Shown here piece by piece: positions 1 to 48,036 of a stretch of DNA of 48,036 nucleotides. The notes under the pieces are model-generated. The model did not search any database. It saw nothing but the letters and a program-made list of their open reading frames with translations, and was not told the DNA's origin. Within the stretch, counting starts at the first letter, position 1; the number at the start of each line of letters is the position of its first letter. The stretch is taken from assembly GCA_015852425.1 (NCBI GenBank), contig JAAAIG010000215.1, positions 1 to 48,036 on the forward strand, written 5' to 3'. This DNA is from Gryganskiella cystojenkinii. Taxonomy: Eukaryota; Mortierellomycota; Mortierellomycetes; Mortierellales; Mortierellaceae. Position numbers and translations under genes: made by a program.

Positions 1-221
1 ACACTGGTCGTGTCGGTGTCATCACCCACCGTGAGCGTCACGTCGGAGGTTTCGACATCGTCCACATCAAGGATGTCCTCGACCGTCAGTTCGCTACCCG
101 TCTCTCCAACGTTTTCGTCATTGGTGAGGGTAACAAGCCCTGGATCTCCCTCCCCAAGGGCAAGGGTGTCGCTTTGACCATTGCCGAGGAGCGTGACCGT
201 CGCCGCGCTGCTACCAACTAA
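1..221 (+). CDS. RPS4: 40S ribosomal protein S4 (eS4), 3' end
   Basis: Partial gene: the window opens inside the last exon, in frame from base 3, and ends at the TAA at 219-221. The 72 visible residues are the C-terminal part of eS4, with the conserved stretches [17 protein letters not shown] and [15 protein letters not shown] and a basic [12 protein letters not shown] tail. eS4 is a structural protein of the small ribosomal subunit that contacts 18S rRNA. Strong pyrimidine-ending codon preference (GTC, ACC, CGT) fits a highly expressed ribosomal protein gene. No intron falls in the visible part. The product assignment is firm; the 5' part is outside the window. Confidence 0.96.
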
Positions 222-606
222 ATTAGCAAATCTCTCGATCTTTTGCTTTTTGTCTAAAATGAAGTCAAGCTCCACAAACCATCATTTCAAGCTACTCTTC
301 ATGATAATATTAGCGTTCAGGTGTTTTTCTATGTCTTTAGCCTTTGTATGCATATCGAGAGGATGAGTACAAGAGGTGTGGTCAGAAAAAAGGCGGAGAC
401 AGAAGCGTACAAATCCGTTGTGACGTGGACCAAAAAATTACACTTCTATTTTCTGTTCAACGGCCTGTCTCGAGGGCAGGGCGGAGCCATTGCATTAATT
501 ACATTAATTGCTCACCTTTTTTTTATATTACTTCATCAGCATTCCTTGACTCCTTTTACATCCTCATACGACATCACCAACCCCTTTATCATCATCATCA
601 GATCTC

Positions 607-2233
607 ATGGCCACCAACGAGGAGAAAATCAGGATTGCTTCGGGCTTTCTCAAGTCTGCCCCTCCTGGTCAGTCTCTTTTTCATCCAATGCCTCCAGGTT
701 AAGAAGCCATGTCTTTTTTACTAGAGATGACCTCTCCAATCCATATGCTGACCTGTTCTCTTTGTTCCATTGACATTCTTTAGGCGAAATTAACGATGTC
801 TTCAATGGTACACCTGTCATTTCGTAGTGTCGTTGTCTTGTAATTGGGGCTTTCAGCTGACTCGCAAACGTAACGCGTTTTTTTTTCTTCTTTTTTTTGG
901 CTGAAAATAATAGACGTCCGAGCTTTGGTGGACGACGACGAATTGTTGACAGGAGGCATTATGAGCGCATTGGAGGAATACAACACCGAAGAATTGGCTA
1001 CCGTGGAGGTGCCAGGGATCGAGGGCAAGGTAAAAAAAAACGCACTTTATGACGACATCATCGGATCGGGTTAGCGTACAACAGATTCTTGGGGGATAAG
1101 AGTGAGGATCTTAATCGTCTTTTTCCTTCGGTCGCAGGTCATTATCTCTAAGCACGGACAGATTGACAATGAGCGTTTCTTGGACCCCAAGACCAACCAG
1201 ACCTTCAAGCTGGATCATCTTCGTCAGGTAAGAAAATGAGACTATCAGTCGTCAATTGAAATGGAAGTATTTCCTTCGCAACCAGCTCAAAGCCTACGCC
1301 AGAACCAGGAGTCCTAAACCACCCGGCATAACTCGTTTCTAGTCGGTCTCTGATCTTGAACCCTACACCGCCGTCGATGAAGAAATTGAGGAACTTCGGT
1401 AGGAGGATTTTTTGTTAATCGTTCCATGTTAAAGTCGTTCTCGCTAAACGTTGGCAGTGGAGACTAATAGCCTTGGAGTGCTTCCCGATCGTTTCACATC
1501 TAATAGCAAGACGATTGAGAAGGATACGGAGACATACGCTGCGGATCGCTATGCCGAGGGTGTCGTTGCCGTCTATGGAACCAACGGTGTCGTGACCGTC
1601 GCTATTGTGCACAACAGATACAGCCCTTCCAACTACTGGTATGGACATCTTTTTTTTTATCCATAATTCGTGAATACCATGGATGAATGTTAAGTCGAGC
1701 ATGGACTGATCATCTGGAACTTTGATACAAACCCGCCTCATCTTATTTAGGAATGGACGGTGGAGATCTGTCTGGACCTTGAACACGGCAACAAGCGAGG
1801 TAAAGGGCGCATTAAAGTGCAAGGTCCACTACTATGAGGATGGCAACGTGCAATTGGAGACTTCCAAGGATGTTGAGGACAAGTTGTCCAAGTCTTCTTC
1901 TGAACCTGTAAGTCTTCGAGCTTTTGTTCTTCATACCTTGGAGATTTAACTTGAATTTTGGTCCACTGCGTCTTTAGAGCAAATCTCCTTACCACCCAAT
2001 TCCTATCTTGAATATCTAATTTTCTCCTATAGCTCAAGGTGATCTCGAAGGCGTTCTTGGACTTGATCGCTGCCGCAGAATTGAAATACCAGACGGCCTT
2101 GAACGAGAGTTATCGTGATTTGGCTGATGATACATTCAATGGTCTGCGTCGTGCCCTGCCGTACACGCGTACAAAACTCGACTGGAACAAAATCCTCACA
2201 TACCGTATCGGTGCCGAGCTTTCTGCCAAGTAA
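607..2233 (+). CDS. CAP1: F-actin-capping protein subunit alpha
   Basis: Eight exons: 607-667, 784-807, 914-1029, 1138-1227, 1343-1398, 1507-1638, 1751-1907, 2033-2233; 278 residues, close to the 260-290 usual for the family. The alpha subunit forms a heterodimer with the beta subunit and caps barbed ends of actin filaments. Diagnostic C-terminal blocks are FWNGRWRS-like ([11 protein letters not shown]), [18 protein letters not shown], and the tail [20 protein letters not shown], which is nearly the same from animals to fungi. The acceptor of exon 6 was placed at 1507 rather than after the CAG at 1455, because only that choice joins EELR to [10 protein letters not shown] without a stop. It lies upstream of and convergent with VMA21. 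Confidence 0.95.
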
Positions 2234-2334
2234 AAAAGCAGACGAATTCGCTCCTACTCTGATATACCTGTGCCGAGGAGAAGAAGCACCGATGAAGACT
2301 GAGAATCGACTGTGGCGATAAAACAATAACAAGA

Positions 2335-2421
2335 GTAAAATCCTCCCAAACTCAAACACACAAAAAAAAAAAAAAAAAATAAAATCCCCCCAAACTCAAA
2401 CACACAAAAAAAAAAAAAAGG
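2335..2421. repeat. Tandem duplication of about 43 bp ending in poly-A
   Basis: Two successive copies of a unit that reads TAAAATCC(T/C)CCCAAACTC followed by AAACACAC and a run of 13-18 A residues. It sits between the convergent CAP1 and VMA21 genes, just after the CAP1 stop, so it is probably 3' UTR or polyadenylation-region DNA duplicated by slippage. Confidence 0.7.
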
Positions 2422-2505
2422 AGCAAAAGAATGGTCATTCGGACAGCGGATATTCGGTGAATAATATGTCGCGTGTGTGATAGAGAGCCACGCGTATCCC
2501 TGTTT

Positions 2506-2820
2506 TTATTGCTGCTTCTTGACGTTCACGGGCGAGGGTTGACTGGCCTGGGAGTCCTCGAGGACAGCAGCGATTACGTACGCAAAGAGGACGAGGTTGG
2601 CGACAACCGCAGCGGCTATACCGGCATAGGTCGCGTTACCGCTGAAATACGTATCCACAGACAAGAAGTAAGTGCCGATGGGGAAGAAGATCATGGCAAT
2701 GGTGAAGAATGCGAGCTTAATCAGGGTGCCAGGGGCGACGTTTGTGGATGACGAGGACGGGGATTTTGAAAACGCGGCGCTCGAGGACGACGAGCCGACA
2801 GATACTTTGGATGAAGACAT
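2506..2820 (-). CDS. VMA21: V-ATPase assembly factor VMA21
   Basis: Single exon, 104 residues. VMA21 is a small ER membrane chaperone that escorts assembly of the V0 sector of the vacuolar ATPase. The sequence has a Ser-rich cytosolic N-terminus, two hydrophobic segments (about residues 35-57, LIKLAFFTIAMIFFPIGTYF, and about 70-92, AGIAAAVVANLVLFAYVIAA), a short lumenal loop between them and a C-terminal KKQQ. That tail is a KKXX dilysine ER-retrieval signal, the hallmark of the family. I chose the ATG at 2818-2820; an in-frame ATG at 2947-2949 would add 43 residues not expected for VMA21. Confidence 0.93.
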   Translation of the reverse strand: MSSSKVSVGSSSSSAAFSKSPSSSSTNVAPGTLIKLAFFTIAMIFFPIGTYFLSVDTYFSGNATYAGIAAAVVANLVLFAYVIAAVLEDSQASQPSPVNVKKQQ

Positions 2821-3108
2821 GGCTTTGAAATGGAAGTGTCTCTTATGGGTTTGTTGGCTCGTTGATGGGGATGCAGAAAAGCAGTATTTATGATGCACTG
2901 CTGAGGATTGACGAGTCGATGATGGGGAAAAGGAGGAAAAGCGATTCAAGCAATGACTGACAATGTAATGAACAGACCAACATCTCTCTTTCAGCGTCTT
3001 GTGACGGCCAACTTTTCGATTTTGAGACTCCTCTCCTCCAAGAGAAATAAAAGGCCTTGCTTAGGAATCGCCTTTTTTCTTCTCCCATTCGCTCTCCCTC
3101 ACTGCACA
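2821..3108. promoter_or_regulatory. Shared divergent promoter, VMA21 / YAE1
   Basis: The 288 bases separate the start codons of two divergent genes and must hold both promoters and 5' leaders. No clear TATA box is visible; a pyrimidine-rich stretch (CCTTTTTTCTTCTCCCATTC) lies directly before the YAE1 start. Confidence 0.6.
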
Positions 3109-4163
3109 ATGACAGATCAGGACAACCACTACAAGACGACAGGCACTCCGTCGGAAGCAACCACACCCAGCAGTTCAGACCAAGGGTCAGACCATGACGA
3201 TGTCTGGGGTGACGACGAGGACGTTTCGTACGATCGCTCCATTGCTGAAAAAGAGTGGTCTCGACTGCACGAAAATTTTGGAAACGTATGAGTTTTTTTT
3301 TTTTTTTTTTTGGATTTGATGTTGCTTTAGTTGACAAGTACAATTGTTATCAAACCTCTCCTTATCATCTTTTTTTTTCTCTCTTCCATTTTTCTCTTAG
3401 AGCGGTTACCTTGAAGGCATTGAGGAGGGCAAGGAGAGTACGTTGCAGGAAGGATTCAACCAGGGTTGGTCAGAAGGTGTTCAATATGGTCATGAATTGG
3501 GTAGACTTCGCGGTCTGATCAGGTATATTATGAGAATCAAATACATCGTGCTGTTCTTGTTATTTCTCCACAAAGGACTGGTAGCAAAGGTTATTGACTC
3601 CTCCCCTTTGGTGTCGAACATCTTCTTCTCCTTCCCTTAGTCCACTGCTTGAGTACATTCTGTCAACGGCATCACCCAAGGATTTGCTCCGCAGTCTCAA
3701 CAGCGATGACAAGACATCTTGGATCCAAAAGGCTACCGATCTGATCAAAGAATTGGTCGAGCTCGATATCGCCAAGGTCTTTGATAAGGCCTATTTTGAC
3801 GACGGTCGTGGTCCCTCAGCTTCCTCAAAGGCTGATTCAAAGGCCTCGAAGATGGATTCGGGATGCTGCGGCGGGTCCAAAACCGGATCAGGATCTTGTT
3901 GCAAAGATGAGAGTAATGAGGAACAGGTAGATGCCACCGTTGAGTCCGGATCGGATAACAACAAGGAGAAGAAGGGCTGTTGCTCAAAGTCAGATGGGTC
4001 CTCATCCACATCATGTAACGAGCAAAGCTGCGGGAAACCCCATGTAGGGGTCAAAAGACAGGCGTGGTCCTCTAGACCAGACGAAGTCTTGTCAAGCTAC
4101 CGATCCAGGACTCTTGATCTGCTCAAGCAAATCCAACTGGAGCATCTCCTCGAGTCGAACTAA
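3109..4163 (+). CDS. YAE1: Yae1-domain protein (Fe-S loading of ABCE1/Rli1)
   Basis: Three exons, 3109-3285, 3401-3522, 3641-4163; 273 residues. YAE1 works with LTO1 as an adaptor that delivers the ABC protein Rli1/ABCE1 to the cytosolic Fe-S assembly machinery. The N-terminus is acidic, then WSRLHENFGN leads into the diagnostic deca-GX3 core GYLEGIEEGKESTLQEGF at about residues 61-78, continuing with NQGWSEG and YGHELGRLRG. After the core comes a predicted helical segment and then, at about 155-220, an unusual Cys-rich and Ser-rich insert with CCGG, SCC, GCCS, SC and SCG motifs. The C-terminus is again helical (RTLDLLKQIQLEHLLE). The Yae1 call is strong; a role for the Cys cluster is unknown. 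Confidence 0.88.
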
Positions 4164-4394
4164 GCGGTACATAACACCCCTAGCATTTATCACCATTACG
4201 ATACCAAATCATCATTCCCATTGCATCACACATCAGAGCATTCCCTATCAATCTTTCTCTCGCCTCCGTTTTTAATCGCATAGATCTATGATATGTCACA
4301 AAGAAGTAAAGTATGGTAGACGCAAGTAAAGAAAACAAAAGAAAAAAAAATCAAAAAAAAAAAAAGAAAAAGAAAAAAGGCGAGCGTTGAGAGA

Positions 4395-6231
4395 TCATCC
4401 ATCTGTGACGACGGGCTTAATGAACACGGTCGTAATGTACTTTTTCCGATACCGGGCCGTAACACTGATGCTCAAGACTCCCTCTTTGACGGAGCACGCA
4501 TAAAGATGATTCAGGACCACATGGTTCGGTACTGGTAAAACAGAGTTGTCTTCCTTTGAAGGCACGTTGTTCAAGATGACTTTTTCCAGATGTGGCGGTA
4601 GTGCCGGAGGCGGGTCGTTCGATATGGAGGAATTGGACCCAAACAGTTTGGAAGAAGTGGAAGAGGCCATGCTGGAGCGCGATTCTCGACCAGCACCGCT
4701 TCCTGCAGGGCCTCCTGGTGAACTCTGTGATGGACTCTGAATGCTTCCTGTGTTGGTATCGGATTTGATGGCGGTGAGAGGTAAAAGACCCTCGCTTCCG
4801 GAAGAGCCTGAAGGCGACGTGTTTCCTGACTGAGCATATGCAGGGATTTGATCTGTATATGAGCCGACAGGAGATCCATTGATGGGAGTATCTATCGTAA
4901 GAAAAAAATGTACAAGTACGAAAGGGAAAATGTACAAGTACGAAAGGGAAAATTATTAGTTAAAAGCCCTTAAAAATACGACCACTGTCTCTTACAAACC
5001 ACGCAGAGGATGTGTTGTAAAACCACTCACCGTGGCCGCCTTCAAGCTCATCTTGTTCCTCGTCTGCAACCTCCAAAAAGTTGACAAGATTTCCTTCCGC
5101 ATCCGTGGCCGCCGACAACTCTGTGGAGCACTTCCACTCGTCGTCAACAATGAATTTGATCCGATGAGTCCCTGGTGGTAAGTTCAATATCGTGGAAAAG
5201 TCGCTTGTGCTATTTTCGATCAAGAGCGAGAGCATTGTCAGCGTAGGAGAAAAAAAAAGAAAAAACACTTCTGCCTCCTGAGTATCCAGATCGTGTCTCG
5301 TCTCCTATTTGCTTCCCTATGATCTGGTACAAGATTTTTTTACCTCTTGTTTAGTCGAACTTTTTGTTTCCAATTGTTAAATGTTCCTGTGACATAGACA
5401 TTCTGCCCTCCTTGACTCCAGGTGATAATCGTCGGCACATTGCCATCCTTCATCTCTGGAATATAGTAGCAACACAAAAAAAATTGTGGGTCGGGGTTAA
5501 TAATCGACGTCCCATGATTAATGTGTTCGATAACACCCAACAACTCGCTCGACAAACCCAACAAAAAAAAAAAAAAATGGTGATTCATTGTTACCTTCGC
5601 CTGCATCGTCCATGCTCTTGAGTGGATCCACGTCCCCAAACGCTCTTGAGACCCTAGCCGAGTTTCGATAACTCGATCGTCCACCATCGAGCTGTTGTAA
5701 TCTCTGTTGCTCCATCTTGTCCTGGTGAGCGGCCGTTGCCAACAGTGTCTGTTCGTTGAACGCATCCGTATATTGGCCATAAGATTGACCAGCTCCCACG
5801 AGCGAAGAAGCTCTCCGTCGGGGACCACCTCCGGGCAAGACATTCTTGGTCGCTGTCTGCTGTTGTTTGCGGTGAAAGTCTGCTCCATTTCCACCGATAA
5901 AAGAAGATTCGCTATCGAAGGGTGAAGTACCAGCAGGCGAGTCATTCATGTATTGGTCTCTCACTGTTGGGAATCTCGGTCGTGGGGCAGCATCGACGGG
6001 TGCGGATGCGGTGGGTATTGTGGATGGGTGAATAGAGCCTTGAGGTGGGGAAGAGTGGCCCATGAATGCCTGGGGTGAGGAGCCGTGTCTCTGATGAGTC
6101 ATGGGGTGATTCTGTTGTTGCTGTTGAGGTGAGTATTGCTTTTGATAAGGGTTGTTGGTATAGGTGACTGCCTCAACAGCGGCATCAGCGTCCGCATTGC
6201 CGGTCCCGGGGGCCGATGGAGTGTTGCCCAT
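4395..6231 (-). CDS. Snf1/AMPK beta subunit (Sip2/Gal83 family)
   Basis: Four exons on the minus strand (6231-5595, 5455-5344, 5209-5031, 4891-4395); 474 residues. The beta subunit scaffolds the Snf1 kinase complex and decides its location. The N-terminus MGNTPSAPG fits an N-myristoylation signal (Gly2, Ser6). A long disordered region follows, then the CBM48 glycogen-binding fold from about residue 215 (VPTIITWSQGGQNVYVTGTF, then NNW, LPPGTHRIKFIVDDEWK and NLVNFLEV). After a Ser/Pro linker, the C-terminal ASC domain has LPPHLEKVILN, VPNHVVLNHLYACSVKEGV and a terminal strand (YRKKYITTVFIKP). It shares a promoter with the divergent coiled-coil gene. Which paralogue (Sip1, Sip2, Gal83) it matches cannot be decided by eye. 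Confidence 0.94.
4908..4951. repeat. Perfect 22-bp tandem duplication in an intron
   Basis: The unit ATGTACAAGTACGAAAGGGA plus AA occurs twice in a row (4908-4929 and 4930-4951). It lies inside the last intron of the Snf1 beta-subunit gene, near its acceptor, and probably arose by slippage. Confidence 0.85.
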
Positions 6232-6607
6232 GCTTGCTTATGGTGAAAGTTATACAAGTGAGGGAAGGGTACGAGGGCTTGTTGTGTATGTTGTACAATT
6301 GTTGTGTTGATGGGGCAAAACAGAGAAGAAAGGAAGAATGAATGAATGCAAGGAATTCCATACTGACCTCAGTCTGACAAGCGCACACGTGACCGCGTCG
6401 CGTTCTGCCCGTTTTCGGTGGCAAAAATAAACACTTTCGCTCTTTTACCTTGAGCATTCATTTTGTTCGACTCTTCACACTAATTCTCCTTCAACAACGA
6501 AGCTCCTCATGATACAGGACGGCTGTCTTTATTAATACTAGTATCGTTGACACTGAACCACAGACCATCCACCTCTGCCCCGATTCAGATTCTCTTGTTT
6601 TTTATTC
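6232..6607. promoter_or_regulatory. Divergent promoter with CACGTGAC box and a repeated 33-bp block
   Basis: This is the spacer between the start codons of the Snf1 beta gene (minus) and the coiled-coil gene (plus). It contains CACGTGAC at 6386-6393, an E-box of the kind bound by Cbf1/Pho4-like bHLH factors. It also holds a 33-bp block (6403-6435) that recurs at 20511-20544. The factor that binds is inference. Confidence 0.55.
6403..6435 (+). repeat. Dispersed repeat, copy 1
   Basis: The block begins TTCTGCCCG and continues CGGTGGCAAAAATAAACACT. A nearly identical 34-bp copy lies in the same orientation at 20511-20544, differing by one substitution (C/T) and one extra T. The flanking sequences are unrelated. 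It could be the end of a transposable element or a conserved promoter element. Confidence 0.8.
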
Positions 6608-8199
6608 ATGGATCGCGAGTCCCCTTCACAACCTGTCGATGGCTTGCGGGATTCTCCTGAACCACACACGCCATCGACTCCATCCCGTCTTCCAGCTCCA
6701 ACACAGCGTCGAGCGGTTACGATAACACCGCAGGACTTGTCTTCCCCTGCAAAACCTAAAATGCCAAGGACACCGTCCCGAGTATGTCGTATTCTTTCAC
6801 AGACGACGGGGACATACCAAGAGTGAAAAATCTCCTTCTAACAACCACTCTGTGACCTCTGCCATTCACAGAAAATACCCGCACCACGGAGCAGACCCAA
6901 CAGTGGCAACGGCGGCAGTGGCAGTACCCCTCTCTCCCATGATGGTGACTTTATCTCGCCCTCAATAGTACAAGGAACCAGCAGCAGCACCAACAGTAAC
7001 AAGGAAAGCACCACGCCAGCCTATCCAGAGTCCACGATCCTGTTGAAAAGGAGCTTTTTGGATGCCAAGATCAATCTCTCGGATATGCGACCCGTGGATG
7101 CCCAGGTTCTGGAAAAGATCAAGAACCTCGAAATCTCATTAAAACAATATCAGAACGCGATCCGACCACTTAGAACCAAAATCGGTACCTCCCAGAACGA
7201 GATCAAGCTCGAACGGGCCGCGCACGACAGTGCTATGATGGCCTGGAATGAGAAACTCTCTGCTTTAACCCGATCTGTCGAGGCCCTGGAAGAGGAAGAG
7301 ACGAGGCAACAGGCTAAGAAGCAAGAACTGCTGGAATCGATTCAGATCCTCGGCGAGGAACTCGAGAACAAGGACGAGGAGCTTGTTCGGATCCAACATG
7401 AATTTGAGCAGTCCCGAGAGGACCGAGAGCGTCTGTTACAAGAACGGGAAGAGTCTGAGCGAGAGGCTCTGGAAGAAGTTCGAGAAGTCAAGGCAAAGCT
7501 TTTGCAGGAGCTGGAAGAGATTCTGGTGTTGCAACAAGAGTTTGATGAGGCCTCGAGGGGTGTGATGGACACCTGTGGATACAACGAAGGAGAGGCCCTG
7601 AAGGCTCGACTTCAAGAACTGGACGAGACCATCTTGGAACTTGAACAGGCTATTATCGAGAGCAAGAACTCTTCGCAGGTCGAAGAGAAGAATGCGGACG
7701 AATTGGTATGCCGAGGGAAACATCACACAGGGTGTGTTAAAAATTGGTGCATCGTTGAGAGAGTTTTCATGTACTGACATCTTTTCTTACTCGCGGTCTG
7801 TTTTGGTGTTCTGGTAGGTTCTCATTTTCGAAAAAGTGTATGAGAGGCGGATCCGAAATTACTCGCAAGAGATCGAACACACGTTACAGAAAGCGGAAGA
7901 AACTGAAAGGTACCTGTCGCGAAATGACTATACCTCCTGTGTCACAGTGTCTTCATTCTTATGTTTTAACCCTTCTATTGCCACTAACATATGGCAAACC
8001 AATATATAGGAAACGAGACCATGATGCGAACGAGATCCTGGAAGAATACCTGACCATCAACCAAGTCGCAGCTGAGGCTGAAGAGAAGGCGAGCAAGGAA
8101 GAGTTTGATCTGATGGTGGGCAAGGAAGAACTGGGGGAACTCGAGATCAAACTTCAGTCTCTGAGGATGCAGTTGGATCGCCAACTTCAATCGAGATAA
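6608..8199 (+). CDS. Coiled-coil protein, function unknown
   Basis: Four exons, 6608-6781, 6872-7705, 7818-7909, 8010-8199; 429 residues. The first 110 residues are Ser/Thr/Pro-rich and disordered, with several S/T-P sites (TPSTPSR, ITPQDLSSP, MPRTPSR) that look like proline-directed kinase targets. A conserved-looking entry segment (LKRSFLDAKINLSDMRPVD) is followed by long Glu/Lys/Leu heptads from about 130 to 335, such as LEEEETRQQAKKQELLESIQ and REESEREALEEVREVKAKL. A second coiled coil runs to the C-terminus. No catalytic or membrane motif is seen. I do not recognise the family; a cytoskeletal, septum or kinetochore role would be a guess. Confidence 0.85.
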
Positions 8200-8708
8200 T
8201 AATAAAATCCCGAAGACCGTTGAGAAGTTGACCAAATCCCCAAAAAAAAGCCATGTAATATATTCTATCTAGCATCATACTCTCCATAAAATATTGAATT
8301 GAATATTTTAGAAAAAAAAATGGTTTTATTATTCTCCTCCGGTGCATTCCCGTCGTGAATTCCTCCTGAATAGTTAAAAAAAGCGACATGGTATTTGTCT
8401 GGTCCTCCATGATAACACAATGGAGTGGAGCCAGATGAAAGAAAGAAAATAGCAAATGAAAACACAAGCAAAATGAAAGAACAGAATAAGAAAAAATGTA
8501 AGGAAAAATGCTGTTGTCTATGGCTCAGTTCTCTTGGTAGGGTTTCGAGTGAAAAAGGTGCGAGAGTAAAAATAAAATCAAAGTACATGGCGATATGAAA
8601 CGAACCAGGTAAAAAGAGAAATGATGAAGGGGTGGAGCGAAGGAATGGCGGAGGAGATGAGAGAAAAATACATGCAAAGTTTTGAATAAAAAATGTGATC
8701 GCAGATCT
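8200..8708. other. Convergent 3' region, no gene seen
   Basis: The stretch lies between the stop codons of the convergent coiled-coil and eIF4E genes. It is A-rich on the plus strand and holds only short overlapping frames without recognisable protein. It is probably the two 3' UTRs. Confidence 0.6.
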
Positions 8709-9960
8709 TTAGACAGTCCAGGCTTTGCCGCCAGTCTTCGTGGACTCGTGATGGCTTTGGAACTCCATGACTCCGTCGATACCAGAGTTCTTCTTGAGAG
8801 TACGACTAACAACGACAAAAATAAATCGAAGTGTATGTTAGAGCCAATGATATAGTGAGGGGTCAACAAGAGATGAATGATATTCTGTTCCCCTTGAATT
8901 TTTCGAAGATCACCTACCCAATGTTCATGGCCATCTCCTGGTTGTCCGAGGTACGGGTCCACAGCGATATCCTGAAGAAGCCCTTACGGACAGACACAAC
9001 AGCACCACAGACCTCGTTCTCGTACTCGAAAGCCTCACCAATGCAAGCAAGCATCTACAAGAGGTAGGAAAGCAACGGAAAAGAGAGAAAAAAAAGTTTT
9101 AGTGTCTCCGACCAGTTTTATGTGCTCAGCATAAGTCGACCCATTTTTGTTGATTATTTTTTTTTCTGTTGTCTTCCTTACGGTGAAGAGCCAGATGTTG
9201 TCAATCTCGCTCATGGTCTTGTTACGGGGCAATTGAATGCTCCACTTGCCTCCATGCTTGTTGGCGTCATCCTCCCACATGGGCTTGACCCCTTGCTTGA
9301 AGAGATGGTAGTTGGAGCTGATCGACAAGTCACAGGTCTTCATGACATTGTTGTAGACACTAAATCACACAAAACACAAAGAACAAATGGGAGGAGCTTG
9401 AGTTTTTTTTGCTACTTCGTCGTTGGTTTGCATGCGTCTGTTGCATTCCTCGGTTTCGCGTGTGGATTGTGAGCAGAGAGAGAGACGTGCTCGGCCCTGA
9501 CTTTTGATTTTGTCGACTATTGCATTCAGCCACCCTCCACATTAAACACCATTGACATCGAGCAGTGCACATGTGGTCCAGGGCTGACAAATCAGTCAGC
9601 CGCAGTCAACGAGGAAACAATATGGCTTGCAAAAATGCGAACGTGGAAGAAGCACGCAGCAAAGGGTCCAGACGGAAAACAGGAAGAAGAGGAGTGTGCG
9701 CAAAAAATGTTGTTGCCCTGCAAAAGAAAAGAAAAGAAAAAAAGGAATTACCCCCAAAAGTCCTCGACCGTGTCAAAGGTGATGAGTTCCTTGAGAGACT
9801 GCTCCCAGTTGTTGGAGTTGGACTTCTTTCCAGGGTTATCGAACCACAGGGTCCAGGCGTTGTGAAGAGGGTGCTTCGCGTTGAAGTTGACGGGGTCGTT
9901 GAAGACAGTAACGTATTTATCGTCCGAGGTAGGAACTGCGAGGGTGTTGTTGTCGGCCAT
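8709..9960 (-). CDS. eIF4E: Translation initiation factor eIF4E (mRNA cap-binding)
   Basis: Four exons on the minus strand (9960-9752, 9359-9182, 9054-8918, 8805-8709); 206 residues, normal for the family. eIF4E binds the m7G cap and recruits eIF4G. The core is clear: HPLHNAWTLWFDNP near residue 31, WEQSLKELITFDTVEDFWG (cap-binding Trp of EDFW), GVKPMWEDDANKHGGKWSI (second cap-contacting Trp within MWED), IDNIWL, GEAFEYENEVCGAVVSVR, and RISLWTRTSDNQEMAMNIG. A frame start four codons upstream (MHPN) exists; I prefer MADNN at 9958-9960. It lies tail-to-head downstream of PGS1 on the same strand. Confidence 0.96.
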
Positions 9961-10298
9961 GTTGGGATGCAATAAGGGAGGTTAAAAAGGTGCTGAAAAG
10001 AAGAAGACAAAAATATTTTGAAGTAAAGGCGAGATTCGCGAAAGAAGTGGGACAAAAGTGATGGGAGAGATGGGAGTGAGGAGTTGCGAGATTGATGCGA
10101 TTGAGAATGAGAGGAGTGGTCAATGAAGAGATGCAATCGATTCAATCGTGTCCCGCCCGCCGTTTTATGTGTTATTTTGTTTCCCATCAAAAAATCCGCA
10201 GTCACTTTGACTTTTTTTGCATTCTGACCCTGTTCTAAATTTGCTCTCATTTTCTGCGTTTTCAACCTTTTTAACTTTTTTTTACTTTTGTTTCACGT

Positions 10299-12380
10299 TC
10301 ACATCATCGTCCTGATAGCCCTGCTGGCACCACCGACCCACAGCGGGACCTGGCGCTCTGCACTCTTGAAAGTTTCCTCTGTCACTGGAGTAGAGAATCG
10401 GCGCAAGTTATTCAGCTCCTGTACGTTTATGAGAACAAAAGACGAGTGAAAATTAGTGTCCACTCGTTTAAATTTTCTCGCCTCGCAAAAAATCGAAACA
10501 GGTACAGATTAACAGTTCATGTTCAAAGGGCGGTGTGTACATACTTCATGGAGGTTTTTCCTGAGTCCAGGATTCGTGGTCACCATAAAGAGTTGAGCCT
10601 CGAGGTCGCGGACAATAGACCGGTATCCAAAATTGGGCGATCCAATGGTCGTCATGATGGGCAGATCTGAATTTGGTGGGTACACCCACAATCCTACAAA
10701 GACACAAAAGAGAGATATCGGGAGCTTAGTGAACCGTAAAGGCAAAAGAATTCAAACATAGCACGAATGCAAGAAAAGCGTCCTCTGCTCCAACACTCTG
10801 TTGCTCGCCGACATGACAAAAATATCGATCAAAATATTACCTTTCGCGTGATAAGTCCATCCTTTACGGTTGTACTCTTCGATTTTGATCCGCTCCGCGT
10901 TGCCTGCGGCTTTGGCGGCGTCAAAGAATCGTTTTTCGATTAGAGTATATGCCGGGGGGATATATTTCGAAATGCCAGCAGAGTTAAAGAAACCGTTCGC
11001 CTATCACAAAAAAAAAAAAAGAACAGAACGTAGATAAGAACCAACATAGGCACTGAAAATTTGATTCTCCTAACTGAGCCACTTTGGAATCCTTACCTCA
11101 GGAGATGCGGCTATCAGGCAAACATCCGCAGCCTTGGAGTTGATAATCGTCTGGCTGTACCGCTTCTCAAAATTAAAGTATCCAGACGTAATAAAAGTTT
11201 TTGCAGATCCCTCCTGGTCTGCATGTAAGACCTGATCCAAAACCGACAGGGTCACACGTTCATCCTGGCGAAGACCAAAGGGTCCCATCTGGATCAGAGG
11301 GTACAGAGTGGTGTCGTAAGAGTCGTCCTTGGGAGATTGTTGGACGTGCGCCCATTTCCTCAAAAAGGCTCGCATCGTTTTGGTGGCATGGTCCTTGAAC
11401 TTTTTGCTCTCTTCAACAGGGTCCGGTACGCCAGCCTCCATGCTCAAATTGAAGACATTGTTAGTGTCTTGAAGCGAGTAGGAGAGTGACGAGACTGCGG
11501 CTACCAGATCGGAAAAGTATTGACTGACATCCTTATTATGGAACATGATATATCGATCCTGTCTATTGGTGAAGTAGTCATGGCTCATGTTTGCGCTATA
11601 ATAATAAGTTAAATATGATCCAAGGCATGAGTATGACATCCAGGGATCTTTCGAGACAGGAACAATGAAGGCTATTGATAAAGGCTTACCCGCTCATGAT
11701 AACAGTATCGTCAAAAGCATACACTTTCATGTGCATAAGTCCGATACCCTCGTTAAACCGGGGTGGCATAACCTGCTTCAAGAATCCACTGAGATCCGGA
11801 GTATGGTACATGGAGATACGGACCTGGTTCGGGTAAGCTTTGAGGAGAGGATAGAGCAACGAAGCAGAACTGCCTTTGCCCGAGTCCCGAGTGCCTCGTA
11901 ATGAATCCAGGAGCAGGTTGACTTTGAGTTGGGGTCGGCTCCGCAGGGCCTCCGAGAGTGCTTTGACGAGGTCGTACTCTGTATTTCCTAGGTACAGCGC
12001 CGCGAGGGTGATGGACTTTTGCGCTTTTTGAATGTGTTCCTATCAAGAACAAAAAAACAGGTAGAGATATTTGGGTCAGATCGAGAAAGTTTGTTTCTGG
12101 ACGCGACTCTTCAAAGCTGGAAAGGGAATACCTTCATCTCGCGATAGAACTGAGAGGGGTCCAAGATCGGTTGGATATTGTGTCCTTGGACAACAAAGCG
12201 AGGGATCGAGGGTCGGGTATCGTGGAATAGTTGGCGCGTACGAGCGACATAGTCCTGATCAGCTTGTTCTTGGTGAGTAGAGGAAAGATTTGAATTGGAA
12301 CGAATGAGAGGGACAGAGATGCGGGAAGGTTGGATCGCCCGTGGGGCAACCCGACGTATGAAAGAGAGGGATGCCAGCAT
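10299..12380 (-). CDS. PGS1: CDP-diacylglycerol-glycerol-3-phosphate 3-phosphatidyltransferase
   Basis: Six exons on the minus strand (12380-12132, 12039-11690, 11595-11097, 11000-10841, 10693-10545, 10418-10299); 508 residues. PGS1 makes phosphatidylglycerolphosphate, the first committed step to cardiolipin, in the mitochondrial inner membrane. The N-terminus MLASLSFIRRVAPRAIQPSR is Arg/Ser-rich without acids, a mitochondrial presequence. It has two phospholipase-D-type HKD motifs: HMKVYAFDDTVIMSGANMS near residue 183, followed by YFTNRQDRY typical of PGS1, and YHAKGLWVYPPNSD then TTIGSPNFGYRS near residue 416. The last exon ends VPLWVGGASRAIRTMM, like the usual C-terminus. Its start is divergent from RBM39. 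Confidence 0.95.
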
Positions 12381-12858
12381 TGTTACGGACGAGCGTCGAG
12401 AGAGATTGTTGATGATAGAGGCTGATGTAGGAGACAGGAAGAGGGAATGGAACCAGCTCAAGGAGGGGTCCCTTTGTGCCCGAGAACGAGAGCCAAAAAT
12501 TAGACGAGAACAGAGCGGGGAGAGAGATATGGCGACAGGGTCCGTTCGGTGGCTTTGATTTTTGTTGGAAGTTGGAATGACGGATGTAAAGTCGGAGGAG
12601 AGCCGCTTGTTGTTGATGTTTCTCTTTTTTCCTTTGCACAATCCACTCGTCCCCATCATAATATTTTTTTGCATCACCTCATCCGCTTCATCCCATTACT
12701 CAGCTTGCTACTCCCCTTGCTCTTCTTTTCAGATAATTTATTCATAGACACACGCACGCACACTCTCTTTCTCTCATTCATTCCAACTCTTTCAAGCACA
12801 GCTTTAATCTCCTTCCTTCCTTCCTTCTCAGTTCACCCCCCAGATTCAACATCCTTCA
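12381..12858. promoter_or_regulatory. Shared divergent promoter, PGS1 / RBM39-like
   Basis: The 478-bp spacer between divergent start codons is pyrimidine-rich on the RBM39 side (CTCTCTTTCTCTCATTCATT region). No TATA box is seen. Short reading frames here carry no recognisable protein. Confidence 0.55.
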
Positions 12859-15563
12859 ATGGACTACGAAGCAATCGAGGCAATGGTCGACGCCCCCTTC
12901 CAGAAGGTACCATTATCCTTTCTCCCTCCCTCCTTGCAGTCCCCAATCTGCCATGGTCTCAGACAACTGTTTTCTAACCTCCTACTCATTCATTCTCCTT
13001 TACTACGCACATAGGAAATTCAACCCGGCCCTAGTTCCATGGACATGGATGTCTCTCGCAGAAACTCGAAAAGGTTGCCAAGCCGACTTGCCTCTTTTTG
13101 CTCTTGTGATTGTAACAGACTCAAACGAAGCACATATGCTGACTCTCCTGTCTTTTTCTTTATTTGTCTGACTTTAGCAGCGAGCGAGTCCCCTCAGTGG
13201 ACCCTTATGGCGATGCGCCACGCGGCTCCCATTCACCAAAGGAACACAGTAGGACTTATTCTCGGGAACGCCACTACTCCAGAGACAGGGATGGAGATCG
13301 ACAGGAAAGCAGACGCCACCGTCACTCCAGATCGCGCTCTCCTCGTCGCTCAAGGGACCACCGAGACTATGGCGACTATTCCAGAGATCACCGTGACCAC
13401 AGGGACTACAGAGATCACAGAGACAGAGATTATCGGGAGTACAGGGACAGCAGAGGACATAGGGATCCTCGCCGAGACTACCCTCGTGAACATAGCTCTC
13501 GCAGAAGCAGAAGTCCCAGGGGCTATGGGTACGTTTACCGACGCTGCTTCGCAGTTGGTATCTATTATATTCGAGTTATGTTTTATACCTTTGCTGACAC
13601 TTTTTTTTTTAATTTATTGATTTAGACAATCGTCCCGCAGAAGAAGATCTCCTTCTCCTCCAGCTGATGACACCACTTGTGACAGACGAACTGTGTTTGT
13701 AATGCAACTCTCCGCTCGCCTTCGATCATCGGAACTGGAAGAGTTCTTTTCTCAGGCAGGCAAAGTGCGTGCTGCCCGTGTCATTGAGGACCGCAACACC
13801 GGTAGATCCAAGGGGTATGCGTCTTTTTTGGATCAACGATTATTTGCTACTCTGTCACTGGACCCGAGCAGCAAAAATATTAACCTTTGTCGTTTCCATC
13901 TTGTAAATAGCGTCGGGTACGTCGAGTTTTATGAAGAGGAATCCGTTGCCAAAGCGATCGCACTGACTGGACAAAAGCTTTTGGGCATTCCAGTCATCGC
14001 GAAGCACACGGAATCAGAGAAGAACCGCCTCGCTCTTCAAGCTGCCTCTCAATCGTAAGCTCAAAGCTAAAATAACCATGCTCCTGAGCGTTGTTGATAT
14101 CGCTACTGTTACTAACCTACATCCATTATCTTTCGTTATTTTTTATAGTCCTGCATCGGCCATGGCGACAGCACAACCCGCACCAGTGGATATGTCGCAG
14201 TATCGCCTCTATGTTGGATCTCTTAATTTTGACATGACTGAAGACGAACTTCAGAGAGAGTTGGAGAAGATTGCCCCTCTCGAGTATGTCAAGTTGCATA
14301 GGGACGTGGAGACTGGCAAGTCGAAGGGATTTGCCTTTGTCCAGTAAGTTATTGGCCAGTCGACTGCGTGATGACGTTCCAGGTTTTGATTTTTGCATGT
14401 GCGACTACAACTCAATGTACGTTTGTGTGCCTTTACTTTTACTTTCAATAGATACAAGGACCTGGAGACGGCCAAGAAGGCCATGGCCGAGCTGAACGGA
14501 CAAGTGATGGCAGGAAGAACAGTAAGGAGAATCCAATGAAAACACTTGATATCAATTGGCGATGTCGACTCCGCTCAAACTGACCCTTTCTCTCTCTCTC
14601 TCTCTCTCCACCTATCACTTTACTCTTTTAGATCAAGGTTGGACTTGTAACTGAAAAGGGATCCAATGCCCAGAACAATAACTCCTATCAGTATAACAAT
14701 AGCCATATCAACAACAGCATCAGCATTGACGACAGCGGTAAGCGACTGGGCGCCTTCTGAGTACGTCCGCAGCCATTTTGTCCGACGGTCACTAATCTGA
14801 TATTTCTGTTCAAATAGATACCGCTGGGTATACTTCGCATTCACGTGCAGATTTGATGCAAAAGCTTGCTCGTGGTGATGTCAGCCTTGGTGCTATCCCA
14901 TCGCCTGCGGCGGAACATGCCCCTGTTTCTGGTCCCACCTCTTCATCGTTTATGTAAGGAAACAGCATTTTGTTGATGATCGAGGAAGTATCTGCTGACT
15001 TTGTGTGTGGCCATTGGTCTAATCTAATGTTTAAATATACTTTATTGTAGTCCTGCTAGACTTCCTGTAGTGATGCCCTCACGCTCTGTCCTTTTGAAGA
15101 ATATGTTCACAGATGACGAGTATGTCCTTGGAAACTGCTCCCCCTTTACATTGTCGATGGTTTGTATTTTCGAGCATCAAGTCTAACTAATCGTCTTGTA
15201 TACTGTGCTGTCTTTAGTAAAACTGAACCTGAATGGGCCAAGGAACTGGAAGAGGATGTCAAGGAAGAAGCAGAGAAGAATGGGCCTGTTGTTCACATCC
15301 ATGTCGAGCAAGATTCACCGGTAAGCGTGCATATATTTTTTAGCTGGACATAGAGGTGCCTGTTTGTCTTCCATCTCTAACCTCTCAGCTCCTAACCTTT
15401 TTTCAATTAGGGTGAGATTTACCTCAAGTTTGACAGTGTTCAGTCTGCCACCAATGCAGTTCAATCTCTTGGGGGCCGTTTCTTTGCTGGTAGACAAATC
15501 ATTGCTGCGTACCTTCCGGAGATGCTTTATAACGTGCGCTTTCCTCGTGCTGCCAATGTTTAG
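12859..15563 (+). CDS. RBM39/CAPER/Rsd1-type splicing factor
   Basis: Twelve exons: 12859-12906, 13015-13073, 13178-13528, 13626-13814, 13911-14054, 14149-14343, 14452-14521, 14632-14737, 14818-14953, 15051-15119, 15218-15320, 15411-15563; 540 residues, close to human RBM39 (530). The order is that of the CC1-like family: an RS/RD domain ([15 protein letters not shown] and RDHRD repeats, about residues 50-150), RRM1 ([13 protein letters not shown] ... [14 protein letters not shown]), RRM2 ([16 protein letters not shown] ... [12 protein letters not shown]), a linker with MQKLARG and LLKNMF, and a C-terminal UHM-type RRM3 ([18 protein letters not shown] ... [17 protein letters not shown]). The family couples 3' splice-site recognition to transcription. 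Exon 3 starts at a tandem TAGCAG acceptor. Confidence 0.95.
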
Positions 15564-16344
15564 ATTCTTCGAACGAACAAACAGTTAACGGTGACAACCT
15601 TCTGGTGGCCTGGCCTACATCAACCGATGATTTTTTTTTAAAAAAAGAGAAGAAAAAACGTCGTTCTTTTTGTCATCGTCGCTCTCCTATGCTTGCATCG
15701 TTGTATCAACTCTCTTTCTTTCTTTTTTTTCTTTCTCCAGATAACGATTGCAGTGCACTCTGCCCCAAGGGAAAAAGACTTTCAAATACAGTTTGCAAAT
15801 GTTTAATATGAATGCTTATGGTTTTACAGAGTCAGTGACTGCGTTGATAGCTCTCATTCCTTTTTGTCTTTTCGTCAAGCATAGACTCCTCTTCCCTAAA
15901 ATCCTATGAAAAACGATGACGATATTAAACCCATGAAGACTTTGGAGTCTTCCTCGGTTGATCTCCAGTGCGTGGTTCTTTCTTGGACTGGAGGAGTAGG
16001 GGAGGACGTGTCCATGAGAAGTCTATTGGGGGTCGAACAAAAAACCTGCCAGTTTGAGCCCTTTTCGACAAAGAACACGAAGAGGTTTTTGATTGTTTTT
16101 ACTAATAAAGGGATAAGGATGGGCGCAAAAAACGAAACGGAGGCAATGCTTACATTTTATTTCTTTTTTTTTTTCAAGTAGAGAGAACGAGGGAAGAGTA
16201 ACATTGGAGGCAGGTGTGAAAGAAAAGAAAAGAGACAGAAGAGAGCCAGAAGAGAGCCAGAGAAGAAGGAGAAAAAAGCACGTCAAGTATATTATTGTTG
16301 ACAGCGGCAAGAGAAGGTAGCACAGAACCGCCAATTTTACACTC
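15564..16344. other. Convergent spacer, no gene recognised
   Basis: The sequence lies between the convergent RBM39-like and UBL3-like genes. It has poly-T and poly-A runs and purine-rich GAGAGCCAGA tracts near 16240. Several frames of 60-100 codons exist, but none resembles a protein and none shows neighbouring codon use. It is mostly 3' UTR by position. Confidence 0.6.
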
Positions 16345-16788
16345 TTAAAGGACGAGGCAAAACTTGCACTTTGCGGCCGAATCCGATTTGGAATGACCGT
16401 GGAGTTCCTGTTCGGGCGCCTTGATCGTCAGATGAACTATTGTGGTCGCGGCTGGTTGAATCTTGTTGGATTCGAGAGTGGAGTTATCAGCAAGAAATTT
16501 GCCCAGGTAAAGGATCTTTAGACTCTGAGGCGAGCTTGGTTTTTCCTCGTGCCAATCTCTGGGCCAGTTCTCAAAAACTTTGGTCTTGACGCCTTCGATC
16601 GTCTCTGTAGCAGGAAACGTAAAAGTCGTTCGGGACCCAGAGACCAAGAGTAGGGTCAGACCGACTGTGTTGGCATCGACAGCGTTCGTGTTGGTGGTGG
16701 TGGCGGCGGGGGCTGTAGGTGATCCTGTAGGTTCGGTCGTTGCTGTCGTCGGTGCGACGGCATCCAAGGCAGGAATGGTGTCAGACAT
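16345..16788 (-). CDS. UBL3/MUB-like prenylated ubiquitin-fold protein
   Basis: Single exon, 147 residues. The first 40 residues are Ala/Thr/Pro-rich. A ubiquitin-like fold covers about 42-125 (VGLTLLLVSGSRTTFTF, TIEGVKTKVFENWP, SLKILYLGKFLADNSTLES, and TTIVHLTIKAPE). The C-terminus KCKFCLVL is a CAAX box with final Leu, which predicts geranylgeranylation; a second Cys three residues upstream could be palmitoylated. This arrangement is that of UBL3 in animals and MUB in plants, which sit at the plasma membrane and endosomes. In animals UBL3 directs cargo to extracellular vesicles; a fungal role is inference. In place of a C-terminal GG it has the lipid-anchor box. Confidence 0.9.
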   Translation of the reverse strand: MSDTIPALDAVAPTTATTEPTGSPTAPAATTTNTNAVDANTVGLTLLLVSGSRTTFTFPATETIEGVKTKVFENWPRDWHEEKPSSPQSLKILYLGKFLADNSTLESNKIQPAATTIVHLTIKAPEQELHGHSKSDSAAKCKFCLVL

Positions 16789-18061
16789 ATTGCTTGTTAT
16801 GCTGTTGTGTTAGCTGTGGTTGTCAGAGCAGATAGACCGGAACGAGGAATTGATAGAGCCTTTTTTTATCGGTCCTGTCCTGACAGAGCTAAAACAAGGT
16901 GGTCGAGCTTGACTGGAAAAAGAAAGAGAGCAAGAGTAAAGTTTCCCCTGACAAAGAGAAGAGGTCTTGTCGATGTGTTTTCTAACAAATTCCTATTGGG
17001 GAGAGAGAGGCGGAATGCACCGAAGGAGAAGAAATGGACGTCTCCGAAAAAAGAAAAAAAAAAAAAACTCAAGACGAAAGAGCTTTGTTCGTGGGGACCT
17101 TGAAAACTAAGAACAAAATGTCCACGGGGCTACAAATGAGGGAATGTGCGTGTGCAAAGGACGGTAGGGTTTAAAAGAGGAAGAGCGGGAAAGGAATGTT
17201 GTGGCCCGAACGTCAGTCCTACAAGGAAAAGGAGACGGATGAAATGAAATGATGGTGACGATAAATGGATGAAAGTGCAAAAAGAAATGAAAATTGGTGC
17301 GGGGATGTGTCATTGCATGCATAGAAAACTTTGTTTGACCTGGTCACGTTCCTCGACTTTGGGCGGGACGATTCGACCGACGTGTTCTGTCCTACCCTCC
17401 TTTTTGCTTTTTACCCCTGCCCTCGTAAAAGTATGGCAGCGAGACTCCGTCTCTCTGGGACTCAGCTCCCCACGTCTGTGCCTCTCCAGGACTCTCTGGG
17501 GATCGTCACATCCAAGAGGACACGGGCCAACATATTCCGAATCCAAGGTTGAAATATTTTTTTTCTTGTCTAAGGTCCGTCGCGAGTGTGGGGGTTTATT
17601 ATCTGTTAGCTGTAAGTGAACGGTTTCAACCCGCTGGAACCGGAATAACCAAAATGCTTTTGCACCCTCGAAAGATTCTCCCCAGTATTGCCCAGAACGA
17701 CTCCACTGATTCCACCTCGAACGTCGGTTCCTCTTTGTTGAATTCCTAGCCTTTATCGTCGGCCTCCTTCTCGTTCCTCCATAGTTATTTTCCCTACGCC
17801 AGCGTTGTTCTCCTTTGTTAGTTACCAGCGCCATAGCTTTTTCCCATCCTTCACGCTGACCCTCCAAAGTCTCTGGGAACCTCCATATGCGTGTTGTGTA
17901 CTCCTCGACTACTTCGAAGACCCGGCACCAGCTGTCCTCGTAAAGATCTCGCCTCCACATGTATGCCCCCCGTCGGTAACATCCGGTGTAGCTTCTTGAA
18001 ATTGTGCGCTCTGTTCGTGCAGTACGTGGTGCTTGTGAACATACTTCTCGGCCTTTTGCGG
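16789..18061. other. Gene-poor stretch, one doubtful 251-codon frame
   Basis: After the UBL3 start there is a poly-A tract and then DNA without a recognisable gene. The longest frame (17310-18065, minus, 251 codons) is rich in Arg and Trp, has no domain I know and starts at the edge of the inverted-repeat element. Overlapping frames on both strands are of similar length. I treat it as non-coding or a relic. Confidence 0.5.
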
Positions 18062-18340
18062 TCATGCACGATTGCCAGTGTTGTCCGCCACTCGATTTCT
18101 TGCCAATCCTTGACCTATGTCTTTGTTCGTCCTCAGTTTGCCCATGTGTGATGTACCATTGCCACGGATTGTTCTTTTCAGTATATCTGTCCTGGGTCGC
18201 CTTCTACCAACTTTATCTTGAACATCGCATGACAGCGCATGTTTGTGTGCACCAGAGGGCCTTTGTCCCAAGAGTCCTTGGTTTGTCCCTCATTTTATCC
18301 GCCAAGAAATCGAGTGGCGGACAACAGTAATCGTGCATGA
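18062..18340. mobile_element. MITE-like element with about 40-bp terminal inverted repeats
   Basis: The left arm (18062-18105) begins TCATGCACGATT, then TGTTGTCCGCCACTCGATTT and CTTG. The right arm (18301-18340) is its reverse complement apart from a short indel (GCCAG against AC) and one terminal mismatch. Outside the arms the match stops sharply on both sides, and the 279-bp interior has no credible gene. This is the shape of a non-autonomous DNA transposon. No clear target-site duplication is visible (flanks TTTTGCGG and AGTGATCT), so the superfamily cannot be named. A 9-base TCATGCACG occurs again at 18693. Confidence 0.7.
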
Positions 18341-18822
18341 AGTGATCTTTGACTAGCGGTAGGGATAGAAAGTATAGAGTGTTTGACAATATAGGTGAAA
18401 AAGCGATGGACACAATGAACGCAATAGACGCAATAGACGAACAGACGCAGTAGACGTAGTAGAAAATAGGCTACAGGGAAGCACCGAGGTCCAATGGAGG
18501 ATTTTCCTCACTGGGAATGCCTGGTATGGTGGGCAGAAACTGGGGTGACAGGCGCCATTGTAAGCGCGATCCAGTCGCCATGGCTGCCATGGTTTTGGCC
18601 GTCGATGGTTAGTGGGATCCAAGTCGTGATAGATGCCGCCATGGCCAAGATAGCCTTCTGGAGCATGAGGATCCGGGAGATTATAGCAATGATCATGCAC
18701 GTATCACCCTCCAGTCAAAAAGGTGGAAACGACACTGTCACTTCTGCAACCGCCTGGTAGAATCGACTGAGGAGCTGGCGAAAGGTAAAGATAATGACCG
18801 TGGGTCCTCAGATGCACAACCG

Positions 18823-19760
18823 TTAAGCCACGAGTCGATCACGAACGTCTTGAGCCGCCTTCTTCCGGATCATGTCATGTGTGCCTTTCATTAACTTGAG
18901 TAACCTGTTCATGTCATCCAGGCACTTCATGATATCAACTTTATGGCCAGCATGATGCCGACTCTCCCGGAGCGTCGATGAGCTGAGGCATCCGAGGAGA
19001 TTACTCCAGACTTGTATTCTATGAGAGGCGACGTGAGAGTGCAAGGCCGATAATCCCCCACAGTTGAATACTACTGAACCAGGCTTCCACAGGGCTCTTG
19101 GGGAAATTAAGATCACTCCCTTGGTACATCCTCAGCACATTCGTTATGCTTTCGTGCGCAACTTTCTGGAAGTCTTCCGACGGTTTGCGTTCAAGAGCGT
19201 CACCAACATTTTGTCGTCCGTGGGTGGCGAGATAGTTATCCAGGTCATCTGGCGGCATATTGTACTGCTGGAGGAAGTTGTGCTCGGCGGGTGAAAGCAT
19301 ACGTACTTGCGTGTGATCATGATGCACTTAAGCTCCTCCTGGTCCGTCTTGTCGAGCAGCTGAAGTAGCCCGTCAACATCTACGATAACGAAACCATGGA
19401 GTGCACTCTCATACTGCAGGCAGTCGATAACACCACGGAGACGTTCGTCCATAACAGCAACCGAGGGCAACGACCAGGAACTCCCATGAAACTGAATAGG
19501 CCTTTCGTAGTCAGGATTTGGTTTAGCGTTGGACTGCTACTGCCATTACCGCCGGTGCTGGTACCGTTGGAGCACAACCGACTTGATGATGTCCTTGAGC
19601 CTCCTTGAAGCCTGCAATAAGGGGCACGACGTCGATCAGTTGCTCTATCACCGAATGGTCTGTCTTCTGTGTCGCCAGAGTACTGTTTCATCCTGTTCTA
19701 AGCCTTGGCCACTTCATTCACTGGATCTGTAGGATAAACTGTCTGCAAGTGCGCCAGGTA
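18823..19760 (-). pseudogene. Decayed nuclease-like (PD-(D/E)XK/Crinkler-type?) family gene
   Basis: Reading the minus strand, coherent protein jumps between frames: DEYLAHLQTVYPTDPVNEVA (about 19760-19700), DHSVIEQLIDVVPLIAGFKE, LRGVIDCLQYESALHGFVIV (about 19455-19390) with LLDKTDQEELKCIMITRK, then a +1 shift to MLSPAEHNFLQQYNMPPDDL, SPVEAWFSSIQLWGIIGLAL, and a final shift to GHKVDIMKCLDDMNRLLKLM up to KKAAQDVRDRLVA. There are at least four frame breaks and several stops. The C-terminal pattern (HKVDIM, then a Lys/Leu-rich helix) resembles a large family in Mucoromycota genomes with a probable restriction-endonuclease-like fold. That family link comes from memory of sequence style and is uncertain. 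Confidence 0.6.
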
Positions 19761-21700
19761 CTCGTCAGCTTTGGGTGTTGGAGCAGATAACGAGCTCCAC
19801 TTTCAGTCCGATCTGATTATCTTCATTAAGAGCTTGTTGCCACCAAAGTTAAGAACTTGTCTGCTTGTCTCCAGTACCCGCGTCTGGTCCCAGACTTCTT
19901 ACATGGGCTACTGCGATCCCATGCCCTTGTTTAGGTTCCGCCAGGAATCCTATCTGTGCCTTACTTGCTTGGTCAAGTCCTTGTTCCCCTTTCGTATAAC
20001 GCCCAGATAGGCTTTCTCTCATTGTTCCTCAGTCTGCAATAACTTACTCATCTAGTCTAGACCTCTTATCTGCTCATTTCTTGTTTACGTTAATTAAGAT
20101 ATCTTCGATTTATACACCTCACAAACTTGTCTGTCAATCCTTGACAATATTCTACGGCATGGGTCTCGTGCTTCAGGGGTCGATTGCCGAAGATCGCAAG
20201 CGTCTCCTAAAGGTGAAGAAAAAAAAAAGGCAGGGATGTTAGAGGACATGCAGAGGAAAGGAAACGGCTGCATTACATGTAAAGCACGATGGCTCACAGA
20301 TGATTTACCGTCAGAGATCTCAGTCTCGGATCTGATGTCAGTATTGGCGCCGTCATCGTCAATCCGCGGGGACTTTTGTGGGTGACGAGTCTGAAGATTA
20401 TGCAAAGTAAAGAACGAAGAAAGTGTCAAGGAAGCAGTGCAAAACGAAAATCATTCTTGTTGAAAGTATGACTATCAACGGAAGAGGGGATGGGTTCAGA
20501 GCTTCAGGGATTCTGTCCGTTTTTCGGTGGCAAAAATAAACACTCTATCAGGAACAGGAGAATCTGGTCAACAGTAATTTGGTGGCCATTTACGCTATAT
20601 AAGGCTTGGTTCAAACCTGCTTGGGGGCTGCCTCATCCATCGGATCTTCAGGACTGAAGTCTTGTGGAACGTTGGTTCTCATAACGAAGATGTGTGGGGG
20701 AGGGTGGCCAGCGGCCATCACGGAGCCTCCGCGTCGTGGGCTTATCCGTATGATTGCGAGAGGGTCTTGAATCGCTCTTGAAAAGTTTGATCGAGACGCG
20801 GGTTAGGACGGTACCTCTTTCAAAGGAAAAAACAAGCGACAGTTAGAAACAAAGGGGGTGCTTCGAGTCATCTCCAGGCTGTTGTTGACAGAACCAGCTG
20901 TTGTGGCACAGAGAAAGTCCCCTCAACTTCGATTTCTTTATAGCTCGTGATAAGCTTGACTACGGGGTCAAACGAAGATAGCGAAAGTCCTGAAAAGAGC
21001 CCCTCGATGCCATCATCCTTGGGGGGTTTGTCGAATATAAGGCCGCTGTTCCATGACCGCATCGGTTTTCCCTGTGTTGCAGCGAGAATGTCTTCGGATC
21101 CTCATTGGTGTTCCGACCATTATCGCAGTAACTCAATGTCTGTGTCGTCGTTCTTTCGATCAGCCTTGAACAAGACCTTTGTGGAGCAAAACTGAACGGC
21201 CAGTCAGCCACAACGGCTCACGCAAATGCAATTCACTAGTCGCCCCAATCAATAGCGGCAGTGATAAGGTCGTCATCAACAACTACATTGTCAGCTTAGC
21301 GTCATTGTTACTTTTGTCGCGATTGTCCTCTCCATATTTATCCACAGCCAACCTAGTAGCACCCGCTTCACATTCACCAGCTAAAGTCTGCCACCACGCA
21401 GACTAGTTAAAAAGCTTATTCACCCCACAGGACCACATCACTCAAGATAATCAATCAGTCACCTACTTTGGATTATGCAAATCGTCGGGTCGGAGTACTG
21501 TTTCTCTGTCCGCTGTTCCGTTGGTTTGGCTGGTAGCTCCGTATTTGCTTTGGTTTGGGGGATGAATACGTTGCCGTTCATAGTTTAGTGCTGCGATTTG
21601 TTCCTGACCATATCTGCACTGAAACCCGCGGCTTTCCATTTCCTAACGCGGATCGAACGTAGTTCCAGCTGTCCTGGCTGGGATACTGTAGAACATGTGC
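19761..21700. other. Gene-poor stretch with coding relics and no intact gene
   Basis: Protein-like fragments appear on the minus strand without an intact gene. The clearest is at 20868-21062 (SWNSGLIFDKPPKDDGIEGL, then LFSGLSLSSFDP), preceded out of frame by STKVLFKADRKNDDTDIELL near 21180-21120. They look like debris of the same or another family. A TATATAAG at 20596-20603 lies 52 bases after the second copy of the dispersed 34-bp repeat, but no open gene follows it. Confidence 0.45.
20511..20544 (+). repeat. Dispersed repeat, copy 2
   Basis: The block begins TTCTGTCCG and continues CGGTGGCAAAAATAAACACT, the partner of 6403-6435. Here the surroundings are relic DNA, not an active gene, which argues that the block belongs to a mobile element or an old promoter copy. 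Confidence 0.8.
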
Positions 21701-21752
21701 CACGTGATATAATACCACGTGATACAAATTTCTGATATATCACGTGATATTT
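21701..21752. promoter_or_regulatory. Cluster of three CACGTGATA motifs upstream of a tRNA
   Basis: CACGTGATA occurs at 21701, 21716 and 21741; the third is part of the near-perfect palindrome ATATCACGTGATAT. CACGTG is the core of bHLH (Cbf1, Pho4, USF-type) sites. The cluster ends about 55 bases before the tRNA-Glu gene. Confidence 0.5.
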
Positions 21753-21804
21753 ATCGAGTTTTATTCAAGTATGCTGGAGATCCTCGATTGGTATATCAAG
21801 AACT

Positions 21805-21876
21805 TCCTAGTTGGTCCAGTGGTCAGGATTTGTCGCTCTCACCGACAAGGCCCGGGTTCGATCCCCGGACTGGGAA
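21805..21876 (+). tRNA. tRNA-Glu (anticodon CTC)
   Basis: The 72 bases fold into a full cloverleaf. The acceptor stem TCCTAGT/ACTGGGA pairs over seven positions with one G-U. The D arm is GTCCAGTGGTCAGGAT. The anticodon stem TGTCG/CGACA carries the loop CTCTCAC with anticodon CTC at 21838-21840. The T arm is CCGGG-TTCGATC-CCCGG, and the discriminator is A. The A box (TGGTCCAGTGG) and B box (GGTTCGATCCC) for RNA polymerase III fit the consensus. There is no intron. It stands alone beside a relic-rich region, a common setting for tRNA genes and insertions. Confidence 0.93.
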
Positions 21877-21880
21877 TATC

Positions 21881-21890
21881 TTTTGTTTTT
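21881..21890 (+). terminator. RNA polymerase III terminator
   Basis: TTTTGTTTTT starts four bases after the discriminator base of the tRNA-Glu. A T run at this distance is the standard Pol III stop. Confidence 0.8.
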
Positions 21891-22064
21891 GCTCCATTTT
21901 GCTCCATATACCGTCATTCCACCAGGATCCCCATTTTTGCTATCAAGAGGACTATCTTCTCGATCTGACCACTCACAGGATAACTGAATGGTGAACAAAC
22001 GGTCGACGATGACAACTTTAATGAAACAAGATGGTGGATATACGATATCACGTCTATCAGCTTT

Positions 22065-26054
<3,990 letters not shown>

Positions 26055-26816
26055 TGTTTAGAAACAGAATGGTACTGACGTAATGCTAATGGCTTTAACA
26101 AGAAAAGATGAATGAACGAACGGACAATTAGACAATTGGACTTGAAGCAAAAGGAATTGGTAAGGGCAGACCTTTTTTACGAGCTGGAACATGTTCTTGT
26201 TCATTGCTGAGCGAGTCAAGGTTACCTTTTTGGGTCCCTGATAATCGCGAGTGGTATTGCTGCAGTCGGACTTTCTTGAAAGTGAAAAAGAGGGAGGCTG
26301 ATAGTTGAAGAAGATAAATAGGGGGGGAATTGGTTGGATAGCAAAAAAAGAGGAAGAAGAAGAGAAAGAGCGAAGAGTGGAACAAAAAGTAAAAAAGAAA
26401 CCAGGCAATAAAAAAAAAGAAAAAGCCAGGAACAAGGAACAAAGTATTGCATGCGATTTTTTGGAGAAAGAACGCCCGCCTGTCTGTCCTCCAAAAATAC
26501 CCTTGGCTGTGTCGCGCACGTGACGATCATTGGCCAATCGCCCACTACTTTTGCTATCCAGGGCAACCTTTGGGTGACAACAGATCAACGGTGCCATCGA
26601 TCGCTCCTCTCTCCTCTTTCACTTTGCGTTGTTTGTTCATGAATAGTTTAATATGGTTCGCGGTAATAACCCCGCTGTTCTTTGTTCTATGTGTTGTAGG
26701 AAACAGGCCTATTGGAGAGAACGATCTTGGTGATATTGTTGAGCCTCCAACTTTGTTGCTCGTTCTCCCTCCTCTGTCCATTGTCTTTTTCTTTTCGGAC
26801 TTTTTGCAGTTCTTCT
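26055..26816. promoter_or_regulatory. PKC1 upstream region with CACGTGAC and double CCAAT box
   Basis: The region lies between the PKC1 start and the stop of the next minus-strand gene, so it holds the PKC1 promoter and 5' leader and the 3' UTR of its neighbour. CACGTGAC at 26517-26524 is followed closely by ATTGGCCAAT (26529-26538), two abutting CCAAT boxes in opposite orientation. CCAAT is the site of the HAP/NF-Y complex. Long A/G tracts near 26330-26430 fit a leader. No gene is recognised. Confidence 0.5.
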
Positions 26817-27813
26817 CTACTTGGTATTGACCTGAGTCTCTCTCCACTCCTGCTTTTGTTGTTCGGTCATGTCAGCGTACTTGCCCTATAAGAGAGTAGA
26901 GAGAGAGAAAAGGTGGGTTAGAAATGTAGATCAGAAACGGAAGGGAGCAATTAAGAACGTCTGCTGTCTGGTTGATCCGGTTCCTCGTTGATCCGTGATG
27001 CCGAGTCGAAGTTTCCATACCTTCAAGGAGCTTCCACTGAGATCAAAGGCGCCCATCATGGCTCCCATTCCGAGGCATCCAAAGACCATCGTCTGAGCAT
27101 TGCGCTGGAAACCACCAGCAACAATTCCTGACGCACATCCAGCAGCGACAGAGTTCCATGCATCCTTGGTCTCACGGGCGTTGGCAACAGCAGAGTCGGT
27201 GGCGGCAAAGACACCGGCCATGGCGGCTAGAATATAAAGAGTCGAAAAAAACATCCATAGAGAGGAACGTCAGTCTTTCTTTTCCACTTTTACAGAGTTG
27301 TTTTGGTATTTTTTCACTTGGCTTGAATCGAATATCGAATCAATCCGAGCCAAGCTAAACAAGTCCTGAAAGGACAAAAGTCTCGATGGTATCGACGAAA
27401 GGCTTCCTGGGTAGAGTGTGGCACGCAAAAAAAAAAGGAAATATCGCTCCAGGGGCTAAATATGCCACCCAAGTTCGGGAAACAGAAGAAAAGTCGATGG
27501 GGCGCGTTTGCTGATCTGTCAAGAGTTGCTTGGATGTTCCTTGGTCGTCTGTGTGTTCCCCTCGAGACAAAGAAAACTGCATTCGACATCCGATGAGAAA
27601 AAAAGAAAAAAAGAAGAAAAGAAGGTCCATACCAAAGACACCGATGGTGCCTCCGGTTCTGGCAACGACACCGACGGCTCCGTGCGAGTGAGTTCCGACA
27701 GAGTTCTGGACGGCGGAGACAAGGAGACCGACACCGGCACCGATGGCACCGGCTTGGAGACCCTCCTTGATGGGGGCCTTTGCGTGATAGACGGTATCCT
27801 CGGCAACGGACAT
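26817..27813 (-). CDS. Mitochondrial complex I subunit NDUFA11/B14.7-like (Tim17 family)
   Basis: Three exons on the minus strand (27813-27633, 27226-27021, 26885-26817); 151 residues. Fungal relatives are the 21.3-kDa subunit of NADH:ubiquinone oxidoreductase, in the membrane arm. Four Gly/Ala-rich membrane segments are seen: EGLQAGAIGAGVGLLVSAVQ, ARTGGTIGVFGAMAGVFAAT, SVAAGCASGIVAGGF and MVFGCLGMGAMMGAFDLSG. The N-terminal EDTVYHAKAPI and the DAWNSVAAGCASG block match the NDUFA11 branch better than Tim17/22/23. The last exon ends with a hydrophilic Gln/Glu-rich tail. Its presence shows a respiratory fungus with complex I, unlike Saccharomyces. Confidence 0.87.
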
Positions 27814-28350
27814 GGTTTATAGTATGGAGAGGAGGAAAGAGTGGAGAGGACGAATGCGTTCGGATGAGTTCAAAGGACCGTGGAAATGAAATCCTCCATT
27901 TGAAAGTCTGTTCGGCCTCAGTTCGGAGATCGTTTGAATGAGTGCAATGGGTATTTAAAAAAGAATCCGAGCAAATACGGTGATGTCATGTAATTTAAAA
28001 TCGTATGTGCTGCCTTTTCTGGGTCTGTGCGCCGCCCAACTCGCGTGTCCATCCTTAGGACTTAGGCCGTACAAACCCCCTTACAAAACAGTGAACTCGG
28101 TCTATGATAACATATATAAATATATATATTGTTTACAAAATACACAGGATGCTGGCTAACTAAGAAGAAGTGGTATTAAATGGTTGCATGTGCGATGGAA
28201 GAGGAGGAGGAGGAGGTATTTTTCTTAGTTTCCTTGTTGCTTTTCATCTCTTCTTTTTTTCGTTTTCTTGTTGTTTTTGTTTTGTGATCTTGGATATGCT
28301 TTTAGAACAAGATCTTTGAAATGCAAGTTTGCCAAGAATACTCTTTGTCA
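27814..28350. other. Intergenic, AT-rich, no gene seen
   Basis: This holds the promoter of the complex I subunit gene and the 3' UTR of the secreted repeat gene. It has an AT-rich run (CATATATAAATATATATATTG near 28110) and GGAGGAGGAGGAGG at about 28200. No reading frame is credible. Confidence 0.55.
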
Positions 28351-29028
28351 TTAAAGGCCCCCCAACAGTGACTTGCCGAGTCCCGCAAGGATTTTGTTAT
28401 CCTCCACTTCAGCTTTGGTCTTTGCCGTGATAGGGATGTGTAAGTTCTTGGCGCTAATAAGATCATCTCCGCGACGACCAATTTTGTTGTTTTTGACATT
28501 GACGTTTGTATTGAGCTTGATAGGGGCATTGAGGTCGTCGAGGTTCACGAGACCGCGCTTGCCGAGGAGATGACGTCCAAGTCCCTCAAGGATTTTGTTG
28601 TTCTCCACGTCAACCTTGGTCTTTGCCGTGATAGGGATGTGTAAGTTCTTGGCGCTAATAAGATCATCTCCGCGACGAAGGATTTTGTTGTCTTTGACAT
28701 TGACGTTTGTAATGAGCTTGATAGGAGCTTTGAGGTCGTCGAGGTTCACGAGACCGCGCTTGCCGAGAAGATGACGTCCAAGTCCCTCGAGAATTTTGTT
28801 GTTCTCCACGTCAACCTTGGTCTTGGCCGTGATAGGGATGTGTAAGTTCTTGGCGCTAATAAGATCATCTCCGCGACGAAGGATTTTGTTGTCTTTGACA
28901 TTGACGTTTGTAATGAGCTTGATAGGAGCTTTGAGGTCGTCGAGGTTCACGAGACCGGGCATTGGGGCAGCTTGGACAGAAGCAAGCGCGACGAAACAGA
29001 TGGCGGCGACAAGCGAGATGCACTTCAT
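28351..29028 (-). CDS. Secreted KEX2-processed repeat protein (peptide precursor)
   Basis: Single exon, 225 residues, family not recognised. Residues 1-20 are a clear signal peptide (MKCISLVAAICFVALASVQA). The rest is APMP and three 67-residue repeats, 25-91, 92-158 and 159-225. Repeats 1 and 2 are identical in protein; repeat 3 diverges and lacks the final KR. Dibasic sites occur at fixed places: RR at 51-52, 118-119 and 185-186, KR at 90-91 and 157-158. Each repeat would give two peptides, one beginning GLVNLDDL and one beginning GDDLISAKNLHI. No Cys and no N-glycosylation sequon lie in the mature part. This is the plan of fungal KEX2-processed repeat proteins, which include pheromone precursors. 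The function of this one is unknown. Confidence 0.85.
   Translation of the reverse strand: MKCISLVAAICFVALASVQAAPMPGLVNLDDLKAPIKLITNVNVKDNKILRRGDDLISAKNLHIPITAKTKVDVENNKILEGLGRHLLGKRGLVNLDDLKAPIKLITNVNVKDNKILRRGDDLISAKNLHIPITAKTKVDVENNKILEGLGRHLLGKRGLVNLDDLNAPIKLNTNVNVKNNKIGRRGDDLISAKNLHIPITAKTKAEVEDNKILAGLGKSLLGGL
28354..28554 (-). repeat. 201-bp coding repeat, unit 3 (diverged)
   Basis: The third and C-terminal unit of the secreted repeat protein, residues 159-225. It keeps the RR site (NKIGRRGDDL) but ends LGKSLLGGL, so the Lys-Arg that closes the other units is gone. About a dozen residues differ from units 1 and 2. Confidence 0.92.
28555..28755 (-). repeat. 201-bp coding repeat, unit 2
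   Basis: Residues 92-158 of the secreted repeat protein. By eye it differs from unit 1 at about four bases (for example CTCAAG against CTCGAG at the plus-strand position of the EGLG segment), all silent. That suggests recent duplication or gene conversion with selection on the peptide. Confidence 0.92.
28756..28956 (-). repeat. 201-bp coding repeat, unit 1
   Basis: Residues 25-91 of the secreted repeat protein, directly after the signal peptide and an APMP tetrapeptide. It ends with HLLGKR. Confidence 0.92.
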
Positions 29029-29134
29029 GGTTGTTGTTGTTTTTCTGGGTGATATCGGAGTTGTTTGGTGATGAGGGAGAGATGAAGATGAGAGGAGAGA
29101 CGAGTAAGGAAAGTAGAAGCGAAAAGTAGCTTCT

Positions 29135-29141
29135 CTTTATA
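29135..29141 (-). promoter_or_regulatory. TATA box of the secreted repeat gene
   Basis: TATAAAG on the minus strand (in GATATAAAGAGAAG) lies about 107 bases before the start codon, a fitting place for a transcription start about 75-80 bases upstream of the ATG. Most other genes in the window lack such a box, which suggests regulated, possibly strong expression. Confidence 0.55.
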
Positions 29142-30836
29142 TCATCCATAAACGGCTCATACCCAGGTGTGGCCAGTGCACTAATCTGCGGATTCTAAAC
29201 TTCGTCAACAATTTCTTGGTGCTCCTCAGATAGCCAACCTTTGATATCGTTATGGAGTTACGACGGCGCGTAATGAAAAGGAAGGGAGGAGGGTGTCTAC
29301 GGGGATTTCCAAAAGTAGACTATGAAAACGAGTCCCGAAAGAAAGCTCAGGAGATCTACCAGAACATCCCGCCCCCTTCAGGAGGCAAAGAACTGTGGTA
29401 CATGCATGCAGGGAGTCCCCGTTATGTATACACATTTTATTTTTAATATTTTATCAATGCTCTCCTCGGATTTTTTAACTTGCTTTGATAGTTTCTTATT
29501 TTCGATGGCCTGCCGGATATGAATCTTTGCATAGAAAAAATATAAAGCAAAATGCATTTTCGGCTCTTTTTTTTTTTTTTTTTTTTTTTGTCGCCGTATC
29601 TTTCAGCGATCGACAACTTCAGTGGTGAAAAGAGCTCAAGGGGACCCTTTACCCATCTGTGATATTCCTTTCTAGTCTAATCTTACTATCGCGAGAAATA
29701 ATGTTCATGGAGACTAGGATACAAATAAGCTCAAGGAACTCCATCCTCAAGAAAAAAAAAATGGCTCTGAATAGGCTATGCTTTTGCTCCAAGAAGGGAA
29801 ATGGGAGATGTCCCTCTGTGGGCAGAATCAGAACAGAAAATCGGCAGGGAAAATAATAATAATAAGGAGCACGGAGGCTCTCTCGTCCTGTATCGGCCCA
29901 ACAATGTGACGAAAGTCAGAATTCCCTCTCAAATACTTTTGCACAGATTTGCACAAATGAAGTCATCCTGAGACTCTCCTTCCCATGTGGCCTGCATCAC
30001 CATCTCACCGCCTTTGGTTTACAAATATTCCCGCAAGAATGGCTGCATGGAACAAAAAAAAGCACACCACAAAGAACTGTCTTCAAACCCTCAAACACGT
30101 GGCAAACGCGTTTTGAAAAATATTTTTCGTTGAGAATCCTTCTTCTCAAACGAAGGACGACGCCTGTTCCCAGGTCTATTGTGGTAGTGGTAGATGCCCC
30201 CGCGTGTGTGTGGATTCACGGGACGGAAAATATCCCGACTCTTTAAAAGACCCAGACCCAATCTCGTTTGTTTTGATTGGCGTGCTCGCCCAGTAGAGGC
30301 AGAAAACAAATGGGAAGGAGAGAACGTATGTAGTAGGCTCACGTTTTTCTTATACTCGATCGATCTCCCTATCATCTGAGCCCTGTTGCACGCACCCGGT
30401 TCGAGATCATCGTGGTCCACTAGCGTGACCCATGTGAGTGTGTCGCTCCGTTTTTTTGATATCGACGAAACACAACAAAAAATCCCGAAAGTGCTGGCCG
30501 GATTAGACCGGTCCCAACTCCTGGTCGAGCGAAGTTATTCTTCGTTATGTCAAAATTTTTTGGTCTGATGCACAGGGATAATAGGAACAACAACAGCGAG
30601 AGCAAAGGCAAGCTTGTTTCACATAAAAGTGAAGTGGTCATGTCACCCTTCTGTTTTCGACTGATCAATCTCTTTACGAATTTCGCCTCTCCGCAATAGC
30701 AAAGCTCCATGCAGTTCTCAGATTCGGAGGATTGCTCTTCTTCAAGTAGCAGTAGCAACGCAGATAATAATAAGATTAGCAAAAGAGCACGATGTGGCCC
30801 CACCTCTCTCTCTCTCTCTTTACAAGAACCTCACAG
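29142..30836. other. Intergenic, no intact gene seen
   Basis: About 1.7 kb between the secreted repeat gene and the RGS relic. It contains a run of about 20 T at 29570-29589 and short frames of 60-110 codons on both strands, none recognisable. One of them (29252-29446, plus) reads VDYENESRKKAQEIYQNIPP and has a protein-like look but no partner exons. Confidence 0.5.
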
Positions 30837-31401
30837 GTCCAAGCTCTGGGTGTTTTTCTCTTCGTTACTTTGCTGAGTTCTTGAACGCTCATATCTGTTT
30901 TTAAGAATCGAGCTTTCTGGCTCGCCCTTTCTGGTTCGCCTCAAGACATTACAGGGTGGAAACATGAGAGCTATTTTTCCATTGAGATTGACAATAAAAA
31001 AAAGACACCTTTTTCGATTGATCTTTAGCATAGTGCCCTCTCGCTGATCGTCTCGATCAGAACTCCAGTCCTAGTTTTAAGCTTCCTCGAGATTCCCTCC
31101 GGTATCTGACCCACGTTCAGGCGCGACGATTTAATGATCTCCAGAATGATTTCTTAATCATTCTCAAAGCGTTGTGGTCGTCAATAGTCCTCACGAAATC
31201 AATATTTCTGATACGATCCGGTCCAAGATCCTCAAGGGCGTCGCAGGTGGCGACTACAACCCTAACATTCTAGAATCCGCCAGGAGATCCACCATGGATC
31301 TGATGAAATCTGTGAGTTACCCACTCTTCCTGGAGAGCATGCAGGACTCTCAAGACGAGTCCTCTTCCTACCTGTACTCAGCTGCATAATCATCCTCATC
31401 C

Positions 31402-31444
<43 letters not shown>

Positions 31445-31539
31445 CCTTGAGCTCCTCTCAGGACGAATTGGACGCGTCGCCGAACTCTATCTTGGGTGAG
31501 GCACGGCGAGCCTACATCACAAAAAACTCGCGAGATTGA
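30837..31539 (+). pseudogene. Broken RGS-domain gene (regulator of G-protein signalling)
   Basis: A good acceptor (CT-rich tract, then ACAAGAACCTCACAG) opens an exon reading SLRYFAEFLNAHICF, like the start of an RGS domain, but TAA follows at 30902-30904 and TGA at 30965-30967. A middle part reads RRFNDLQNDFLIIL in another frame. The C-terminal half is clear at 31174-31389: NSPHEINISDTIRSKIL, then RRSTMDLMKSVSYPLFLESM, the end of an RGS fold. TAA at 31387-31389 stops it, yet the same frame stays open for 49 more codons: a Ser run from a TCA repeat, then QDELDASPNSILGEARRAYI, ending with TGA at 31537. The C-terminal half is convincing; the N-terminal match is weaker. Confidence 0.65.
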
Positions 31540-31778
31540 AATAAAATAGAAAAGCAGCTTGCCTCAATTTATTTGCAAGAGCAATAGTGAGAAAAAAAAT
31601 AATTCTGCTTTGAATAAAACATCAGATGAAAAATGTAAGTGTGTTTGTGAGAGGGTGGTGCGAGAGAAAAAGAGAGAAAGGAAGGAAAGAGGAAAGGGGA
31701 AACACATAGAAAAGAAAGAAACCAGATCCTGTCCAAAAAAAAAAAAAAAATGATGAACGTAAAAAAACGCAGATGAGG

Positions 31779-33671
31779 TTAATGATGGTTGAGCTGCTCT
31801 TCGGGGTGAAGTGGAGTCGTCAGGGGCATGGGTTGTGTAGTTTGTTCTGCTGCTTGCTCCTGTTGTTCCTGTTGCAGCTGCTGTTGCTGCAACAATTCCT
31901 GCTGTTGGATTTGTTGTTCAATGGTCTGGTAGTTGTCACTGTTCCGTTTGATGATCTCTACAACGGGTCCCAAGAGGCGGACAAAGGCTCTCTTGCCCAA
32001 GGTCGCGCACTTTAGCCGTCCCTTGGCCCTGACTGTTGCAGCTCGTGGCATGTCGTTTAACAAAGCAAGTTCTAGAAAAAAAAAGAAAACAGAGTCTCAA
32101 GCGTTTAGTAATATGCTCAAGGTAAGGGAGTAGGAGGTAGTAACAGATAACGAGACAAATTGCATTTGACGTATTACCTCCGAAGTATTGGCCGGGTCCC
32201 AGTCCAGGCATAGGAAATTCCACGCCTTCATCGTTACACTTGGTGACTGTCGCCTCTCCAGACTCGATGATGAAAAAGTTATCGCCCTGGTCGCCCTGCT
32301 TCACAACAGCCTTGCCGTCCTCAAAATAGACCGATTCCAAAGCATCGGCAATCTTGTGACGTTCATATGGCTCCAAAGAGACCAGCAAAGGTACCGTCTC
32401 CAAGAAGGCTTCATACATGCGTCTCTTTCTCGAGGTGTTCTCCATGAGGATCCGACGGAACGTAATGCGATCAAGAGCCCAGAGAACGACATCCGAGGTC
32501 GCGGTGACTGTGGCGGCACGGGGTCCGTTGTACATGAGCGCGAGCTCTCCAAAGCTTCCTCCGGGTCCGTACTCAAAGACTTTCTCTGCAGGGTTTCCGC
32601 CCTTTGCCACAAAAACGTCCAAGGTTCCAGTTTCGACCACGTAGAAAAAGTCACCAACGGCTCCTTGCTCGATCACATTGTCCTTGCACTTGAATCTCTT
32701 TTCCGTCATTGCGTTTACGACATCCTCATGTTGATCCTCGTCTAGGTTCTTAAACAAGAAGTTGTTTGAAATCGAGATCTCAATTCGTCGGCGCTGCTCG
32801 TCTGTCTTTGGGATAACGGTCTTGACGTAATTTTGGTGACTGGGGACCATACTCTCAGCACTGACGGAGGTTCGACGACCTCTGAGCATGTAGTTTGGTG
32901 GGACCTCTGGCTGTGAGCCTCCGTCTTCCTGAGAATCGTCACTGTCACTTCCGCTATCGCTCTCCATAGAGTGATCCGGGCTTGATGCGGCGGGCGTGGC
33001 GGCACTGCTGACTCTTGGAGATGCGGCCGTAGGGGTTGCAACAGCTGGCAAGAATTGCGGGACGTCTCTAGTTTGTGGAGCTGTTCGGGCTATCAATGAA
33101 CAAAAGAGAGGTTATTTGGCAATAATGGTTAGATGATAAGATGAACCCAAGAAATATTTTTTTTCCCCATGACAGATAGCGGGAGGAAGGACATGGTGTA
33201 TTCTGGTCCCATCCAACGTCCGTTCGCTCCTTTTACCCACAAACAAAGCGCGGCAAAAACCTGATCAATGGCTAGTTCTCCACGTCCATTCTCGCGTGGC
33301 GGGAGGTACCAAAGCACACGCACTTGTATCCTATGTCTTCTGTCTTCTCTATCTTCTGTCCCTCGTCGTCCTTATCCATCTCTCCAAGCGTCAGACTCTC
33401 TGTCGAAGCGACTGGCCAATTGATTTATCCTCTCCCTTTTTTTTCTTGTTTTCCCGCTTTCCACGAGCGGTTCTTTTTTTATCATACCTGTTGCTAAAAA
33501 TCGAACCCGCTGCTCCTCAAGCTTTTGGTTGAAGTAATTGGCGCAGAACTGGAGCACATCCTGGGGTTGAGCAGAAATAACCTTCTGATTCAAATCATTA
33601 AGGATTTCGGCATATGCTTGCGGCATAGACCGATGGATGGGCGACTGAGTGGATGTCGACGAGGCAAACAT
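31779..33671 (-). CDS. cAMP-dependent protein kinase regulatory subunit
   Basis: Three exons on the minus strand (33671-33488, 33089-32178, 32071-31779); 462 residues. The regulatory subunit holds PKA catalytic subunits inactive until cAMP binds. An N-terminal dimerisation/docking helix pair (about 15-60, [20 protein letters not shown]) leads into an acidic Ser-rich linker. The inhibitor site RRTSV at 133-137 has Ser, so it is an autophosphorylated, type II-like site. Two cyclic-nucleotide-binding domains follow, each with its phosphate-binding cassette: [16 protein letters not shown], and [16 protein letters not shown], which is split by the last intron. The C-terminal 45 residues are a Gln-rich tail not found in the yeast protein Bcy1. 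Confidence 0.97.
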
Positions 33672-35363
33672 TTGTCAACAGTTTGGGGGAGGGGGGTAAA
33701 GGCCTCTGAGGAGCAGATTTTCTTGAAATTGGTTGTTTTTGAGTTGATGTTGATGCCGCGATGATGGGTTGCGTGTATGATTTGTCGCGTCTGGGAGTCA
33801 CAAGTAAAAAAAAAAGGAAGACGTCCAACGGATACTTGTCCTCCTTAAGTCTTTTTTTTTCTGCCAATGTCGTCGGACGAAGTGAAAAGAAGCAGAAAAA
33901 AAAAGAAAAAAAAAAAAAAGTCCGGAATTCGATCGTGCAGATGAGAGCGGAGACAAAATAAAAAAGGCGCATGGTCAGTGTGGAAACTCAACCATTTTTT
34001 TTTAATTTCAGCAATCTCCAGCATTCGACATTCCAACAGGCTTACAAAAGCGTAAAAGAGACGGCGGTGGAGGATACAGGTAACAGACACTCTCTTGCAA
34101 GTGGTGGAGGGAGCGGGGCTTGTTGTCTGAGGGACAGAGAGATGGAGAAGAGATGGAATGGATGGGACGGAGTGGGGGGATGTGATTTCTCAACAAGAAA
34201 AAGAGAGAGTGAGAGAGGGAGGGAGAGGGAAGGGGACTAAAAAAAAAAAAAAATCGGCCGAATTCCAACGGGAGACAGGTCGTGTTCCAGTCAAAGAAAA
34301 AAAATTGGTTTGAGTTTTGGAGAGAAAAAAATAAAACGCGATCAAACAAACAGCAAAGAAAAAGGAGATGACACGAAAGAAAGAGCGATCAGCTGGACTG
34401 GGACCGTGTTGAAAGTGAATAAAGGCCTGATGAGGTGTATCGACATGAAAGAATGAATGAATGAAAACAAAAATAGCAGGGCCGTTTCCTTTTCTTTCGT
34501 CCTTTTCATTTCCCTCATTCATCTTCTTGTTCGAGACACCCCTCCTTGAACAGTCCAATACCCACCCTTTTTATTCTTTTGTTTAGGGATAAAAAAAGAG
34601 CTCCAGCTCGTCAGTTGGGATAGCTGCAAACGGGACGCAACTCGGCAACACCACAGGCAACGCACAAAAAAACAATAAAGAAAAAAGACACATCACCTGT
34701 GCACGAGTACGTTGTTGTCGTGCAGAAAGTGCAGATTTGTATTGTTGTTGTTGCTGCTGTTGTTGTTGCCAGGGATGCCAGTTGTTGTCAGGGATGCCAG
34801 TTGTTGCCAGGGATGCCTGCGGCTGCTTACAGCACCTCTTTTTTATTTTTGCCGCGTGTCTTTATCGGGGGCTCTACATTGGGTGCCAGGGAGGGGCTGG
34901 AAGCACTTGATCCCTTTCTTTCCACCCCCCTCTTTCTCGAACTCGAAACAGCAGAGCTCGCATAGAAACAGATCCGAGAGGATGCAGCAACCCAGGAGGC
35001 CCTTGCGCGTTGAGATGGAGGTGTCTCTCCCTCTCGAATTCTGATTTGCAAAGAAAATGCCGGTCACGCAACTTCACATGACTGGTACTAAAGCTGGTTG
35101 TGACGTTGATCACATTGTTTTGATAAGTGGCTTAGATGACACTTTCGTGCTAGGTCCACTGCAGCTGGTCGTAGGGCCTAGAAGCTGCAGTTCTTGGTGC
35201 TCAGGACACTCACACACACACTCTTTTGTCATCACCTTCTCCCTTTGCCACCATCCTCCTTCTCTCCCGTACACACTCTCTCCGTTGCACTGCTGCATCT
35301 TTCTACTCCCATCTCTGCAGTCTCTCATCCACTCTCTCGCAACCTTTCTCTCACATCCTCACC

Positions 35364-35404
<41 letters not shown>

Positions 35405-35780
35405 ACACAGGGGACCGAAGCTTTCTGACCAAGCGCAGGCTAAGGTAAGGCGATGGGACTGCTTGTTAAAAACCAACTCAATGCGCTTGGGAATGCAGAC
35501 AAGAAGCTACCTCAGCAATGACACAGCTTGTTCCTGGCCGCAGAATGGAATAGCAGGAAAGCCATTTCAGGATAGGGTCGAGCCGATATTTTCTGGCCCA
35601 AATGCAGAGTGCCCTGTTCAGGACAGAGTGGACGCCACCATTCATACAACCATACAGCCATCTCTTATTAAACTCTCTTTTTTACTTTTTTATTTTGTTC
35701 TTCCTTCCTTGTGCCTTCTGGCCTTCTTTCGATAGTCGTCCCGTTCGCCAACAAAATATACAAAGGACAAGACGGAGCCC
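33672..35780. other. Long divergent spacer with microsatellites and possible 5' leader exons
   Basis: About 2.1 kb between PKA-R (minus) and the forkhead gene (plus). It has a 19-bp unit repeated about 2.6 times near 34769-34818 (CCAGGGATGCCAGTTGTTG), poly-A/G tracts and a (CT)n run at 35367-35401. TTTCACACAG after the CT run is a splice-acceptor-like site, and AAGGTAAGG at 35442-35450 a donor-like one; a further acceptor ends at 35735 (CTTTCGATAG). This may be a spliced leader of the forkhead gene. No gene is recognised. Confidence 0.5.
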
Positions 35781-38535
<2,755 letters not shown>

Positions 38536-38694
38536 GGAATAATACAGTTGTATTTTTTTTTTGTAAAAAAAAACTAAAAAGTAAAAAAAAAAGAAAAGGA
38601 AATCTCGTTTTCAACTTCTATCGTCCATTCCTTACATCCTTTGACCTGCCCTTTTTCAATTTCAAAAAGAAAAGACACATTTCCGCGCCAACGA

Positions 38695-41600
38695 ATGAGC
38701 TCCCAACATTCGATTCCATCACTGCTTCAGTCTGCTCCATTACGTCTCCAGCCCAAAAATGCATCCGCCCTCGCACCCATAGTCTTTGTGGATGCAACAA
38801 CCATGGGCATTGGCTCCGATTCTGTCTCTTCTCTTCCAGACACGCCAGTTGACCAACATAGCCTCAGGAGCAGCTCTAGTCGCCGCAACCTCCACAGCAC
38901 CACCCTGAACTCCGACAGCGAGCAGTCACCAGACCGGGACGTGGCACAGACCTTGAAGAGCACCTCAGACTCTGAGGCAACAACAAGAGCACTCGATGGT
39001 CAGACATCACCACTCGAGCAAGCCTTGACCCGCGGTCCTCCCCTCCAACTCAGGGCCTCGATCGCAATCGATCAGGACAAGCAGCTTCAAGAGAAGCTGG
39101 TCCAAGCCAAGGTCCAGCTGGTACTTGTCCTGGCTGCGTTGGTACAGTTGCCGGACCATCGGCAGACCTGGTTGGAGCAGAGCAGGACAGAGCTCATGGT
39201 TCTAGACAAAGTGAGTTTATTTTTTCGCACGTTTCTGTTCGCCTGATGAGCACGAACCCTCATTAGAACTTTGTAGGCTGACCCTGAGTGCGAGAATTCT
39301 TGCTTTTTGCTTGCGCGTCTCTCTTTTTACTTTCCCGTCCCAAATATGCAAGGGGCATCTTGAGGGACATTTTGTGAAAACTTTACCCTTGCAGATCATA
39401 GAGAATGTCCTGGTGATCGGTTTTACTTTGCTCGTCGTCCCGTCCCCAAATACCAGCGCCAAGGTTCTCTCCGAATACCCCTCTCTCGATGGATTCTTAC
39501 CTTGGGCTGAGGCCTCCGTGGCAGTAGAACATTTCGTTACAGGACAGACAACCTCACGTGGTCATGATCATGCAAATTCCGAGTCGGGTACCGATCCAGC
39601 GACCCAGTTCTCGGTCCCGCTCATTGAGATCTCTTTGTCTTCTGAGGGAGATCACAAGAAAAGAAAAACGACTATCGCAACCTTGACCATTGTGGTGGAA
39701 GAGGTAAACAAAAAACAGTTACAGCCATGATCCGTCCCCCTTATTCTTGTTTTTTTTTGGACAAAGAGCTCATCCAACCATATTGCATTTGTCATTGTTA
39801 GTCCTTGCCGATAGTCACCCCTGCAAAAGTCAACGCGGAGAGGTCAAGAATCGGTCCCAGTTTCTCTCAGACATATTATGGCCATTCAGTGCGCGGTTCT
39901 GTACTATACGCTCGCGAGAGCCTCTACGAATCTCCTTTGGCGTTTACACTCCCCGTCAAGCTCCTCCAATTCTTGGCTGAAGACGAAGATCGGGTCCTTC
40001 AAGAGTTAGAGCGTGAGCAAGACGTGTCGTTATCTGACCTTGTACAGTCTGTGCCTCTGGACCATCGACCTAACCCGATCACGCGAGGCGTTAGCTTTAT
40101 GGAGACGCTGCGGCGGAGTGCTAGTCGACACGAGCCGGATGTGTCACGTTTATCCACCAAAGCTCGACAGGCTGGACTGTCGAACGAAGATTCTCAGCTT
40201 CAAAAGCTTATTCGACAGCAGATCAGCGCCCATAGAAACATCAAGGGATTCTACGAGAGTATGATCCTCAAGGTGGAGCAGAGGCTGCGAGACAACTTCG
40301 AGACTGGACAAGGGCCTTTCAGACGAAGCCCAGAGAAGAAGGATGAGTCTGTTCAGTGGATCCCTATCAATTGTTGCGTTCAAGATCTTTTGGTGCATGA
40401 TGACGGTCACCGTAAGTACCATTTGAAAAAGGACTCTTTGCTACAGAAGTCGAAAAAGGTCAATTTCTGACGATAATTGGTTGTCTGGACATTTAGAGGT
40501 CAATTACAAGTTCACGACAGTCGGCGCTGCTGCTGCACACGGCGCGGGCTTTGCTCGAGGCTCAGGCGCCTCCAAACTTGGAAATGCTCACCCTATGGGT
40601 AATTACTGGGACAAACAGGAGAAGGGACAGGACTTGATCAGGGACCTTGAGGCTCTTAGAGAAGTACTTGCCAGCAGCGCTAATGAGTACACTTCTTTGA
40701 TCGCGGAGGCTCCAGAGATCCAAGACAAAGACAGGATCCAAGCGATTGTGAAGGAAACGCGGTTTCTTGTAGTTGAGATCGTGTCCTTTGGTACCTACCT
40801 GTTGGACGAATTCCTAGCCCAAGAGTCCGCCGAGGGTTTCGGCCAGTTCATTCGTAGCGAGATCAACGAGATTGTGACGCGCCTTCGAAAGATGGACCTC
40901 TCTGATTGCGAGGAGTCAAACCAGGAATCAGGCCCTCCACTCTCGGCAGTCTGGACGGCGCATATCAAGCGTTCGATCAAAGACATATTGGCTTGCACTA
41001 ATGACCTTGTTGGATTTGTGGCAGTGGCGGTCCAGCTCGAGTGTCTTGTCACGGATTCAGAGACAGTTGCTGGTCCAGAATGGATCACGGAAAAGCGGAC
41101 AAGGGAGTGCTGCTTTTCTCAGGCGACGACCGCGTTAGCGACGGCGTTCTCAGCCCTGTTGGAGGACTGGTGGTGCGAAATGTCCCAAGCGCTCCAAATC
41201 AAGGCCAATCGAGCGTCTCCCATGGCAGCAGACCATCGCTCCGCAGGAGGAATGGATCAAATTGCCAAAGAATCGAACGTTGACGGGTCTCCCGCGCGGG
41301 CTTCACTGGACATCCAACATGGAGCACAGACCACGATGACCGACCCTTCGCTCAACAAGGCGGAGGCACGTCGACCCTCTCTCCAATCTACACTCTCCGG
41401 CGGCTCCACTCACAGTACTCGGCGTAAACACGGGAGAGTCGACCGATCAAAGCCCGACTCTGTCCACCCGCTCGAGGGTATACCATCAGCTAAAGCCCAG
41501 AATGAGGCGTTTTGGGATCAGCTTTCGACCCTTGGGTGGCTCGTGCAGATCGAGAGTTTATTGTCGACTCAGGGCAGCGAGTTGGGAATGCTGCTTGACT

Positions 41601-43993
41601 ATCTACAGGCCATCGTCGATGTCCGTACCTCTGTTTCGGTTGGATTCCATGCTCGTCTTACGAAGGTCATCGCAGAGGCAGATGGCTCCACGACTGATGG
41701 GAGGATCGGAGACGACTCTATCCAGATTTCTGGCCGTCGGGGAAAATTGACGCTGTCGTTTGGTCTCGATCCTTTGCAGTTCAGCTTGCTTCCCGATGCT
41801 CTGAGAGCTGGCACGTCCTCTATTCGGATTATTCCAGTCCTGTTTTCCCAAGGGATCAACGAAATGCAGACACTCTCGAATCTCACAGGAAAATCACCTG
41901 TCCAGCGTGCCATTAACGAGAAGGGACTTCGACAGATGCAGAATTTTGTATCTCGGTACCAAGAGTGGCAAACACAGAGAAGAGCGGCGCAAGAGCAATC
42001 GCAACGCCTGCGAGACAAATCTCGCATTCGAGAATATGGACCGAGTGCTACGGGGTCGAATCTGGGTCATCTCTCGAACACTTCGTTATTGTCGGATCTG
42101 GGTGCAGACTGGGATATGGTTTCACCTAGTGGAGCGGAAATGTGGCATGGGGAACCTTTGGTTGGAGAATTATTGGATCGCTTGGAGATGGCAATCCTGG
42201 GTCGCGATGACGATATCTCACAGCTTGTGGACGAGTCAGTCGAGATTACAGAGAGCGGTGATGTCCATTTGAACTATCCCTCGCCGCGCGACGAAGCGTC
42301 CGGCGCTACTAGAGCACGAACAAAGTCCGGATCCGAACCAAACCCAGGACTCTTAGGTACTGTCGTCGAGTATGGGACCTCAAGACTCTTCAGTGCGAGA
42401 GCAACCAAGGATGTCAACATACTGCAGTGCGCAGAAGCGCTCACGCGAGCCCTGGGACAAGTCCGACCGCCTTTTAGCACTCATGGAGCGCCGTTGACCT
42501 CGGTTGCGGTTGACCATGTCCGTGGGGTGACAGAATTATCAGATATGTCATCAAGCACGTTGCTATCGTCGTCTCTCTGGGTCACTAGTCACGTTGTGTC
42601 CTGTAAGAGCGCCAAAGACAGAACCTCCATGGCGGTGACTCTTTCGCAAGCGAACCTGTTACGCGTGTGCCACGGTCTGCAAGCCTATCAGGAACAGAAC
42701 GGCGGTGACGATTGGCAGGCGATCCTGGACGCGATGAGGAGCGAGGTTGGCGTTCGGATCAAAAACGTTGAGAGAAATCTTAAGCTCGGTGTATTTGCAA
42801 AGGACCTACTTTGGCTTTCAGCTTTTTCATCGAGTTCTCAGCCAGTGTCGGAAGATCAAGTCTTTGACAACATGCACTCTATCAATCACGAAACGCCAGA
42901 GATGAAAGATGCTGTGTCTTATATTCGATCCCTTATTCCTGGAACCGCCCCTGTGTCCATGTCCGAACAAGACCCAGGGAGACAAAACAGTCAATCGAGT
43001 ACTTTGATTGACGACAACTTGAGCTCTCCTCGATCCCTTGGGTTTGATGCCGAAGATGATGAGAGCGTGACCGTGGTTGATCGAGATCTTTCAGCGGAAG
43101 GCTCTGTCCCTTCCAGAGTCCTTCAAACGATTGTGCCGGTATCGCCCAACTCTCCGCCGCCACTGCTCCCAGAATCGACTGTTGAGCCGGCCTCCGTTCT
43201 TCCCGTAACAGAGCCAAGTCCGGTTCAGGAGAATGAATTTAACGATGGACTCGCTGGGGATGTGCCCGCTATGGTGGATGACACTTCGTCTATCAACAAC
43301 AGCGTCAGCGGTTCATCTTTGTCTATGGAAACAAGACCGTCGGCTGTGCAGGAAGAACACTACACATCATTCCCCAACGGTTTTGACGAGCCACAATTCT
43401 CTGACCGGATTGCTCGCAAGTTGGGTCTTGATTCGCGTGGTAGATCTTCCATTATTACCTCTGATACGCTTCCTCGGAATGATTCTTCTCAGAGTGTATC
43501 TCAGAATGGGGATCAAAACTGTCAGCCTGTGAGCTCTGAGTCGCACACCTCCCTGAAGCTTCGACCAACTCCATCGTGGTCTTCTCAACAGTCGATTTAT
43601 TTCCAACTACAACAACAACCGCAGCTGCTGCAAGCTCCAAACAACAAGCGTATGTCGACGTTTGGAATAGGACTTGGATTTTTAACAAAATCGAACAAAG
43701 GCGAGTCTTCTTCTTCTACATTCTCGAAGCCACTCCAGCATCCCCCTCCAGCTTCAAATCAACGACCGAGCCTAGGTGTTCTTGGTCGTGAATCGACTTT
43801 ATCCACAGACCTATCCTCTCCTCTGTGCTCAAATGCAAGCTCAAGTGTGGGTATCGTAGATGCGACAGGAGGAGGCCATCAGGATCGGGCATCTAAAAAG
43901 GGCAAGTTTGCGTTCAACAAGTTGCAGCTCAAGTTTCTACCTGCGGCCTATCGTCCTCCTCGTCGAATGACCACAAATGTGTTTGAGAGTTGA
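38695..43993 (+). CDS. INPP4-like inositol polyphosphate 4-phosphatase
   Basis: Four exons, 38695-39210, 39395-39703, 39802-40411, 40497-43993; 1643 residues, much longer than animal INPP4 (about 950). The CX5R catalytic motif CKSAKDRTSM is at residues 1181-1190, with C1181 the expected nucleophile; animal INPP4 has CKSGKDRT. It is preceded by SLWVTSHVVS and followed by QANLLRVCHGLQAY, a context like INPP4. These enzymes remove the 4-phosphate of PtdIns(3,4)P2 on endosomes and the plasma membrane. The N-terminal 170 residues are disordered; residues 150-480 have beta-rich and helical parts where INPP4 carries a C2 domain, not recognisable by eye. The C-terminal 400 residues are Ser/Pro-rich and end with a basic segment (KLQLKFLPAAYRPPRR). 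Confidence 0.85.
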
Positions 43994-44077
43994 TGTTTTT
44001 TGTCACTGTTGACCATAGACAGACACAAAAAAGAAAACGGCAAATAAAAATGGAGAAGCGTGGAGTTCGCGGGAGTA

Positions 44078-44196
44078 TCACGTGAGCATAAGCTGTAGAA
44101 GTCCAATTTTCAGGTCTTTGTCGAATGTCACAAAAAAGAAGCACCAAATGGTGCACATTTCGATTCTTCTTCTTTCTCTACAGAGCGGATATAAAA
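44078..44196 (+). promoter_or_regulatory. Promoter with TCACGTGA and TATAAAA
   Basis: The palindrome TCACGTGA (44078-44085) lies about 105 bases upstream of TATAAAA (44190-44196), which lies 33 bases before the start codon of the zinc-finger gene. The short TATA-to-ATG distance predicts a very short leader, or a start of transcription close to the ATG. Confidence 0.5.
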
Positions 44197-44229
44197 CAGA
44201 CAGAGACCGACTGATAATTCAGAGCCAAC

Positions 44230-44517
44230 ATGAACGATCCCGCGACGGTGTTGCATGGTCTAGTGCACCAGCAACAGCAGCCAAACCAGGAATACGCACA
44301 GGAACGCCTGCGTCATGAACAGCAGCAGCAGCAGCAGCAACAACAACAGCAACAACAACATTTCACCCATCACCAACACCAACACCAACACCATGGCCAA
44401 GGCCATAGCCATAGTCACCAGCACGAACACCCTGAACAGACCCTCGCCGTTATGCAGGAACAGCATCAAAACGAACATCACCCTCAACACCCACATATCG
44501 AGTTGTCTTCTCAACAA

Positions 44518-44549
<32 letters not shown>

Positions 44550-47118
44550 ACAGCAGTCATTGATGCATTCACCCCATCTCGGCGACACGTCAACGCATGG
44601 CGGATCAGGACAGACGACGTCGGCCGGTAACGCGATCCACAATGACGCCGCCAGTCGGTCCATGATCCTCACCCCGGGTCAACTAGCGAATGCCATCGAG
44701 AGCAGTCACAGCCACCATGTCCCGCAGGTCCATACCAGCAGCTCTGAGAACAGCGACGACATGGGCTCAAGCAATGTCAACGACAACAACGGCAGTACTG
44801 GCAGCAATATGGTCAGTCCAACAATCGCCGCCCTTGAGACCCTGGATACGGCCATGGCCTCAGCTGTCGCAGCGGCAGCAGCGGGCACTGTTGGCGCATC
44901 CCCACTCTTGCCTCCAACTACTTCTCCTTCCACATCCTCGGCAACTGTGATCCTCGACGCGCGACAGCAGATGGATGGCCTTCTAATCTCTACCACCGGC
45001 AGTAGCAGCAACGGCACCAGCAGCAGCAGCAGCAACCATAGTAACAGTACCAATCTCAATCACGTTTCTACTACCTCTGGAGTCGATCACGACAATCGAT
45101 TCGACAAGAATCCTGTAATGATCAAGTGGCCAGCCAAGGATTGGGAAGCCTGGCTCGAAGAAGAAAAAGCCCATGGGCGTTGGAATTTGATCCGTCATCG
45201 ACAACGGGATAAACAAAGTAAGATCATTTTTTTCATCGTTCAAGTGCGCTGTGTTTGTATGTCAAACGCCCGAACAATGTAGCCACGCCGTTCGATTAAG
45301 AATTTAACTTATTTTGTTTTTGTTTTCTTTATCTCCCATTAGCGTTCGCACGAGGTCCCACCGCTTGTGAGTGGACTCGAGAGTTTCATTGTGATCATGC
45401 GGGTCATTACCGGGATCGCAAGAATCCTGAACTGGAGCCGAAAAAGAAACGTAAACGGACCGAGAGTATCAAGTGTGGTTGTCCAGCCTCGATCAAGATT
45501 CGAAAACAATTTCAGGACGATCAAGTGACGATCGAGTATACTTGGAAGCATGTTGGTCATATACCCGATATCATGGAAGATATTAAAGCCCAGCGATTGC
45601 CACCGGATCTCAAGGCCTGGATCAAGGCCCGTGTACAAGAGGGTGTGGATTGGAAGGCAATGAAGTCGATGATGACGACTGGATCGCCATCATTGGACGA
45701 AGTAAGCGCAAGCTATCTTTGCAACATGGCGCTGATGACAATGAGGTAACACTCCCAGAGTTTTATTTCGCTCACTTACCTTTTTTCTTTTTTTTCTTTG
45801 TACATGTGTATAGTTGCATCCAGCCACGCGACAAAATCTGAAGCAGCTCGTGACTGCCAGTTACAACCAATACGCCAACAATGTACGGCAGATGAACAAG
45901 ACAGGAACGCGGTCACCGTCCTTGCAACCCTCCGAGAGGGGTCTTCCTAATCAGTCTTTGGTGTCCTTTGGCACTCGACAAGGGGAGGGCACGGGGTCAT
46001 TATTACATCAACAACAACAGCAACAGCAACAGCAACAGTCATCTTCTTCAACATCATCATCACATCCCTCAACACCGTCTACGAATCAGCCAATAGTTTC
46101 ATCGCATAATCAGGGTCTTCCTGCCAGTCATGATCCAAAAGTCACAGCAGTGCCAGTACCACCACCACCACCACCGCCACCACCACCAACAGCAATATCG
46201 CACGAGGCAGCTTGGCAGCTGATGGGACTCAATCATGAGCAACCACGGTCGGACGGGTTGCATCATCATTATGCTGGATCCTCTGCTTCCAGCTCATTGC
46301 AGGGTCACGGTAATTTGAGTCAGGCGGATCAGCAGACACTGGCGATCCATACTCTACCAACGACCTCGTCTGCCACCGCCGCTCTTTCGAATCATCATAA
46401 GCAAGCTCCGCAACAGCAACAACAACAGCAACAACATCAACAACAACGACAACAGCAAGAAGAAGAACGGCAGCAGCAGCAGCAAAGTGAGGTCGATCGA
46501 CAGATCATGTCCCTGAACGCCATCTCTCGGGCATTCCAAGAACAGGCAGTCACTGGTGGCAGCAACGGCTTGGGAAGTCTTTCGGCTAACGTGAACCAAC
46601 ATTCCCCAGATGAACCTAGCGAGGATACGGTCTCGGCTGTGGCGGCGGCAGCGGGTATTCTCTACAGTCATCATTCACCGCATGGAAGCCTCACTGGGGC
46701 GACCACGAACACGGCGACCAATGGATACTTGAACGAAGCGGATGTCGAGATGGCTCTCCAGCATCATCACCATCATCATCAACAACATCATCATCCGCAG
46801 CAACACTCGACTCATCCTGCGATGCAGCTGCGAGCAACGCAACCTCCACAGCATGTCCATCCATCTTCTCACCACCAACAACAGCACCAACAGCACCAAC
46901 AACAGCAACAACAGCAGTCGCAACCGGTCCAGTCTCTGCAACAGCCTCGAGAGATGATGTTGGATGTTCTTCGAGGGATCGCCGACCTTCACAAGCGAAT
47001 GGAGGCCACAGAGCAGTACGGGACTCAAGAGGACGCGACCCAGATTATCGAGTCGTTCGCATTACCGATCCGGTTGATGAAGGAGGCGCTGGAGAGGAGT
47101 AACGGCAGTCGGCATTGA
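44230..47118 (+). CDS. FAR1/GCM-type zinc-finger, poly-Gln regulator
   Basis: Three exons, 44230-45217, 45343-45701, 45814-47118; 883 residues. The N-terminal 300 residues are poly-Gln, poly-His and Ser/Asn tracts. The only folded-looking part spans about 298-440: IKWPAKDWEAWLEEEKAHGR, FARGPTACEWTREFHCDH, AGHYRDRK, a basic KKKRKR (363-368), SIKCGCPASIKI and YTWKHVGH. Likely zinc ligands are C338 or C346, C374 or C376, H399 and H402, in the order of the WRKY-GCM1/FAR1 fold found in MULE-transposase-derived DNA-binding proteins. No transposase domain follows; instead there is a conserved-looking helical segment (LPPDLKAWIKARVQEGVDWK) and another Gln/His-rich half with a poly-Pro run. It is probably a domesticated DNA-binding factor. 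The fold assignment is by pattern only. Confidence 0.72.
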
Positions 47119-47650
47119 GAAACCTCTGATCCCTGTCCTTATCACCGATGGGTTCTCTTGTTTCCTTTGGATCATTTTTTGTTTTATTCCCGTCACAAGT
47201 TAAATTCTCATCCACTTCCCTTAAAAAAGAACAAACAGCATTGTACAGCCTTTGATTAGCATCTCTATTTCATATTACGTCCTTCTTTTCAAAAACCCCC
47301 CTCCTCTTCTTACTTTCGCCCACCATTTCCCCTTCCTCCTAGTGTAATGTAATAATAATAAAAAAGAAAAATGAGCCTCCTCCACACGAATGTCATCCTA
47401 TGCGGTGTAGTTTGCTGCAAAAAGCTTCGATAAAAAGGTTTTAAATTAATTCAGAAGATGAAACCGACAGTATGCGGTGTGGAACAGAATCTACATTTTT
47501 TTTTTTTTTTTTTTTTTGCTTGTTCGCCTGGTTCGTGATATCTCTTTTTTTCCCGTCAATTCTCTTGAACCTGTTCACCCTTCGTCAGTACTCACCTCTG
47601 CCGCCCGCCATATTACTTTCGTTTTACAACCACAAGCACTCAAAAATCAA
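47119..47650. other. Intergenic, no gene seen
   Basis: This contains the 3' UTR of the zinc-finger gene and the promoter of the last gene. It has poly-T runs (18 T at about 47501-47518) and AATAATAATAAAAAAG near 47351, which could serve as a polyadenylation region. Confidence 0.5.
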
Positions 47651-48036
47651 ATGGTCTTATGGGTTGGTGGTCATGGAGGTCGACTTCGACTCTTCCATTC
47701 GAAAAGAATGGTCCTCAGTGGATCCTTGTTATTCTTGATTCTGATTTATTATGTCGCTCTACCGGAGCCTCATCATTCGCTGTACGATCGAACCCCGTTT
47801 CAAGTCGAGCGACAGTTCCGAACGGCGAGTAAAGGATCCGCGCTGGCAGACGATACCGAGATTATGATGGCACTTCCGGCGCGGGATCGCTCCACAGGTG
47901 ATTATGAGGCAATGCCGTGGTTCGACACCGAGTCTAGAGATCGATTAGAACAAGCCGATGGTGAATCTAGAGTCAAGGTAAAAAAAAAAAAAAAAAAGAA
48001 AGAGAAAATGGATTCGCCTTTGCATTTGATTTTTTT
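47651..48036 (+). CDS. Probable type II membrane protein, 5' part only
   Basis: Partial gene cut by the window end. Exon 1 is 47651-47977 (109 codons), followed by a donor (AAG|GTAAAA) and intron to the end. The protein starts MVLWVGGHGGRLRLFHSKRM; a basic cytosolic stub is followed by one hydrophobic segment at about residues 20-37 (MVLSGSLLFLILIYYVAL) without a signal-peptidase site, then a Pro/Arg/Asp-rich stem. This is the plan of Golgi type II proteins such as fungal mannosyltransferases and other glycosyltransferases. The catalytic part is outside the window, so the product cannot be named. Confidence 0.6.
   Translation, partial: MVLWVGGHGGRLRLFHSKRMVLSGSLLFLILIYYVALPEPHHSLYDRTPFQVERQFRTASKGSALADDTEIMMALPARDRSTGDYEAMPWFDTESRDRLEQADGESRVKVKKKKKKKEKMDSPLHLIF

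What the first reader, a model, noticed from the sequence alone, without database searches (positions are those of the whole stretch)
28351..29028. Undescribed secreted repeat precursor with KEX2 sites, a candidate peptide hormone, pheromone or RiPP precursor
Seen directly: a signal peptide, three head-to-tail 67-residue units, KR between units and RR inside each unit, no cysteine, single exon, its own TATA box. Established: fungal KEX2-processed repeat proteins with this layout give rise to secreted peptides such as alpha-type pheromones, Ustilago Rep1 peptides and cyclic RiPPs. Inference: this gene releases about six peptides of two kinds. The peptide sequences match no family I know, and mating peptides of zygomycete-grade fungi are poorly known.
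Basis: partly seen in the sequence, partly recalled or inferred. Interest (0 to 1): 0.88.

Follow-up and report, generated by a model that had tools for sequence, protein, structure and literature searches.

The report
Secreted precursor of repeated fungal peptides
A fungal gene encodes a secreted protein made of three near-identical blocks with cutting sites for a processing enzyme, so it probably releases six small peptides; this layout is widespread in fungi, but these particular peptides are not recognised and their job is unknown.

Summary
Observation confirmed: an intact 225-aa minus-strand frame (28351-29028) with a signal-peptide-like start, three 67-aa units, RR inside each unit, KR between units, and no cysteine after residue 11. 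Each unit is itself two diverged halves (25 ungapped residues; 0 of 20,000 shuffles score as high). All four arginines and both dibasic pairs of the unit lie in the linkers between halves (46 of 200,000 shuffles). The KR not needed, after the last unit, is absent. The genome holds a kexin homologue, and searches found one copy of the gene. Best reading: a KEX2-processed repeat protein (KEP) giving three peptides of about 26 residues and three of 37-39. KEPs were reported in 38 of 39 Mucoromycota strains, most types in one genus, so this is a new member of a known kind. Its job is open: peptide length leans towards structural, repellent-like peptides, but amphipathicity is not clearly above chance and no fold is confident.

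The parts
28351..29028 (-). Coding sequence of the repeat precursor, 225 aa, one uninterrupted frame with stop at 28351-28353
28969..29028 (-). Predicted signal peptide, residues 1-20, MKCISLVAAICFVALASVQA; cut expected after VQA (cuts after residue 16 or 17 also satisfy the simple rule)
   Evidence: (-3,-1) rule and most hydrophobic 10-mer of the protein at residues 6-15; no SignalP available, so inferred
28957..28968 (-). APMP, residues 21-24: two X-P dipeptides before the first unit, possible dipeptidyl-aminopeptidase (Ste13-type) trimming site that would give unit 1 the same N-terminus as units 2 and 3
   Evidence: sequence; DPPIV-type matches in the genome; trimming itself inferred
28756..28956 (-). 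Unit 1 (67 aa): half A 28873-28956 ending RR, half B 28756-28872 ending KR
28555..28755 (-). Unit 2 (67 aa): half A 28672-28755 ending RR, half B 28555-28671 ending KR
28354..28554 (-). Unit 3 (67 aa, 82% identical): half A 28471-28554 ending RR, half B 28354-28470 without the terminal KR (ends LLGGL-stop)
29135..29141 (-). TATAAAG, 113 bases before the ATG, possible TATA box
   Evidence: motif only

Best explanation
The gene encodes a KEX2-processed repeat protein. The chain enters the secretory pathway, the signal peptide is removed (inferred), and a kexin cuts after RR and KR, with carboxypeptidase trimming of the basic tails and perhaps dipeptidyl-peptidase trimming of AP-MP (inferred). 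Six peptides result: three of about 26 residues (GLVNLDDL...NKIL or NKIG) and three of 37-39 residues (GDDLISAK...LLG or LLGGL). All six carry one related motif ending in NKI, which suggests descent from one ancestral half-repeat. The most likely job, held weakly (about 0.35 given processing), is extracellular and non-enzymatic: peptides that coat or modify the hyphal surface in the manner of Ustilago Rep1 repellents, rather than a small diffusible pheromone or a cyclic toxin. The confidence given here is for the processed-precursor reading.
For: Signal-peptide-like N-terminus. Five dibasic sites and no others, in register. Half-repeat homology: local score 50 with 0 of 20,000 shuffles as high; 1 of 20,000 with the dibasic tails removed. 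In the unit, 4 of 4 Arg lie in the two linkers and 8 of 9 Lys in the cores; dibasics in both linkers and none elsewhere in 1,730 of 200,000 shuffles, all Arg in linkers in 618, both in 46. The KR that would not be needed at the end is absent, while RR in unit 3 is kept next to a changed residue. Kexin: P-domain match at C808 (60.3 bits, profile positions 1-59 of 86) and a catalytic piece of the same locus matching Kexin at 6.6e-68 and furin at 7.2e-55. DPPIV_N: three matches on two contigs. Peptidase_S10: ten matches. For the surface reading: the B peptides (37-39 aa) fall in the 35-53 aa range of Rep1 peptides (PMC4617103 passages), the A peptides (26 aa) do not.
Against: No peptide or transcript data. 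The number of dibasics alone is ordinary: shuffles of the unit have two in 6,091 of 20,000. The linkers were named by me after seeing the sequence, so the shuffle test is not fully independent. For the surface reading: the strand-type hydrophobic moment is not clearly above shuffles (A 1,009, B 420, A3 105, B3 375 of 5,000), net charge is only 0 to +1, and an isolated unit gives no confident fold (pLDDT 49.0, pTM 0.18).
Confidence: 0.8

Rival explanations
1. The protein works intact, as a secreted or wall-bound beta-solenoid repeat protein; the dibasic pairs are linker residues and are not cut, or only partly.
For: AlphaFold2 of the full length, from one sequence, shows a strand pattern that repeats with the half-units, pTM 0.63 but mean pLDDT 59.5. 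Weak, sub-cut-off Pfam Beta_helix match, E 0.003. Many of the 50 Foldseek rows shown are pectate lyases and similar enzymes, which I recall as right-handed beta-helices, though best E is 0.032 and no TM-score shown exceeds 0.30.
Against: The five models disagree widely (mean pLDDT 59.5 to 27.7); 0 of 89 Foldseek matches have E <= 0.001; AF2 is reported to predict unrealistic beta-solenoids for perfect repeats (PMC11795689 abstract); a single unit gives no confident fold. Arg confined to linkers.
Confidence: 0.15
2. The precursor is processed and the peptides are diffusible signals: an alpha-type mating pheromone or hormone acting on a G-protein-coupled receptor.
For: Same precursor logic as alpha-factor: signal peptide, KEX2 sites, X-P dipeptides before the first unit, DPPIV-type matches in the genome. 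The pheromones of many early-diverging fungi are described as largely unknown (PMC6339444 section 18).
Against: Peptides of 26 and 37-39 aa lie outside the 9-24 aa range; X-P dipeptides do not follow the KEX2 sites; no STE2 or STE3 match in the genome, without a positive control. Mucoromycotina are reported to use apocarotenoids.
Confidence: 0.15
3. The units are cores of cyclic or otherwise modified RiPPs of the ustiloxin type.
For: KEPs include RiPP precursors (PMC7329392 passages).
Against: No Tyr, Trp, Phe or Cys in the mature protein; UstYa not found in the genome, without a positive control; in the 2020 survey's table 0 of 357 Mucoromycota KEPs are counted with DUF3328; 26-39 aa is long compared with the 8-14 aa units quoted for ustiloxin, phomopsin and asperipin precursors.
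Confidence: 0.03
4. The precursor is processed and the peptides are antimicrobial or membrane-active defence products.
For: Peptide B has a helical moment, highest at NKILEGLGRHL, that is reached by 171 of 5,000 shuffles; this is one of eight such tests.
Against: Net charge 0 to +1; the unit-3 version of B is unremarkable (1,390 of 5,000).
Confidence: 0.08

Closest known systems
KEX2-processed repeat proteins (KEPs), surveyed by Le Marquer 2019 (PMC6339444) and Umemura 2020 (PMC7329392)
   Same: Signal peptide, three repeats, KR/RR between them, repeats fill most of the protein, kexin in the genome
   Different: The peptide sequence matches nothing I could search; two related peptide types arise from an internal half-repeat; peptides are longer than the 9-24 aa class that is commonest in Dikarya, as noted for Mucoromycota
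Ustilago maydis Rep1 repellents (seen here only in passages of PMC4617103 and PMC9769878; the original papers are not held)
   Same: Linear KEX2-released peptides from a secreted repeat precursor; B peptides of similar length
   Different: No sequence comparison made; 3 units rather than 12 repeats; A peptides shorter; amphipathicity not clearly above chance; amyloid formation unknown
Ascomycete alpha-type pheromone precursors
   Same: Signal peptide, KEX2 sites, X-P dipeptides before the first unit
   Different: Longer peptides, no X-P/X-A spacer after KEX2 sites, no aromatic residues, no STE2 match (control silent)
Ustiloxin-type RiPP precursors
   Same: KEX2 repeat layout
   Different: No Tyr/Trp/Phe/Cys in the mature protein; no UstYa match (control silent)

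Membership tests
KEP | Secretory signal peptide | tested here: met
   Residues 1-20 by hydrophobicity and the (-3,-1) rule; SignalP was not available
KEP | At least three similar fragments between KR/RR/KK sites | tested here: met
   Three A and three B fragments, five dibasic sites
KEP | Repeats occupy at least 15% of the protein | tested here: met
   201 of 225 residues; threshold from PMC6339444 passages
KEP | A KEX2 protease in the genome | tested here: met
   P_proprotein match at C808; catalytic piece of that locus best matches Kexin
KEP | Released peptides detected | not testable with these tools
   needs peptidomics
KEP | Cut sites conserved in homologues | not testable with these tools
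   protein database off; only one copy found in the genome
Rep1 repellent | Amphipathic peptides | tested here: inconclusive
   strand-type moment reached by 1,009, 420, 105 and 375 of 5,000 shuffles for A, B, A3, B3
Rep1 repellent | Surface-active amyloid-like fibrils | not testable with these tools
   bench test needed
Rep1 repellent | Sequence similarity to Rep1 | not tested
   no Rep1 sequence was fetched
Alpha-type pheromone | Peptide length 9-24 aa | tested here: not met
   26 and 37-39 aa; range from PMC6339444 passages
Alpha-type pheromone | X-P/X-A dipeptides after the KEX2 sites | tested here: not met
   KR/RR is followed directly by GL or GD; X-P only before unit 1
Alpha-type pheromone | STE2 receptor in genome | tested here: inconclusive
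   no match, but the control was silent in all 14 genomes
Ustiloxin-type RiPP | Core with residues open to cyclisation, typically Tyr (recalled) | tested here: not met
   mature protein lacks Y, W, F, C
Ustiloxin-type RiPP | UstYa (DUF3328) partner | tested here: inconclusive
   no match in genome, control silent in all 14 genomes

The most novel reading that the evidence does not exclude
The gene makes a new class of surface-assembling or signalling peptide in an early-diverging fungus: two co-released, related peptides (A and B) that descend from one motif and act together, for example as a two-component fibril coat standing in for hydrophobins (no match to the Pfam hydrophobin family PF01185 was found, without a positive control).
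Probability: 0.15. Interest if true: 0.65.

Novelty: new member of a known kind. Interest (0 to 1): 0.38.

Why it matters
The roles of KEPs in early-diverging fungi are stated to be still undetermined (PMC6339444 section 18). This gene gives exact, testable peptide masses and termini. It also shows a two-level repeat, an old half-repeat inside a recent unit, in which cut sites and arginines are kept to the linkers, a kind of evidence for processing that does not need homologues. As one more KEP with an unrecognised sequence it is otherwise expected.

Tried and rejected
Homologue search in the 5.8-billion protein set: not possible. Close relatives in viral and prokaryote contigs: none confirmed (0 of 14 and 0 of 74 pattern matches); those collections are described as viral and as bacterial and archaeal, so this is weak. 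Paralogues in the genome: only the gene itself and its own three units. Amidation idea (GKR resembles animal amidation signals, recalled): no Cu2_monoox_C match, control silent; dropped. Beta-solenoid reading: low-confidence model and weak Foldseek matches. Amphipathic-strand argument: not supported by shuffles. PDB sequence search: 0 matches at E up to 1. Papers holding Mortierella, Kex2, repeat and secreted peptides together: 0; three further listings gave nothing on this gene by title or abstract start. The organism was not identified; the 18S search did not complete. Other KEPs of this genome were not surveyed, since the genome gives no file.

Full report
What is there. The window is contig C238 of a 34.99-Mb, 1,050-contig genome. 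At 28351-29028 on the minus strand lies one open frame of 225 codons plus stop. Tandem Repeats Finder gives a 201-base period over 28379-28957 at 95% matches. The protein is a 20-residue signal-peptide-like start, APMP, and three units of 67 residues. The only dibasic sites are RR at 51, 118 and 185 and KR at 90 and 157. Units 1 and 2 are identical in protein and differ by four codons, all synonymous; with 46.3 synonymous of 201 sites that would happen by chance with probability about 0.003 (my arithmetic). Four changes are few. Units 1 and 3 differ by 11 synonymous and 12 non-synonymous codons.

A deeper repeat. Within a unit, LVNLDDLKAPIKLITNVNVKDNKIL and LISAKNLHIPITAKTKVDVENNKIL align over 25 residues without a gap, BLOSUM62 score 50, reached by 0 of 20,000 shuffles, and by 1 of 20,000 when the dibasic tails are left out. 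So the precursor is six copies of one motif, in two diverged types. Ten of 39 alignment columns are invariant in all six.

Where the cut sites lie. The two linkers left by that alignment, RRGDD and EGLGRHLLGKRG, hold every arginine of the unit (4 of 4), both dibasic pairs, and 1 of 9 lysines. In 200,000 shuffles of the unit, 1,730 have dibasics in both linkers and nowhere else, 618 have all arginines in linkers, and 46 have both. The number of dibasic pairs alone is ordinary (two in 6,091 of 20,000 shuffles). I chose the linkers after seeing the sequence, so these figures are somewhat generous. Two further details fit processing: the last unit, after which no cut is needed, lacks the KR and has GK where the others have GR, while its RR is kept beside a changed residue; and AP-MP before unit 1 is what a dipeptidyl aminopeptidase could remove to give unit 1 the same start as units 2 and 3 (inference; it assumes the signal-peptide cut after residue 20, while cuts after 16 or 17 also satisfy the simple rule).

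Machinery. The genome has a P-domain match at C808. Listing the frames of that locus and comparing one of them with solved structures gives Kexin at 6.6e-68 and furin at 7.2e-55, which also suggests a fungus. Three DPPIV_N matches lie on C364 and C122 and ten Peptidase_S10 matches are listed; I did not tell Ste13 or Kex1 from their relatives. STE2, STE3, UstYa, hydrophobin (PF01185) and Cu2_monoox_C gave no match, but none rang in any of the 14 control genomes either, so these are not proofs of absence.

Surroundings. Pfam was run on the precursor and on ten other frames of the window, nine of them from the 42 frames of at least 150 aa. Seven of the ten had a match, one of those (Pkinase) below its cut-off; the others are Tim17, cNMP_binding, FHA and forkhead, C2, and ubiquitin-like domains. 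No RiPP-type enzyme is among them; the other frames were not scanned one by one.

Copies and relatives. The whole protein finds only itself and unit 3 finds only the three units. For the precursor Pfam gives nothing above cut-off and the PDB nothing at E up to 1. Five 8-letter peptide words occur in none of the 5.39 million open-licence papers held.

Structure. AlphaFold2 on the full chain alone gives a regular strand pattern at mean pLDDT 59.5 and pTM 0.63, with five models from 59.5 down to 27.7. Foldseek finds 89 matches at E <= 10 and 0 at E <= 0.001. AF2 is reported to predict unrealistic solenoids for perfect repeats (abstract of PMC11795689). One unit with a three-row alignment gives pLDDT 49.0 and pTM 0.18. 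I draw no fold from this. The hydrophobic moment of the strands is not clearly above shuffles.

Comparison with the known. KEPs were found in nearly all fungi of a 250-species survey (PMC6339444 passages and section 18) and in 1,345 of 1,461 strains, among them 38 of 39 Mucoromycota strains with 357 KEPs, 0 of them counted with DUF3328; most types were found in a single genus (PMC7329392 passages). Neither main text names Mortierella; their supplements could not be read. In Coprinopsis cinerea, deletion of six KEP genes gave no visible phenotype (PMC9769878 passages). The gene meets the sequence criteria of a KEP. It does not meet the length or spacer criteria of alpha-type pheromones, nor the residue criterion of ustiloxin-type RiPPs. 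Rep1 peptides of 35-53 aa (PMC4617103 passages) are the nearest in size to the B peptides; whether these peptides assemble on hyphae cannot be told here.

Verdict. A real, probably processed, secreted peptide precursor; a new member of a known kind; function open, with a weak lean to surface peptides.

Noticed in passing
window 26931-27813, minus: Neighbouring frames; the one at 26934-27254 has a Tim17-family match, the one at 27355-27813 none. Probably one gene in at least two exons for a mitochondrial membrane or complex I subunit (inferred); ordinary.
   Followed up: partly
window 36137-38535, plus: FHA domain followed by a forkhead domain split over two frames, presumably by an intron: a Q/A-rich transcription factor.
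   Followed up: partly
window 31936-33111, minus: Two cyclic-nucleotide-binding stretches in one frame, likely the regulatory subunit of protein kinase A (the name is inferred).
   Followed up: partly
window 40427-43993, plus: Long frame of 1188 aa without a Pfam match that contains CKSAKDRT, recalled as the catalytic motif of inositol-polyphosphate 4-phosphatases.
   Followed up: no
window 29115-29134: A 6-pair inverted repeat next to the TATA-like motif, found on both strands by the terminator scan (2 found, shuffles mean 0.2); the scan is made for bacteria and the meaning is unclear.
   Followed up: no
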